This document shows positions 1-59,462 of a stretch of DNA of 59,462 bases, piece by piece; the stretch's first letter is position 1; every line of letters begins with the position of its first letter. This DNA is from Lachnospiraceae bacterium (GTDB lineage Bacteria > Bacillota > Clostridia > Lachnospirales > Lachnospiraceae), in NCBI GenBank assembly GCA_017561085.1, contig JAFZDQ010000131.1, positions 1 to 59,462 on the forward strand, written 5' to 3'. The position numbers and the translations under genes were made by a program. The notes below the pieces were generated by a model that had not been told where the DNA came from, searched no databases, and was given only the letters and a program-made list of their open reading frames with translations.

Positions 1-189
1 AAAGGCCGGACAATTGTGTCTGGCATCATAGTGCTTCTTTCTGACGGACTCAATAAAGGCAAGGGCCTCCTCTTCACTCTCTGCCGGCGCTATGGCAGCA
101 ATGAAGCGTGACTTTTTTTCTATGATTTCGCCTTCTCCACCGGAATATACTATTTTGTAAGGAAGAAACTGTTTTTTATTATTTTCCAT
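1..189 (-). CDS. YigZ/IMPACT family protein, N-terminal part (cut by window edge)
   Basis: Reading the minus strand from an ATG at 189 gives 63 residues that stay open to the window edge, so only the N-terminus is present. The segment contains KKSRFIAAIAP, then an acidic stretch, then AFIESVRKKHYDARHNCPAF. These match the start of YigZ/IMPACT (UPF0029) proteins, where a KSRF motif and a KKHxDAxHNC motif are conserved. The family is linked to translation control in eukaryotes; the bacterial role is unclear. A good ribosome site (AAAGGAAA) lies just upstream of the ATG, and a promoter sits at 224-252. It is divergent from the penicillin-binding protein gene. The family call is firm; the function is not. 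Confidence 0.82.
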   Translation of the reverse strand, partial: MENNKKQFLPYKIVYSGGEGEIIEKKSRFIAAIAPAESEEEALAFIESVRKKHYDARHNCPAF

Positions 190-223
190 AAAAGTTTCCT
201 TTCACTTCGTATCTACTGTAAAC

Positions 224-252
224 ATCATAGAACCAAATCCGTTTTTTTTCAA
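224..252 (-). promoter_or_regulatory. Sigma-A promoter of the YigZ-type gene
   Basis: On the minus strand TTGAAA (252-247) and TATGAT (229-224) are separated by exactly 17 bases, about 35 bases upstream of the start codon. Confidence 0.65.
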
Positions 253-353
253 TCCTCTCTTCATTTATAAGGATTTGGAACGTCTTTCCCAGTCGGAAGA
301 TTGAATAAAAGTGTATCAAATTGTAAACAATTCTTAAGAAAGCATAAAAAACC

Positions 354-382
354 TTTATTTCAGTTCCACATTTTGGTATACT
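354..382 (+). promoter_or_regulatory. Promoter of the PBP gene (extended -10)
   Basis: TATACT at 377-382 is preceded by TGG, an extended -10 arrangement. A weak -35 (TTTATT, 354-359) lies 17 bases upstream. The start codon is at 433. The 243-base divergent gap (190-432) holds only this promoter, the opposite one, and an 8-bp inverted repeat (233-240 / 271-278) of unclear meaning. Confidence 0.5.
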
Positions 383-432
383 GATTTTGTATGTAAAATT
401 TTTCTTTATGAATTATATGGAGGCATTTATAT

Positions 433-3186
433 ATGAATTATGGTAAAAGGGGACTTCGAAAGAAGCAACAATCCCTACATGCTACATCCACTAAGTGGAG
501 CCGTAAAATACTGATATCCTTCCTATATCTTGCCCTTCTTGCCGTACTCGCGGTAGGAATCATCGGTGCAAGCCTTGGTATCGGTATTTTCAAAGGTGTC
601 ATTGACACAGCACCCAGTATTGAAAACATAGACGTTACTCCGACCGGTTTTTCTACCTTTGTCTATGACCTGGAAGGCAACCAGATCGGCAAGCTGATTG
701 CGGCTGATTCCAACCGTATTCCGGTGGGACACGATATGATTCCTGAGGATTTGGCACATGCCTTTGTGGCAATCGAAGATGCACGTTTCTATGAGCACAA
801 CGGTATCGATATCAAAGGTATCATCCGTGCAGCATGGGTCGGCGTTTCTAACGGTTTTCATTTTTCCGAAGGTGCAAGTACCATCACCCAGCAGCTTCTG
901 AAGAACAATGTATTTACCGGCTGGACCGGTGAAGACAGCTTTGCCGAGAGTCTGAAACGTAAAATTCAGGAACAATATCTGGCTATCCAGTTAAGTAAGA
1001 CCATGAGTAAAGAAGACGTGCTTCTGAACTACATGAATACCATTAACTTAGGACAGAACACCCTTGGTGTACAGGCAGCGAGCCTTCGCTACTTTAACAA
1101 ATCCGTCAACTCTCTGACGCTTTCCGAGTGTGCCGTCATTGCCGGAATCACCCAGAATCCGTCCAGGCTTAATCCCATCTCTCATCCGGACAAAAATGCT
1201 GAAAGACGTAAAAAAGTACTGGAAAATATGAAAGACCAGGGCTATATCACCCAGGCAGAATATGATGCGGCTATGGCAGATGATGTATATTCCCGTATCC
1301 AGACCGTAAACACGGAAGTTGAACAGGAGTCAGTTAATACATATTTCGTAGACGCATTAACTGATGATATTATGGAAGATTTACTGGCAACCGGTCTTTA
1401 TAATGAAACCCAGGCTTATACCCTGCTTTACAGCGGCGGTCTTAAGATTTATGCAACCCAGGACCCTCACATCCAGCAGATTTGTGATGAAGTATTTGCA
1501 AACGAAGAAAACTACCCTGCGGACACCCGCTGGTATTTAAATTACGAACTGACCATCCAAAAAGCAAACGGTGAATTTGCCAACCACAGTACGGAAATGC
1601 TCCGTGCATACTTCCGCCAAAACAATTCTTCCTTTAACCTGATTTTTAATTCCCAGGAAGACGCTTATGCAGCCATCGAAGAATATCAGGCTGCAGTTAT
1701 GGAACCGGGTGATGAGGTATTTGGTGATAAGGTTACCTTAACCCCCCAGCCTCAGGTATCCATTGTTGTTGAGGATCAGAGTACAGGTTATGTCGTTGCA
1801 ATGGTAGGCGGCCGTGGTAAAAAGGAAGGAAGCCGTACCTTAAACCGTGCTACCGATACAGAGCGTCAGCCCGGTTCTACCTTTAAAATTGTTGCGGTAT
1901 ATGCTCCCGCTTTAGACAGCGCCGGTTTAACCCTTGCTACCGTTCAAAACGATGCTCCTTACAACTACGCAGACGGTCGTCCCGTAGGAAACTGGTGGGG
2001 AAATGACCCGGAAGATTACAGAGGCTTAAATTCCCTGCGAATGGGTATTCAGGAGTCTATGAATATCGTAGCGGTTAAGACCCTGACCCAAATCAGTCCC
2101 CAGCTTGGTTATGACTATCTGAAAAACTTCGGATTCACCACCCTGGTAGACAGAGAAGAAATTACCACTAACGGTAAGACAGAAATTTATTCCGACATTC
2201 AGCAGTCCCTTGCTCTCGGCGGTGTAACTCATGGTGTTACCAATGAAGAATTAACAGGTGCCTACGCTGCGATTGCCAATGGCGGAACGTACAATAAGCC
2301 CAAACTTTATACCAAAGTACTTGACCATGAAGGTAACGTACTTTTGGATAATACACAGCCCAAGGCAAGACAGGTTATTAAAGAAACCACTGCTTGGCTC
2401 TTAACAGACGCTATGGTGGATGTTGTAACAGCCGGTACCGGTGCTTCCGTCAACTTCGGAAATATGGCCATTGCCGGTAAAACAGGTACTACCTCCGATT
2501 ACAATGACGTATGGTTCTCAGGATATACACCTTACTACACCGCTTCCGTTTGGACCGGTTATGACAACAATACCAAACTCCGCAGCGGTGAGGAACGTAA
2601 CCTGGCTAAGAAGCTCTGGCGTGCGGCAATGTCCAAAATCCATGAGGATTTAGAAAATACGTCCTTTAAGATGCCTTCAGACGGCGCCCTGGTGACTGCC
2701 ACGATTTGTTCCAAATCAGGTAAACTGCCAATTGCAGGCTGGTGTGACGCTTGTCTTACTACCGAGTATTTTGCAGAAGGAAGTGTTCCTACCGAAACCT
2801 GTAATGTGCATTATCAGGGTATGGTTTGCCAGTATAGCAATCCTTCCCTTCCTGCATGTGAAACCTGTCCTTTCAAGGTACCGGCCGTTCTTGAAATGAT
2901 CCCTCCCGAGGACCCGGCTCTTCTTTCCGGACAGCCGGAAGCCGCGCTTCCTCCCCTTACACAGGAAGTGACCAACGAAGATGGTACGGTTTCCACCATT
3001 ACCATCCCGCAGTCCCAGATACAGTACTGTATGCACAATCCGGAATTCATGGCACAGCCGGGTGCGGAAGAAATCATTAATAATCAACGTGCCGAAATCC
3101 AGGCAATGTTAGCCGCTGCCCAGGCCGCAGCCGCTGCTGCTCCCGCTGAAGGCGCTCCTGCACCTGCAGCCCCTCCGGCACAATAA
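433..3186 (+). CDS. Class A penicillin-binding protein, PBP1A type
   Basis: A 917-residue bifunctional peptidoglycan synthase. A basic N-terminus and one membrane segment (about 25-50) anchor it, and both catalytic domains face outward. The GT51 glycosyltransferase shows IEDARFYEH (catalytic Glu115) and GASTITQQ (147-154), followed by the RKIQEQYLAIQL and LNYMNTINLG blocks. The transpeptidase has STFK (Ser482, Lys485), SMN (542-544) and KTG (683-685), so both active sites look intact. After the KTG box comes a cysteine-rich segment (about 755-830), then an Ala/Pro-rich tail after about 895. Both features are common in clostridial PBP1A proteins. It is a single-gene unit with its own promoter and terminator. 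Function is certain at family level; the exact pbp name is not. Confidence 0.95.
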   Translation: MNYGKRGLRKKQQSLHATSTKWSRKILISFLYLALLAVLAVGIIGASLGIGIFKGVIDTAPSIENIDVTPTGFSTFVYDLEGNQIGKLIAADSNRIPVGHDMIPEDLAHAFVAIEDARFYEHNGIDIKGIIRAAWVGVSNGFHFSEGASTITQQLLKNNVFTGWTGEDSFAESLKRKIQEQYLAIQLSKTMSKEDVLLNYMNTINLGQNTLGVQAASLRYFNKSVNSLTLSECAVIAGITQNPSRLNPISHPDKNAERRKKVLENMKDQGYITQAEYDAAMADDVYSRIQTVNTEVEQESVNTYFVDALTDDIMEDLLATGLYNETQAYTLLYSGGLKIYATQDPHIQQICDEVFANEENYPADTRWYLNYELTIQKANGEFANHSTEMLRAYFRQNNSSFNLIFNSQEDAYAAIEEYQAAVMEPGDEVFGDKVTLTPQPQVSIVVEDQSTGYVVAMVGGRGKKEGSRTLNRATDTERQPGSTFKIVAVYAPALDSAGLTLATVQNDAPYNYADGRPVGNWWGNDPEDYRGLNSLRMGIQESMNIVAVKTLTQISPQLGYDYLKNFGFTTLVDREEITTNGKTEIYSDIQQSLALGGVTHGVTNEELTGAYAAIANGGTYNKPKLYTKVLDHEGNVLLDNTQPKARQVIKETTAWLLTDAMVDVVTAGTGASVNFGNMAIAGKTGTTSDYNDVWFSGYTPYYTASVWTGYDNNTKLRSGEERNLAKKLWRAAMSKIHEDLENTSFKMPSDGALVTATICSKSGKLPIAGWCDACLTTEYFAEGSVPTETCNVHYQGMVCQYSNPSLPACETCPFKVPAVLEMIPPEDPALLSGQPEAALPPLTQEVTNEDGTVSTITIPQSQIQYCMHNPEFMAQPGAEEIINNQRAEIQAMLAAAQAAAAAAPAEGAPAPAAPPAQ

Positions 3187-3200
3187 AATTTTCACGATAC

Positions 3201-3236
3201 AAAAAGACATGCAAAACAAATTTGCATGTCTTTTTT
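3201..3236 (+). terminator. Rho-independent terminator, probably bidirectional
   Basis: A perfect 15-bp stem (3201-3215 with 3221-3235) has a 5-base loop, with A and T runs at both edges. It lies just after the PBP stop codon and also downstream of the convergent gene ending at 3294, so it can serve both. Confidence 0.9.
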
Positions 3237-3293
3237 AACATCTGTTTACTTTATCATCAGTCTATCTGATATTGTTTATCTGATATTTCTTCG

Positions 3294-4019
3294 TTATCTG
3301 ACATATAGTATATTGCCAAGTATCTTTCCCAAAAAGTGTGTACTGATAAAACGGTCATATTCTTCGAAATTGATATAGTACTCTTTTCCCCAGGAAGCAA
3401 TCCTAAGATAGGGCACCTCGCCTTCATAAAAAAGCTCCGTCACCGTCACATAATGGCCGTTGGTCTTTTCTGCAATTCTGTAAGTATACTTTCCTTCTCT
3501 TTCATCATATTCCCTGAAATATAAAGGCAGCTTGTCCTCACGGTCTTTCTTTAACAGCATCATGGGAATACACAGAATAACCGGTATATTTTTCTCAAGC
3601 ATCTCTTCCATTCTGCCAAGCAGTTTCTTCCGGCTGCAGCCCCATTTGGCACGCAGTCTCCAACCGTTTTTACGGGCAATTTTATTAAAACGCCGGAAAA
3701 TGGTAATCCCACTGATTCCGTAATTTCCGATTACACCGCCTATCACATCATAAATACGGTTAAAATATTCTTTATAAGTCAGCTCCGACAGTTCCCTTTT
3801 TATATAATCTGCTGTTTCCTTAACCCGGAAGGTCTCGTCCCGCTCTCCCAAATAAAGGAGCAGATCTGCAAATGCAACTACACCGCAGCCGAACTGTTTC
3901 TTCTTCCGGTCCGTCCCGTCTTCTTTGTTTCCGAAAAAGTTTTGGTCCCCACCAAAACTGAGATTTCCGTTCGCTCTTTTAATTTGAATGTAATCTCCCA
4001 ATAACCCGATTCTTTTCAT
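3294..4019 (-). CDS. Putative C39-like cysteine protease family protein
   Basis: A 241-residue protein with no signal peptide. The ATG at 4019 is chosen because AAGGGG lies six bases before it. An upstream in-frame ATG at 4100 would put the start inside a tRNA terminator. The sequence has a papain/C39-like layout: FGCGVVAFAD (Cys45) at the start of a helix, GHYVTV (His189), and ASWGKEYYI (about 208-216), where the third catalytic residue usually sits. Between them lie IPVILCIPM and KWGCSRKKLL. Enzymes of this fold cut leader peptides or other proteins, but no ABC transporter or peptide precursor gene is nearby, so the substrate is unknown. It stands alone between the tRNA-Thr and the convergent PBP gene. 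The fold is inferred from motif order only. Confidence 0.55.
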   Translation of the reverse strand: MKRIGLLGDYIQIKRANGNLSFGGDQNFFGNKEDGTDRKKKQFGCGVVAFADLLLYLGERDETFRVKETADYIKRELSELTYKEYFNRIYDVIGGVIGNYGISGITIFRRFNKIARKNGWRLRAKWGCSRKKLLGRMEEMLEKNIPVILCIPMMLLKKDREDKLPLYFREYDEREGKYTYRIAEKTNGHYVTVTELFYEGEVPYLRIASWGKEYYINFEEYDRFISTHFLGKILGNILYVR

Positions 4020-4100
4020 ATTACCCCTTAAGATGCACCCGCCGTGCCTTCCTAAATTTTCTCTTTGAGAATTTTGAGAACAAATAGTTTCTAAAAACAC

Positions 4101-4126
4101 AAAAAACCTTGATTTCTCAAGGTTTT
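4101..4126 (-). terminator. Terminator of the tRNA-Thr transcript
   Basis: On the minus strand a 10-bp stem AAAACCTTGA / TCAAGGTTTT with a GAAA loop is followed by T residues, directly after the tRNA 3' end. Confidence 0.85.
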
Positions 4127-4131
4127 CAAAG

Positions 4132-4204
4132 AGCTGCTGACGGGAATCGGACCCGTGACCTCCGCACTACCAATGCGACGCTCTACCGACTGAGCCACAG
4201 CAGC
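4132..4204 (-). tRNA. tRNA-Thr (anticodon GGT)
   Basis: The minus strand folds as a standard cloverleaf. The acceptor arm is GCTGCTG / CAGCAGC, the D arm carries AGTCGGTAGA, the anticodon stem is TCGCA / TGCGG with loop TTGGTAG (anticodon GGT, reading ACC/ACU), and the T arm is ACGGG-TCCGATT-CCCGT. The discriminator is U. The 3' CCA is not encoded and must be added after transcription. The gene has its own consensus promoter and terminator, so it is a single-gene unit. Confidence 0.95.
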
Positions 4205-4232
4205 CTGTGATGTTCTCACACCAACGAAAATT

Positions 4233-4261
4233 ATTATATCATGCCGCCTATGGGTTGTCAA
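4233..4261 (-). promoter_or_regulatory. Consensus sigma-A promoter of tRNA-Thr
   Basis: TTGACA (4261-4256) and TATAAT (4238-4233) are both perfect matches with a 17-base spacer, and lie about 30 bases upstream of the mature tRNA 5' end. Confidence 0.92.
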
Positions 4262-4319
4262 CTTTTTTATAGCATATTTATATTGCCAAAATGCACAAAA
4301 ATAGCGTCAAAAAATGCAC

Positions 4320-4348
4320 TTGTAAGCACATAATCACGAGAGTATAAT
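4320..4348 (+). promoter_or_regulatory. Promoter of the chemoreceptor gene
   Basis: TTGTAA (4320-4325), a 17-base spacer and a perfect TATAAT (4343-4348), 44 bases before the start codon. This looks like a vegetative sigma-A site rather than a flagellar sigma-D site. Confidence 0.7.
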
Positions 4349-4391
4349 GGTAGTATGGGGTTTTAATTAAATAATAAGAGAGGGACTACAA

Positions 4392-5861
4392 ATGAATAAC
4401 GAAAAAACAAAACCACTTAACGCAATTTCTGAGCAGAAAATCTTCAAAATCATGCTTTATGTTACCTTCGGAGTTGCGGGTCTATTCTTGATTAAGAACA
4501 TACTTACCAAAAGTATCGGCGGTGCCATTACCATCGGCGCATGTTTATCCGTCTTTGGTATTGTCATTCTGATTATGAGTTTCCGTAAGATGCCGGATAA
4601 GTACCAACAGCTTGTCGTTTCCATGGCACTTGCCTTTGTTATCTTTATTGTTTCCTTAAACAGCGGATCTTATTATAGTGACGACTTTCCGTTGTATCTG
4701 GCAGCAATCGGTATGACCGGACTTTATCTTCGTCCCAAATATACCATCATTCAAACCATTCTTTGCGACATACTCCTTGCCCTTCAATATATCATTCATC
4801 CCGAAAAGGCAGAGAGCCTGAGCCAGTTCATTATGTGTACCGTTATTTTCACACTGGCTTCCATCTTAATTTATCTGACGATCAAACGTGGCCGTGCTTA
4901 CAATGAAATCAGTTTAAACCGTGCCCGTGAAGCAGAGAAATTACTGGCTTCCTTAAATCAGCTGGGTGATGAATTACAGAAGAACTTCGAAAAATCCTCT
5001 AACAGTATTGAAAGACTCCGTCAAACCAGTGCACAGTTAGACGGCCATACCGAAGTATTACGTATGGGTTCCGGCGAAATCGTGCAGGGTGCCCAGGAAG
5101 TAGCCGATACCTGCGAAGATGTAAAGGTAAAGGTTCGTGCTACCGGACAGCAGGTTAATGCACTGATCGACGGCGTATATCAGGTAGAAACAGCGCTTGC
5201 TACCAACCAAAAGCATATTGAGGATGTTAGCCGTCAGATGCGCTCCGTTCAAACTGCAACAGAGCAGGTTAATGATGTATTCCGTACCTTAGAGCAGCAT
5301 ATGCAAAAGATTTCCGCAGTTACCGAACAGCTTTACGGTATTTCCAACAGTACTACTATGCTGGCGTTAAATGCTTCCATTGAAGCAGCCAGAGCAGGTC
5401 AAAGCGGTGCCGGCTTTGCAGTCGTTGCTTCCAAGGTTCAGGACCTTGCTGTTGACAGTAATACCTGTTCCGGCGAAGTTGCTGCAGTGGTATCCCAGAT
5501 GCAGGAGCAGATTGATGAAACCACCGAACAGCTTGCAGGCAGCCGCGAAGTGATTAATGCTTCCTTGGATGCGCTGAAGAACTTACAGGAAGGCTTTGAA
5601 CAGTTATACGAACAATTCGGTTCTTTATACCAGAATATTGAATCCCAGAATCAGAATGTATCTGATGTAGATACCATTTTCGAAGAACTCCGTGGAAAGA
5701 TTGCACAGGTTAGTAAATTCACCGAAACCAACCAGCTTACCGTAGAATCCATTGCCAAGGCTATGACCGTTTATAAAGAAGGTATGGAATTCATGGTAGA
5801 TGATACCAGACATGTTCATGAATTATCCGCTGATATGATTGAACTTGCTAAGCAGGAATAA
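4392..5861 (+). CDS. Methyl-accepting chemotaxis protein with six-helix membrane sensor region
   Basis: A 489-residue chemoreceptor-type protein. The N-terminal 165 residues hold about six hydrophobic helices with only short loops and no large extracellular sensor domain. A long, glutamine-rich coiled coil follows. The hairpin tip near 318-350 reads LALNASIEAARAGQSGAG followed by FAVVASKVQDLA, the conserved site that contacts CheA and CheW. It should therefore report to the chemotaxis kinase from the membrane. A sensor made only of membrane helices suggests detection of membrane state or a hydrophobic or small ligand; that is inference. GAGAGGGAC a few bases before the ATG is the ribosome site. 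There are no chemotaxis neighbours; it is monocistronic, with a terminator at 5901-5949. Confidence 0.88.
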   Translation: MNNEKTKPLNAISEQKIFKIMLYVTFGVAGLFLIKNILTKSIGGAITIGACLSVFGIVILIMSFRKMPDKYQQLVVSMALAFVIFIVSLNSGSYYSDDFPLYLAAIGMTGLYLRPKYTIIQTILCDILLALQYIIHPEKAESLSQFIMCTVIFTLASILIYLTIKRGRAYNEISLNRAREAEKLLASLNQLGDELQKNFEKSSNSIERLRQTSAQLDGHTEVLRMGSGEIVQGAQEVADTCEDVKVKVRATGQQVNALIDGVYQVETALATNQKHIEDVSRQMRSVQTATEQVNDVFRTLEQHMQKISAVTEQLYGISNSTTMLALNASIEAARAGQSGAGFAVVASKVQDLAVDSNTCSGEVAAVVSQMQEQIDETTEQLAGSREVINASLDALKNLQEGFEQLYEQFGSLYQNIESQNQNVSDVDTIFEELRGKIAQVSKFTETNQLTVESIAKAMTVYKEGMEFMVDDTRHVHELSADMIELAKQE

Positions 5862-5900
5862 GCACATAGCGCTTCTTTCCGAAATAAACCATATGACATG

Positions 5901-5949
5901 AAAAAGGCTGTCGCGGCAACTATTTTCCTACGCGACAGCCTCTTTTTTT
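5901..5949 (+). terminator. Bidirectional terminator between MCP and TetR genes
   Basis: An 11-bp stem AGGCTGTCGCG / CGCGACAGCCT (5905-5915 with 5931-5941) is flanked by TCTTTTTTT on the plus side and CCTTTTT on the minus side. It terminates the chemoreceptor gene and the convergent RND-TetR operon, whose stop codon (5948-5950) overlaps it. Confidence 0.88.
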
Positions 5950-6571
5950 ATCCGGCCAGCAGTTCCTCTGCTTCCCTACAGATGCTTTGGCATACGAGCC
6001 TGCGCATCTCTTCATTCCTGCAATTCTCTAAATTATAAGGATTGCTAAAGCTCATTCCGTAGCACAAAATACGGGAAATAGAGCTGTTTATTAAATACAA
6101 CATTTTTTCATTTGATACGGATTGCTCCCCGAATTCTTCCGTGATGGTAAGGCGCATCACATCCTCTACCATGATGGTATCAGCCGGCTTGCTTTCCATT
6201 AATTCCTTTAATCTTTTTCCGATGGTGCTGTTATCAGTCAGGATATGCACCAGACGGAAAATACAACTGCTCTCTCCTACTGCATTCTCCATATATAAAA
6301 GGATTCTCATCATTCGGTTCCTAAATCCCTGTTCTTCTTTGGAACTAAGATAAACCTCTTTACAAAACGCAGCAGTGTTAAAAAACAAAGCCTTGGCTAT
6401 CATTTCTTCTTTGTCTGAAAAGTAATCGTAAGCAGTTCCTTTGCCGATTCCTGCTTTTGCGGTAATTTGGGAAACAGTCAGATTGCTTAAATCCGCTCCC
6501 TCTTTAAAAAGCGTAATTACTGCATTATAAATCGCCTGTTCTTTGGATGGACATTCTGTTTTATTCATCAC
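5948..6571 (-). CDS. TetR/AcrR family transcriptional regulator
   Basis: A 207-residue regulator. The N-terminal helix-turn-helix reads LTVSQITAKAGIGKGTAYDYF (residues about 32-52), typical of the TetR family. The C-terminal ligand-binding region is helical and not recognisably similar to a named subgroup. Its start overlaps the end of the RND transporter gene by 11 bases, so the two are translationally linked and co-transcribed, with the regulator second. This arrangement plus a TetR-like dyad upstream of the RND gene suggests that it represses its own operon and is induced by a substrate of the pump. Target and ligand are inferred. Confidence 0.9.
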   Translation of the reverse strand: MMNKTECPSKEQAIYNAVITLFKEGADLSNLTVSQITAKAGIGKGTAYDYFSDKEEMIAKALFFNTAAFCKEVYLSSKEEQGFRNRMMRILLYMENAVGESSCIFRLVHILTDNSTIGKRLKELMESKPADTIMVEDVMRLTITEEFGEQSVSNEKMLYLINSSISRILCYGMSFSNPYNLENCRNEEMRRLVCQSICREAEELLAG

Positions 6572-9500
6572 AGCCCTCCACTACAACGCTTTCCGCCGCC
6601 TTTTTCTTTCCGAAACGCTTTCTTTCCTTCTTTTCTTTATTCTCACCTTTGGTAAAGATATCGTATACACAAGGAATTACAATCAGTGTAAGCAGTGTTC
6701 CGTAAATAAGACCGCCAATGGTTACCACTGACATGGGCTTACTTAAGTCTGCGCCCATATCATCACTAAATGCCATGGTACTAAGGGCCAAAATCGTAGT
6801 CAGTGCTGTCATTAATACGGGACGCATTCTGGTCCGGCCTGCTGTAATAATCGCCTCTTTTTTCGACATACCCTCTGCACGGAGCTGATTGATATAATCT
6901 ACCAATACGATACCGTTGTTTACAATAACACCGGATAACATAACGAAACCGATAATCGCAATTACACTGACCTCGCTACCGCTTAAATAAAGACCCATGA
7001 AACCGCCGGTAAAGGCCAGAGGAATGGTAAACATAATGATAAAGGGTGAAAGCAGGGACTGGAACTGCGCAACCATGATCAGATACATGAAAATCAATGC
7101 CAGCACAAGCATCAGCATCAGCTGCTCTATCGCTTCCATAATCATTTCGTTTTCACCGGTCATTCTGATCCTATATCCTGAAGGAGCCTGATAATCTTCC
7201 AGTGCTTTTTCAACATCCGCCGAAACAAGGCCGATGTTGTAACCGTCTGCGATTGCTGCAGATACTGCGACATATCTGGTCTGACTGCTTCTGTTAACGG
7301 ATTTAGGTGCAATGGTTTCTTCAAAGGTTGCAAGTTCTGTAAGGGGAACCGTTTCCTTGATACCATCCTGTTTCGTTCTTTCAATGTCAAGTTTCTTAAT
7401 CAACTCTCTGGTAAGTGCCATATCCTTGGCATGCTTTACATATACGTCATATTCTTTTAATTCGGTTTCTAACGTGGTAGCACTGGTTGCTTCCGCAATC
7501 TTCACCTGAATCTGCTGGAAAATCTGTGCTACGGTCAGACCGTGTTCAATTGCCTTCTGACGGTCTACAATGATACGCATTTCTCCGGTAGACTCTTCCA
7601 AGCCGTCCGATACTGCCTTGGTTCCTTCTACGCCCTCTACAATCGCTGCCACTTCCTTGGCAATTTCCTGTAAGGTATCCATATCACGGCCCTCTATCTG
7701 CACGGAAATACCGCTGCCACCCAGCGCACTCATATCCATTGTTGAAGTCTGAATGGAAAGTTCTGCCTGGTTTTCCTCTAAAAATGCCGCAAAATTCTTT
7801 TCAATTTCTGATGCCAGTTCTACATTGTCCTTCGTCTTATTTTCATCTAATGTCAGATAAAAGGTAGTCGAATTGGTTGCGGAATTTCCGCCGCCTGTCA
7901 GCATTCCCATAGAAGAATCACTGGCCATGGCGCCTACATCAGACACTTCCGGCATCTCCATCAAACGCGCCACCATTTCATCCGAAACTTCACCGGTTTC
8001 CGTAAGCGGTGTATCCTTGGGCAGCGTTAATGTTATGGTCATCTGCGGACTGTCCATTTCAGGCATAAAAGCAGTACCTCTGGATATTGCCAGTAATGCA
8101 CTGACTACCGTTAATACCAAAACTACAATCAGTACAACAGGTTTCAGTTTCAAACATCCGCCTAAAAATTTCTCGTAACCATCCATCACTTTGGAGAAAA
8201 TCTTGCTCTCCTTTTGTTCCTTTGCCGTCACCATGGTCTTAGATGCCATAGCAGGCACTACCGTAAGTGCTACGAAGAGACTGGCCATTAAGGAATATGC
8301 AAAGGTAAGTCCCATATCCACAAATAACTGTCTGGTGATACCTTCCGTAAATACAATCGGTAAGAATACACATACTGTGGTTAAAGTGGATGCCAGAATC
8401 GCACCCGCTACTTCATTGGCACCTTCGATAGCTGCTTCCTTGGCGGAATAACCAAGACTCTTCAAACGGTAGATATTTTCAATCACTACGATTGAGTTAT
8501 CCACCAGCATACCTACGCCCAGCGCAAGACCGGATAAGGAAATTACATTTAGTGTAACACCGCTGAAATACATACAAACCACAGCCGCAATCAAACTGAT
8601 GGGAATGGAGCATGCAACCACTGCGGTAGGTCTTAAATCCTTTAAGAAGATCAATAAAATCAGTACAGCCAGAATACCACCGAAAAGAACATTTCCGATG
8701 ATGGAATCCATAACCAAATCAATAAAGATTCCCTGGTCCATCAGTGTAATCAGCATTAAGTTCTCATCTGCCTCGGTCAGTTCTTCAAAACGTTCCAAGA
8801 TTCTGTCGGACACATCACCGGTGGAATAACCGGTCTGCTTCTGCATAGAAACCATAATACCGGGTTCCCCGTTTACGTTGGCATAGATTTCGTCAGAGTT
8901 ATCTGTCATAAATACGTCTGCCACGTCTCCTAAGGTTACGATATCCACACCTTCCATTTCGGTATTTAACAAAGGCATCTGCTTCAGGGTTTCGATATCC
9001 TTCGGCTTATCTCCTACTCTGATTAAGTAGTCAATCCCTTCCTCTGTTACATAACCGCCGGGCATGGAGAAATTCTGTGCCATTAACAGACTGCTTACTG
9101 TTTCTACGGTTAAAATACCATGCATATCCGCCTGGGCATAAGCATCCTCCCTGGCTTCTTCAATCTGCTCTTCACCGTCTAAAATCTGCTGCATGGCATC
9201 TTCTAACTGCTTCGCAGAATCCTCTAACTGCTTTTCTCCGTCCGCAATCTGTTCCCAGCCTGCATCAATCTGCTCCTGTCCGCTGTCAAGCTGCTCCTGT
9301 CCTGCTTTAATCTGCTCCTCTGAAGCTTCTAACTGGGTTTCTGCCGCAGTCAGCTGGGTTTCTGTAAGGGTAATCGTGGTCTGGGCATTGGAAAACTCAA
9401 TGGCCGCTGTCAGATTTCCCGCATATAATTCTTTTAATGCTTTGTCTAACTTTTCAATCTGTGATTCTAATTCCGATAACTGACTTTTATAGGTCTTAAT

Positions 9501-10862
9501 CAGGGCCTGATTCTGGGTTACCGTAGCACTTAATTCCTGCTTCTGGGCTTCCAGACCGGCTTTCTTCGTATTCAGCTCTTCTATCTGGGCTTCTAAAGCC
9601 GCCTTATCCGTTTCGGGAAGCATGGAAGTAATTCCTGCCACAATCACGTTTACCGGCACGTCGTCCATAAAGTCCGGATTCATCGCTTTTAAGGTGCTTT
9701 GTAAGTCCGCAGGTAAGTCAGCCAGCACTGCGTCCGGATTTGCCTCTAAAACGCTGTTTAAACTGTTTATAAGGGCATTTAAGGACTCAATCTGTGCAAT
9801 CCCTGCCTGAATCTCGGCAATACCGTCATCAACGGCTTTAATTCCGTCGTCAATCTGCTTAATTGCTTTGTTCAGTTCTTTGTTGGTCGCTTCCAGGATA
9901 CTCATTTCCGTGGACATGTGTACCTTGGCCGCTTCTGCATCTGCCTTTGCTGTAAGGAGCTGGGTTTCACCCTCAGCCAGTTTCTTTGCCGTTTCCTCTT
10001 TCTTGTCGGCAAGTTCCTTTTTGCCTTCCTCTAACTTGGTCTTACCGTCGGCAAGCTCTGCTTTACCGTCCGCAATTTCCTTCTTACCGTCCTCCAGTTC
10101 CTGTCTGCTGTCGTCTAACTGCTTCTGACTGTCAAGAAGGTCCTGTTTGGAGGAATTCATCTCTTTACGGGCATCTGCCAGTTCAGACTGTCCGTCCAGG
10201 ATTTCCTGTTTGCTTTCCTGCAGGTCTGCAATGGCTTCTTCCATTTCCTCATCAATAGAACCAAAAACCTGCTTGTTGATTTCATCTATCTTTTCCTGTC
10301 TGATAATGACATGGACACTTTCCTTCAAAAGACCCGTAGCACTGGCTGACGCAACACCTTCTATACTTTCCAGTTCGGGAATAATGGTATTCTGGGTATA
10401 TTCACTGACCTCTGCGGTATCCATTCCTTCATAACCTACGGCAGCAATCATAACCGGCAACATATCCGGATTTAATTTCATAATAATGGGACTGCCGATA
10501 GAATCGTCCCAGTAGCTCTTAATCTGGTCCAGGTTTTCCCTGATTTCCAGGGATACGCCGTTCATATCCGCAGACTGGGCAAACTCCAGGATAACCATGG
10601 AATAATTTTCACTGGAAACAGAGCTGATTCCTTCGATATTGCTGACTGTCGCCATAGATGCTTCAACAGGCTTGGTTACCACCATTTCTACCGTTTCCGG
10701 GCTGGCTCCCGGATAAGTGGTCATAACAATCACATAAGGAAGACTGATATTGGGTAAAAGGTCCGTGGACATCTTCATAAAAGATACCACACCAAGGACA
10801 ATGACCAGTATCACTGCTACCAATACCGTATACGCTTTCTTTACACTTAACTTTGCTAACAT
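6561..10862 (-). CDS. RND-family (HAE1-type) efflux permease with a long coiled-coil insertion
   Basis: A 1433-residue permease. The ATG at 10862 is chosen because AGAGGTG precedes it and the following MLAKLSVKKAYTVLVAVIL fits a normal RND N-terminus. A longer reading from 10997 would start inside a terminator hairpin. The first membrane helix is at 12-29 and the family motif GVGMLVDNSIVVIENI at 782-797. C-terminal helices and a second porter region follow. AcrB-like proteins have about 1030 residues; the excess is a segment at about 205-575 that is almost pure heptad repeat (ADGKAEL, ADGKTKL, EEGKKEL and similar) placed in the first outer loop. No adaptor or outer-membrane channel gene lies nearby, as expected for a Gram-positive cell. 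Substrate unknown; drug, lipid or fatty-acid export are options. Confidence 0.9.
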   Translation of the reverse strand: MLAKLSVKKAYTVLVAVILVIVLGVVSFMKMSTDLLPNISLPYVIVMTTYPGASPETVEMVVTKPVEASMATVSNIEGISSVSSENYSMVILEFAQSADMNGVSLEIRENLDQIKSYWDDSIGSPIIMKLNPDMLPVMIAAVGYEGMDTAEVSEYTQNTIIPELESIEGVASASATGLLKESVHVIIRQEKIDEINKQVFGSIDEEMEEAIADLQESKQEILDGQSELADARKEMNSSKQDLLDSQKQLDDSRQELEDGKKEIADGKAELADGKTKLEEGKKELADKKEETAKKLAEGETQLLTAKADAEAAKVHMSTEMSILEATNKELNKAIKQIDDGIKAVDDGIAEIQAGIAQIESLNALINSLNSVLEANPDAVLADLPADLQSTLKAMNPDFMDDVPVNVIVAGITSMLPETDKAALEAQIEELNTKKAGLEAQKQELSATVTQNQALIKTYKSQLSELESQIEKLDKALKELYAGNLTAAIEFSNAQTTITLTETQLTAAETQLEASEEQIKAGQEQLDSGQEQIDAGWEQIADGEKQLEDSAKQLEDAMQQILDGEEQIEEAREDAYAQADMHGILTVETVSSLLMAQNFSMPGGYVTEEGIDYLIRVGDKPKDIETLKQMPLLNTEMEGVDIVTLGDVADVFMTDNSDEIYANVNGEPGIMVSMQKQTGYSTGDVSDRILERFEELTEADENLMLITLMDQGIFIDLVMDSIIGNVLFGGILAVLILLIFLKDLRPTAVVACSIPISLIAAVVCMYFSGVTLNVISLSGLALGVGMLVDNSIVVIENIYRLKSLGYSAKEAAIEGANEVAGAILASTLTTVCVFLPIVFTEGITRQLFVDMGLTFAYSLMASLFVALTVVPAMASKTMVTAKEQKESKIFSKVMDGYEKFLGGCLKLKPVVLIVVLVLTVVSALLAISRGTAFMPEMDSPQMTITLTLPKDTPLTETGEVSDEMVARLMEMPEVSDVGAMASDSSMGMLTGGGNSATNSTTFYLTLDENKTKDNVELASEIEKNFAAFLEENQAELSIQTSTMDMSALGGSGISVQIEGRDMDTLQEIAKEVAAIVEGVEGTKAVSDGLEESTGEMRIIVDRQKAIEHGLTVAQIFQQIQVKIAEATSATTLETELKEYDVYVKHAKDMALTRELIKKLDIERTKQDGIKETVPLTELATFEETIAPKSVNRSSQTRYVAVSAAIADGYNIGLVSADVEKALEDYQAPSGYRIRMTGENEMIMEAIEQLMLMLVLALIFMYLIMVAQFQSLLSPFIIMFTIPLAFTGGFMGLYLSGSEVSVIAIIGFVMLSGVIVNNGIVLVDYINQLRAEGMSKKEAIITAGRTRMRPVLMTALTTILALSTMAFSDDMGADLSKPMSVVTIGGLIYGTLLTLIVIPCVYDIFTKGENKEKKERKRFGKKKAAESVVVEGCDE

Positions 10863-10905
10863 GCACACACCTCTTATGATAAATTTTCCTCTCTGAGGAA
10901 TACTA

Positions 10906-10934
10906 AAATTACTGTTTTTTCTTTTGGTTTTCAA
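10906..10934 (-). promoter_or_regulatory. Possible promoter of the RND-TetR operon
   Basis: TTGAAA (10934-10929) and TAATTT (10911-10906) with 17-base spacing. The -10 is poor, so this is a tentative placement, supported by the dyad directly upstream. Confidence 0.35.
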
Positions 10935-10938
10935 AACC

Positions 10939-10952
10939 GACCGACTGGTCGG
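10939..10952. promoter_or_regulatory. Candidate TetR operator dyad
   Basis: GACCGACTGGTCGG contains CCGAC-TG-GTCGG, an inverted repeat of the kind bound by TetR/AcrR proteins such as FadR- and QacR-like regulators. It abuts the -35 of the proposed RND promoter and is 77 bases upstream of the RND start codon. The co-operonic TetR protein is the obvious candidate ligand. Confidence 0.6.
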
Positions 10953-10963
10953 ACACTCACCAA

Positions 10964-11008
10964 AAAAGAGTATATTGACTGTTTTAAGAATTGTCAATAT
11001 ACTCTTTT
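10964..11008 (-). terminator. Terminator of the cysE-sigH operon
   Basis: A perfect 16-bp stem (10964-10979 with 10993-11008) has a 13-base loop. On the minus strand it is followed by a run of T. It lies 34 bases after the sigH stop codon and isolates this operon from the RND gene. Confidence 0.9.
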
Positions 11009-11041
11009 GTTTCTTTATATTATTTTTAGATTTGCGCCTTT

Positions 11042-11665
11042 TTATTGCACCTTACTCATTTGTTTTCTTATTTTTGCTTTGATTCTCTGCAAGGCATTAT
11101 CCGTAGATTTTTCGTCCCTGCCCAGGACCTTGGCAATCTGTGTATAGTTCATACCGGTAAGGAGCAAATCAAGAACCTGTTTTTCAAATTCACTTAATTC
11201 CTTGTCAATCAATTTTTCCAGCTGCTCTAAGTTTTCATCCTCAATCAGCATCTCTTCCGGGTTCTTGTCAGAAGGGGACACCAGGGAATGAATCAGCTCC
11301 CACTCTTCTCCTTCTCCCTTGTCCGCAGAACCGATATACAAAGAAATATACGTGTTTAAAGGGGCATGCTTCTGTCTGCCTGCCGCCTGGATTGCGGTAA
11401 AAATCTGTCTGGAAATACACAAATCCGCAAAGGTTAAGAAACTGGCATCCCGCCCGCTGTCATAACCGCGGATGGCTTTCATAAGCCCTATCATACCTTC
11501 CTGGATCAGGTCATCATTGTCTGCGCCCAAAATAAACATGGACTTTGCCTTACTTCTCACCAGATTTTTATATTTATTCAAAATATAGTCGGTAATCTCT
11601 TCTTCACCGTCACGAAGCCTTACAATTAACTCTTCGTCCGTAAATTGCTCATAGTGATTTTGCAT
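11042..11665 (-). CDS. sigH: RNA polymerase sporulation sigma factor SigH
   Basis: A 207-residue sigma-70 family factor. Region 2 contains NKYKNLVRSKAKSMFI and DDLIQEGMIGLMKAIRGYD, and DASFLTFADLCISRQI covers the DNA-melting part. Region 4 at the C-terminus ends in the helix-turn-helix MNYTQIAKVLGRDEKSTDNALQRIKAK. Length and sequence fit SigH (Spo0H), which in Bacillus and Clostridia directs early-stationary and sporulation-entry genes. The gene order mrnC-rlmB-sigH matches B. subtilis, which supports the name. It is the last gene before a strong terminator, 21 bases after rlmB. It therefore probably shares the T-box-controlled transcript, although an internal promoter cannot be excluded. Confidence 0.93.
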   Translation of the reverse strand: MQNHYEQFTDEELIVRLRDGEEEITDYILNKYKNLVRSKAKSMFILGADNDDLIQEGMIGLMKAIRGYDSGRDASFLTFADLCISRQIFTAIQAAGRQKHAPLNTYISLYIGSADKGEGEEWELIHSLVSPSDKNPEEMLIEDENLEQLEKLIDKELSEFEKQVLDLLLTGMNYTQIAKVLGRDEKSTDNALQRIKAKIRKQMSKVQ

Positions 11666-11686
11666 GGAGTTTTCCTTTCGGGATGA

Positions 11687-12439
11687 TTAACCCAGTCTCT
11701 GACGGACAATTTCATAAGCAAGCACACCTGCTGCTACGGAAGCATTTAAGGAATCAATATCCCCTTTCATGGGAATGGATGCAACCATGTCACATTTTTC
11801 CTTCACAAGTCTGCCTACCCCTTCGCCCTCGTTTCCGATTACCAGACCGATGGGCCCTTTCAGATTCAAATCATACATGGTGGTTCCGCCCATATCCGCA
11901 CAAACAAACCAAAGACCTTTATCCTTTAAATCCTCAATGGTTTTGGCAAGGTTGGTCACCTTGGCAACAGGGGTATAATTTAAGGCTCCTGCGGAGGTTC
12001 TTGCTACTGTGGCAGTCAGTCCTACCGCACGGTTCTTGGGGATAATCACACCATGGGCACCGGCCAGGTTGGCGGTTCTGATAATGGCACCTAAGTTATG
12101 GGGATCCTCGATATTATCCAATAAGAATAAAAAGGGAGCTTCGCCTTTCTTTTCGGCCAGGGCAAACATATCTTCCACTTCCGCATACTTATATGCTGCC
12201 GCCACCGCAATTACGCCCTGGTGCTTTCCGGTTTCGGAAAGCTGGTCCAAACGTTCCTTGGCCACATACTTAATCAGGGTATCATGCTTTCTGGCTTCTC
12301 TTTTGATGGTCATAACGGGACCATCCTGGCAGCCGTCCAATATGTATACCTTATCAATTTCTTTTCCGGAGCGGAATGCTTCAATTACGGCATTTCTGCC
12401 CTCTATGGTAAATTCATTGTATCCTGTCTGCTGTGTCAT
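11687..12439 (-). CDS. rlmB: 23S rRNA (guanosine-2251-2'-O)-methyltransferase RlmB
   Basis: A 250-residue SpoU-family (SPOUT) methyltransferase. A short N-terminal substrate-binding domain (about 1-85) starts with EGRNAVIEAFRSG. The knotted catalytic domain has motif 1 at NLGAIIRTANLAGAHGVIIP, motif 2 at GLVIGNEGEGVGRLV, and motif 3 at IPMKGDIDSLNASVAAGVLAYE. It methylates the ribose of G2251 in the peptidyl-transferase loop of 23S rRNA using S-adenosylmethionine. It lies 14 bases after mrnC with a clear ribosome site. The position between mrnC and sigH agrees with B. subtilis yacO. The assignment to RlmB rather than another SpoU protein rests on the N-terminal domain and this synteny. Confidence 0.93.
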   Translation of the reverse strand: MTQQTGYNEFTIEGRNAVIEAFRSGKEIDKVYILDGCQDGPVMTIKREARKHDTLIKYVAKERLDQLSETGKHQGVIAVAAAYKYAEVEDMFALAEKKGEAPFLFLLDNIEDPHNLGAIIRTANLAGAHGVIIPKNRAVGLTATVARTSAGALNYTPVAKVTNLAKTIEDLKDKGLWFVCADMGGTTMYDLNLKGPIGLVIGNEGEGVGRLVKEKCDMVASIPMKGDIDSLNASVAAGVLAYEIVRQRLG

Positions 12440-12453
12440 CCTGATTCCTTTCC

Positions 12454-12894
12454 CTACAACTGCAAATTCATCTTCTCAAGCCCTATTTTTACAAGTTCCA
12501 AAATGCGCTCTTCCTTGTCCTGCAAATACAAATAGCCCAGCAGTGCTTCAAAGCCGGTGGCTTTCCGGTAATCCGCAATGGACGCATTCTTGGCACTGGT
12601 ATAGGATTTTGCATTACGCCCTCTCTTAAATACCGTCACTTCTTCCTCTGTCAAATCCGGCAAAAGTGCTTCCATCATCTGTGCCTGGGTTTTGGCATTT
12701 ACATAGCCGATGGTCTTCCGGTGCAAACGGTTGGCGGATTCATTCCCCCGCTCTACCACTACCGTGCGGACAATCAAATCATAAATTCCGTCCCCAATAT
12801 AAGCAAGGGTAAGAGGCGAATATGTCCTGATATCCACCTCTTTTAATGCAAATTCCTGTTTGATTCTCTCAAGTAAGCTTAAACTCTTTTCCAT
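12454..12894 (-). CDS. mrnC: Mini-ribonuclease 3
   Basis: A 146-residue protein made of an RNase III catalytic domain without the double-stranded RNA-binding domain. The signature TLAYIGDGIYDLIVRTVVV (Asp35) corresponds to the RNase III active-site helix. RNAKSYTSAKNASIADYRKATGFEALLGYLYL contains the second set of acidic and glycine residues. The enzyme matures 23S rRNA ends by cleaving a double-stranded precursor stem. Its start overlaps the cysS stop by 16 bases, with GGAG before the ATG, showing translational coupling. The neighbour rlmB acts on the same rRNA. Confidence 0.94.
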   Translation of the reverse strand: MEKSLSLLERIKQEFALKEVDIRTYSPLTLAYIGDGIYDLIVRTVVVERGNESANRLHRKTIGYVNAKTQAQMMEALLPDLTEEEVTVFKRGRNAKSYTSAKNASIADYRKATGFEALLGYLYLQDKEERILELVKIGLEKMNLQL

Positions 12895-14288
12895 TTAACT
12901 CCTTCACGGGTATCTTCCAGTACAATGCCCTTTTCAAGTAACTCTGCCCTGATTTCGTCTGCACGTGCAAAATTCTTTTCTTTTCTGGCTGCCTGACGCT
13001 CTGCAATCAGGTTTTCAATTTCTTCATCTAAAATCTCTGCCTTCTTTTCTACAATCAGACCGCAAATATCGGACAAAGCAACAATTTCATCCTTCAGCGC
13101 CTGTAAAAAGGCTTTGCTGCTTTCAGCCTTTGCATTGGTGTTGACAAACTTCACCAGTTCGAAAATTGCGGAAATCGCATCCGCTGTATTAAAGTCATCA
13201 TCCATTGCTTCATCGAATTTTGCGATAAAGCCTTCTGCTTCCTTAAGCAATGCTTTTTCTTCATCTGTCAGGACTTCAGCAGAAGCATTTTCCATCAGAT
13301 AATTTAAGTTGCTGACACTGGTTACGATTCTTTCATAACCGTTTGCTGCTGCTTCCATCAGTTCCGCACTGAAGTTTAACTGGCTTCTGTAGTGTGCAGA
13401 AAGCATGAAGAAACGCAGTACCTGAAGGTCATATTTTTCGCTGATATCTCTTACGGTAAAGAAGTTGCCTGCTGATTTGGACATCTTCTTATTGTCAATA
13501 TTTAAGAATGCATTGTGCATCCAGTATTTTGCAAAAAGCTTGCCGTTGGCTGCTTCGGACTGGGCAATTTCATTTTCATGGTGAGGGAATACCAAATCCT
13601 CGCCGCCTGCGTGGATGTCGATTTCTTCACCCAGATATTTTTTGCTCATAACGGAGCATTCAATATGCCAGCCGGGACGGCCGTTGCACCAGGGTGATTC
13701 CCAGTAAGGTTCGCCGTCTTTTTTAGGTTTCCAGAGCACGAAATCAAGGGAGTCTTCCTTTTGGTCTTCACCGGTTACCAAAAGGGAACGGTTTCCGCCC
13801 TGTAAGTCATCTAAGTTCTTGTGGGAAAGCTTGCCGTATTCCGCAAAGCTTCTGGTACGGAAATATACGGTACCGTCTGCTGCCACATAAGCGTGACCTT
13901 TTTCAATCAGGGTGCCGATCATATCCAGCATACCGCAGATTTCTTCGGTTGCCTTGGGATGTGTGGTGGCAGGTTTTACATTCATGGCTGCCATGTCCTT
14001 TTTGCACTCTGCGATGTAACGCTCACTGATTACGGAAGCGTCTACACCTTCTTCGATGGCTTTCTTGATAATTTTATCATCTACGTCCGTAAAGTTTGAC
14101 ACAAAGTTTACTTCATAGCCTTTGTGCTCCATATAACGTCTTACGGTATCAAATACAATCATTGGACGGGCATTACCGATGTGAATTAAGTTGTACACGG
14201 TAGGTCCACAGACATACATTTTTACTTTGCCCTCTTCTAAGGGGATGAATTCTTCTTTTCTTTTGGATAATGTGTTATAAATCTTCAT
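12879..14288 (-). CDS. cysS: Cysteinyl-tRNA synthetase
   Basis: A 469-residue class I aminoacyl-tRNA synthetase of normal length. It has [10 protein letters not shown] (zinc ligand Cys27), the HIGH-type motif HIGNA (36-40), WHIECSVMS and [13 protein letters not shown] with the other zinc ligands, and the KMSKS loop near residue 269. The C-terminal helical domain ends at [12 protein letters not shown]. It charges tRNA-Cys. It follows cysE by 85 bases and overlaps mrnC. The T-box upstream of cysE senses uncharged tRNA-Cys if the specifier is read correctly, so its expression should rise under cysteine starvation. All motifs appear intact. Confidence 0.97.
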
Positions 14289-14373
14289 ACGCTCACTGCC
14301 TTTCTTCTTTATTTTGTATTTTGAAAGTGTCTTTGTTTCCTTATTTCCACCGGGCTTAAGATTGCTAAGCCGG

Positions 14374-15021
14374 CTACTTTTTCAGCTGCATTTCTTCAAG
14401 CTTCTTCTCAAGAGAAACCAGCCTGTTTTCTAACGCGGTCAGTTCTTCCTGTACCGGGTCGGGAAGGTGAATCTGATCCAGTTCTTCCTGGGGGAAGTTT
14501 TGCTTGATACGCTTCACCACATGCCCGGGAACACCTACTACCGTGGAACCGGGAGGTACATCGGAGAGCACCACGCTTCCGGCACCGATTTTGGAATTAT
14601 CTCCGATATAACAGGACCCCAAAACCTTCGCACCTGCCCCTACCATGATATTATTTCCCAAGGTAGGATGTCGCTTACCCTGCTCTTTACCGGTACCGCC
14701 TAAGGTCACTCCCTGATAAAGAGTTACGTTGTCACCAATGATGGTGGTTTCTCCTATGATAACGCCGTTGCCGTGGTCAATGAAAAATCCTTTTCCGATT
14801 TCGGCACCGGGATGAATTTCAATTCCTGTTTTCCTAACTGCACGCTGGGAAATATATCTTGCAAAGAAATATCTTCCCTTTTTGTACAGTTTGTGAGCCA
14901 GCCTGTAATGTACCATGGCCTTGAAGCTGGGATACAACAGCACTTCCATGGAAGAATGGATGGCCGGGTCCCTCTCACGGATGATGGCTACCTCTTCTTT
15001 AATATTTTTGAAAAATCCCAT
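14374..15021 (-). CDS. cysE: Serine O-acetyltransferase
   Basis: A 215-residue left-handed beta-helix acetyltransferase. A helical N-terminus (IRERDPAIHSSMEVLLYPSFKA) leads into hexapeptide repeats: EIHPGAEIGKGFFIDHG, VIIGETTIIGDNVTLYQG, then TLGGTG with KRHPTLGNNIMVGAGAKVLG. The catalytic Asp-His pair of the family (FIDHGNG) is present. It makes O-acetylserine from serine and acetyl-CoA, the carbon skeleton for cysteine. The ATG at 15021 has GAGG upstream. It is the first gene of the T-box operon, separated from the T-box terminator by a 514-base leader with six dyads. A short coiled tail ends the protein. Confidence 0.96.
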   Translation of the reverse strand: MGFFKNIKEEVAIIRERDPAIHSSMEVLLYPSFKAMVHYRLAHKLYKKGRYFFARYISQRAVRKTGIEIHPGAEIGKGFFIDHGNGVIIGETTIIGDNVTLYQGVTLGGTGKEQGKRHPTLGNNIMVGAGAKVLGSCYIGDNSKIGAGSVVLSDVPPGSTVVGVPGHVVKRIKQNFPQEELDQIHLPDPVQEELTALENRLVSLEKKLEEMQLKK

Positions 15022-15090
15022 TCTTTACCTCGATTTCTTTCAACCTTTTTTGTTGCTTACACACGCTTACCACATGTAAATTGTGGCTTT

Positions 15091-15433
15091 CCCAACAATT
15101 CTTGAATTTTCTCCATTTCGTTGGGACTGATTTTTTGCACCCATCCCAACAAATACTGCTTTCTCCTTATATAGTTGGGACTTTTTGATTGTTAAAAAAA
15201 CTTGTCACCCAACTTTTTCATAATTTCTTACATTTTGTTGGGACGCTAAATTACTTTTAAGCATTTATTTTATCGTTTTGACCCAACATTTCTTGAATTT
15301 CATTTGTTTCGTTGGTACGTCCATTTTTTTAGGATACCAACTTATATTGAATATATAGCAATATGTTGGGACATGACTATTTTTGAAGCCCAAATTCACC
15401 CAACTTATTTATTACTTATTTCATTTCGTTGGG
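15091..15433. repeat. Array of six 35-bp CCCAAC-N23-GTTGGG dyads in the cysE leader
   Basis: Six elements, each exactly 35 bp long, lie at 15091-15125, 15145-15179, 15208-15242, 15282-15316, 15336-15370 and 15399-15433. Each starts with CCCAAC (ACCAAC in the fifth) and ends with GTTGGG (GTTGGT in the fourth), followed by AC. The interiors are AT-rich and only loosely alike. Gaps are 19, 28, 39, 19 and 28 bases, so elements 1-3 and 4-6 are two triplets offset by exactly 191 bp, an old tandem duplication. The array lies inside the transcript between the T-box terminator and cysE. Neighbouring arms can also pair across the gaps. It is not a CRISPR. Function unknown. Confidence 0.9.
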
Positions 15434-15534
15434 ACTGACACTGATTTCTCTCCATTTTCGCCAAAAACAATTCACAAAATCCGTTCCAAGAAACAACTGA
15501 CCCGAAGCCGGATTTCACACTATCAGCTTCTTCA

Positions 15535-15863
15535 AATAAAAAAAGGATAACTCAGTCTTAGAGACGAAGTTATCCGCGGTTCCACTCTACTAGAGACATA
15601 TTACTGCCTCCACTCAATTGACGTAACGTGTCATAGACGTACCCTGCTACTTACCGATTATCTGACATTCTTCAGCCCAAGGCACTCTTGCTGCCATGCA
15701 CCGAAAAATCAAACTATGTTTCACAGAATCTGCTCCCGGACGCACTTCTATTATCCTCCTGCAGGAATGCTTTCAGCCGATGACACTCCCTCTCTGTGCC
15801 GGATGCCCCAAAACGGTGCGCAATAATATACTCTTTCCGTTCATTGCATTTATCAATGTTTAC
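15535..15863 (-). ncRNA. T-box riboswitch leader, probably cysteine-specific
   Basis: The minus strand carries the T-box core AGAGTGGAACCGCGG at 15588-15574, the sequence that binds the unpaired tRNA 3' end. An intrinsic terminator follows at once. A Stem I region with an AGAGAG element lies upstream. In its 3' half, GAAGTGCG places a possible specifier codon TGC (cysteine) at 15744-15742. The downstream genes cysE and cysS fit cysteine. Transcription likely starts near 15863 from the promoter at 15870-15898. Uncharged tRNA-Cys would stabilise the antiterminator and allow read-through. The T-box itself is certain; the specifier is read by eye and is less so. Confidence 0.93.
15538..15575 (-). 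terminator. T-box regulatory terminator
   Basis: The stem GGATAACT / AGTTATCC (15545-15552 with 15568-15575) has an inner GTCT / AGAC helix and is followed on the minus strand by TTTTTTT. Its 5' arm overlaps the T-box antiterminator sequence, so the two structures are mutually exclusive. Confidence 0.9.
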
Positions 15864-15869
15864 ACTATC

Positions 15870-15898
15870 AGAATATGCAAAACTGTGTGCTTTGTCAA
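15870..15898 (-). promoter_or_regulatory. Promoter of the T-box / cysE operon
   Basis: TTGACA (15898-15893), a 17-base spacer and TATTCT (15875-15870). It begins four bases after the ispF stop codon, separating ispF from the cysteine operon. Confidence 0.75.
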
Positions 15899-15901
15899 CT
15901 G

Positions 15902-16444
15902 TTATTTTGCCTTACAGCCGCTGCACCCCTGACATTTCGCCGTATCTGTCACATCCTCAAAGGAAACTCCCACAGGACTTGTTAAAAGACAGATTGCCTG
16001 GGCACTGATACCCTCACCGCTTCCGGTAAAACCAAGGCCCTCTTCGGTAGTCGCCTTTACATTCACCTGCTCAATCATAATACCAAGCTCCGCCGCAATA
16101 TTGGCACGCATGGTATCAATATGGGGTCGCATTTTGGGCGCCTGTGCAATGATGGTGGCATCAATGTTTTCAATATAAAAACAATTTTCCTCCAAAAGTC
16201 TGCCGACCTCTCCTAAAAGCTTCAGGGATGAGATTCCTTTGTACGCAGGGTCCGTATCCGGAAAATGCTTACCGATATCCCCAAGGGCTGCCGCGCCTAA
16301 CAGGGCATCCATAATGGCATGAAGCAGCACGTCCGCATCGGAATGACCAAGGAGCCCTTTTTCATAAGGGATTTCCACGCCGCCCATAATTAACTTCCGT
16401 CCTTCTGTTAAACGATGTACATCATAGCCCATTCCGATTCTCAT
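15902..16444 (-). CDS. ispF: 2-C-methyl-D-erythritol 2,4-cyclodiphosphate synthase with a cysteine tail
   Basis: A 180-residue enzyme of the MEP isoprenoid pathway. [12 protein letters not shown] gives metal ligands Asp8 and His10; the third ligand is His41 after [19 protein letters not shown] and the C-terminal [23 protein letters not shown] are the usual substrate-site blocks. It cyclises CDP-methylerythritol phosphate to the 2,4-cyclodiphosphate with release of CMP. Typical IspF proteins stop near residue 158. Here about 20 extra residues end in [11 protein letters not shown], with cysteines at 171, 174 and 177 spaced CxxCxxC. In B. subtilis ispF also lies near cysE-cysS, so the location is conserved. 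An extended -10 (TGATATAAT, core 16532-16527) may drive it. Confidence 0.96.
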
Positions 16445-16559
16445 AAAGTGTGCTTCCTTTCTGCTATATAGTTGCTGCGCCTATGCCAGTCATAATATGA
16501 ATAACCTACTTACTTATACTTAAAATATTATATCACAATACTACATTAAAATACCATCT

Positions 16560-17807
16560 TTACAAAAATATACTGTTGAATATCTCAAAAACAAACTGAC
16601 CGATTCCTCGTAAAATAGCTCGTACCTGTCCTTCCTTCTCAGTAACCTCAATATCTCTTAGCACTGACAACCTTATATCCGAATAGTCCCTCATATAAAT
16701 CGTTCCAAACAAGTATTTACCGTCATCCGACAACCAGGTGACTGCATGCTCATACTGTGTTCCTGATTCGTTGTAGCACTGATAAACAATCTTCTCCATC
16801 TCATCAGCACTCTCGCTCTCCTCTAAAAGTGCTCTTGGTACAAAAAAATAAATAGCTTCTGTGTCTGATTCAACTAAATATGCATTATCTAGCACCTGCT
16901 TGGCATTTGAAAATCCACGTCCATTCCAATTGGATGCATTATTCATTTTCTTCGCAGTTAAAGTTATCTTCGCATCACTATCCTTCGGAATGTAATAAAT
17001 TCCATCCTGCTCTCTTAAATCAAACTTAACATATTCTTCATCAATACCACCAAATACTCTGTACTCTCTGATAAAAAGTGATTTCTCTTCAATCCCATAG
17101 GCCAGTGGAAAACCTCCCAAATTTATATTTCTTTCTTTTACCGCTCCATAATCGTCTTTCGAACGATATGAAACAAATAACATTTCCTCATCTCCCAGCG
17201 CCTTTTTCATACCTTCATCATCTATTACCGATAAATCTTCATCTATACAGGAGCATACCGTCTGACTACCATTTTCTGTAAGTATCTGTGCCAAATTAGT
17301 ACCATCATAATATGTATTTACAAGACCATTTTTATTTATTTTCATACTTCCGCGACACGCACCACCATATATACTCCCAATTTCCTCTATCGAAAATCCG
17401 ACTAATTCAGTTGCCTGTTCTTTAATGGCCTGTCGTATCTCCTCTATCTGATAATTATCCATCCCGGCATTTGTTTGTTCCGTGCCGGATATCACAACCA
17501 AAAACTCCTCCTTGTCATATTTCATATGTACCAACACATTCCCTGTTGCCGACGGCCAAAAATCCAGAATTGTAAAACGCGCTAACTTTTCGCATTCTGT
17601 TTCTATCACTTTAGCCTCAATGCCATACTTTTCATAAACATAACAAATCGCATTTTCAGATGCTTGTTTTTTGTATTCTTTCATCTGTAATTTTTCTTCT
17701 CTACTGTAACCACATCCTGAAAAAATGCCACACATTAATAAACAAAACAAAAACAATATACTCTTACAACCCAGTTTATTCAATTTTGCTTTTCTCGTTT
17801 TTTTCAT
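16560..17807 (-). CDS. Lipoprotein of unknown function
   Basis: A 415-residue protein. A basic N-terminus and hydrophobic stretch end in a lipobox, GIFSGC (Cys32), so it is predicted to be exported and lipid-anchored outside the membrane. The mature part resembles no family I recognise. It contains two alpha/beta-like stretches (for example VLVHMKYDKEEFLVVISG) and a late segment YDIRLSVLRDIEVTEKEG-type, here beginning YSDIRLSVLRDIE. The gene is visibly more AT-rich than its neighbours, which may point to recent acquisition. It follows the MBL hydrolase gene by 69 bases on the same strand and could be co-transcribed. No function is proposed. Confidence 0.7.
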   Translation of the reverse strand: MKKTRKAKLNKLGCKSILFLFCLLMCGIFSGCGYSREEKLQMKEYKKQASENAICYVYEKYGIEAKVIETECEKLARFTILDFWPSATGNVLVHMKYDKEEFLVVISGTEQTNAGMDNYQIEEIRQAIKEQATELVGFSIEEIGSIYGGACRGSMKINKNGLVNTYYDGTNLAQILTENGSQTVCSCIDEDLSVIDDEGMKKALGDEEMLFVSYRSKDDYGAVKERNINLGGFPLAYGIEEKSLFIREYRVFGGIDEEYVKFDLREQDGIYYIPKDSDAKITLTAKKMNNASNWNGRGFSNAKQVLDNAYLVESDTEAIYFFVPRALLEESESADEMEKIVYQCYNESGTQYEHAVTWLSDDGKYLFGTIYMRDYSDIRLSVLRDIEVTEKEGQVRAILRGIGQFVFEIFNSIFL

Positions 17808-17876
17808 ATAAATTTTCCTATCCCTTTTTCTCAGTTAACAACAATCATAACAGGAAACAGCATCAAACTATCACCT

Positions 17877-18485
17877 TCAAAGTTTCTTCTCATTCGCATG
17901 GGCATAATAAATCAGCTTAGGCTTATACCCCAAAACCTTTTCCCAATCTGCTTTCAACTTAACATTTTCTTCATAAGCAGCCAGGTAATCAACCGGTTCC
18001 AAATCGCCTACCAGACATACCCCATTATCCAACACTAACGATATACTGTCCTCACTGTGGCTTGTTGTAGCGATGATTTCTCCTTCAATGCCCATATCCT
18101 TCAAAAATTGCCTACTCGCCAGACAGCTAATCACTGTCGCTGCTCCTTCCTTAATAGGCTCATAATTTAATCGTTTATCTCTGCTGAAAATTTCATCAGA
18201 AAAATGGATTTGTGCGCATTGGGTATCCGCCACAAGAAGCTTTACGCCTTGCTTCATTAATTCGCTAACAAGGCCAATATGGTCCGGATGATAATGGGTA
18301 GCCAAAACATACAAGATTTCACTTACCTTTATATTTTGTTTTTTCAAGGCTGCATAAAACGCAGGCATTGTTCCCGCATAATCGGTATCAACCAGCAAAT
18401 ATCCGCTTTTTCCCTGAAGTAAAAAGGTATTTGTATTCCCGTACTTTAATTTTGTTACCATAAATGTATTCACCTGCCACTTCAA
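17877..18485 (-). CDS. MBL-fold metallo-hydrolase
   Basis: A 202-residue metallo-beta-lactamase-fold protein. The metal site THYHPDHIG (His64, His66, Asp68, His69) is complete, VDTDYAG (about 32-38) precedes it, and TSHSEDSISLVL and LVGDLEP supply the later ligands. It ends at LIYYAHANEKKL, where the last His would close the di-metal site. Members of this subgroup hydrolyse thioesters, lactones or similar bonds; the substrate cannot be read from the sequence. No signal peptide is present, so it is cytoplasmic. It is divergent from the glutamine-amidotransferase-like gene at 18560, with a 74-base gap that must hold both promoters. Confidence 0.88.
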   Translation of the reverse strand: MKWQVNTFMVTKLKYGNTNTFLLQGKSGYLLVDTDYAGTMPAFYAALKKQNIKVSEILYVLATHYHPDHIGLVSELMKQGVKLLVADTQCAQIHFSDEIFSRDKRLNYEPIKEGAATVISCLASRQFLKDMGIEGEIIATTSHSEDSISLVLDNGVCLVGDLEPVDYLAAYEENVKLKADWEKVLGYKPKLIYYAHANEKKL

Positions 18486-18559
18486 ATTCCCCGCACTATT
18501 TTTATCTTAAATTTTCCCTCTCCCGCATATACTGTTAGAAACCCCAAAAGGACTCTCCC

Positions 18560-19210
18560 GTGAAAAATATATTTATTGCCGGTTATCCGGAGCTTACTGC
18601 TAACTACGAACAGGCCCTTACTTCTTTAGGCGCCGCCTGTCATACAGCCCTTTCCCTGCCGGATCCATCCGCTTATGATGCCCTCATCCTGCCGGGCGGC
18701 GGCGATATTGCCCCCAATCTCTTCGGACAAATGAATTACGGCTCACACAAAATCGATGCCACGCTGGACCGCTTGCAACTGGCCATTTTAAAAAGCTTCG
18801 TTGCCGATAAAAAACCGGTTTTGGGCATTTGTAAAGGCATGCAGCTGATTAATGTTTTTTTCGGCGGGGATATCTGTCAGCATCTTCTGTCAGCGCCCGC
18901 CCACGAATACAACACAGAAACCGGGCAGGATGCAATTCACGAAACCCGCGCCTTCCCCGGCAGCTTCCTTCATAAACTGTACGGAGAACGGTTCTGCGTA
19001 AACAGTGCCCACCATCAGGGCGTGGAGCTGCCCGGAAATAATATCCGCTACATCCAGTACGCGACGGATGATGTGCCGGAAGGCCTGTTTCATACTTATC
19101 TGCCCATCTGGGGCGTCCAGTGGCATCCGGAGCGGATGTGCTTTTCACACAAAAGAGCGGATACCGTGGATGGTTCTCTCCTTCTGTCCGCTTTCCTTCT
19201 ACAGTCCTGA
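18560..19210 (+). CDS. Gamma-glutamyl-gamma-aminobutyrate hydrolase family protein (peptidase C26)
   Basis: A 216-residue class I glutamine-amidotransferase-fold protein. ALILPGGGDIAPNLFGQ (41-57) is the oxyanion strand, VLGICKGMQLINVFFGGDI holds the nucleophile Cys91, and WGVQWHPER (184-192) supplies His189 and Glu191. The triad is therefore intact. The family includes PuuD, which hydrolyses gamma-glutamyl amide bonds, and other C26 peptidases. This copy is shorter than PuuD (about 254), so substrate identity is open. It is a plus-strand single gene between minus-strand genes, convergent with bioY. No clear terminator is seen in the 49-base gap. Confidence 0.88.
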   Translation: MKNIFIAGYPELTANYEQALTSLGAACHTALSLPDPSAYDALILPGGGDIAPNLFGQMNYGSHKIDATLDRLQLAILKSFVADKKPVLGICKGMQLINVFFGGDICQHLLSAPAHEYNTETGQDAIHETRAFPGSFLHKLYGERFCVNSAHHQGVELPGNNIRYIQYATDDVPEGLFHTYLPIWGVQWHPERMCFSHKRADTVDGSLLLSAFLLQS

Positions 19211-19259
19211 CGAAACGGTAAGTTTCCACATGTTTCAGATGCAGAACTGCAGGCTTTCC

Positions 19260-19808
19260 TTATGCTGTCCTGACAAAGGGCAGCAGCCGCTTTCTTGTCA
19301 GCATTACAAGTCCAATCTTAATCAAATCGGGAATCACATAAGGTACCACACAATAAAGCAAAACGCCCATGACACCTGTCGCGCCGATGCTGTTTCCAAA
19401 AAGAAATACAATCCAAAGGGTTCCCACCAGATAACAGCATAAAAGACCGACTACCATTGAAAGGAAAAATGCTTTTTTGCTTTTTCCGAATAACCGCTCC
19501 ATCCCCCACATTACAAGGGCTGCTGCCAAAAATCCGATGAGGTACCCGCCTGTCGGTCCGAAAAGTACCCCCACGCCTCCGGTAAATCCGGAAAAAACAG
19601 GAAGCCCCACAAGTCCCAAAAGCAGGTATAAAAAAACGGCAATGGTCCCTTTTCTGCCTCCCAGAACACCCACTGCCAAAAACACCCCAAACGTCTGCAG
19701 GGTAAAGGGCACAGCCATGGGAATTACAATCCACGCGCAAACAGCCATTACCACTGCAAAAAGGGCAATATAAACCATATCAAATGTTTTTTTCTTCGCA
19801 TCTTTCAT
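19260..19808 (-). CDS. bioY: BioY family biotin transporter (ECF S component)
   Basis: A 182-residue integral membrane protein with about six helices. MAVPFTLQTFGVFLAVGVLGGRKG and GLVGLPVFSGFTGGVGVLFG followed by PTGGYLIGF are the diagnostic BioY sequences that bind biotin. It is the substrate-capture subunit of an energy-coupling-factor transporter; no EcfA or EcfT gene is in the window, so it probably shares a general ECF module or works alone. It lies 11 bases after the HExxH protein gene on the same strand, likely within the ABC-F / HExxH / bioY run. No biotin-repressor operator was recognised. Confidence 0.95.
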   Translation of the reverse strand: MKDAKKKTFDMVYIALFAVVMAVCAWIVIPMAVPFTLQTFGVFLAVGVLGGRKGTIAVFLYLLLGLVGLPVFSGFTGGVGVLFGPTGGYLIGFLAAALVMWGMERLFGKSKKAFFLSMVVGLLCCYLVGTLWIVFLFGNSIGATGVMGVLLYCVVPYVIPDLIKIGLVMLTRKRLLPFVRTA

Positions 19809-19819
19809 ACTGATAATCC

Positions 19820-20482
19820 CTATATCTGTTTCAGGATATATTCCACATCCTCCGTGCGGATATATCCTACTTTATGATAAGAAAAACCTAAGCTGGTTTC
19901 TATCACCCGATATCCCTTTTTCAGATACTCACCAAATCCGAAATAAACCGCGGCGGTATCCGTAAATACTTCATTCTCCAGTGCATCCCTTTTAGACACA
20001 CCATTATAAAACAAAAACAAATGCATCACCTCATGGGCAAGCACTGCGGTAAGTACATCCAAGTTGTAATAGGAATGCACCTGCAGGCGGATGGTGGTAA
20101 ACGCCCCGTTGGTGTGGATGTTTCCGGCATACGCCTTGGTTTCATCATCCGTAAGAACCAACTTGATATAACTGCCGTCGATGCCCATATACTTTGTTAT
20201 ATCACAAAGCAGTTCCTTTAACAAATCCGGGTCTGTTAAATTTCCGGAAAGTCTCCTTTCAAGGTCCTCCGGCATATAATAGACCGGACGTGCATAGGGA
20301 AATTTCTTCTTAAGAAGAGCCAGGCTTTCATCAATCTCTTCCCTGTTGATTTTGCCGTGCGCTCCCGTCGGAACCGGCATCTTCTTAAGGACAAACCGCC
20401 GGAACAAAAAGATAATAAATCCGATAAATGTTAAGATTTCACAAATATCCCCTAAGGATAAATTCGTCAAATAATGCCACAT
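19820..20482 (-). CDS. Membrane-anchored putative zinc metallopeptidase (HExxH)
   Basis: A 220-residue protein. The ATG at 20482 is used because AGAGGA precedes it. The longer reading would begin with TTG inside the last codons of the upstream gene. One membrane helix lies near residues 12-27, followed by a cytoplasmic or outer domain. AHEVMH (His150, Glu151, His154) is a zinc-peptidase motif. ENEVFTDTAAVYFGFG (169-184) supplies a downstream acidic ligand in the gluzincin style. The substrate is unknown. It sits 7 bases after the ABC-F gene and 11 before bioY, so the three are probably one transcript. The catalytic inference rests on motif spacing only. Confidence 0.72.
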   Translation of the reverse strand: MWHYLTNLSLGDICEILTFIGFIIFLFRRFVLKKMPVPTGAHGKINREEIDESLALLKKKFPYARPVYYMPEDLERRLSGNLTDPDLLKELLCDITKYMGIDGSYIKLVLTDDETKAYAGNIHTNGAFTTIRLQVHSYYNLDVLTAVLAHEVMHLFLFYNGVSKRDALENEVFTDTAAVYFGFGEYLKKGYRVIETSLGFSYHKVGYIRTEDVEYILKQI

Positions 20483-20489
20483 AGTTCCT

Positions 20490-22310
20490 CTACTGCGCGT
20501 CAATCTGCGCCTTCAAATCCTCTAAATACATCCACCTGTCCATCTTCTCTTCCAAGAGACTCTCTGCCTGCGATTTTTCTTCCATCAGCTTTGAGAGCTT
20601 CACAAAATCCGTGGAAACTGTTAAAATCTGTGCTTCCAGCTGCTCTATTTTTTCTTCCAGAGAAGCAATTTCGCTTTCTATGGTCTCGTAGTCCCTTTGT
20701 TCTTTGTAGGAAAACTTCAGCTTCGTCTCATGTTTCTTCCAGGACTTGTCGGTTTCGGACTTTTCCTTCTTTTCTTTCTTCGCTGCCTCCTGGCCAAGTT
20801 CGTTTTTCGCACTGACCTTGGCATGATAGTCGGTATAATTTCCTTCATACTGACAAATCTGCCCGTCCTCTTCAAAGGCAAAAATCCGGTTCACGATACG
20901 GTCTAAAAAGTACCGGTCATGGGATACGGTAATCACAATCCCCTGAAACTGGTCCAGATAATCCTCCAAAACCGTCAAGGTAGAAATATCCAAGTCATTG
21001 GTGGGCTCGTCCAATATCAGAACATTAGGCGCCTTCATCAGTACCTTTAACAGATAAAGGCGGCGTCTTTCCCCGCCGGATAAGGTCTTAAGTAATCCAT
21101 ACTGGTCCTTGCCTTCAAATAAAAACCGCTCCAGCATCATGGATGCAGAAATACTTCCTTCACTGGTCTGTATATACTCCGCCTGGTCCTTGATGTAATC
21201 AATCACCTTTTGATTGGGCGGCATTTCTTCTTCATTAATTTCCTGGGAATAATAACCGATTTTCACGGTCTGACCGATGAAAATCTCTCCCGCATCGGGT
21301 GCTTCCTCCCCGATAATCATCTTTAGCAGGGTGGTCTTCCCGCTTCCGTTTTTACCGACAAATCCAACCCTGTCACCTTTTAAAAACAGATAGGAAAAAT
21401 TCTCTATCAGCTTCTTTTCACCATATGCTTTGGAAATATTGGCAATTTCTACGGTCCGGTTTCCTAATCTCTCGGAAACGGAACCAAGTACCACTTGTCC
21501 GTCCGATACGGGCCCCTGCGCGTTCTTAAGCTCTTCATAACGCTCTAATCTGGCCTTTTGCTTGGTGGTACGGGCTCTTGCCCCGCGTCTGACCCACTCT
21601 AACTCTTTCCGCAGGATGGACTGTCTTTTGCGTTCACTTGCCCGCTGGTCTTCCTCCCTTGCGGCCTTACGCTCCAAAAAGCCTTCATAGTTGGCCTGAT
21701 AGGAATAAATTTTCCCTTTGTCAATTTCGATAATCCGGTTCACCACGCTGTCCAGGAAATAGCGGTCATGGGTAATCATAACCACTGCGCCCCTGCGCTG
21801 CTTTAACTGTTCTTCCAACCAGTCTGCCATGTCCGCATCCAGGTGGTTTGTGGGCTCGTCCAAAACCAGAAGGTCCGCATCCGTTAAAAGACTTGCCACC
21901 AGTGCCAGACGCTTTCTTTGACCGCCGGATAAAATACCGCATTTTTCCTCAAAATCGGTGACCTGCAGCTTAGTCAGCATGGCTTTCCCTCTGGTCTCAA
22001 GGACACCGGTATCTTCTACAGACTTACTTCCCGCTCTGGCAATCCGAAGAAGAGCCTCAAGAACAGTCTCTTCCTCAAAAAAAGACGGATGCTGGGGCAG
22101 ATAACTGCAAATCAAATGATTTGCCATGGTAACAGTCCCTTCATCCACTTCTTCTAATCCTGCGATTATTTTAAGAAGGGTAGACTTACCGGTACCGTTG
22201 ATACCGATAATGCCTACCTTCTCTCCGTCCTGTAGATAGAAAGAAGCCTCGTCAAACAGTTTTCTTTCTCCATATGCTTTTGTCACATTCTCTACAGATA
22301 AAATATTCAT
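20490..22310 (-). CDS. ABC-F family ATPase (Uup-like)
   Basis: A 606-residue protein with two fused ATP-binding cassettes and no membrane segments. The first has Walker A GINGTGKS (36-43) and signature LSGGQRKRLALV; the second has GKNGSGKTTLLK and LSGGERRRLYLL. Both have DEPTNHLD / DEPTNDLD Walker B ends. The linker between the cassettes (EDQRASERKRQSILRKELEWVRRGA) is the ribosome-contacting arm-type region of ABC-F proteins. A charged coiled coil (from about 520) is the Uup-type C-terminal extension. ABC-F proteins act on the ribosome or its assembly rather than in transport. The exact subfamily is uncertain. It is probably the first gene of a run with the HExxH protein and bioY. Confidence 0.92.
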   Translation of the reverse strand: MNILSVENVTKAYGERKLFDEASFYLQDGEKVGIIGINGTGKSTLLKIIAGLEEVDEGTVTMANHLICSYLPQHPSFFEEETVLEALLRIARAGSKSVEDTGVLETRGKAMLTKLQVTDFEEKCGILSGGQRKRLALVASLLTDADLLVLDEPTNHLDADMADWLEEQLKQRRGAVVMITHDRYFLDSVVNRIIEIDKGKIYSYQANYEGFLERKAAREEDQRASERKRQSILRKELEWVRRGARARTTKQKARLERYEELKNAQGPVSDGQVVLGSVSERLGNRTVEIANISKAYGEKKLIENFSYLFLKGDRVGFVGKNGSGKTTLLKMIIGEEAPDAGEIFIGQTVKIGYYSQEINEEEMPPNQKVIDYIKDQAEYIQTSEGSISASMMLERFLFEGKDQYGLLKTLSGGERRRLYLLKVLMKAPNVLILDEPTNDLDISTLTVLEDYLDQFQGIVITVSHDRYFLDRIVNRIFAFEEDGQICQYEGNYTDYHAKVSAKNELGQEAAKKEKKEKSETDKSWKKHETKLKFSYKEQRDYETIESEIASLEEKIEQLEAQILTVSTDFVKLSKLMEEKSQAESLLEEKMDRWMYLEDLKAQIDAQ

Positions 22311-22377
22311 TCTATATTTCTTTTCCGATTACTTTACTTTTTAGTCAAATTCTGACTGACTTTCTTACGCGCTTATC

Positions 22378-23511
22378 TTATTTGCCCGCTGCTGCGTCCA
22401 AATCTTCCTGGGCACGTGCCAAATCCTCACGGATGGAAATCTGCTGAGGACAAACGGATTCACACATACCGCAACCGATACAGTTCTTGGGTTTCTGTGC
22501 ATCACTGATGCCTGCTTCCCAGCTCCACTTTACTACGCCGTAGTTCTGATAAGCATAGTAGGTATTCCATGCACGGAAACATCCGGGAATATCTACACCG
22601 GCGGGACAAGGCATACAATAGCTGCAGCCTGTACAACCGTTCTGTACTCTCGCCTGTAATGCTTCTCTTACTTCCTTCACACAGGTCTGTTCTTCCTCTG
22701 ATAAAGGAACAAATTCGCCAAAGGTCTTTAAGTTGTCTTCTACCTGTTCCATATTGGACATACCGCTTAAGATCACCTTACAGTTGGGAAGGCTTCCTAC
22801 CCAGCGCAGTGCAAAGGATGCTGTGGAAGCATCGGGATCAAGTGCGCGGAATTTCGCGGTAATGTCTCCCGGTAATACTGCCAAAGAACCGCCCTTAATG
22901 GGTTCCATGATGATAAGCGGAATACCCTTTTCTTCTGCAAGTGCATAGCCCTTCATACCGGCCTGTTCATCCACATCCATGTAGTTTAACTGGATCTGTA
23001 CAAAATCCCAGTCTTTATAATTAATCATTTCTTCAAAAGCTTCATAGCCGTCATGGAAAGAAAAGCCCAGGTTCTTAATCTTGCCTTCTGCCTTTAACTG
23101 TTCCAGTCTCTCTACGCAGCCGATTGCAACCATTTCGTCAAAACGCTGCTTATTCATGGCATGAAGTAAATAAAAATCGATATAATCTGTCTGTAATTTT
23201 TCAAGCTGTTCGTTTAAGTATTTGTCTACATCTTCAACGGTTTTTACAAACCATACGGGAAGCTTGGTTGCAAGATAGAAGGAACTTCTGTCGTATTTCT
23301 TCATAATCTTACCAACTACCAGTTCACTCTTTCCGTCATGATAAGGGTACGCGGTGTCAATGTAATTTACGCCTGCTGCCATAGCCTTATCAATCATGGC
23401 TTCTGTCTGTACTTCATCAATGCTTCCGTCAGGATTACAGGGAAAACGCATACATCCGAAGCCGAGTAAGGATGTTTCAATTCCGAGTTTGTCCATTTTT
23501 CTCATTTCCAT
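22378..23511 (-). CDS. Aldo/keto reductase with C-terminal ferredoxin domain
   Basis: A 377-residue fusion. Residues 1-280 form an aldo-keto reductase TIM barrel: LGFGCMRFPCN, YIDTAYPYHDGKSE (catalytic Asp and Tyr region), ATKLP (Lys) and LLHAM (His). The C-terminus has two iron-sulfur motifs, CTGCSYCMPCPAGVDIP (from 293) and CIGCGMCESVCP (from 344), for two 4Fe-4S clusters. Such fusions are common in anaerobes and probably couple NAD(P)H chemistry to ferredoxin; the substrate is unknown. It lies 71 bases downstream of the MFS gene, in the same direction, with a 21-bp dyad in the gap, so it may have its own control. Confidence 0.92.
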   Translation of the reverse strand: MEMRKMDKLGIETSLLGFGCMRFPCNPDGSIDEVQTEAMIDKAMAAGVNYIDTAYPYHDGKSELVVGKIMKKYDRSSFYLATKLPVWFVKTVEDVDKYLNEQLEKLQTDYIDFYLLHAMNKQRFDEMVAIGCVERLEQLKAEGKIKNLGFSFHDGYEAFEEMINYKDWDFVQIQLNYMDVDEQAGMKGYALAEEKGIPLIIMEPIKGGSLAVLPGDITAKFRALDPDASTASFALRWVGSLPNCKVILSGMSNMEQVEDNLKTFGEFVPLSEEEQTCVKEVREALQARVQNGCTGCSYCMPCPAGVDIPGCFRAWNTYYAYQNYGVVKWSWEAGISDAQKPKNCIGCGMCESVCPQQISIREDLARAQEDLDAAAGK

Positions 23512-23558
23512 AGTAATTTCACCTCTCCAAATACACTTTTGTAAAATAGTAGGTATAT

Positions 23559-23579
23559 TTTATCACTAGTTATGATAAA
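23559..23579. promoter_or_regulatory. Perfect 7-bp dyad upstream of the aldo/keto reductase gene
   Basis: TTTATCA-CTAGTTA-TGATAAA. It lies 48 bases before the start codon and is not followed by a T run on the gene strand, so an operator is likelier than a terminator. The binding protein is unknown. Confidence 0.4.
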
Positions 23580-23582
23580 AAT

Positions 23583-24773
23583 CTATTCATTATATGCGGT
23601 TTTTCGCCCAAGCAGAAAAATGCCTGCCAGAATCACTACCGGGAAAATGATTGCCACCAAAAGTCCGGGCTTTAAGTTATTGTTACAGGCATTTGCCACC
23701 ATTCCCACTACGGTAGGGCCTCCGGAGCATCCGATGTCTCCGGCAAGGGCCATAAACGCGTACAGGGCAGTTCCTGCCGTAGGCAGTTTCAAGGCTGCCA
23801 CGCTAAAGGTTCCGGGCCAGAAAATACCCACGGAAAATCCGCAAAGGGCACAACCAATCAGTCCCACCACAGGATTCTTTGCAAATACCGCAATCAGATA
23901 ACAAATGATACAAAGCACGCCGCTTCCCATCATCATCTTCTGCAGGGGAAGCTTGTCACTGTATTTTCCGTAAATAGCGCGGGCTGTTCCCATCAAAACG
24001 GCAAAGGCACAGGGACCTGCCAAATCTCCCACGGTCTTGGATACCCGCAGTCCGGATTCTGCAAAAGCAGATGCCCACTGGCTCATGGCCTGCTCAGACG
24101 CACCGGCACAAATCATCACGATAATCAAAAGCCAAAATACCTTTTGCTTGAAAAGACCGCCCACGGACATTTTTTCATGTCCCGAAACGATGGGGTAAAT
24201 GGGTACCAGCATAAAGTAAAAGCAATTCAGGATTGGGATAATCGCCCAAAGAACTGCCATAATCTTCCAGTTTTCAATCCCAAACAGGGTGAAAAACGCG
24301 GTAGACAAAAGCACCACCGCCACGTGTCCCCAACAATAAAAGGAATGTAACAGGCTCATGGCCGCTTCCTTCTTCTCCGTAGGACAAGCCTCAACAATGG
24401 GGCTGATTAATACTTCGATAATACCGCCGCCGATGGCATAGCAAATCACTGCAATCAGGATGCCCGTATAAGCATCCCCAAAAAGTCCCGGCAATACCGC
24501 CATCCCGATTAGTCCTGCCGCTGAAAAAACATGGGCGGCAACAATTGCCTTCCGGTAACCGATTTTATCAATAAACTTGGCTGATAATAAATCCACCAGC
24601 AGCTGTACCGCAAAGTTAATGGTGGTAATCAGCGTAATTTTGTCCAGTGACAACTGATAATTGCTTGCAAACGTAAGAAACAAAAGCGGTGCAAAATTAT
24701 TCACAATTGCCTGGGTAATATAGCCGATATAGCCGGCATATATGGTATGTTCATACGTGAAACGGTGTTTCAT
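23583..24773 (-). CDS. MFS transporter, possibly for an oligosaccharide or sugar
   Basis: A 396-residue major facilitator protein with about 12 hydrophobic helices. The ATG at 24773 is preceded by GGAGAA and starts MKHRFTYEHTIYAGYIG. An upstream reading to 24869 overlaps the previous gene and is unlikely. After helix 2, KFIDKIGYRKAIV is the usual loop 2-3 motif. YGKYSDKLPLQKM marks the matching position in the second half. No substrate residues are recognisable. It is the last gene of the run GH43 / two U32-like proteins / MFS, 61 bases after the second U32-like gene, which suggests a role in moving a sugar or product of that pathway. Confidence 0.85.
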   Translation of the reverse strand: MKHRFTYEHTIYAGYIGYITQAIVNNFAPLLFLTFASNYQLSLDKITLITTINFAVQLLVDLLSAKFIDKIGYRKAIVAAHVFSAAGLIGMAVLPGLFGDAYTGILIAVICYAIGGGIIEVLISPIVEACPTEKKEAAMSLLHSFYCWGHVAVVLLSTAFFTLFGIENWKIMAVLWAIIPILNCFYFMLVPIYPIVSGHEKMSVGGLFKQKVFWLLIIVMICAGASEQAMSQWASAFAESGLRVSKTVGDLAGPCAFAVLMGTARAIYGKYSDKLPLQKMMMGSGVLCIICYLIAVFAKNPVVGLIGCALCGFSVGIFWPGTFSVAALKLPTAGTALYAFMALAGDIGCSGGPTVVGMVANACNNNLKPGLLVAIIFPVVILAGIFLLGRKTAYNE

Positions 24774-24834
24774 AACTATTCTCCAACTATGCAAAGTTCT
24801 TTTCAGGCATTCCTCTGCCTTTTTCCTTTGCAGG

Positions 24835-25728
24835 CTATTTTCTGACCGGTAATTTGGAAAGGGCTGCATCCAATTTCTTTTTGATAAATTCCCTCTCTTC
24901 GTCCTTTACCAAATAATACAGATAGGATTCTATCACCATTTCCATGGGAAGTCCTCTTCCTACGAGTTTAAAGTTCACAAAGCCTCTGTCAATGTAAGAA
25001 GGCAATTCTTCCTTACTGATAAAGGAAGGTCTCTTTTTACATTCCTTAAAGGCAGGAACGGTCTTTCTGTTGGGACAGTCAAAGGTGGTTCCCCTACTAA
25101 AGGTAAGCTGCATCAGGGACTCATCCCGATAGTGCGCCGTCCGCTTGGGACAATTGCTGTAGCAAATTTCGTCCACCAGAATTTCTATCCGGGACGCCTC
25201 CGGCGTAAGGGCAGAAAGCACCGTTTCATCGTGATTTAAATCATAGTCAAGGACTGCCATCAGATAATCCTTCGACAGTTCCTTCTTAAGCGTTTCCAAA
25301 TCCGTAATCCGCTTGGTCGTAGAGGAAATATACTGATAGTCCGGGTATTTTTCCCTCAGATAATCCTCTAACACCTGCGTATTGACCAGCACCTGATTTT
25401 TGCCGTTATTGGCAATATCCATAATCAGGTTACAATAGGTATCGTTAACATGCTTCTCTTCCAAAAGGGAGTTGGTCCAGGTAAAGCGCACCGGCACGCC
25501 GAAACGGTTGTAGGTAGAAATAATTTTTTCCATGTCCTGCTTGGCAGTTACGCCAAAAACCGCCCTTCCGCCGTTCCAGATGGCGCCCGGAAAGGTACCG
25601 TATACACTGCCGACCTTGTAACCGTCTTCAAACTTATCCGGATACTCCTTCATTAAGTTGATGATAACCTGATTCAAATAAAAGAAATAATAAAATCCGG
25701 GCAAATGCCAGTAAACTTCTCGGCTCAT
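24835..25728 (-). CDS. U32-peptidase-like TIM-barrel protein, copy 2
   Basis: A 297-residue cytoplasmic protein, about 40 percent identical by eye to its neighbour at 25738. Shared blocks are HLPGFYYFFYLNQ, GSVYGTFPGAIWNGGR, GVPVRFTWTNSLL, ILVDEICYSNCPKRTAHY and NFKLVGRG. The last resembles the FKIEGR motif of U32 peptidases and UbiU/UbiV proteins. Three cysteines (CYSNC and FDCPNR) lie where U32-related proteins bind an iron-sulfur cluster. The usual U32 protease signature is not seen. Function is unknown; the position between GH43 and MFS genes suggests a link to xylan-derived compounds. It follows copy 1 by 9 bases. The call is a distant family resemblance. Confidence 0.5.
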   Translation of the reverse strand: MSREVYWHLPGFYYFFYLNQVIINLMKEYPDKFEDGYKVGSVYGTFPGAIWNGGRAVFGVTAKQDMEKIISTYNRFGVPVRFTWTNSLLEEKHVNDTYCNLIMDIANNGKNQVLVNTQVLEDYLREKYPDYQYISSTTKRITDLETLKKELSKDYLMAVLDYDLNHDETVLSALTPEASRIEILVDEICYSNCPKRTAHYRDESLMQLTFSRGTTFDCPNRKTVPAFKECKKRPSFISKEELPSYIDRGFVNFKLVGRGLPMEMVIESYLYYLVKDEEREFIKKKLDAALSKLPVRK

Positions 25729-25737
25729 ACGCTCTCC

Positions 25738-26691
25738 TTAAGGCCATTTTGCGGGACGGGGCTTGTTTACGGTTACTACTTTCATATTCTCCAGATTACG
25801 AAGCAGTAAAAGCCGCGCCGGTCCTACAAATTCCGGCTTAATCATATAGTAACAATAAGTCTCTATCAGGGAAAACAGATTTGCGGTTCTTCCTTCAATC
25901 TTGAAATTGTTAATTCCTCTGGGGACATATTCATTCCAAATTGCATCCGCACTGACAAAGGTACAATAATCACGGATGGTGTAAAGATTGTTTTTGTCAC
26001 CGTATTCACAGTACCAGGGTTCGGTTTTGGTCCATTTCTCAGGCGGAAGCTTTAAGTTCTTCTGAATGATCTTCTGCGTCTTGGCAATGTGCTCGTAGTG
26101 GGCACCGCGTCTCGGACAGTCAGGTACACAAACCGCATTCACCAAAATCTCCAGTTTATCCTTTTTCTCAAGGGAATCAAGGAGCTCCCAGTTGCCGTTT
26201 AAGTTATAATCCAAAACCACATACTTATAGTCTTTGGCCAGTTCAGCCTCTAAGGCCTGTGCGTCACGGATTTCCTTACAGGTAGAGCTGTTCACTGCAA
26301 AGGAGGGATAATTCTTACGGATATATTCCTCCAAAAGAGGGGATACCACTATCACTTCGTTTTTGCCGTTGTCTGCTGCTTTTAAACAAAAATTACAAAA
26401 GCCGTCGGCTAAATCCTCTTCCGTAATCAAGGGATTTGTAAAGGTAAATCTCACAGGCACACCTGCCGCATTGATGTTTTTAATTACGTTCTGTACAAAG
26501 CCCGCATCACACTGGTCGTGACTTACCAATCTTCCGCCGTTCCAGATGGAAAAGGGAAAACTGCCGAATATGGAACCGATTTCCACACCCTCACGGAAAT
26601 ATTCGGGATGCTGCTTTAACATACTGATCCAAAACATATTTAAGGGGTAATTATATCTAAGCCCCGGTAAATGAAATCTGACCGGTTTCAT
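25738..26691 (-). CDS. U32-peptidase-like TIM-barrel protein, copy 1
   Basis: A 317-residue protein starting MKPVRFHLPGLRYNYPLN, with AAGGAGAA before the ATG. It shares GSIFGSFPFSIWNGGR, GVPVRFTFTNPLITEEDL, ILVNAVCVPDCPRRGAHY and NNFKIEGRT with copy 2. Its own extra cysteines (WYCEYGD and RDYCTFV) extend the putative cluster site to CxxxC plus two further Cys. NFKIEGR is the strongest tie to U32-related proteins. It lies 12 bases after the GH43 gene. The duplication with clear divergence suggests a heterodimer, as UbiU and UbiV form, but this is inference. Confidence 0.52.
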   Translation of the reverse strand: MKPVRFHLPGLRYNYPLNMFWISMLKQHPEYFREGVEIGSIFGSFPFSIWNGGRLVSHDQCDAGFVQNVIKNINAAGVPVRFTFTNPLITEEDLADGFCNFCLKAADNGKNEVIVVSPLLEEYIRKNYPSFAVNSSTCKEIRDAQALEAELAKDYKYVVLDYNLNGNWELLDSLEKKDKLEILVNAVCVPDCPRRGAHYEHIAKTQKIIQKNLKLPPEKWTKTEPWYCEYGDKNNLYTIRDYCTFVSADAIWNEYVPRGINNFKIEGRTANLFSLIETYCYYMIKPEFVGPARLLLLRNLENMKVVTVNKPRPAKWP

Positions 26692-26703
26692 CTTCTTCTC
26701 CTT

Positions 26704-28275
26704 TTACTGTCTCTTATCTGACGTAATTCTTCTGTAGCCGAAGGATTTAAACAGAGCCTTTACAGGCACTTCTCTTTCTTCGCTGTCAGAAGCATAAAGT
26801 CCAAGAGTACATCCTACGAAGCCGCCTGCCACTTCCGTGGAAAGTGCTCTGATGTCAATATCCTTAATCACGTTCTGTACTACATTTCCGCTACCGATAT
26901 AAAGTGCTGCCTTAGCACCGGATACCTTTAAGAACATGGTTACATTTTCTTCCGGTAAAAATACGGTTTCCAGCTTTTCTTCCACACCGTTCTGACAAAG
27001 GATGACATTTCCCTTCATACCTTCGTACTCAAACTTCAGGTAATATTTGCTGTTCTGCATATAAATAAGACCTGCCTTGGCACCTTCAAATAATCCTTCC
27101 GTATTTAACACGCAAGATACCTCAAAGGCATGGGAATCCTGTCTGATTCCAAGGTAAGAAGCTGCTTTATCCTCATTCAGGGCAATGTTCTGGCATTCCA
27201 TGTAAAGGCCTTTGCCGCGTACCAATTCACAGAAATTCTCTTTGGGATTACGGAGCATTAACATTTCAGGTCCGATTTCATCCATATAAGCAAACTGATA
27301 ATTTCTGTCACAGGATACCTGACAGGCATCTTCGCCGGGAATCCATTCTTCTAATTCAATACTCAGTTCATCTGACAAAATACCAAGTCCGGGATTTACT
27401 ACCGGCCAATCGTTTTCAAAGCATACGCCTGCAAGGAAGGTTTCTCTTCCCATGGTGGTGTAGCCGAAGGTAGGACGGACTGCCAGCATTACCATATACC
27501 ATTCACCGTTTACGGTCTGGAAAAGGTCCGCGTGTCCTACGTACTTAACGGGATATTTCTGTCCCAGATGTCTGTGTGTGAAAATAGGATTGCAGAAGTT
27601 GTTTTCATAAGGTCCGAATACCTCTTTACTTCTGGCTACACTGATTGCGTGCTCGGGGCCTGTGCCGCCTTCTGCATGTAAAATGTAGTAGTATTCACCG
27701 ATTTTGTACAAATGGGGACCTTCCGGCCAGTGTACGCCGCGCATCGCACCGTTCCATACATTCTTAGCCTCTCCCACTAACTTAAAGTTCTCGATATCCA
27801 GCTCCTGGATATAAATAAACCAGTCACCGTCATAACGGCAGCCATCCGGATTGGGATGGGTTCCGGTATAATAGCATTTTCCGTCTTCATCAAAGAAAAG
27901 GCTGGGGTCAATTCCGTCTGCGCCTTCAATATAATGAGGTTCTGACCAGGGACCTGCCGGGTCTGTTGCTGTTACGATAAAGTTTCCGCCAAAGGATACA
28001 TTGGTACAAATCACATAAAATACCCCTTCATGATAACGGATGGTAGGTGCAAAAAGACCTCTGGAAAGTTCACAATCTCCAAGGGGAAGCTGGCTTTCTT
28101 CGGTTAATACATTGCCAATCTGCTCCCAATGGGCAAGGTCCTTACTGTGCATCACGGGAAGTCCCGGGAAATACGCAAAGGATGAATGTACCATATAAAA
28201 ATCTTCTCCCACCGCAATACAGGAAGGATCCGGATAGAATCCGGGCATAATCGGGTTTTTCGCTTTTACTGCCAT
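26704..28275 (-). CDS. Glycoside hydrolase family 43 (beta-xylosidase / arabinofuranosidase type)
   Basis: A 523-residue enzyme without signal peptide, so cytoplasmic. The ATG at 28275 is used; an ATG 15 bases upstream lies inside the ribosome site GAGGAG. The five-bladed propeller shows FYPDPS (general base Asp16), GIDPSLFFDEDG (Asp123) and WPEGPHLY (general acid Glu185), the three GH43 catalytic positions. A C-terminal beta-sandwich (about 330-523) is typical of GH43 beta-xylosidases. It should cut xylo-oligosaccharides or remove arabinose after uptake. It starts 77 bases after the ABC ATPase gene and leads the run with the U32-like pair and MFS gene. Confidence 0.93.
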   Translation of the reverse strand: MAVKAKNPIMPGFYPDPSCIAVGEDFYMVHSSFAYFPGLPVMHSKDLAHWEQIGNVLTEESQLPLGDCELSRGLFAPTIRYHEGVFYVICTNVSFGGNFIVTATDPAGPWSEPHYIEGADGIDPSLFFDEDGKCYYTGTHPNPDGCRYDGDWFIYIQELDIENFKLVGEAKNVWNGAMRGVHWPEGPHLYKIGEYYYILHAEGGTGPEHAISVARSKEVFGPYENNFCNPIFTHRHLGQKYPVKYVGHADLFQTVNGEWYMVMLAVRPTFGYTTMGRETFLAGVCFENDWPVVNPGLGILSDELSIELEEWIPGEDACQVSCDRNYQFAYMDEIGPEMLMLRNPKENFCELVRGKGLYMECQNIALNEDKAASYLGIRQDSHAFEVSCVLNTEGLFEGAKAGLIYMQNSKYYLKFEYEGMKGNVILCQNGVEEKLETVFLPEENVTMFLKVSGAKAALYIGSGNVVQNVIKDIDIRALSTEVAGGFVGCTLGLYASDSEEREVPVKALFKSFGYRRITSDKRQ

Positions 28276-28351
28276 AATTTTTCTCCTCATAATTTTTCGT
28301 TTACTATAAATACTTAACCTGTCTTACTCTTTCTTTCCTTCAGACAGTTCA

Positions 28352-29242
28352 TTATGGTTTGCTGATAATGATTTCTCCGTTTCGGGAGGAAATCTTTACT
28401 TTGTTATCGGAAATCCCCATTTCTTCCAATAACTCCTGGGGAAGCTGGACTCTGTGGGCTCTGTCAAGGACTGCAAATTCATCCTGGGAATCCTCCGCCA
28501 TCCAGTCGATACCGCTTTCCCTTACACGGTCCTGATAGCCCTCCTTCAGCACACGCTCGGAACTGATTTTTCCGTCACGGATGGCTACCACACGCTTTAC
28601 CTTTTTGGAAAGCTGGACATCATGGGTTACAATTAAAATGGTCTGTCCGTTCTTATTCAGTTCCGTAAAAATATCAAAAATATAATTCGCAGTCTTGGTA
28701 TCTACCGAACCTGTCGGCTCATCCGCAAGAAGAAGCTTCGGTGAATTGGCTAACGCAATGGCAATGGCAATTCTCTGCTGCTCACCACCGGATAACATAT
28801 TCATTTTGCTGTTCTTTTTGGAGGATAACCCAACCATTTCCAATAATTCCAGAGCTTTTTGCTTTTTGGACTTAGCCCCGGATATGTTCATGGGCATCAT
28901 GATATTTTCAAGCACGGACAAAAAGGGAAGCATGTTTCTTCCGTTATTCTGCCAGACAAAACCTACGGTATCTCTTTTGTAGCGCACCAGTTCCTTCTCC
29001 GTCATGGTAAAAAGGTTCTTTCCGTCTACAAAAAGCGCACCTGCACTGGGTCTGTCGATACCGCCAATCATATTAAGGAAGGTACTCTTACCGCTACCGC
29101 TGTTACCAATCAGTGCCGTCAGCTCGCCTTTTTCCACTTCCATGTCAAGGCCCTGCAGCGCCAGTACTTCCGTTTCTTTTGTTTTGTAAATTTTTACCAG
29201 CCCTTCGGCTTTTACCATTAATTCTCTATCCTTCTCAGACAT
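28352..29242 (-). CDS. MacB-like ABC ATPase with a C-terminal SpoVT/AbrB-like domain
   Basis: A 296-residue ATPase. The ATG at 29242 overlaps the stop of the previous gene by 8 bases. Walker A is GNSGSGKSTFLN, signature MLSGGEQQRIAIA, Walker B LLLADEPTGSVD, and the switch His is in LIVTHD. It belongs to the LolD/MacB class that powers FtsX-type permeases. After about residue 230 comes an extension ending VLDRAHRVQLPQELLEEMG and VKISSRNGEIII. This reads as one SpoVT/AbrB-like swapped-hairpin motif, normally a DNA-binding or dimer fold. It may serve dimerisation rather than DNA binding. It is the second ATPase of the unit; its partner is encoded just upstream. Confidence 0.88.
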   Translation of the reverse strand: MSEKDRELMVKAEGLVKIYKTKETEVLALQGLDMEVEKGELTALIGNSGSGKSTFLNMIGGIDRPSAGALFVDGKNLFTMTEKELVRYKRDTVGFVWQNNGRNMLPFLSVLENIMMPMNISGAKSKKQKALELLEMVGLSSKKNSKMNMLSGGEQQRIAIAIALANSPKLLLADEPTGSVDTKTANYIFDIFTELNKNGQTILIVTHDVQLSKKVKRVVAIRDGKISSERVLKEGYQDRVRESGIDWMAEDSQDEFAVLDRAHRVQLPQELLEEMGISDNKVKISSRNGEIIISKP

Positions 29243-29918
29243 TAATCCGTTCTCCACTTTCCAACTCAATAATACTGTCTGCGGCATCCATCAGTCCCAC
29301 ATCATGGGTGGTCATAATAACCGTAATCCCCTCTTTTTCCGCCATGGTACGGAACAGCTGCGTCACATTGGCTGCCATAGCGGAATCCAGTTCTGCAGTA
29401 GGTTCATCCGCAAAAATAATACGTGGCTTATGGGCAATGGCCCTGGCAATGGCAACTCTCTGCTGCTCACCACCGGATAACTCGGCCCCCATATGGGTCA
29501 TTCTGTTGCCAAGTCCCACCATTTTCAGGCAATCCTTCACCCTCTTTTGGGTATTTGCGTCGATTTTATGTCCGGCAAGTCTTAAAGAAAATTCCACATT
29601 CTGATAAGCATTCAGGGACGGCATCAGGGAAACGGACTGGAATACAAAGCCAAAATCCCTGCGTCTTAAGTTTTCTCTTTCTCGTTCGGAAAGATTGCTT
29701 ACTTCCCTGCCATCAATAAAAACCTTGCCCTTGGAAGGATAATCAAGGCATCCCACGATATTTATAAGGGTGGTTTTTCCGGAACCGGAACGGCCCTTTA
29801 AAATGGTAAAACTTCCTTTATCGATGGTGGCATTGATATTTTTCAGTGCAGTAAATTCTCCGCCGGGAACCGGGAAAATCCTGCTTACGTCTTCGATTTT
29901 AATTAATACATCACTCAT
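29235..29918 (-). CDS. MacB-like ABC ATPase
   Basis: A 227-residue ATPase of the LolD/MacB class. Walker A GRSGSGKTTLIN, signature ELSGGEQQRVAIA, Walker B IIFADEPTAELD and switch THDVGLMD are all present. The start codon shares one base with the stop codon of the FtsX-type permease gene, so the two are translationally coupled. With the second ATPase downstream, the unit could assemble a heterodimeric motor. The large permease may carry both halves. The cargo is not known. Confidence 0.93.
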   Translation of the reverse strand: MSDVLIKIEDVSRIFPVPGGEFTALKNINATIDKGSFTILKGRSGSGKTTLINIVGCLDYPSKGKVFIDGREVSNLSERERENLRRRDFGFVFQSVSLMPSLNAYQNVEFSLRLAGHKIDANTQKRVKDCLKMVGLGNRMTHMGAELSGGEQQRVAIARAIAHKPRIIFADEPTAELDSAMAANVTQLFRTMAEKEGITVIMTTHDVGLMDAADSIIELESGERINV

Positions 29919-32731
29919 TATTCTTCACCCAGTTTCAATGCTTTGGTTACATTCATCTTAAATAAAATACCGATTAACACGATAAGAGCCACTAACATCG
30001 CAACCGCAATCACGCCATAGAGACGATACATATCTGCAGCATTGGTAATCAGCTTCATGGGAAGCACCTGATTTTCGGATGCATAGGCCTGCTGCAAAAT
30101 CGGTACGAACATCTTGGAAGCAAGCTTACCGATGCCGATACCCGCAAGTACGGAGAATACACCGCAGAAAATCTGCTCGTTAATTAGCATATGTACCAGT
30201 TCGCCTTTATGGAAACCGCAGGCACGAAGGACACCAAACATCAGCTCACGCTCCCTGATGGCCATAATCCAATAAATCAGGTAACCGATGGCACAAAGTA
30301 AAATGGTTACGATAAAGCCCATGGTCAGGATACCGTTAGTACCCTGAAGAAGCGGGTCTTCCAGGGTGTTTTGCAGATTATCATCCCTGCTGGCGTACTT
30401 TACTACCACAGGTTCATTTTCTTCTACCCATTCAAGGAAGTCCCTGTCTGTAGCATCCTCTCTTAAATCAATCCAAACCTCATAGGGCTGGACGCCTGCA
30501 TTGGGCTGTCCGTTAAAGCGCTGCTTGAGCATATCAAAGTGGGTTACCACCAAGAAATTTTCCTGCTCGGAAATACTTCCGTCAGCATCCGTAACACTCT
30601 TTACCGGGGTATAGCCGGGCCAGTAATCCACGAAGTCTACAATGGTTCCGAAGGCTTCCTTTCCGTCTTTGTTACGGAAATGGATACTGTCTCCCACCTT
30701 ATAGCCATGTTTGCTTTTAAAGTTAGAGGATACCAGCAAACCACCGGGTGTCACTGCCAGTTCATTTAAATATTCATAATACGGCTTTTCCAAAAGTCCG
30801 TCCGGGATATTGGTTACCTGTCCGAATTCCTTGGTATGGATTCCCATAATGGTAACCACCTGGCGGTCGGAATTTTTAAAACTGATGTACCCTGCATCAT
30901 CTATCATCACCCTGGCCGTCTGTTTTGCTATGGACATGGTCTGATATTTGGTAAAGTCAGGTTCCACGTAGCTGGCTTCTGCTTTATTTTCAGGATTGTA
31001 GCTAAGCGGCCAGGCTTCCTTGATTACTATTTCACTGGCATTTAAATACTCTGTGTTTTCAAGGGCATTTGATAAAATGGTCCTTGCTACCGTAGCATGA
31101 TAAATACCAAGGGAAACCGTCATAATCAGGAACAGCATAATCAGCTGCTGCTTACGGGCATTACGCATATTTTCCAGGAAGGAAATGTAGCTTGCACTCT
31201 TCCAGAAGCGTTTACCCAAATTGTAAATTCCAAGTACGATATAGGGCTGGATTCTGAGGAATAACAAGCCCAGACCTAAGATAAACAGGGAGGAACTGAT
31301 GTAAAGCAGGGGATCTAAGCTTTCTCCCTGGAGTACGTTCTTGGAAAGGTCTGTCATATTCTTGTGGAAACTGTAATAACCGTATACGGATACGCCGATT
31401 AAGATGATATCCAGATACAGTTTTTTCCAAAGGCTCTTCTTGGACATTGCCTTTTGTCTCTTTAAATCCACGATGGAAACCTTACTGTGTTTAATGGCAG
31501 GAAGGGTAATACTAAGAAGCGTAAGCAGCAATGCGCCTGCAAGGTAAATAAATGCATTTTTCGTAAACACAACAGGTAATGCAAAAGAGGGCTCTATTTC
31601 CAGGAAGTTTCTGGTAGATGCCAGCATCTTACTGAACAAAACGCCCAGGGGAATACCAAGTGCTCCGCCTGCAAGGGCCAGCACCACACCCTGATACAGA
31701 TATAATCTGAAAATCTGGGACCTGTAGCTACCTCTGCTCTTAATAACAGAGATTTCATTACGCTCCATTTCATACATCTGACCGGAAATCATCAGAAGGA
31801 ATGCACAAAGCATAATCATTACCGGCACCTGCAAAATAATCAGCGTAGCGGAAATACGGTTGATTTTCCGCTGATAGCCGTCAATGGTATCCATATACAG
31901 AGGGTCGTCAATTACACTTCTGAAAGCACTCTTTTCACAAAGATACTTGGTATTTTTCACGATACCGCTAATATCCTCATAAATAATATCATCATAGTTC
32001 ATAAAACCGTAAAAACGGCAATCCACGGTGTATTTGCTGATATTATCACCGGCAAACATCTCATGGAATAAATCCATCTTCATAAAGGCCCTGAAGCTGA
32101 TTTTTTCCGAGTTCTCCTGCCAATACATATCATCCTCAGGCACGCGGAAAATACCTTTAATTACGATTCTTATAGGATTTCCGTTTACATCCGTGAGTGC
32201 TTCATAGGTCAGGGTTTCTCCCAGCAACAAGCCTTCCCGCAGGAAGCTGTCTTCGGAAACAAGCACCTCAATGCAACCGTTTTCGTCCATACCGGTTTCA
32301 GAAAAGCCTTCTCCGCTAATAATATTCACATGGTTTTCCAAATCCGTAATTCCGGAAAGGGCAACGCCGATATCCCCTGCATCTTCACGGTTCATATCAG
32401 ACCGAAGGGGTGTCTTTTGTAAAATATAATAAAGCACTGTCTGCTTTTCGGTTACGCCCACCTTATCATAAACGGTATCCATAAAATCCTCAATTTTTTT
32501 CACCATGCCGGATTTGTCCCGTTTAGAGAACGTAGCGACACTGAGGACAGTAGGATAACGGCCCTCTTTTGAAACTATCATATTAAATTCGTCCTGCAGC
32601 ATTCGATCATACGCCGCTTTCTGATATAAAGGAAAACTGATTGCGGTAGCAACCAAAAGGATACATCCTATCAGAAGGCTGAGTGTCATCCACTTTTTAT
32701 GCCACATTTTTTGCAACATTAATCTAAACAT
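29918..32731 (-). CDS. Large FtsX-type ABC permease
   Basis: A 937-residue membrane protein. One helix at about 13-35 is followed by an outer domain, then a block of helices near 295-420 and 440-560, a second outer domain (about 580-800) and three final helices (about 815-930). This is the duplicated, long FtsX layout of mechanotransmission-type ABC exporters. It begins inside the last codons of the second adaptor gene (13-base overlap) and ends in a one-base overlap with the ATPase gene. With two HlyD-like lipoproteins and two ATPases it forms a MacAB-like machine, which in other bacteria exports peptides, lipids or glycolipids or works on the cell envelope. The link to xylan use is by location only. 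Confidence 0.9.
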   Translation of the reverse strand: MFRLMLQKMWHKKWMTLSLLIGCILLVATAISFPLYQKAAYDRMLQDEFNMIVSKEGRYPTVLSVATFSKRDKSGMVKKIEDFMDTVYDKVGVTEKQTVLYYILQKTPLRSDMNREDAGDIGVALSGITDLENHVNIISGEGFSETGMDENGCIEVLVSEDSFLREGLLLGETLTYEALTDVNGNPIRIVIKGIFRVPEDDMYWQENSEKISFRAFMKMDLFHEMFAGDNISKYTVDCRFYGFMNYDDIIYEDISGIVKNTKYLCEKSAFRSVIDDPLYMDTIDGYQRKINRISATLIILQVPVMIMLCAFLLMISGQMYEMERNEISVIKSRGSYRSQIFRLYLYQGVVLALAGGALGIPLGVLFSKMLASTRNFLEIEPSFALPVVFTKNAFIYLAGALLLTLLSITLPAIKHSKVSIVDLKRQKAMSKKSLWKKLYLDIILIGVSVYGYYSFHKNMTDLSKNVLQGESLDPLLYISSSLFILGLGLLFLRIQPYIVLGIYNLGKRFWKSASYISFLENMRNARKQQLIMLFLIMTVSLGIYHATVARTILSNALENTEYLNASEIVIKEAWPLSYNPENKAEASYVEPDFTKYQTMSIAKQTARVMIDDAGYISFKNSDRQVVTIMGIHTKEFGQVTNIPDGLLEKPYYEYLNELAVTPGGLLVSSNFKSKHGYKVGDSIHFRNKDGKEAFGTIVDFVDYWPGYTPVKSVTDADGSISEQENFLVVTHFDMLKQRFNGQPNAGVQPYEVWIDLREDATDRDFLEWVEENEPVVVKYASRDDNLQNTLEDPLLQGTNGILTMGFIVTILLCAIGYLIYWIMAIRERELMFGVLRACGFHKGELVHMLINEQIFCGVFSVLAGIGIGKLASKMFVPILQQAYASENQVLPMKLITNAADMYRLYGVIAVAMLVALIVLIGILFKMNVTKALKLGEE

Positions 32732-34887
32732 ATTTCCATTCCTTCGCTCAGGCCACCAACAGCCCAGTAATTATTCTGATCAGAGCCTCCTAAAATAAAA
32801 GGCTTATAAGAAATATTTCCGTATTCGTCCTTAACTTTGACAAAAGCATTCTTTCCGTCCATCGTAACACCGCCCTTGGGAATCAGTACGACATTGTTGA
32901 TTTCACGGATTTTGGCTTTGATTTCAAACCAGCTTCTGCTCCAGCCGCCATTACCGAGAGCACTGCCGTATTTGGTAATCGTGGCAACATCCTCTTCTGC
33001 AATACGGATTAAGGAAAAGCCGCCGTTTAACTGCTTGGAAAGTGCTGTACCGTATACGGATACCACCTTTCCTTCGATTTGCTGCTTCATACCACCTTCC
33101 CCGTTATAGGTAATGGTTGCGGTGTTTCCGTAGCTTAACTGGCTTTCTTTGTCATCTACAATAACATAACACTGGGACTGGTTTGCAATCTGCACCAGGT
33201 CTTCATTATAGGAAATCAGATCCCCTTCCTTACGCTCCATCAGCATGGTAACAATGCCGCTGTAAGGCGCTTTTAAGGTAATCACACCGGAATACTCCGT
33301 CAGCTTTGCAAGTTCCTTGTTCAGGCTTTCAATATTTTTCTGACGGGCTTCGATTGCCCTGTCTAAGGTTCTGTCTTTATCATCGTAATAAATCTTACTT
33401 TTTTCTTCCAGTAATTTGTTAAGACGCTCCTGCTGTCTTTGGATTTTCCGCTGTAATCTGCTGACGCTGACATCCTCGGAAATCACTTCTATCTTGGCCA
33501 GTTCCTGTCCGGCTTCCACCTGCTGGAACTGTTCCACACAGATTTCCTTGATGTAGGAGGTGCCGTACTTGGCCGGATTGGAAATCCACTCCGTAGCCGG
33601 ATAATAAAGCATACCATAGCTGCTGAATTCACCGGAAACAGAGCCTGTTGTCAGAACCGCTGTTTTTCCTTTGGATGTAATCTCGTTTTCCATCAGGACT
33701 TTGTCCCCTTCGGAAAGCCCGGAAATTACTTCCGTATACATTCCGTCAGAAAGTCCTACGGACAGCGTCTGTACCACATTATCGGTACCGTCAAATACAT
33801 AACAATAATATTCGGCGCCGTTTCTGCGGATGACATCGGAAGGAATTGCAAGCACATTTTCCCTGCTGTCTTCTACGATTATCAGACTTACGAATTTGCC
33901 CATGGGGACTTCGTCATCCGGGTCATTTAAATAAAACTTGGAATAAACCACATCATTTAATTTCTTCAGACTGGTGTATTCTTCTTTTTCCATCACTTCA
34001 TAGGTCACTTCATAACGTTTCCCGTCAACAACCGCATAAATGTCCTTGGCCTTATTGACCGTTGTTTTGCTGACATACTCGGTATGGATTACTTTACTTT
34101 GCATATCACCGATTGCAATGACATTGGTATTTTTCTGTATGTAATCACCGGAGGTATAGGCATTGATTGCTACAATCGTACCTTCTTTATTGGCAGTAAT
34201 CTGGGAACCGCTTACCTTTTCGTCCATACGGGAAAGGCGCCCCTTATCATACTCCAGTTCCAATTCAAACAATTCCTTACGCTCTTTTAAGGACTGCTCT
34301 ACCTGTTCTCTGGCCATAACTGCGGACTTATACATTCCTTCGGCAGGCTTGGCTATCATAGCCCACATATCGAAAAATTCAGACCATTCCTCAGGCTTAT
34401 TTTCCAGACAATCCTCATAGGGCTGATAAGCTTCCCACTCTGCCATACGGGCGTCATAGAGATCCTCCTGCAAATCCGTGATATTGTCTTCGTAATCCCT
34501 GATTTTTTCATTGATGGTGTCTGTCAGATCCATTTTTTCTTCGTCCAGACTTTTGGTATTACCATATACGATAATATCTCCGGGCTTTACTTCTTCGCCG
34601 GGCAGTTTCCCATACTTATCAAAGGGTGCTTCAGTTGTATAACCAAACTCCGTAACTGCCGGAACGCACACACTGGGTAAAATCCGGATCTGATAAATAT
34701 CCCTGTGCTGTGCCACATCATAACTGGCAGCCCCGCCTACCGGTTCAACCAGCTCAATTTGTTCTGCTTCTGTGCTTGCCGTAGCTGCTTTACTTCCCGC
34801 AGCGGCACATCCGCACAATCCTGCCGTCAATGCAACTGACATCATGACCGCTATATATTTTTGATATCTGCTTCCTACTCTTTTCAT
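32719..34887 (-). CDS. HlyD/MacA-like adaptor lipoprotein, large double form
   Basis: A 722-residue exported protein. A signal peptide ends at GLCGC (Cys27), a lipobox. It looks like two adaptor modules in a row. The first has a helical hairpin (about 110-220), a lipoyl-like segment with KEGTIVAINAYTSGDYI, and a beta-barrel ending near 400. The second begins YPATEWISNPAKYGT, has its own coiled hairpin (about 480-540), lipoyl half LKAPYSGIVTMLM and barrel domain. Adaptors of this kind bridge MacB-like permeases to the outside. It overlaps the permease gene and follows the smaller adaptor gene by one base. The doubled form is unusual. Confidence 0.85.
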   Translation of the reverse strand: MKRVGSRYQKYIAVMMSVALTAGLCGCAAAGSKAATASTEAEQIELVEPVGGAASYDVAQHRDIYQIRILPSVCVPAVTEFGYTTEAPFDKYGKLPGEEVKPGDIIVYGNTKSLDEEKMDLTDTINEKIRDYEDNITDLQEDLYDARMAEWEAYQPYEDCLENKPEEWSEFFDMWAMIAKPAEGMYKSAVMAREQVEQSLKERKELFELELEYDKGRLSRMDEKVSGSQITANKEGTIVAINAYTSGDYIQKNTNVIAIGDMQSKVIHTEYVSKTTVNKAKDIYAVVDGKRYEVTYEVMEKEEYTSLKKLNDVVYSKFYLNDPDDEVPMGKFVSLIIVEDSRENVLAIPSDVIRRNGAEYYCYVFDGTDNVVQTLSVGLSDGMYTEVISGLSEGDKVLMENEITSKGKTAVLTTGSVSGEFSSYGMLYYPATEWISNPAKYGTSYIKEICVEQFQQVEAGQELAKIEVISEDVSVSRLQRKIQRQQERLNKLLEEKSKIYYDDKDRTLDRAIEARQKNIESLNKELAKLTEYSGVITLKAPYSGIVTMLMERKEGDLISYNEDLVQIANQSQCYVIVDDKESQLSYGNTATITYNGEGGMKQQIEGKVVSVYGTALSKQLNGGFSLIRIAEEDVATITKYGSALGNGGWSRSWFEIKAKIREINNVVLIPKGGVTMDGKNAFVKVKDEYGNISYKPFILGGSDQNNYWAVGGLSEGMEICLD

Positions 34888-34888
34888 A

Positions 34889-35995
34889 TTACCTTCTTAC
34901 TACCGTATCCCCTTCTTTTAATCCGCTTAAAATCTCTGTGAAATCGTCGCCTTCCAAACCAATTTCTATCCAGCATACGGTCTTCATGTTATTTTCATCC
35001 AGTATGTAAACATAGTTCTTCCCGTCTGCGTCAAAGACACAGGTGTTGGGCAGCATCAGTGCGTTTTCTCTTTCTTCCAAGGTCACTGTAATATTTCCCA
35101 TGGTATCCATTTCTATGCCGTCATTTTCGGGGCCGTCAACAATACTGAAATACTGTTTCTCGCCCCAGGATTCCATTTTATACGGTGCCACCTGATAGAT
35201 GCCCTTAGCTGAGCCATAAGAAACATCCATTTCCAGAATATCATCTGCGGTAAAGCAGTCCACATAATCCGGCTCTTCCATGGCGAACACACCATTGTTT
35301 CCGTCGATGATGGTCATAATCACCTCATCCTTCTTGGAAATGGTTCCTTCCAGATTTCGTTTGACGGAATAAACCATACCGCTCATGGATGCATAAATAC
35401 GGCTGTCAGCAAATTCTTTCTTTAATTTGGCAAGTTCCGCCGCATCAAACTCTGCCTCGTCAGCAAGATCCTCCCGCTGGTACTGATAGTTTTCTTTGAT
35501 ATCCTCGTCCCGTTCCTCATGCTCTTCCACGTCTTCCTCTTCACACTTGGAACCATAAGCAAGTGCATAGTAAGAACTTCTCAAGTCAAACTCTTCATGT
35601 ATATCTAAATACTGCTTCTGCAGTGCTTCTTTCTTCATTTTGTATTCTAATGCTGCGATTTCTTCATCCAAAGAACCGGTGGATACTTCTGCCAAAACAT
35701 CACCCGGTTTCACATAATCGCCTTCACGTACGTATATTTTTTCAATTTTCTTTCCACCTTCGGGAAAGGCTACTGTCTGTTCTTTCGTCTGCTCATATCG
35801 GCAGCTGAATTTCTTGGTTAATGCCACATAACCTCTTTTTACATCTGTCAAACTATATACATATCCCTGCTCTTCGTCTGCAACGACAATAACAGGCTCC
35901 TCTTCCACCTTCTGTTCGCAGCCTGTTAATGAGATGCATAAAGCACCGGTTATAATCAAACTCAAAAACTGTTTTCTTTTCAAAATACCATTCAT
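34889..35995 (-). CDS. HlyD/MacA-like adaptor lipoprotein
   Basis: A 368-residue protein. The ATG at 35995 is preferred because AGGTG lies nine bases upstream; a GTG at 36007 is the alternative. The lipobox is SLTGC (Cys26). The mature part has a lipoyl-like first half (VREGDYVKPGDVLAEVSTG), a charged helical hairpin of about 85 residues, the lipoyl second half, and barrel domains ending VYILDENNMKTVCWIEIGLEGD with GLKEGDTVV. It is the first gene of the MacAB-like unit and lies downstream of the solute-binding gene, with a strong hairpin in between. Confidence 0.88.
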   Translation of the reverse strand: MNGILKRKQFLSLIITGALCISLTGCEQKVEEEPVIVVADEEQGYVYSLTDVKRGYVALTKKFSCRYEQTKEQTVAFPEGGKKIEKIYVREGDYVKPGDVLAEVSTGSLDEEIAALEYKMKKEALQKQYLDIHEEFDLRSSYYALAYGSKCEEEDVEEHEERDEDIKENYQYQREDLADEAEFDAAELAKLKKEFADSRIYASMSGMVYSVKRNLEGTISKKDEVIMTIIDGNNGVFAMEEPDYVDCFTADDILEMDVSYGSAKGIYQVAPYKMESWGEKQYFSIVDGPENDGIEMDTMGNITVTLEERENALMLPNTCVFDADGKNYVYILDENNMKTVCWIEIGLEGDDFTEILSGLKEGDTVVRR

Positions 35996-36035
35996 TTCAC
36001 TAAACACCTGTCAAATTAATAACTTTCCGATAACT

Positions 36036-36082
36036 TAATAACAAGGGGGTAGCGCCCGGAATACACTGCCCCCCTTTTATTA
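36036..36082 (-). other. Intergenic mRNA hairpin after the solute-binding gene
   Basis: Minus-strand TAATAAAAGGGGG pairs with CCCCCTTGTTATTA with one bulge around a short G/C-rich loop. No T run follows, so it is more likely a transcript-stabilising or attenuating stem than a full terminator. Such stems often raise the level of binding-protein mRNA relative to downstream genes. Confidence 0.55.
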
Positions 36083-36113
36083 CTTAATATGTGGTTTCAA
36101 AAACCATTTTTAT

Positions 36114-37598
36114 TTATTTGTTAGCTTCTTCAATGTATGCTGTCCATGTAGCGCTGATAGCTTCAACTAATTCGGAAACTACTGCGTTAGGAGCGATACT
36201 CCATGTAAGTTCGGGACCTGTTGCAAGGTTAGGAATAAGTCCGTGGTAAGCAACTGTTCCGTGTTCAGGCTCAGACATCATAGCGATTGTTTCATCAACT
36301 GCTCTGGAATCGAAGATACCGGTACGTGCTGTAGAAAGATATCCGTTGTAATCTTCATAGCCTGCAGGATCTTCTGTGAATAAGTTGTAAGCGAAAGCAA
36401 TCTTCCATGCTCTGTCAGCATCGTAGCAGGAAGGAATTGCATAACCGTTGTTATCCCATACGTTGATGTAGTTATCGTATTTAGGTCCCTTAGGGAACAT
36501 TACGAAACCAACTTCATCTTCCATATCGATAAGGAACTGTCCGGGTGTTCCGGCATATTCCTGTTCAACCATGAATGCAGCCTTACCGTTTACAAACTCT
36601 TCTTTGTAGTAATCCCATTCAGCGCCTTCAGGATCATGGTTATCAAACTTGGTATACATATCTACACACCATTCAAGAGCTTCGATTGTTTCGGGAGCTT
36701 CAAGGTTGTTGAAGTATGTACCGTCAGCGTTCTTACCTACGTAAGATCCACCGTTGGAAACAACTGCCTGGTCAGTCATGATAGATTCATTTAATGTAAG
36801 ACCATAAATATCTACAACACCATCGTTGTCGGTATCACGATGACACTGAGCCATTAATTCTTCGAATTTAGCCCATGTCCAAGAACCGTCTGCCTGCATA
36901 TCATACAGTGATTCAGGGTCGATACCAGCTTCTGTTAATAATCTCTTGTTGAAGAATACACCGGTTCTAGCTTCGGAAGGACCTGCTGACATACAATAAT
37001 AGCTGTACATTTCATGTGTCAGGTTCTTCATGAACTTAGGTGAAGAGAAATCTAAACAATCAAGAGTGGAAAGGTCATACATTAAACCGTTAGCCATAGC
37101 GGAAACGATTGCAGGGTCGTTACGAAGGGTGAATACATAGTTAGCATCGTCACCACCTGTAGTAACATAATCTACGAAATCCTGAGGAGCAGATGCCCAG
37201 TCAGAAATTGCAAGTTCTCTAATTGTGAAGTTGTATGTTTCCTGAATCCATTCTCTGTATTCATCACGAGCTTCTTCGTAATCGTTAGCAGGTTCAGCGG
37301 GTTCTTCGGGAGACCACCAGTTACGGATGATAACTTCCATACCACCTAAGTCGATAGGGTTACCAGCATCATCAGTGATAACTGTGTAAGGACTAACTTC
37401 TTCCTCAACAACTTCTTCTTCAGCTTCTTCAGCTGCTTCTTCTTCAGCGGGAGCTTCTGCTACTTCTTCAGCGGGAGCTTCAGCGGGAGCTTCTGCGGGT
37501 GCTTCTGCAGGTGCAGCGCCACCACAAGCTACTAAACTCATTGTCATAGCTGCAGCTGAGATCGCAGCTACAACTTTCTTGCCGTAAGGCTTTTTCAT
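36114..37598 (-). CDS. Extracellular solute-binding lipoprotein (sugar ABC importer)
   Basis: A 494-residue binding protein. The ATG at 37598 follows a strong AGGAGG site; an upstream reading to 37751 has none. The lipobox SLVAC (Cys25) is followed by a linker of about 45 residues made of Ala-Pro-Glu repeats and acidic runs. The mature domain has the family-1 carbohydrate-binding layout: LLTEAGIDPESLYDMQADGSW, TDNDGVVDIYGLTL, VNGKAAFMVEQEY. It is expected to deliver xylo-oligosaccharides to the permease pair encoded just upstream. It has its own promoter with a dyad, so it can be made in excess. Confidence 0.93.
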   Translation of the reverse strand: MKKPYGKKVVAAISAAAMTMSLVACGGAAPAEAPAEAPAEAPAEEVAEAPAEEEAAEEAEEEVVEEEVSPYTVITDDAGNPIDLGGMEVIIRNWWSPEEPAEPANDYEEARDEYREWIQETYNFTIRELAISDWASAPQDFVDYVTTGGDDANYVFTLRNDPAIVSAMANGLMYDLSTLDCLDFSSPKFMKNLTHEMYSYYCMSAGPSEARTGVFFNKRLLTEAGIDPESLYDMQADGSWTWAKFEELMAQCHRDTDNDGVVDIYGLTLNESIMTDQAVVSNGGSYVGKNADGTYFNNLEAPETIEALEWCVDMYTKFDNHDPEGAEWDYYKEEFVNGKAAFMVEQEYAGTPGQFLIDMEDEVGFVMFPKGPKYDNYINVWDNNGYAIPSCYDADRAWKIAFAYNLFTEDPAGYEDYNGYLSTARTGIFDSRAVDETIAMMSEPEHGTVAYHGLIPNLATGPELTWSIAPNAVVSELVEAISATWTAYIEEANK

Positions 37599-37680
37599 AG
37601 TATATCCTCCTTTTAATACATTTATCGTTTGAAACAAAATAGTTATCCGGGCGTTCCAAACAATATAGTTTCTAAAATTT

Positions 37681-37709
37681 ATTATATCACAAAAATAATT
37701 TTGTGTATA
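37681..37709 (-). promoter_or_regulatory. Promoter of the solute-binding gene
   Basis: TATACA (37709-37704), 17 bases, and a perfect TATAAT (37686-37681), 83 bases before the start codon. Confidence 0.65.
37688..37705. promoter_or_regulatory. Candidate operator dyad between -35 and -10
   Basis: CACAAAA-ATAA-TTTTGTG is a perfect 7-bp inverted repeat filling the promoter spacer of the solute-binding gene. A repressor bound here would block RNA polymerase directly. No regulator gene is nearby to assign it to. Confidence 0.5.
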
Positions 37710-37713
37710 TAAT

Positions 37714-38721
37714 TTACATCTTAATACCTGTGCTGGAAATACTCTCAACAAAGGTTCTCTGTGCGAACAGATACAGGATAATTAACGGTAAAATAATCAT
37801 CAATGTTCCGGTTGCTAAAATACAGTTGGAATAAGCTACGGAAACCGTTGTTAATACACCGGTAATTCTCTGGATGTAAGGTCCGATACTGTCTACAATT
37901 CTTGCTAAAGCAGTACTTACTAACGGCCTTGTTCCGAGGAACATCTTGGAATAGAAACCGTCTGTCCACTGCCATACAAAAGCAAACAGGAAACAGGATG
38001 TAATAATGGGCTTCGCCTGAGGAAGCATGATACGTACGAAAGTTTTTAAAGTACCGCATCCGTCCACATAAGCCGCCTCTTCCATATCTTCCGGAATATT
38101 ACGGAAGAACTGTCTGATCATATAAATATAAAGACCGTTTTTCAGACCCATACAACCCGCACTTAACATATAGTACGGAAGTACAGAACCACGTAGATTT
38201 AAACTTTCGCCTCGCAACGCTTCAATGATTCCAAAAACATCAAAGAATCTGAAGTGCAAATGCAGAGAGGATGAAATTGTCTGCGGCGGCACTAAGATTA
38301 CCAGGATTACACAGGCAAACCAGAAGTTCTTTAAGGGGAACTTAAATCTCGCAAAGCCGTAACCTACCAGGGTACAAACAGCAATCTGCAAAATCGCAAT
38401 GGTGATTGAAATCCATGAGGAATTAATCAATGCCTCTTTATAGGTCATAAGATCTGCCGCGATAATATAGTTCTGTGTCGTAAAATGCTCAGGAATGGAA
38501 ATAACAATGGGATTAAACAAATCCTCTTCCGTCATAAAACTTACGGAAATCTTATTTAAAATCGGCTGCAGGATCAGGAAACACATACCGAATAAGAGAA
38601 GTGCACGGCAAATACTGATACCCACATCCATGATTTTTCTTTTCATCAGATAACCGCCTGATTTACGATTTCTTTCTCGGAACTCACTCAGGGTTTTTTT
38701 ATTTGTCTTTGCTTTAGTCAT
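37714..38721 (-). CDS. Carbohydrate ABC transporter permease (MalG-like)
   Basis: A 335-residue permease with about six membrane helices after a charged N-terminus. The loop motif EEAAYVDGCGTLKTFVRIMLPQ is the EAA motif that docks the ATPase. It starts 8 bases before the end of the partner permease gene, so the pair is translationally coupled. The typical partner set is MalF-like, MalG-like and binding protein, and all three lie in this order. No ATPase gene accompanies them. Confidence 0.93.
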   Translation of the reverse strand: MTKAKTNKKTLSEFRERNRKSGGYLMKRKIMDVGISICRALLLFGMCFLILQPILNKISVSFMTEEDLFNPIVISIPEHFTTQNYIIAADLMTYKEALINSSWISITIAILQIAVCTLVGYGFARFKFPLKNFWFACVILVILVPPQTISSSLHLHFRFFDVFGIIEALRGESLNLRGSVLPYYMLSAGCMGLKNGLYIYMIRQFFRNIPEDMEEAAYVDGCGTLKTFVRIMLPQAKPIITSCFLFAFVWQWTDGFYSKMFLGTRPLVSTALARIVDSIGPYIQRITGVLTTVSVAYSNCILATGTLMIILPLIILYLFAQRTFVESISSTGIKM

Positions 38722-39622
38722 AGTAATAAACCCCCTTGGAAATAAAGAATGATGTAAGTCCTACAAATGCCAATACTATGATGAAATAAATCCATGACAT
38801 AGCGGATGCAAAACCGTAATTCATCTGGCCAATCATTACAAGCTGAATCTTTTCAATTACTGCGTTGTCAGAACGCATACAGAAGTCAATCACTGTATAA
38901 ATCCAGTTTACCAGGAATAAGGAGCTGATCATAGGGAAGGTAATCTTCCATAAGCTTTCCCACTTGGTACAGCCTTCAATGGATGCTGCTTCATACATAC
39001 TGGCAGGTATGGTCTGAAGTCCGGATAAGAAAATAATAATCTGAATACCGGAAGCAATCGCCACATCATAAATATTATCAATCAGTACAAAGACTTCTTC
39101 AAATGCCCTTACACCGACTCCCATGGTTCGAAGTACTTCTTCCAGGGTATCCGTAATACTTACATTCTGAGTGGTCATTTCAATGGTCTGTGCTAAGGTA
39201 GCCATCAGCTGGTTGTCTGTTTCCAATCCGAGAATTACACCGGAGGATAAGATAACAGGCAGGAAGAAAATTGCTCTTACCATTGCACGTCCTTTGAATT
39301 TCTGATTCAAAACCAGGGCAACAAAGAAACTGAATACCATAATTCCCAGGGAATATAAAAGCATTCTGGTGAATTCTTCCACTAATAATCTGTTAAATTC
39401 AGGGTCAACCAAAAACGCCTTATGGAAATTTTCAAGTCCGATATAAGTCGATGTAAAAATACCGGAGCCCAATTCCACAGAACAAAAACTCATATAAAGA
39501 GAGTTAAGTAAGGGCTTAACCATAAATACCAGAAAACCAATAATAAACGGTGAAATAAACAAATAACCGGAAATTGCTTTTCTCTTTTGAAGACCCGCTA
39601 ATTTATTTTTTTGTTTCTTCAT
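38714..39622 (-). CDS. Carbohydrate ABC transporter permease (MalF-like)
   Basis: A 302-residue permease with about six helices, first at AISGYLFISPFIIGFLVFM. EAA motif: MYEAASIEGCTKWESLWKITFP. An unusually long insert with DTLEEVLRTMGVGVRAFEEV lies between helices 3 and 4. It forms the transmembrane channel with the MalG-like partner overlapping downstream. It follows the DUF5696 gene by 15 bases. Confidence 0.93.
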   Translation of the reverse strand: MKKQKNKLAGLQKRKAISGYLFISPFIIGFLVFMVKPLLNSLYMSFCSVELGSGIFTSTYIGLENFHKAFLVDPEFNRLLVEEFTRMLLYSLGIMVFSFFVALVLNQKFKGRAMVRAIFFLPVILSSGVILGLETDNQLMATLAQTIEMTTQNVSITDTLEEVLRTMGVGVRAFEEVFVLIDNIYDVAIASGIQIIIFLSGLQTIPASMYEAASIEGCTKWESLWKITFPMISSLFLVNWIYTVIDFCMRSDNAVIEKIQLVMIGQMNYGFASAMSWIYFIIVLAFVGLTSFFISKGVYYYD

Positions 39623-39637
39623 AACAATAACCTTCCT

Positions 39638-42241
39638 TTAGCGAATTACAAGATAATCTCTTGCAGGTACGGTAACACCATCCGGTGTCACACCTTCTGA
39701 ATAACTGTAGTTTACGAATACTTTGGTTCCGTCTTCGTAAGTGGTACAACATAATTCAGGTGTATAGTTCACATGGTCAACCATTTCCTGATTATATACA
39801 TGACCCAGTTCTTCATTGAATCTTGTATAAATCGCCATCATATCATCATGCCAAGCATCGTAATCGGAGCCGTAATACTGGGTATATAATGTTTTCTGCA
39901 GAGCAAATGCGGATTCCTTCATAAAGGTAAAGGAAAGACCTGCACCGTATTCTGCTGCATACAGCACTTCATCCTGTGTGTTTCCACAGATATTGATGGG
40001 CTGTCCCGTATAATTTACACGTCCGTGTACTGCCATCTGGTAGAAAGGAACGCTCTCATCCAAAAGAGTATAGGAGTTACCGCGTAAATCCATATTGGTT
40101 ACCATCTTACTGAAAGGAATTGCATAGTCGTTACCCGTATTAATCATAATATTGGTTCCGGCATCATTGGTTTCCTTCAGGTGGGTTTCATGCAAATCTT
40201 TCACTGCTTCCCTGCTGTATGTATTCTTACGGTAATAGTCAGAAGAAACATCCATACCGATATCGGAATAGGATATACCTGAACCTACCTTCTGTACATA
40301 ATTTACAATCGTGTCAGCAGTATCCTGCGCCAATTCCGTATGAAGCAGATAGAACTTATCCAGTTCATCTCTCTCCGCATAGGTAATATGACTGTATTCA
40401 TAAAGGTCAACACGTTCTTTACTGATATTCTTCGCCGCATCGCGGAAGGAAATAAATCCGTCGAAGAGGTTGCTGTTAAACTCATACTGGGTGATACCGT
40501 TTAAATACAAATCTACGCCTGCATTCTTTGCGGTAGCTACCAGATTATTAATATCCTTTTGGTTTCCTAAATCACGGATGGGCTTAACCTTGGTTAAGAT
40601 ATTCTGTTTCACGCCGTCGTTACACCAACCGGTCAGTTTCACAGACATATTCTTTACGCCGTCATTGGTAAGGTCCGTAATGATTTCTCCCGCCTCATCA
40701 TAAGTAGTCAGCTTAAGAGGTCTGGATACGGGAACACCGAAAATCTGTTTTACTTTATCAACTGCACCTACGATTTCAATGGCAACGGGAGTATCGGTAT
40801 CTTCTACCGGTTTCATGTAGTCACCATAAACTTCTTCTAAATAATCACCATAGGCCTTCGCCATATCGGAATAGCTTCCGGAGTCTACAAAACGGTATCT
40901 CTGAATCAGACTTTCATCCGGGAGCGCCGGAACATATTCAAAAATTTCAGAGTTTGCAATATCACCGACATCATACTGTTCGCGACGATATACACTGTAC
41001 AAAGAATTTACATAGTTAAAACTATGCTTCTTTCCGCTGATATCTGCCTGAACGGATGCATAAGGGCTACCCTCTTCCAAAATACAGATAAAGGAAGCAT
41101 CCTTCTTGGAAATACCGTACACACCATAGTAAGCTCTGGTATTATGTACTACCGCATCTCTGGTATGTGCCATATCCCAGCCGTAAACATTTGCATAATA
41201 AGTACCCTGGTTTACTTTTCCGTTATTGAAGTGGATGGTTGCACCGCCGCCTTCAGGCACCAGCACAAAGCCTTCTTCCTGCTTGCCGCCTGCGCCGAAG
41301 TAAGGAAGGGGTGTTACCGTATAAATCGGATACTTTTCAACACTTTCCATTTCACTATAAGGCAGTTCAACAAGCAAATCTCCGCCATCCAACTTATAAA
41401 TCATATCCACATTAAAGATTGGCTTATCGGAAGTCGTTGTAGATAAATCCAGTTCTTTATCTGCCACATAATCTTCGTAGGTATAACCGGCCTCTTCAAA
41501 ATAGGTCTGCATTTCTCTACGTACATTTTCCTTCGTCGTATCACGAAGTACGTAAATAATGGTATCTGCCAAAATCGGATAACTTGCCAGAAGTTCTTCT
41601 TTATTGTCCTTCTTACTAAGTTTCTTAATATTGTATTTCTTGTAATACTGCGAACAAATATCAGCCTTCTTAGCTTCCATCTTGGATGTCCATTTTTCGA
41701 AATTATCAATGGTAATAACGGGGGGAATGATGTATTCCTTCTCCACATCACCAATAGAATAATTCACGCGGATATAATCTTCACCCTGCTCGATATCATA
41801 AATACCGTTTGCAATACTGTAATTCCAGTTATCAAGATTTGTTTCCAAACCGGTTTTCATGGAGTAGGTCATCAGCAAAGTAGACTGGAGATTGCCTCTT
41901 TCTTCCGGCAATGCAGCTGAGTCATCAGCAGCTCCTTCCGGGTTGGAAGACCACTCTGCTCCGGTGGATTTCACCTTCACGGTAAACTGGGTGGTAACCG
42001 GGTCCATGGTAAATAAAAGTTCATCATTTTCCATTACCAGAGGCTCTTCACCACCGGTATAGGATTCCAGCGGAATCAGTTCTTCTGCTTCTTCAACATT
42101 CTGATAATTTACAACGTAAAATACCCCCGCCAAAATAATTGCACTGAGAACCGCAGGAAAAATCAGACTTTTCAGCCAGCCTATAAAGTTTGCTCTTCTC
42201 TCTACCTGTCTTTCTGTCAGAACACGTTTTTCTTTTTTCAT
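39638..42241 (-). CDS. DUF5696 membrane-anchored protein, glycosidase-like
   Basis: An 867-residue protein. The ATG at 42241 is used; one 12 bases upstream is part of the ribosome site GGGAG. One membrane helix near 25-45 leaves a large extracellular body. The first half is beta-rich with PEGGGATIHFNNGK. The second half reads like a TIM barrel: NNLVATAKNAGVDLYLNG, DGFISFRDAAKNIS, GISYSDIGMDVSSDYY, NAGTNIMINTG and TLLDESVPFYQMAVHG. A small C-terminal beta domain (TYEDGTKVFVNYSYSEG) resembles those closing many glycosidases. The DUF5696 label is from recognition of the family; the enzymatic role is inferred. It sits between the YIP1 and permease genes. Confidence 0.72.
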   Translation of the reverse strand: MKKEKRVLTERQVERRANFIGWLKSLIFPAVLSAIILAGVFYVVNYQNVEEAEELIPLESYTGGEEPLVMENDELLFTMDPVTTQFTVKVKSTGAEWSSNPEGAADDSAALPEERGNLQSTLLMTYSMKTGLETNLDNWNYSIANGIYDIEQGEDYIRVNYSIGDVEKEYIIPPVITIDNFEKWTSKMEAKKADICSQYYKKYNIKKLSKKDNKEELLASYPILADTIIYVLRDTTKENVRREMQTYFEEAGYTYEDYVADKELDLSTTTSDKPIFNVDMIYKLDGGDLLVELPYSEMESVEKYPIYTVTPLPYFGAGGKQEEGFVLVPEGGGATIHFNNGKVNQGTYYANVYGWDMAHTRDAVVHNTRAYYGVYGISKKDASFICILEEGSPYASVQADISGKKHSFNYVNSLYSVYRREQYDVGDIANSEIFEYVPALPDESLIQRYRFVDSGSYSDMAKAYGDYLEEVYGDYMKPVEDTDTPVAIEIVGAVDKVKQIFGVPVSRPLKLTTYDEAGEIITDLTNDGVKNMSVKLTGWCNDGVKQNILTKVKPIRDLGNQKDINNLVATAKNAGVDLYLNGITQYEFNSNLFDGFISFRDAAKNISKERVDLYEYSHITYAERDELDKFYLLHTELAQDTADTIVNYVQKVGSGISYSDIGMDVSSDYYRKNTYSREAVKDLHETHLKETNDAGTNIMINTGNDYAIPFSKMVTNMDLRGNSYTLLDESVPFYQMAVHGRVNYTGQPINICGNTQDEVLYAAEYGAGLSFTFMKESAFALQKTLYTQYYGSDYDAWHDDMMAIYTRFNEELGHVYNQEMVDHVNYTPELCCTTYEDGTKVFVNYSYSEGVTPDGVTVPARDYLVIR

Positions 42242-42282
42242 GGTTGCTCCCATCTTCTAAAACATCTATATTTCTTAAGGAT

Positions 42283-42942
42283 TTATATTCGGAATAGTAA
42301 TTCTTTCACCAAAGATACAAAATAAGCCACGCCCTGTGAAATCATACTGAAGAACAGCATTAACAGGAATATCATTACCAGCATTGCAAACAGGGACGCT
42401 ATGGTAAACAGAATGTTCTTCGCAAGTGAATACTCGTGAATCTGTCCCATGGCCGCTACGATCAAAAGTGCTGCATATGCCAGCGCGAGTGCGCTTAATG
42501 TTGTATAAAATTCTGCTTCATCAGTGGTAACAAAATTACTGATAATGGTCAGCGGAATCATGATTACCGGATAAGGCAGCATACCATAGCAGGTTGCCAT
42601 ATAAACCTGCCCCAGACGCCCTTTTCCGTCAAACAGCGTCGTCAGCGCCCAGTTTCCGACTACCCAAAGGGCAAGGGGGAAAAGTACACTGGCTAAAATC
42701 ATGAAAATATTAATATCTTCCCAATATACCGGTGCTACTACTACAAAGCTTGTATATTTCAGTTTCAGAACCCTAATCATCAGTGTGGCAATCAAAATAG
42801 TATTTGCCGCTGCATAGGTTCCTCTTTTTTCATGTGTTAAATCCCAAAAACCGTCAAGCGGATGGGTCATACAGTAAAATCCGAATTTCAAGGATTTCCA
42901 ATATTTCTGATATGTCTCTTTTCGTTTGAGTGCAGCTATCAT
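42283..42942 (-). CDS. YIP1 family membrane protein
   Basis: A 219-residue membrane protein with five or so hydrophobic helices. HPLDGFWDLTHEKRGTYAAANTIL at the N-terminus and the GNWALTTLFDGKGRLGQVYMATCYGMLPYPVIMIP block are typical of bacterial YIP1-domain proteins. Bacterial members have no settled function; they recur beside sugar ABC transporter genes in Clostridia. It lies 41 bases before the DUF5696 start and 18 after the NHL-TPR gene, inside the same transcript. Confidence 0.85.
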   Translation of the reverse strand: MIAALKRKETYQKYWKSLKFGFYCMTHPLDGFWDLTHEKRGTYAAANTILIATLMIRVLKLKYTSFVVVAPVYWEDINIFMILASVLFPLALWVVGNWALTTLFDGKGRLGQVYMATCYGMLPYPVIMIPLTIISNFVTTDEAEFYTTLSALALAYAALLIVAAMGQIHEYSLAKNILFTIASLFAMLVMIFLLMLFFSMISQGVAYFVSLVKELLFRI

Positions 42943-42960
42943 ACCTGTTCTCCATTCCCT

Positions 42961-44472
42961 TTACTTAAAGATATCTGCCGTATCTATTTCTCGTTTAATT
43001 GATTTAATTTTGCCGATTATCATCGGTATTAAGAATACCGCTAAAATAACCGCAACAATAATACCAATATTTTCTTCTACCCATTCCTTACGGTACTGTT
43101 TAAAGGCTTTGGAATAATTTTCATCATCATATTTCAGTTCGAAGTATTCCATTGCTTCTTTGTAACGTTCCTGTCTAAGGAGTGCACGGCCGATACCGAT
43201 ATAAGCCAAATCATAATTTCCGTCAAGCTGTTTTACACGCTCCCAGCTTGCTCCGGACTGTTCGTAATTACCGTCGTCAAACTGTTCAATCGCATCATAA
43301 ATCAGTTCGCCGAATTCTGTGGTAATGAACAATGTAATTGCACTATCTAAGGTATCCAGAACCATCAGGTCATGGCCCATATGCTCAATGGCAACAGGTC
43401 TTCTGAAATAACCGTCCATGTTACCGTTTCCGCCAAATGCAAATACCAGATTTCCCTGGTCATCATAACCGAAAAGACGTCCTCTGTTTCTGTCAAGACA
43501 CACGTAAATGTCGTTTTCCATAACTGTTATATCTGAGAACATGGAAGGACCTTCGTAACCGCCGCCGGCACCAAAGTATAAGTCACCGATGATGGTATAA
43601 TTTCCGTTACGTACCAAAATATCGTTACCCATCAGGTTTAACTTACGTACCGGGTTTCCTTTGTCTTCTCTTAAATCATCTTCGGAGATGGCACTGGTTA
43701 CCGCATAAATAAAGCCTTCATGGTCAATATAGATATTATCGTATTCGGTAGGTACAAAGGATGCAAGCAACGCTCTCTGCTCCTGGGTGGAGAATTTCTT
43801 CCAGATATAATCCATCCAGTCATAGGATACCGGTGTAGCTCCTACGAAACCGGAGAACACACCGTCATTTTCATACTTAATCAAACCTTTGTTGATACCG
43901 CTTGCGATACAATAAACTCTTTCCGCAGGGTCAATAACAATCTTGTTGGGAAGGAATTCAAGAGCAGGATCCAAGGTGTTGTCAACCGGCTTGTCAAACT
44001 GCATCAGATAATTAAAATCCTTATCTAACTTAAGCACTCTGGCATTTCCCTGGTCTGCAATAAAGAAATTACCTTCTTCACTGATTGCAATATCCGTAGG
44101 ATTATTAAAAGTTGTTACGTCCACGTTTCCTTTAAAGGAATCAATAATTCTGACTACCTCAAGGGACTCCGTAGCAGTACGCTTAGCTTCAATAATTCTG
44201 TTATTTCCGCTGTCGCAGATATATACCAGGTCGCCGTATACATATAATCCTGCAGGGTTTTTCATTCCTACTTCCAAGCCCAAATCGGAGGAAGTAAACA
44301 CTCTGCAGACGGTATATAAATCAGGAGTATCCTGAACGTCTCCCCAATAATCATAATTGTATGTATAACTGTAATCCGTATCGGTTGCATACGCCGTCAT
44401 GGGCATGAATGCTGTTAAAGTAACAACTGCACTTAAAAGCAACGCACCGATTTTTAATATCCGTTTTTTCAT
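42961..44472 (-). CDS. NHL beta-propeller / TPR protein with C-terminal membrane anchor
   Basis: A 503-residue protein. The ATG at 44472 has GGAAAGG upstream and opens a signal peptide ending AYA (residue 29). Residues about 50-370 carry NHL-type repeats (NPAGLYVYGDLVYICDSGNN, FNNPTDIAISEEGNFFIADQ, RRPVAIEHMGHDLMVLD) that form a propeller. A TPR unit follows (GIGRALLRQERYKEAMEYF), then a membrane helix at about 470-488 with a short basic tail inside. It would therefore stand outside the membrane as a scaffold or sensor. It lies 33 bases downstream of a permease gene. Its ligand is unknown; binding of a polysaccharide or partner protein is plausible. Confidence 0.85.
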   Translation of the reverse strand: MKKRILKIGALLLSAVVTLTAFMPMTAYATDTDYSYTYNYDYWGDVQDTPDLYTVCRVFTSSDLGLEVGMKNPAGLYVYGDLVYICDSGNNRIIEAKRTATESLEVVRIIDSFKGNVDVTTFNNPTDIAISEEGNFFIADQGNARVLKLDKDFNYLMQFDKPVDNTLDPALEFLPNKIVIDPAERVYCIASGINKGLIKYENDGVFSGFVGATPVSYDWMDYIWKKFSTQEQRALLASFVPTEYDNIYIDHEGFIYAVTSAISEDDLREDKGNPVRKLNLMGNDILVRNGNYTIIGDLYFGAGGGYEGPSMFSDITVMENDIYVCLDRNRGRLFGYDDQGNLVFAFGGNGNMDGYFRRPVAIEHMGHDLMVLDTLDSAITLFITTEFGELIYDAIEQFDDGNYEQSGASWERVKQLDGNYDLAYIGIGRALLRQERYKEAMEYFELKYDDENYSKAFKQYRKEWVEENIGIIVAVILAVFLIPMIIGKIKSIKREIDTADIFK

Positions 44473-44505
44473 ATGCTGACCTTTCCTGTCCTGAATCATT
44501 CTTTC

Positions 44506-45411
44506 TTACTCCTTCAAACCGGAACTTGCCATTGTTTCAAGGATCTGGCTTTCTGAGAATACAAAGATTAAAATAGGAATAATCATTACCACTACCAAAA
44601 CCGCTGCACCCTGACCGGTTCTTGCAATACCGCCTGCCTGAATCTGCTGAAGGGCATATACGAGGGTTTTCTTTTCTTCGGAATAAATGAAGGTAGCTGC
44701 TTTATTATTCCATAATCCCTGTACGGAGAAGATAATCAGTGTCATCCATGCCGGCTTTACGTTGGGCATTACGATTTTACTGAATACCATCCATTCATTG
44801 GCACCATCGATTTTCGCCGCTTCAATCAGGGAAGAGGGAAGACCTTCCATAAACTGTTTCATAAGGAACAGACCCATGGGAAGTGCAAATGCAGGGATAA
44901 TAATTGACCAGTAAGTATCAATCCATCCTAACTTATTTAACAATAAGTAGTTGGGAATCTGGGTAACATAACCGGTAAACATCATCGCAACGGTAACCAG
45001 CTTGAAGAACTGATGACTGCCGGGGAACTCATACTTTGCAAGTACAAACGCACCCATGGATGCAATAATCAGATGTCCGGCTGTACCGGCTGCAGTGATA
45101 AATACAGTGTTAAACAGATATCTGGAGAAACTTACCCAGGATTTTCCCATTGTTACGAACAAATCGGAAAAGTTATCCAATGTGGGATGCTGTGCCCAAA
45201 TGGTCGGCGGGAATTTAAACAATTCATCCAGAGGCTTTAACGCACTGTTTACCGCATAAATAATCGGGAAAGCCATGATATATGCTACGAGTGCCAGGAA
45301 CACATACAAAGCAATATCACCGGCGATGGAACGATTCGGTTTACGACGCTTAATCAGCGGCTTTTTATATTCTTTTTCTACTTCAACAACTTGTTTTTTC
45401 TTCTTACTCAT
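44506..45411 (-). CDS. Carbohydrate ABC transporter permease (MalG-like), second set
   Basis: A 301-residue permease with about six helices. The EAA motif is SSLIEAAKIDGANEWMVFSKIVMPN. It ends with ILETMASSGLKE, typical of MalG-like proteins. It lies one base after its partner's stop codon. It belongs with the 992-residue binding protein and is distinct in sequence from the pair at 37714-39622. Confidence 0.93.
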   Translation of the reverse strand: MSKKKKQVVEVEKEYKKPLIKRRKPNRSIAGDIALYVFLALVAYIMAFPIIYAVNSALKPLDELFKFPPTIWAQHPTLDNFSDLFVTMGKSWVSFSRYLFNTVFITAAGTAGHLIIASMGAFVLAKYEFPGSHQFFKLVTVAMMFTGYVTQIPNYLLLNKLGWIDTYWSIIIPAFALPMGLFLMKQFMEGLPSSLIEAAKIDGANEWMVFSKIVMPNVKPAWMTLIIFSVQGLWNNKAATFIYSEEKKTLVYALQQIQAGGIARTGQGAAVLVVVMIIPILIFVFSESQILETMASSGLKE

Positions 45412-45412
45412 G

Positions 45413-46351
45413 TCAGGTTCCTACTCTCCTTAACAAACTCTGGATGGCTTTATTACACAAAATCATCATAAGGAATAAAATGGTTGCGATGGCACATGCA
45501 TAACCCATTTCAAATCTTGAAAAACCGTAGTCAAACAAGTGGGTTACAATGGTTCTCGCCGCGTAGTCCGTACTGGGGTAACCGCAAAGCGCCATGGTTA
45601 CGTCACAGACACCGAATGATTGTGTAATGGTCATTACCGCACCGAACATCAGCATGGGTTTCATACTGGGTAAGGTAATGTACCATAATTCCTGCCAACG
45701 GTTCTTAATACCATCCATGTATCCGGCTTCAAACAGGGATCTGTCTACACCCTGAAGACCTGCTACGAAGGAAAGGAAACCGGTACCGAGACTCATCCAC
45801 AAAATAACAAGCATACAAATCGGAAGCATGTACTGGGGATTAATCAGCCAAAGAATCGGAGCATCAATGATACCTGTATTTATCAGGAATGCATTGACAT
45901 AACCGTAAGCATCTCCTCTAAAGAATACGGAGAAGATTACGTAACAGTTTCCGGCGATGGAAGGCGCGTAGAATACGATAACCGCTACCGACCTTACCCA
46001 TCTGGGAAGTTCATTGATTAACCATGCGAAAAGGAATGACATGATATAACCAAGAGGACCTGTAATAATCGCAATCATGAAGGTATTCTTAATGGATGTT
46101 AAGAAGATATCATCCTGCAAAATCAGGTTTATGTAGTTTGCAAGTCCCAAAAATCTCGGTGTTTCCAAGATATTGTAGTAGGTAAAGCTGTAATAAATTG
46201 ACGCTACTACCGGGAATACATAAAACATTGTAAAAAGAATTGCGTAAGGCGCCAAAAAGGCGTAACACATTTTAGATCTTTTTGCTTTTTTCCATGCCAC
46301 CTGCGCATTGTGCTTGCGCAGGGTTATATATTTTTGAAACCATTCTTTCAT
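45413..46351 (-). CDS. Carbohydrate ABC transporter permease (MalF-like), second set
   Basis: A 312-residue permease with about six helices, the first at MCYAFLAPYAILFTMFYVFPV. The EAA motif is RSLFEAGYMDGIKNRWQELWYITLPS. It follows the binding protein gene by 30 bases and precedes the MalG-like gene by one. Confidence 0.93.
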   Translation of the reverse strand: MKEWFQKYITLRKHNAQVAWKKAKRSKMCYAFLAPYAILFTMFYVFPVVASIYYSFTYYNILETPRFLGLANYINLILQDDIFLTSIKNTFMIAIITGPLGYIMSFLFAWLINELPRWVRSVAVIVFYAPSIAGNCYVIFSVFFRGDAYGYVNAFLINTGIIDAPILWLINPQYMLPICMLVILWMSLGTGFLSFVAGLQGVDRSLFEAGYMDGIKNRWQELWYITLPSMKPMLMFGAVMTITQSFGVCDVTMALCGYPSTDYAARTIVTHLFDYGFSRFEMGYACAIATILFLMMILCNKAIQSLLRRVGT

Positions 46352-46381
46352 ACTGAACTCTCCGTTATCTTAATTGTCATC

Positions 46382-49360
46382 CTAAGGGTTGACATCTTGT
46401 GGTTTTTCATAAACAGGCATACCGAATTCGATACGCTTCTTCGTAATCTCGTCATCAATCTTGATGGAGTAATCAATGATGGTTTCTCGTGAATCATCTT
46501 TTTCATTGATTACCTTACGAATCGCATTGGAAATATGTCTACCGGTGTAATAGCCGCCGGGTACTTCCCTGATACCAACCGTTTCATCCCACTGTGCATT
46601 CAGAACCTTGATATCATCATAGCTCCAGCTTAAGTTAGAGAACGCATCTCTGTTTGCGGTTGCATATCTTGCAGAAGAACCGAGAAGTGCTTCGATTTCA
46701 CGGCCGAAACGTACCTGTGTATCAGGCTCTGCCCACCATTTCATGAATTCCCAGGCATTCTGCTTAAGTTCCTCATCTTCGGTTGCAATCATCATGGTTG
46801 CGGAACCGGAAATAAAGTCTGATCTGTCAATATAGGTTTCACCGTTTGCATCCGTATACTCTGTACCGGGAATCAGGGTAAAGTCCCAAAGACCTCTGAT
46901 TTCGGGTGCGGATACCATTAAGGTATTGTAGGTGGAGTATGCTGCGATAATAATCGGCATTTCTCCTGATCTGAAACGGCTTACCGCATCATAAATGGTA
47001 GGAAGACCGTAATCATTAAAGTACTTCACATAATCATCGAAAGCCTTTACGCCGGCTTCATCATCTACCGTGGTCTTGGTACCCTCTTCGTTGTACATGT
47101 CACCGCCATACTGGTAAAGCAGTGAGAAGTACATGGAAAGGTCGGGCATATTACTCATGGTAGTCGTCGCTGCGGAAGAAACTGTTGAGGAACCTGCTGC
47201 GGTAGGAATACCTACGGAGAAGTTGTTACCCTGAATGGTAGGGAAGGATTCAATCAAATCATCCCAGGTCTGGGGTACTTCCAGTTCCAGTTCTTCCAAA
47301 ACGTCCTTACGATAGAACATTACGTTAAAGGTCTGTGTTTCGGGAATCGCATAAATATGCTCATCCAATCTGTACTGTTCATAGGAACTTTCCGAATAGT
47401 GGGAAAGAACCTCTTTCCAATCTTCAAACTGTGTAATATCTTCAGCCGCGTTACGGAGTGCATAGTTAACAGGCTGGTCTGCACCTACGGAAAGAACCAC
47501 TTCGGGACCTCTTCCTGCAAGTACTGCATTTAAGAGTGCGCCGGGATCTACGATTTCAACGTTTACCTTCACGCCGGAGTTGGGAGTAAAGGTATCATCC
47601 ACCATCGCTTTTAAGATAGTACCCTGGTCACGACCGGTCATAACCCAAACTTCCACAACCTTTTCATCACTGCCCTCTTCGTATACATCACCTACTGCAT
47701 TGTAATCTACAAAGAAGGATGCAAAGAAGGATTTGATTTCATGCCAGGACTTGGTAAAGAAGTTTGCTTTGTCTGCCTTCACCTTAACATCGGCACCGGA
47801 AACTACCAGGTAATCCACATCCAATTTGGTTTCTGACATATTTAAGGATGCGGTACCAAGTGCTGTAATATTATCCTTAAAGGAAATAAATTCCGTAGTA
47901 ATCTTCTGGGGTTTCTTTCCGAAACGCTCTAACTGCTGTGCTACTGTCTGGGCTGTCGCAATCTGGTCAGCCTTCTGTCCGGAGAACGCTACCATATCAT
48001 CTACGATTTTGAACAGACGCTTGGACTCTAAGTCCATTGCTTCCATAATTTCCGGATAGGTAGTATCAATATGATAATCACGGTATACGTCGGGGTTCGC
48101 GCCGGTATATACCAAAATCTTACGGTAAATCTGATTCAGTCTGTAGGTAGAATCTTCCAGTTCTTCCAAAATCGGTCCCACACCGCCTAAGGTTGCTTCC
48201 ATACGGAGTGTGTGGCTTCCTTTGGTTAAGTAGAAGTTATAAGGTGTTCCATCTTCATCTGCAAGCTGCTTACATTCCCAATCATTTGCATAAGCATAGG
48301 ACACTTCACTGACTTCCTTAAAAGGAACTTCGCCGTCGATTAAAATCTTCCTGCTGGAAACGCTACCTCTCGCATAATTCTGACGGCCTTTAATCATGAT
48401 ATTGTAATAGCCGTCTTCAGGAACTTCAAACTTCCATTCAATCCACTGTCCCGTACTCTTCCAGGTATCACCGCCAACATAGTTTAATACGGTATTGGTA
48501 ACACTGTTGGGATAAGTAGTGGGTGAGGATCTGTCATATTTTGCATAAAGGGAAGATTCACTTCTTCTGGTGGAATCTTCACCCTGAACAGTTAACATAA
48601 AATTCTTTACTGTATCACTGCTGTTATCTGCCGGCATGGAAGCTAAATAATCTTCATAAGTAACTTCCTCTCTCTCACCTAAAAGCTGCAGTTTCTTCAG
48701 AACCATGGGTTCATTTTCAGCAGACAAGGTGATGGTGTTTTCACCCTTTTCCAGATAGAACTTGTAAGGTTCAATTTCATAACCCATATCATCTCTGAAA
48801 TAAGAACTCTGCCAGTCGAACTCTTCAATCTGGGAAGGTCTGATTTCATTGCCCTGATTATCGATTCTCTTCGCGCCGCTATCCACCCAAATTCTGGTAA
48901 ATGTGATATTCTTCGCATCTTCAAAAGGAAGTTCCTCATTGATATAAACGGCACGTTCTGCAGCAACTCCACGGGAATCGGGAATCAGGTATTCTGCGAA
49001 CATATTGTAATAGCCTGTTTCCGGAACATTCACCTTAAAGGTTACTTTGGATTCCGTATCGGCAAACAGTGCCTTATCTTCTCCTTCATAATCGGTATAT
49101 ACGGAAACATCGCCTTCTGCAGTATACTGATAAATATCAACGTCAACGTCCTTCGTTGCCATCTTCGCATCTGCATGGTCGAGGAGATAACCGGTATAGG
49201 TTCCGACTCTCTCAAGTCCCTGTACATCCTTTGTCAAATCTACGCCTGCATATTTCGCAGAGAAATTCTCCACATCACGCAGGGATAATAAAATAAATAC
49301 AATTGCCAAACATGCAATAACAATTCCTGTAATGATAATTTTCTTTAAATGCTTCTTCAT
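46382..49360 (-). CDS. Solute-binding protein fused to two carbohydrate-binding-like domains
   Basis: A 992-residue protein anchored by one N-terminal helix (about 9-27) without a good lipobox. Two beta-sandwich segments follow (about 80-240 and 275-430). Each has a VPETGYYNMF or VPEDGYYNIM strand and a FYLEKGENTITL or FYLTKGSHTLRM strand, the pattern of CBM6/CBM35-like modules. A helical linker then leads to a family-1 sugar-binding domain (about 590-990: LNAVLAGRGPEVVLSVGADQP, YRKDVLEELELEVPQTWDDL, DEELKQNAWEFMKWWAEP). Normal binding proteins have about 450 residues. It sits 12 bases after the xylanase gene and ahead of a permease pair. It probably holds long chains near the importer. Confidence 0.88.
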   Translation of the reverse strand: MKKHLKKIIITGIVIACLAIVFILLSLRDVENFSAKYAGVDLTKDVQGLERVGTYTGYLLDHADAKMATKDVDVDIYQYTAEGDVSVYTDYEGEDKALFADTESKVTFKVNVPETGYYNMFAEYLIPDSRGVAAERAVYINEELPFEDAKNITFTRIWVDSGAKRIDNQGNEIRPSQIEEFDWQSSYFRDDMGYEIEPYKFYLEKGENTITLSAENEPMVLKKLQLLGEREEVTYEDYLASMPADNSSDTVKNFMLTVQGEDSTRRSESSLYAKYDRSSPTTYPNSVTNTVLNYVGGDTWKSTGQWIEWKFEVPEDGYYNIMIKGRQNYARGSVSSRKILIDGEVPFKEVSEVSYAYANDWECKQLADEDGTPYNFYLTKGSHTLRMEATLGGVGPILEELEDSTYRLNQIYRKILVYTGANPDVYRDYHIDTTYPEIMEAMDLESKRLFKIVDDMVAFSGQKADQIATAQTVAQQLERFGKKPQKITTEFISFKDNITALGTASLNMSETKLDVDYLVVSGADVKVKADKANFFTKSWHEIKSFFASFFVDYNAVGDVYEEGSDEKVVEVWVMTGRDQGTILKAMVDDTFTPNSGVKVNVEIVDPGALLNAVLAGRGPEVVLSVGADQPVNYALRNAAEDITQFEDWKEVLSHYSESSYEQYRLDEHIYAIPETQTFNVMFYRKDVLEELELEVPQTWDDLIESFPTIQGNNFSVGIPTAAGSSTVSSAATTTMSNMPDLSMYFSLLYQYGGDMYNEEGTKTTVDDEAGVKAFDDYVKYFNDYGLPTIYDAVSRFRSGEMPIIIAAYSTYNTLMVSAPEIRGLWDFTLIPGTEYTDANGETYIDRSDFISGSATMMIATEDEELKQNAWEFMKWWAEPDTQVRFGREIEALLGSSARYATANRDAFSNLSWSYDDIKVLNAQWDETVGIREVPGGYYTGRHISNAIRKVINEKDDSRETIIDYSIKIDDEITKKRIEFGMPVYEKPQDVNP

Positions 49361-49372
49361 TGAATTGTTCTC

Positions 49373-50797
49373 CTACTTACTGTCCGCAAACACATAGAAA
49401 CAAGGCTTGGGCTCATAATTTTCGTCAAATAACAGCGGGCATGCGGGAAGTCCCATCACACTTCCGCCTCCTAAGGTGGAACCGGAATTCAACCAGGAGT
49501 GGTGGTCTGCCACACCCCAGAAGGTAATTCCGTCAAACTTCACATTCGGGTCGGTATTCACCGCGGATTTGATTCCGTAGTAAATCATATTGTAACGTTT
49601 TCTTTGCTTTTCGTATTCTTCCTGTACAGACTCTTTGGATCTGGTATATCCGTCTGAGGCTTTCATATCAAGCTCCGTAATCTGTACACTGCCCACTACT
49701 TCACAATATGCTTTGATGGAATATTCGATATCCGGGAACGAAGGTTGGTCCATATTGTAATGGCCCTGCATACCCATGCCGGAAATTCTGGTTCCTTCGC
49801 CGGGTGCTCCTTCATGTTCCTTCACCATGGTAAGAAGTGCCAGGATTCCGTTCCTCTTTACCAGGGTACATTCGTTGTAATCGTTGTAATAAAGTTCCAG
49901 TTCTGCGGGTGCATACTTATTGGCATAAGTAAATGCTTTCACTATGTATTCTTCGCTCTGGTAGACTGCCCACCAGCTGGAATTGGAACTGTGGGTATCA
50001 TCATTTAGGGATTCGGAACCATTTTCCTTCTCGGTCCTGTAGGTACCCGTATTGTCCGAAACCGCTTCATTTAATACATCCCAGCCGTAAAACATATCTT
50101 TATACTTGCTGTCTTCGCCGGTAAAGTGCTCCAGCACCGCTTTGATGTACCACTCCATTCGAAGATCCATGACTTCTTTGGAAACATAGGGTTCTTTCTT
50201 GTCATAGTTTTCATGGAAGAACCATTCCGGGGTCTGGGAATGCCACAAAAGTACGTGTCCCCTGACCTTAAGTGCCCTGTCGGGATTTGCGCTGTTCCAG
50301 TCATAAATCTTATCCAGCATTTTTTCTGCTCTGGAAAAATCCAACTTGGGAACTTCTATGGTCACATCCCCGATAACAGCTTCCTGTGTGCCCGGGCATT
50401 TGGAATTGCTATAATTAAAAAGAGCATCCGGTTTCAACTCATTTTCGAGGGTCACTGCATTAAAATGTGTCGTCATCAGTTCAAATACCTTGGGGTCCTC
50501 AATGGTGGTACCGGAAACCGCACAACCGACAAATCCTCCCATGGTCTGTTCATAGCAATCTCTTAAAATCGGGATTTCTGATGTTTCACTTTCTGCAGCC
50601 TCGTCCTTCGTTGCCACGATGCTTTCATCTGTTTCTGTTTGTTCTGTTACTTCTGCTACTTCTTCTGTATTTTCTTCTTCAGCCAGGACATTTGCGGTAA
50701 CAGAACCTGAAATTTCAGCCGGTTTCTCCGCTGTCTGACATCCGCTTAATAATGCTGTTGTAAGTACTAATGTTAAAATAAAAATACGACGCTTCAT
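49373..50797 (-). CDS. GH10 endo-1,4-beta-xylanase, lipoprotein
   Basis: A 474-residue enzyme. The lipobox LLSGC (Cys20) and an acidic linker rich in Glu and Thr (about 30-75) place it on the outer face of the membrane. The GH10 barrel (about 80-474) shows AVTLENELKPD, RGHVLLWHSQTPEWF, WDVLNEA (acid/base Glu244), VQITELDM (nucleophile Glu375) and FWGVADHHSW. It cuts the xylan backbone inside the chain to give oligosaccharides. It is the first gene after a clear promoter and is closely followed by the large binding protein, so cleavage and capture are produced together. Confidence 0.96.
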   Translation of the reverse strand: MKRRIFILTLVLTTALLSGCQTAEKPAEISGSVTANVLAEEENTEEVAEVTEQTETDESIVATKDEAAESETSEIPILRDCYEQTMGGFVGCAVSGTTIEDPKVFELMTTHFNAVTLENELKPDALFNYSNSKCPGTQEAVIGDVTIEVPKLDFSRAEKMLDKIYDWNSANPDRALKVRGHVLLWHSQTPEWFFHENYDKKEPYVSKEVMDLRMEWYIKAVLEHFTGEDSKYKDMFYGWDVLNEAVSDNTGTYRTEKENGSESLNDDTHSSNSSWWAVYQSEEYIVKAFTYANKYAPAELELYYNDYNECTLVKRNGILALLTMVKEHEGAPGEGTRISGMGMQGHYNMDQPSFPDIEYSIKAYCEVVGSVQITELDMKASDGYTRSKESVQEEYEKQRKRYNMIYYGIKSAVNTDPNVKFDGITFWGVADHHSWLNSGSTLGGGSVMGLPACPLLFDENYEPKPCFYVFADSK

Positions 50798-50817
50798 AAC
50801 TACACCTCAGTGAATTA

Positions 50818-50847
50818 AGTATATAGTATTTTGTATCAAGCGGTCAA
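50818..50847 (-). promoter_or_regulatory. Promoter of the xylan-use operon
   Basis: TTGACC (50847-50842), an 18-base spacer, and TATACT (50823-50818), 20 bases before the GH10 start codon. The stretch 50848-51085 is very AT-rich and otherwise shows only a small TTGTACAA palindrome at 50952-50959. No catabolite-repression site was convincing. Confidence 0.6.
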
Positions 50848-51085
50848 TCATTTTTTCCGCCGTATTCGTACGCTTTTACCAACTAAATGGAAATATTTAC
50901 AGCAATATTTTGTTGATTATGTATGATTTTCGTTTTTGTTTTTCGATATTTTGTACAACCAATTTTTTTGTCGTTTTTTGTGTTTTGATATATATTAACA
51001 ATTCTGCAAATATTTTTTTAGTAACTTTTATTGGTGTATCGTTTTACTATGCTGATTTCTTACATTTTCTATGCTTTCTAATATA

Positions 51086-51145
51086 GGAAAAAAGTTCTAC
51101 TCCGGAACATTCCTGCTTAGCAGAGTTTATGCTCCGGAGTAGAAC
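51086..51145 (-). terminator. Terminator of the surface-protein cluster
   Basis: A 13-bp perfect stem GTTCTACTCCGGA / TCCGGAGTAGAAC (51094-51106 with 51133-51145) with an inner hairpin, then a run of T on the minus strand. It lies one base after the SGNH lipoprotein stop codon. Confidence 0.9.
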
Positions 51146-51146
51146 C

Positions 51147-52307
51147 TTATGATATTTTTCCCATAATCATATTGAAAATATTAATGGATGTCTGGGTATC
51201 GTAATGAAGACCGTCTACGATTTTACAGCCGCCTTCCATCAAAGAGGAATAAGTATCCACCCATACCACGCCGGAAAGCCATCCGGGCATATTGGTATTA
51301 AAGGCTGCAACCTCTTCCCTTGTGGTATACGGATTATCCCAAACAGGATTTACGGTAACATAATAGGTGGTTGCACCTCTTTGTGCCCACTCTGCTGCTT
51401 TTCCGTTAATCAGGTCTGCATAGTTCTTGCAGTTCTCAGGGTCATTTACACCTAAATTGATCACTACCTTGGTGCCTGCTCCCACGTGCTTGTCCATAGC
51501 AGGGAGAGCTTTTTCCACAAGCCACTTATAGCCCTTGGAGTTTTCACAAAACCACATACAGCCGCCTCCGCCTACGGCATCCTTCATCTGTACGCAGCGG
51601 GAATCCCCTACCATAATCACGCCCGCCGGTGCCGTTACAATCTGGGGCGGTGCAGGTGTCTGGGGTGCGGGAGGCTGCGGTGCTGCCGGCTGGGGTGCCG
51701 GTGCCTGAGGCTGGGGCGTGGGCTCCGGTGTAGGCTCCGGTGTGGGAATCACTACCGGTTCTTCGCTTACATAGTCGCCGCTTACATAGCCGGGCTCTTC
51801 TCCGACCATCAGCTGATACCAACCGTTCTCAGCCTGTCCCGTTGCCTGCATTTCCTCTGCAAGGGCCAGACGACCTATTACTTCATACTCTGTACCGGGT
51901 CCCTTTCTGATATTTAAAGAGCTGGTTGCATAACGCACCTGCGGTGCATCAAATGCAGTTACTTCCACAGGTTCCGGCGTAGGCTCTGGCGTTACTTCCG
52001 GCGTAGGCTCCGGTGTTGCTTCCGACGTAGGCTCCGGTGCTTCTTCCCCTTCCTCCGCTATCGGTTCTGATTCTGTCGCAGCTTCCTTAGTCCCGCCGGC
52101 GGAACCCTCTTCCGCATCTGCTTTTGCCAAGTCTTCTGTTTCTTCCTTCGTTCCGTCATCGGAAACTTCTTCCGCCGCCATCTCTCCGGAATTCTCCGTC
52201 TCTATTACCGCCATTCCTTCTTCAGCGGTTTCTTTGGCACAGCCTAAAAGACCGGCACTAAGTAATAACACGCAAAGACTTACGGTCAATCCTTTTTTTA
52301 ACTTCAT
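51147..52307 (-). CDS. SH3-domain / SGNH-hydrolase lipoprotein
   Basis: A 386-residue protein with lipobox GLLGC (Cys23). Acidic and Pro-Glu-Thr repeat linkers surround a bacterial SH3 domain (about 125-185: SLNIRKGPGTEYEVIG, NGWYQLMVGEEPGYVSGDYV). The SGNH hydrolase follows a second Pro-rich linker. MVGDSRC holds Ser236, LGVNDPEN the Asn block, and DGLHYD supplies Asp365 and His368. Such enzymes remove acetyl or other esters from glycans. SH3 domains bind peptidoglycan, so it likely works at the cell wall or on a surface polysaccharide. It is the last gene of the cluster with two multi-pass membrane proteins. The catalytic class is clear; the substrate is not. Confidence 0.88.
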   Translation of the reverse strand: MKLKKGLTVSLCVLLLSAGLLGCAKETAEEGMAVIETENSGEMAAEEVSDDGTKEETEDLAKADAEEGSAGGTKEAATESEPIAEEGEEAPEPTSEATPEPTPEVTPEPTPEPVEVTAFDAPQVRYATSSLNIRKGPGTEYEVIGRLALAEEMQATGQAENGWYQLMVGEEPGYVSGDYVSEEPVVIPTPEPTPEPTPQPQAPAPQPAAPQPPAPQTPAPPQIVTAPAGVIMVGDSRCVQMKDAVGGGGCMWFCENSKGYKWLVEKALPAMDKHVGAGTKVVINLGVNDPENCKNYADLINGKAAEWAQRGATTYYVTVNPVWDNPYTTREEVAAFNTNMPGWLSGVVWVDTYSSLMEGGCKIVDGLHYDTQTSINIFNMIMGKIS

Positions 52308-52343
52308 GTTCTTTCGTCCCCTTATCTAAAAAAATTGTATCAA

Positions 52344-54359
52344 TTAAAATCTGAAATAAGATGCAATCCTGTAAAACAACGCCGGATTATGGGTTTTTAA
52401 CGGTACTCCGTCTGCCAGGGAAAGAATCACCAAAAAGGCAAATACAATTCCCGCAAGACCGCCAAAGAACAACTTCCGGTTCACACGGCCCGTGTCAGCA
52501 CCTTCCCTTGTTTCATCCAAAAGCAAAATCCAGGTAAGTGCTGCTGCAAATACAAAGCCAAACACCATATCTCCCATGTATCTTTGTAAAATGCCGGCAC
52601 CGTTGATATCAAAGGCCGCAATCACAAAGGAAACCAGGCTCATGGTAAGCACCACACAGCCTGCGCCTTTAGACGCGCTTTCCCGCATTTTGCGCCGGTT
52701 CTTTCCTGCTAAGAAATAAAGCAGGGAAAGTAGCAGCGGAAAGGTTACAAAAATACCGCCGAAGCAGAACTCCACGATATTTCTGCCCATATAGTTATCC
52801 CGCAGCTGTACGCTTTCCAGATACGGGAAGTCCGTATTCAGAACGGGAAGATTCACAAGGAAACTGTACAAGCCTCTGAACAGTCTGGATAAATTAAATC
52901 CGCGGTTATTCATATCGTTGCTGGTGAGGCTGTAGGTTGCACCGAATTCAAAGCCGGAGCCGAATCTGGCTGCATTGTACCAAAATACCACTGCCGCCAC
53001 CAAAAGCACCGGAACGGCCAGCCATAACAAATGCAGAATCTCCAAATGCTTCTTTGCCTGCTCCTTTTTCCGTCCTTTCAAAACTTCCGGCAAAAGCAGT
53101 ACCCCAAACAGCGCAATCACATACAAAAGAAACTGCGGTCTGCATCCTGCCACCATGGCAAGGCTCAGGGCACCGATTCCATAACAGGGCCATTTCCCCT
53201 TTTGTGTATTCAGTCCTTTTAACCACCAAAAGGCGCCGAAAAAGATAAAGCCGTTAGCCGCCATAACCGGTATGTTATAAAGGTCAGGTCTTTTCAAAAG
53301 ATAAATCAGCTGGGGTGTCATGCTGATGCACAGCGACAAAAACAGATATGCCGCAAAGGACACCTTTTTGCCGTAACGGTGTACCAGCTCCCACACCATT
53401 CCGAACACGCCCGCTACCATCAGACAGTAAAAAGCAAACACCGCCAAATAGTTGGGGAAATCATTTCCCGTCAGCAAATGATAAGGGAAAAAGAAAAGCA
53501 GCTCCGGAATAATCCCGAAATATACATAAAACTGACCTTCATAATACGCATAGTCCATCATAAAAGGGATGCTTTCCGCCTGCAGGGTAATGGTATCATA
53601 GGGGTTTTCCACTGCCTGAAGAGCCGCATCTGCCTCTCCCAGGGAAACGCGCCCCTCTCTGAGTACCCGGGCCAGTTCCTGATACTGCCTGTGATGAGGC
53701 CATGCAGGATTTGTAAAGGCCGGATTACACCGCACCAGCTTAAAGGCAAATACGGTAAGCAAAAGCACGGTCAGACAGATCACTGCCAGCTGCAGTTTGT
53801 TTTTCCTTTGACAGGGAATCTTCATCAAGCCTTCCCCCGTGCAGAATAAATATCCTGCGGCCGCAACCGCAAAAAGCACAAGTACCCGAAGCAGCTTGAT
53901 TTCAAAAGGATGCCGGGCATTTACTTCTACCGCTTCAATGGTTGCCACTGCACCTGCCGGCACCGTTACCGATACCTTCAGCTGCTTCACATCCCCGTAG
54001 GGATAGATATTTTGATAACCGCTATCTTTCACCTCCGGAACCACTTCAAAAACCGGCAAATCATAGCTGTATTTATTACCTGCATCTGTCAGGGATACAT
54101 TCACATTGGCCTTGTCAGTTCCGGTAAGGGCGAGTTTTACATTCACATTTTTCACCGGTCCCCCGATATCAGTAAGGGCCGTTTCATAATAGCCCGTCTC
54201 ATCCGTCTGTCCTTCCGCGCCAATGATAACCGGGTCAAGTCCCAGGGTTTTCCATGCAGAAAGGTTGAAAATACTGCCTTCCAACAAAAGCACCACCAGC
54301 AATATCAAAAGATACGGAAACCATTTTTGTTCTTTTAACTGTTTCATCTTACTTTTCAA
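52344..54359 (-). CDS. Multi-pass membrane protein, GT-C-like
   Basis: About 671 residues. One helix near 15-35, a beta-rich outer domain (about 40-155: YYETALTDIGGP, VTVPAGAVATIEAVEV), then about ten helices. FYVYFGIIPELLFFFPYHLL and MVAGCRPQFLLYVIALFG recall polyprenyl-phosphate-sugar glycosyltransferases of the GT-C type, but no catalytic motif is certain. The start is unclear: a TTG at 54359 has AAGGGA upstream, while an ATG at 54347 has a weak site. It overlaps the stop of the preceding membrane-protein gene by 11 bases if TTG is used. A role in surface glycan assembly is inferred. Confidence 0.7.
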   Translation of the reverse strand: MKSKMKQLKEQKWFPYLLILLVVLLLEGSIFNLSAWKTLGLDPVIIGAEGQTDETGYYETALTDIGGPVKNVNVKLALTGTDKANVNVSLTDAGNKYSYDLPVFEVVPEVKDSGYQNIYPYGDVKQLKVSVTVPAGAVATIEAVEVNARHPFEIKLLRVLVLFAVAAAGYLFCTGEGLMKIPCQRKNKLQLAVICLTVLLLTVFAFKLVRCNPAFTNPAWPHHRQYQELARVLREGRVSLGEADAALQAVENPYDTITLQAESIPFMMDYAYYEGQFYVYFGIIPELLFFFPYHLLTGNDFPNYLAVFAFYCLMVAGVFGMVWELVHRYGKKVSFAAYLFLSLCISMTPQLIYLLKRPDLYNIPVMAANGFIFFGAFWWLKGLNTQKGKWPCYGIGALSLAMVAGCRPQFLLYVIALFGVLLLPEVLKGRKKEQAKKHLEILHLLWLAVPVLLVAAVVFWYNAARFGSGFEFGATYSLTSNDMNNRGFNLSRLFRGLYSFLVNLPVLNTDFPYLESVQLRDNYMGRNIVEFCFGGIFVTFPLLLSLLYFLAGKNRRKMRESASKGAGCVVLTMSLVSFVIAAFDINGAGILQRYMGDMVFGFVFAAALTWILLLDETREGADTGRVNRKLFFGGLAGIVFAFLVILSLADGVPLKTHNPALFYRIASYFRF

Positions 54360-56127
54360 TGTAAAATCCCTTTCCTAAATCCTCTTCAAATACAAGACTG
54401 TCTAAATCATCTTTATTTTCCAAATAAGGGAACAAATAATAACCGCAGGTCAAGTCCTTGCCCTCTTCCCTTACATAAAACTGCCGGCCGTTCTTTTCGG
54501 CAATGCCCATATCAAACTGCTTATAGTCCGCCTGCATCACCGGATATGTCAGGGCATCCTTCATATATCCCAGTGTCCTTAAGGAATAAAAACCGCAATA
54601 CATCAGACAAAGAAGCACGCCCAAAAGCACCATGCCCTTTTGCCAAAGCGGATGCTTTCCTTCCTTTTGCTCCCAATAATAAACCGGCACCATTGCCACC
54701 GGCGCAATCAGAAAGGCCCAGCAATACTTCACCTGGGGAATGGTAAAGAACCAATAAACAAGTCCCGCATACACACAAAGTCTGGGGAACAGATACTTCA
54801 TATCGACCTCTTCCCTTTTGACAAGATGCTTTATCACAATTCCCAAATCAATGAGAATCAGACAAACAAGTCCCAAATATAAAAGTTTATGACTGATGGA
54901 TTCATTTTGAAACCACACAGGAACCCAGCGAAGTCCGCAGGTAAGCGCTTCTTCCATGGTCGCTCCCGGCATCCGGGCAAAGGCCACCATATTGTCCACG
55001 CTGTACCGGAGCACCTCAGGATTCACCTGCCATTTTACAGGAAGTACCCCTAAGGATGCAAGCAAATAAACAGGATATCCCGTGGTAATAAAATTCGTAA
55101 TCAGATAAGGAACTGCCAGCAAAAAGCCCATTCCCAGATACACCCATATCTGTTTTGCTTTCTTTTGCTTCAGCATAAGATAAACAGGATAAAAAGCAAG
55201 TAAGACAATCATTGCCACGCTGGTCTTGGCCACCACCGCAAAAAGGGCGAACAAACAATAAAGTCCGTACTCCCGCACATCCTCACAATCCTTCTCCAAA
55301 AGGATGAACCACTCTGTTAAAACAAACAGCACCAGCACATTGGGAAGGGTATCCACATAAGGGTCCGTAAAAAAGGCAGTCACGATAATACTGTAAGTCA
55401 CCTCCCCGATCGCAAGGGCATCTGCCAGATGCTTTTCATGGCTTCTCCATCCGGTCAGGCGGAACAGTCCGTGTCCGAACATCAAAATACCGAAAAAGCC
55501 GCCGCTGCCTCTCATAGACTGTCCGTACAGCCAGTCCATTCCGAACAAAGCATCAAAATAATGCTGGGCATTGTTAAATCCCAGGGAATAAAAAATATTG
55601 GCAACTCCTTTGACGCAGCCATACTCCTCAAACCATCTGATGGTCTGGGCATGATACCACTCCGTATCAATCAGCTTGGTCTGACCGCAAGAGGCACAGG
55701 CAAAGGCAACCACAGCCAAAAGAAAAACACCCCACGCGCCTGTCTGTAACCATTTTGTTACTTTGTCACAGGTCTGCGCATCTTCCTGTGCAGCTTTCTG
55801 CGCATCTTCCTGCGTCTCTTTGAATTCTTTTAATTTTTCAGTCAAATAGGAAGCTACCGCTTTTCTTTGCCAAACAAGATAAAGTATGCTTGCCGCCGCC
55901 AGCACCAGAAAGGCTTCCGCATTTACACGGCCAAACACACTGAAAATCTGGGCATACAAAGTCGTGCCCACAATTCCGGCCATCAAAATATGACTGATTC
56001 CGAATGCAGGCTCTTTACTGCCCGGATTTAATTTGTTCATAACAAGATGATAACCCCTAAGCAGCGCAAAACCGCTTGCGCCGCATAGGAGTCCCATAAA
56101 AATCCAATTTGATAAAACACTGAGCAT
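54349..56127 (-). CDS. Multi-pass membrane protein, LIC_10190-like
   Basis: A 592-residue protein with about a dozen hydrophobic segments. DTEWYHAQTIRWFEEYGCVKG with NIFYSLGFNNAQHYFDALF strongly resembles the DTxxYHxQxIRWxEEY block of LIC_10190-family membrane proteins, which have a GT-C-like arrangement. The Asp-Thr and following acidic residues lie in the first outer loop, as expected for a lipid-linked-sugar transferase. A charged segment (about 95-125) with QEDAQKAAQEDAQ is unusual. It precedes the 52344 gene and follows the repeat protein by 59 bases, so the two membrane proteins may build or modify a glycan on or around it. Confidence 0.72.
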   Translation of the reverse strand: MLSVLSNWIFMGLLCGASGFALLRGYHLVMNKLNPGSKEPAFGISHILMAGIVGTTLYAQIFSVFGRVNAEAFLVLAAASILYLVWQRKAVASYLTEKLKEFKETQEDAQKAAQEDAQTCDKVTKWLQTGAWGVFLLAVVAFACASCGQTKLIDTEWYHAQTIRWFEEYGCVKGVANIFYSLGFNNAQHYFDALFGMDWLYGQSMRGSGGFFGILMFGHGLFRLTGWRSHEKHLADALAIGEVTYSIIVTAFFTDPYVDTLPNVLVLFVLTEWFILLEKDCEDVREYGLYCLFALFAVVAKTSVAMIVLLAFYPVYLMLKQKKAKQIWVYLGMGFLLAVPYLITNFITTGYPVYLLASLGVLPVKWQVNPEVLRYSVDNMVAFARMPGATMEEALTCGLRWVPVWFQNESISHKLLYLGLVCLILIDLGIVIKHLVKREEVDMKYLFPRLCVYAGLVYWFFTIPQVKYCWAFLIAPVAMVPVYYWEQKEGKHPLWQKGMVLLGVLLCLMYCGFYSLRTLGYMKDALTYPVMQADYKQFDMGIAEKNGRQFYVREEGKDLTCGYYLFPYLENKDDLDSLVFEEDLGKGFYIEK

Positions 56128-56186
56128 ACTTAAAAATCTTCCCTTTTACTTCATCTTTTGTATTCTCATACTATCTTATCATAATA

Positions 56187-59100
56187 CTATTTGATGCGGA
56201 AGTAAACCACTACCGTACCGTTATAATTTCCTTTTCCGGTAAGGTATGCTTTGGCCATGCCCCGCTTTTTGTTATTTTCGTACTTCACGGTAAAGGAATT
56301 ACTCTTAATCGCCTGACCGGACACCTTGTCCTTAAAGGCTGCGTCTAACTCCTTCTTTGTTAAGGTAACCGCTTTTCCTTTGTTGTACTTCTTTTCCGGA
56401 AGTCCTTTTTCCGTCATGGTAAGGAAATCACCCAGATAGGAAGATGCCACCGCACACTTGGCTGTTTTCTTTCCGACAAAGCGCGTACCTTCTCCGGTGT
56501 TTGCCTTAAAGGTTACGGTGATGGTGCCTGCCTTAATGCTTGCTGCCGGAGTTACCGTGTACTGACTCTTTTCAATCAGGTTGCCTGCGCTGTCATAAAG
56601 CTCATAGCACTCGCTAAAGTCAATCACTTCTCCTGTATAAACAGGTTTCTTCACCTGCTTCACTTTGGCCTTTTCAAGAGATTCTTTGGTAATCTTAAAG
56701 GTCTTGGTGATGGAGGTTGCTGTGTAGAAATTGCCGCTGTCTTTATCACTTGTAATGGTTACCTTGGCCGTACCGACTGCTGTATTGTTTTCATATACTG
56801 CAGTGTAATCGGAAGGAGACAGGGTAATTTTACTTGCCTTAACGGTCAGCTTGGTTTCTACTGCTTCGCCACCCTTGTAGTAGGCATTTGCTGCTTCCAC
56901 GGAGGTAATCTTCGCCTGCTTGATGTTAAAGGTTCTCTTAATGGTCCTTTCGGTATTGGAAACGTAATTATTGGATAACTGAATAATTACTGTAGGAGGC
57001 GTTTCATCGCCTTCGTGGTTTACGTCTACGTTGTTTTCATAACCAACTATCCAAAAGTCTTTGTTCTTGCCCTCCTCCAAGCTTTCACCGAAGGCATCTT
57101 CGATGGTTACCTTGGGCTTAATGGCTTTTCCGGTGTAGGTATGGTTCTGCTTGGTAACGGTAATCTTCGCCGGGAACACTTCCATAGGAATAATTCCAAA
57201 TTCCTTGGTAAGGCATCCGCCATAGCCGTTGCGTCCCGTTACGGTTACGATTGCCTCAGGTCCGTTTGTCGTCTCATTTATATTATTTGCATAGCTGACA
57301 CTGTATTTCTTGGTAGATAAAGGTTTACCGTCAAGCAGCACTGCCACTTTAGGTTTCTGCGCTTTGCCGTTGTAGGGAAGAGAAATATAATCTACATATT
57401 CCCCGTTTTCAATGAACTTCACTTCGCAATCCCCGATATCTGCCGTACAAACTACATTTTTCACAGTGATGCTTGCCTTTTCACCAACACAATTATTGAT
57501 AAATTTAAAGGTCAGATGATATTTTCCGCCTACCTGCGCTAAGCCGGGACCGTTAAATACATCTCCGGAAGCCACATCCTTTAATGTAACCAGATAATCT
57601 CTTCCGTAAATCAGTTCCTGCTTTCCGGCTTTTACGTCAAGCGTTGCGTCAAGCGACTCGTTTTTGTCATTATAAAGCTGTACCTTCAGTTCTTTTGCTT
57701 TTACCACAAAAGGATTGATTTTGAAGTTCTTACTCAGTCCGCCCTCGTAATTGCCGATACCGGTAATGACTGCCACAGGCGCATTTTCTTTGGTTAAGTC
57801 CGTACATGCATCTGTTGCATTTACATAGGTTACAGTGTAATCTTTGCCTTTTACCAGTTCTGTCTTGCCGTCCTTGACGGTTACCGCGGGTGCAACTTCT
57901 TTTCCGCTGAAGGTTGCATTTTTCACGCTTAAGGTTAATCCGTCCATGCTCTTAGGCGCGATGGTAAAGTATTTTTCTACGCTGCCGCTTAAGTTGCCTT
58001 TGCCGGTAATGATTACTTTGGCTTTCTGCGCTTCTTCTTTGCCGATATTCGCATTTTTGTTATTCGCGTAGGTAACGGTATAATTATCTTTTGAAAGCTC
58101 TACACCACCGATGGATACGGTCACTGCAGGTTTACTTAGTTTTCCGTTATAAACGGAATCTGCAGGTTCGGAAACGTCCGCGGAAGTAATGGGGCGTTTA
58201 TTAATCTTAAAGGTGTATTTTATGGAACCTTCATAATTTCCGATACCTTTTACCGTTGCGGTATAGGTTCCTGCATTAACGGGTGTTTTGTTGTAGGAAA
58301 CTTCAAAATCTGCTTTCCCAAGTCCGTCCTTTAATACACGGATAGGATTCTTCTCGGTTCCGTCAAAAACCACATTCTCAAAGGTAAACCAGGCAGCAGA
58401 AATCCATTCGGGATGAATGCTGAATTCAACGATCTTTTCGCCTTCGTAGTTACCCTGTCCTGTTACCTTCACATAGTAATCGCCGATTTTCGTCGGAGCT
58501 TCCGCTAATGCTTCGTCAGTTGCTTTGGCAAAAAAGCCATAGGTATAATCCCCTGCGGTAAGTTCTCTTCCGTTTAAGGAAACTGTGATGCCGCTTACCA
58601 CATCATCCGCGCCATAAAGCAGGTTTACTTGTGCTTTGGAAACGGATACCTTGTTAATTGCAAATTCTTTTTCAATGGTTCCCGCAAAGTTTCCGCGGCC
58701 TTCGAACACTGCGATGTAGGAACCACTGTCCACAGGTGCTCCTGCAAGAGCTGCTACCGCCGGCTCCTTGGCATAGTAGGTTACTTTGTAATCTGCTTCT
58801 GTCAGCGTCCGGTTCAGGACTTTTACGGAATAGGCCGCAAAAGGCTGACCGTCATATCCTTTATCACTAATCGTGACTGCATTGTCTGCTAACGGATAAG
58901 GTGTAATAGAAAAAGTCTTTTCCACATATCCTGCGTAGTTTCCGTTTCCGGTAACTACCGCAATATACTTTCCTGCATCTGCAGGCACTTCACTGAGTCT
59001 TTCCGCAGGATTCTGTTCTGCATAATACTCTACAATGTAATCTGTAAATTCTTTCAGTTCGGCACCGCCGGCAGTAACTACAGGCCCCTGATATGCACTG

Positions 59101-59462
59101 CCGCTGTATATCATGTCAGCAGCAGTTACCATCTCATCTGTTAAGGTTATGTGACGGATACCAAATGCCTTTTCTACCGTACCTGCATAATTTCCTTTAC
59201 CGGTAATCTCTGCTATGTAATTGCCTGCGTTTGCAGGTGCCTTTGTAAGGGCCGCTCCACGGGGCTCTTCGTCCGCATAATACTTCACGCTGTAAGCAGT
59301 ATCTCCGAGAATTCCGGAAAGTGCACTTACCTCCACTTTATTGTAAGCAGTGCCACTATAATCCACATCGGGAGCACTGATATTTTCTGCGGTCAGGACA
59401 AAAGGAGTAATGGCAAAGGGAATGTTCTTCGTTCCCGTGAGATTGCCTTTTCCTGTTATTAC
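56187..59462 (-). CDS. Giant extracellular repeat protein, C-terminal part (runs off the window)
   Basis: The reading frame is open from the window end, leaving 1091 residues of a longer protein with the N-terminus missing. It is built of about 13 repeats of 70-90 residues, each with YSG/YNGK near the start, a V.V.GG.EL strand, a DY.V.Y... strand, GNY.AVVTGKGNYAG-type glycine motif, and an ending such as VEKTFSI. These are Ig-like or MBG-type beta repeats of bacterial surface and adhesion proteins. The last repeat ends FRIK at the stop; no LPxTG or membrane anchor is at this end, so any anchor must be N-terminal. It leads the cluster with the membrane proteins and SGNH lipoprotein. Confidence 0.85.
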   Translation of the reverse strand, partial: VITGKGNLTGTKNIPFAITPFVLTAENISAPDVDYSGTAYNKVEVSALSGILGDTAYSVKYYADEEPRGAALTKAPANAGNYIAEITGKGNYAGTVEKAFGIRHITLTDEMVTAADMIYSGSAYQGPVVTAGGAELKEFTDYIVEYYAEQNPAERLSEVPADAGKYIAVVTGNGNYAGYVEKTFSITPYPLADNAVTISDKGYDGQPFAAYSVKVLNRTLTEADYKVTYYAKEPAVAALAGAPVDSGSYIAVFEGRGNFAGTIEKEFAINKVSVSKAQVNLLYGADDVVSGITVSLNGRELTAGDYTYGFFAKATDEALAEAPTKIGDYYVKVTGQGNYEGEKIVEFSIHPEWISAAWFTFENVVFDGTEKNPIRVLKDGLGKADFEVSYNKTPVNAGTYTATVKGIGNYEGSIKYTFKINKRPITSADVSEPADSVYNGKLSKPAVTVSIGGVELSKDNYTVTYANNKNANIGKEEAQKAKVIITGKGNLSGSVEKYFTIAPKSMDGLTLSVKNATFSGKEVAPAVTVKDGKTELVKGKDYTVTYVNATDACTDLTKENAPVAVITGIGNYEGGLSKNFKINPFVVKAKELKVQLYNDKNESLDATLDVKAGKQELIYGRDYLVTLKDVASGDVFNGPGLAQVGGKYHLTFKFINNCVGEKASITVKNVVCTADIGDCEVKFIENGEYVDYISLPYNGKAQKPKVAVLLDGKPLSTKKYSVSYANNINETTNGPEAIVTVTGRNGYGGCLTKEFGIIPMEVFPAKITVTKQNHTYTGKAIKPKVTIEDAFGESLEEGKNKDFWIVGYENNVDVNHEGDETPPTVIIQLSNNYVSNTERTIKRTFNIKQAKITSVEAANAYYKGGEAVETKLTVKASKITLSPSDYTAVYENNTAVGTAKVTITSDKDSGNFYTATSITKTFKITKESLEKAKVKQVKKPVYTGEVIDFSECYELYDSAGNLIEKSQYTVTPAASIKAGTITVTFKANTGEGTRFVGKKTAKCAVASSYLGDFLTMTEKGLPEKKYNKGKAVTLTKKELDAAFKDKVSGQAIKSNSFTVKYENNKKRGMAKAYLTGKGNYNGTVVVYFRIK

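Follow-up and report, generated by a model that had tools for sequence, protein, structure and literature searches.

Arrays of inverted RTTGG half-sites repeating at whole helical turns in scattered Lachnospiraceae genomes: predicted docking sites for an oligomeric DNA-binding protein

A row of six inverted repeats in the genome of a Lachnospiraceae bacterium (GCA_017561085.1) belongs to a family of arrays whose elements follow one another at whole numbers of DNA turns, and we consider that such an array is probably a row of predicted sites at which an oligomeric protein would bind double-stranded DNA. The element would be a pair of inverted RTTGG half-sites with an A-rich centre and 22-24 bp between them. 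Explanations of bacterial intergenic repeats usually invoke RNA stems or mobile debris; here the spacing itself carries a signal, in that steps of one helical turn are kept while the sequence drifts, and this is comparative evidence for assembly on one face of the DNA. No description of these arrays was found in the literature searched, most subscription journals lying outside its reach.

The window, that is, the whole stretch of 59,462 nt analysed here (contig JAFZDQ010000131.1, forward strand), contains the six dyads listed in Table 1. Their number and successive distances had been given correctly in a first-pass annotation of this DNA (four dyads are exact and two have one changed base), as had the 191-bp offset between two blocks of three elements and the position of the array between a T-box upstream and the cysE reading frame downstream. 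When the gap was left free between 20 and 26 bp, four exact CCCAAC/GTTGGG dyads were recovered from the window, compared with none in 100 shuffles. With the arms left aside, identity between the two blocks reaches 49.1% (106 positions), whereas 89 other offsets give a mean of 31.3% (sd 4.4, maximum 42.5), so that the recurrence of the spacing within the window is explicable by an old duplication of a block; by appearance, the two blocks look like an old duplication of three units. The variant arms of elements 4 (right) and 5 (left) had been read as a change compensated between elements: the two arms are indeed complementary, but they are just one of the five neighbouring arm pairs changed at that base in this genome, and the four in C27 are uncompensated. 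Elsewhere in the window, positions 6561-10997 of the minus strand hold a transporter-like ORF of 1478 aa with a long, repetitive, coiled-coil-like insert.

Table 1. Array elements and neighbouring features in the window, with the places of the element in the whole genome.
Feature	Position	Strand	Remarks
Dyad element 1	15091..15125	.	exact CCCAAC-N23-GTTGGG
Dyad element 2	15145..15179	.	exact match; 54 bp from element 1
Dyad element 3	15208..15242	.	exact match; 63 bp from element 2
Dyad element 4	15282..15316	.	one changed base, right arm GTTGGT; 74 bp from element 3
Dyad element 5	15336..15370	.	one changed base, left arm ACCAAC; 54 bp from element 4
Dyad element 6	15399..15433	.	exact match; 63 bp from element 5
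T-box leader upstream of cysE	15557..15853	-	Rfam RF00230, 101.6 bits against a gathering score of 93; context, outside the array
cysE (serine O-acetyltransferase)	14374..15021	-	215-aa ORF, first gene downstream of the array; name by reading the protein
ispF, upstream gene	15902..16444	-	180-aa ORF; name by reading the protein; context
Whole genome: 16 elements at four places			C11 six, C27 seven, C31 two, C122 one; N23 imposed

The element is dispersed in this genome. A relaxed search with N23 imposed returned 19 forward places, namely the 16 elements of Table 1 and three isolated ones, against three places in the reversed control; one of the three places outside the window array stands upstream of a pyrC-like gene, named by reading of the protein. 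Among the same-genus genomes, cysE was matched in 37 of 37, and 30 of the 37 loci were taken for comparison of the leaders. A scan for repeated exact six-base dyads did not find the array in the 29 other leaders, three of whose upstream stretches were shorter than 700 bases, and other repeated dyads turned up in two of the 29; of the 18 relatives put through Rfam, 16 have a T-box before cysE, and the array was seen in none of these. By the relaxed pattern, arrays are present in one of the 37 same-genus genomes, while single dyads with the same gap occur in seven others, one or two in each, with one mismatch and never clustered. The array does sit between a T-box and cysE, as an operator specific for cysE or for sulphur metabolism would require, but its recurrence in three other places of the genome, one of them before the pyrC-like gene, and its absence from the 29 other leaders scanned make such an operator very improbable. 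We have dropped it as a candidate, and with it the tie to cysE proposed in the first-pass annotation, whose alternative of a multi-site operator survives only in the broad sense of an array that would bind protein. It follows that an insert between a T-box and a gene need not belong to that regulation. The T-box-to-cysE gap is also occupied by other sequences: a TwoAYGGAY RNA lies inside it in one relative (L061:2290-2456), and in L068 the same gap holds, within about 400 bp upstream of cysE, near-identical tandem repeats of 108 bp with inverted arms of their own.

Arrays of the same kind were sought with a four-arm pattern in genome contigs of 84,980 species (figure from the tool description), and 27 stretches were returned, of which 14, in seven Lachnospiraceae MAGs, are arrays with a period of mostly 53. 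One of the remainder (L097) looks like a plain 72-bp duplication and was dropped, as were 12 that look unrelated by spacing, context or source; three loci taken on single matches (L134, L145 and L147) gave no array and were dropped too. Viral contigs yielded one match, which is not an array. An element finder that admits up to two changes in the ten core bases and a gap of 22-24, and that chains elements near 53, 63.5 or 74 bp, yielded a table of 222 elements belonging to 37 arrays in nine genomes, each genome contributing 4-61 of them, an incomplete count; the single C122 element was left out, and the patterns by which loci were found admit element distances of about 47-79 bp, so that wider arrays could be missed. 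The distribution is sparse: arrays occur in two of 397 genomes of the family, the second of which shares contig places with the genome behind L088, and in two of four genomes of a second genus.

The gap between the arms is kept wherever it was left free to vary. In this genome, 9 of the 11 forward places found with a free gap of 15-40 have N23. In the seven MAGs, searched with CCAACTA-N{4,34}-TAGTTGG, 34 forward places were found in five of them, with N19 (equal to N23 between the five-base cores) in 29, N20 in four and N16 in one, so that 33 of the 34 have a core gap of 23 or 24. These recoveries of the 23-bp spacing bear out the earlier claim that the arm spacing is under selection. A control dyad, TCCCAAC-N{8,38}-GTTGGGA, was present in 23 of 200 genomes representing different genera of the family; among the 199 genomes of other genera, N23 accounts for two of 24 forward places, compared with five of five in this genome. 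Within the table, where gaps of 22-24 were admitted, the gap is 23 in 182 of the 222 elements, 22 in 23 and 24 in 17, and it is 23 in all 15 tabulated elements of this genome.

For the distances between elements, every CCAAY-N22..24-RTTGG dyad of the 37 loci was taken, and successive distances below 200 bp were recorded with no other constraint on element distance. The 163 neighbour distances are 52 (15 cases), 53 (110), 54 (18), 63 (5), 64 (4), 74 (1), 85 (2), 105 (2), 106 (3), 159 (2) and 161 (1) bp; every one of them belongs to the classes 52-54, 63-64, 74 or 85 bp or is two or three such steps, and none falls between classes. A helical turn of 10.60 bp places the class centres of 53, 63.5, 74 and 85 bp at 5, 6, 7 and 8 turns (rms deviation 0.15 bp), the distances other than 53 resting on few independent events: the 85-bp step comes from two loci of one genome, and the 63-64 steps come from three loci of this genome, whose spacers are partly alike by eye and whose 63s may share one ancestor. 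Inner and outer gaps vary in opposite senses (r = -0.27, n = 174), their standard deviations being 0.43 and 0.44 and that of their sum 0.52. In six loci (L129, L136, L138, L139, L098 and L111) units of different types alternate when judged by eye, which gives a higher-order repeat of about 106 bp (ten helical turns).

The mechanism that we propose reads as follows. A dimeric or tetrameric protein would bind each element through its two RTTGG half-sites, and with elements 5, 6, 7 or 8 turns apart the dimers, once bound, would share one face of the DNA, where they could touch their neighbours; it is because the elements repeat at whole turns that the protein is proposed to stack in this manner. 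Local tandem duplication would enlarge an array, after which the sequence between the arms would drift while the arms and the helical register were kept. The product would be a local nucleoprotein structure acting as a boundary, in silencing or as a roadblock, rather than in the control of one pathway. Binding by the protein, its cooperativity and the structure resulting from it are what we infer from the arrangement of the sites.

In the pooled half-site RTTGG, each base of TTGG is present in 95-99% and R in 98%, a result that the finder favours. An extension to RTTGGNA is restricted to this genome, G236 and G237, where the final A reaches 78-85%; that position is mostly T in G439 and mixed in G238-G242, and RTTGGNA was accordingly discarded as a general consensus. 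On the inner side of the core, the adjoining base is in most cases symmetric and particular to a lineage (T/A in G236-G240, A/T in G241), and the arm extensions likewise differ mostly by lineage with both arms alike, namely CCAACTAA/TTAGTTGG, CCAACAAA/TTTGTTGG and TGTCCCAAC/GTTGGGACA. In its middle the gap consists of an A-tract, with 69-83% A at positions 10-13.

What lies between the arms behaves very differently. In 80 pairs of adjacent duplicate units with at least 45% interior identity, differences amount to 5.7% in the arms, 28.5% inside and 39.2% outside, the finder favouring the arms. For 120 units, none from this genome, the 43-nt interiors plus spacers are 64.1% alike within one array, 43.2% across loci of one genome (99th percentile 0.628) and 40.0% across genomes (0.628), compared with 41.3% (0.581) after shuffling of the columns. 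Within one genome, interiors taken from different loci resemble each other scarcely more than those of different genomes do, so that most arrays at different loci are, judged by sequence, not recent copies of one another, yet arms and length are common to them; G238 has a few closer pairs, the best match elsewhere in the genome averaging 0.638 against 0.590 in other genomes, with a maximum of 0.814. The likeness of units within an array suggests that arrays grow by duplication. The simplest cause of common arms and length combined with nearly unrelated interiors would be a reader acting in trans. It might be objected that these are neutral tandem repeats whose arms look conserved since the search selects them, the finder tolerating no more than two changes in ten core bases and adjacent units being often duplicates; however, the arm gap is recovered with free gaps and the element distance with free distances, and the length of interiors whose similarity is close to chance stays constant to within about 1 bp, all of which renders this account quite improbable.

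The first-pass annotation had suggested, as one of two readings, an RNA able to fold in two registers. In an RNA element, each dyad would fold into a hairpin within a leader or a 3' region, or the arms would pair alternately across gaps; the window array should be transcribed on T-box read-through, and an array of another species (L105) likewise lies between a T-box and a thrS-like gene. Folding z-scores against shuffles are -4.1 and -3.9 for the two strands of the window array, -14.2 for L110 and -6.4 for L143 (three arrays, four folds), and folds better than shuffled ones are expected of any set of inverted repeats; against an RNA element, neither window strand folds better than the other, and the arms pair across elements. 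Counted over the 222 elements, the last core pair is C/G in 151, T/G in 26, C/A in 25, T/A in 17 and other pairs in three, the half-site changes being symmetric (C>T on the left in 44, G>A on the right in 42). With all elements pooled there is an association between the two bases (Fisher p = 0.0004), a point for the RNA element, but within loci T/A is found 17 times against 13.9 expected, so the pooled association arises mostly between loci. A symmetric arm change by lineage would fit a hairpin as well as a protein site.

Within loci, Watson-Crick pairs are in excess at none of the five pairs of the core (z from -0.43 to 1.42, with two of the pairs invariant); outside the core, 3 of 12 pairs go beyond 1, with z of -1.05, -2.21 (a deficit) and 2.82 (a within-locus excess). 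On the coding strand of the 23 codirectional loci (138 elements), T/G and C/A occur 15 and 11 times (p = 0.56), and core departures leave a wobble pair in 18 cases and a mismatch in 23, counts such as half-sites that change symmetrically and independently on double-stranded DNA would give. At gathering score, no Rfam family was found on the array in the window or on those of 12 array loci, the hits falling outside the arrays. The lack of compensation within elements and of a preference for wobble pairs favours double-stranded half-sites over RNA hairpins, and these two results, together with a spacing by the DNA turn, led us to reject the two-register switch as first choice; an RNA element of any of these kinds appears improbable, if marginally less so than neutral repeats.

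All 37 arrays lie between mechanically called ORFs of at least 90 aa; 10 overlap a further ORF and 5 overlap a flanking ORF by up to 25 bp, and for arrays overlapping an ORF an intergenic placement is likely. By the same mechanical ORFs the flanking genes are codirectional in 23 cases, divergent in seven and convergent in four, with three left unassigned. Reading of the flanking genes revealed no apparent theme, and in the neighbour-gene comparison no gene family beside the arrays was common to all nine genomes, the widest, ABC-transporter-like by reading, being present in six; on this ground the product of a neighbouring gene was set aside as the binder. In 17 of the 23 codirectional loci the coding strand is the one rich in A (p = 0.035), the coding-strand A:T ratio being 2923:1863 in the arrays and 668:550 in the 40-nt flanks. 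A strict coupling of strand to transcription, which 13 of 14 loci judged by eye had suggested, was abandoned when inclusion of all codirectional loci lowered the proportion to these 17 of 23. A symmetric DNA site has no need of such a strand bias, which thus counts against our preferred explanation.

The main rival takes the arrays for mobile or selfish repeats akin to REP/BIME, in which the arms would be transposase or recombinase sites that spread and amplify the units without any service to the host. Arrays are dispersed, mostly intergenic and patchy within genera; the cysE gap lacks the array in the 29 other same-genus leaders scanned; six arrays are, by eye, of alternating unit types, with a repeat of about 106 bp; and 13 of the 27 arrays with a gene end facing them lie, in our tally, no more than 60 bp from that end, REPs being known to favour gene ends. 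Such a repeat nonetheless leaves two observations unaccounted for: outside the arms, units of different loci are hardly more alike than units of different genomes (a comparison that does not include this genome and that shows some excess in G238), and nothing in a transposase explains steps of one helical turn. We therefore hold a mobile repeat to be unlikely, though by no means negligible.

The comparison with REP/BIME can be made more closely. According to PMC2817692, these are short, dispersed, extragenic and regularly spaced sequences in alternating orientation, BIMEs being described as protein-binding sites. The arrays resemble them in being extragenic (a likely placement for those that overlap ORFs) and present in multiple copies per genome. 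They differ in several respects: consensus half-site and flanks have no GTAG, which stands by the palindrome in the REP examples of PMC2817692; arms of 5-9 bp enclose 22-24 bp of mostly non-palindromic, A-rich DNA in place of a stem with a short loop; this core gap exceeds the default loop of at most 11 nt that PMC12306157 gives for RepRanger, and hence falls outside a short-loop palindrome; the tabulated copies number 4-61 per genome, an incomplete count, against usually more than 100; and the interiors are nearly unrelated between loci.

If binding sites on double-stranded DNA remain the preferred interpretation, a bolder version of it can be put forward tentatively, as a possibility that we would not yet bet on: a lineage-specific protein would read the RTTGG pairs, polymerising on intergenic DNA or wrapping along it at whole turns, and would co-evolve in specificity with its sites across a genome; the arrays would form a class of chromosomal docking arrays in sparsely scattered Lachnospiraceae species. 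The patchy distribution (1 of 37 genomes in the same genus, 2 of 397 in the family, 2 of 4 in the second genus) would be odd for a chromosome-organising system and counts against the preferred interpretation as a whole. Were the proposal true, nature would have supplied many variants, with 5, 6, 7 and 8 turns and three arm types, for finding the protein and testing its assembly.

Other known systems share single features with the arrays. The CCAAC/GTTGG cores recall the RYYYAAC/GTTRRRY of integron attC sites, as given in PMC3053210, but the units measure 33-41 bp against 57-141 bp for attC and have no gene cassettes between them. Where the attC core requires R and then Y after GTTGG, the first base is T in 45% and G in 37% and the second A in 56% and T in 21% of the pooled half-sites; attC was ruled out on core bases and length. 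A CRISPR array was also ruled out on sequence, since the conserved parts here are 5-9 bp in alternating orientation, where CRISPR would show direct repeats that are almost identical and are separated by unique spacers. In this genome, G236 and G237 the half-site includes the TGGNA motif that PMC9598496 gives for AbrB-type proteins; the A is not general, however, the arrays consist of long inverted pairs in phase, and TGGNA is short enough to occur by chance. AbrB is no more than a guess at a possible binder. The T-box (RF00230) adjoins an array both in the window and in L105 and is a separate element; in L105 (6409-6632 and 6724-7021), the array lies between a borderline T-box (93.4 bits, gathering score 93) and the thrS-like gene, so named by reading. 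This second adjacency is possibly a coincidence or possibly the sign of a preferred landing place. In a further genome a TwoAYGGAY RNA (L091:6431-6597) lies about 120 bp from an array, and in L090 and L174 arrays occupy two different gaps of what is seemingly one gene cluster in two genomes.
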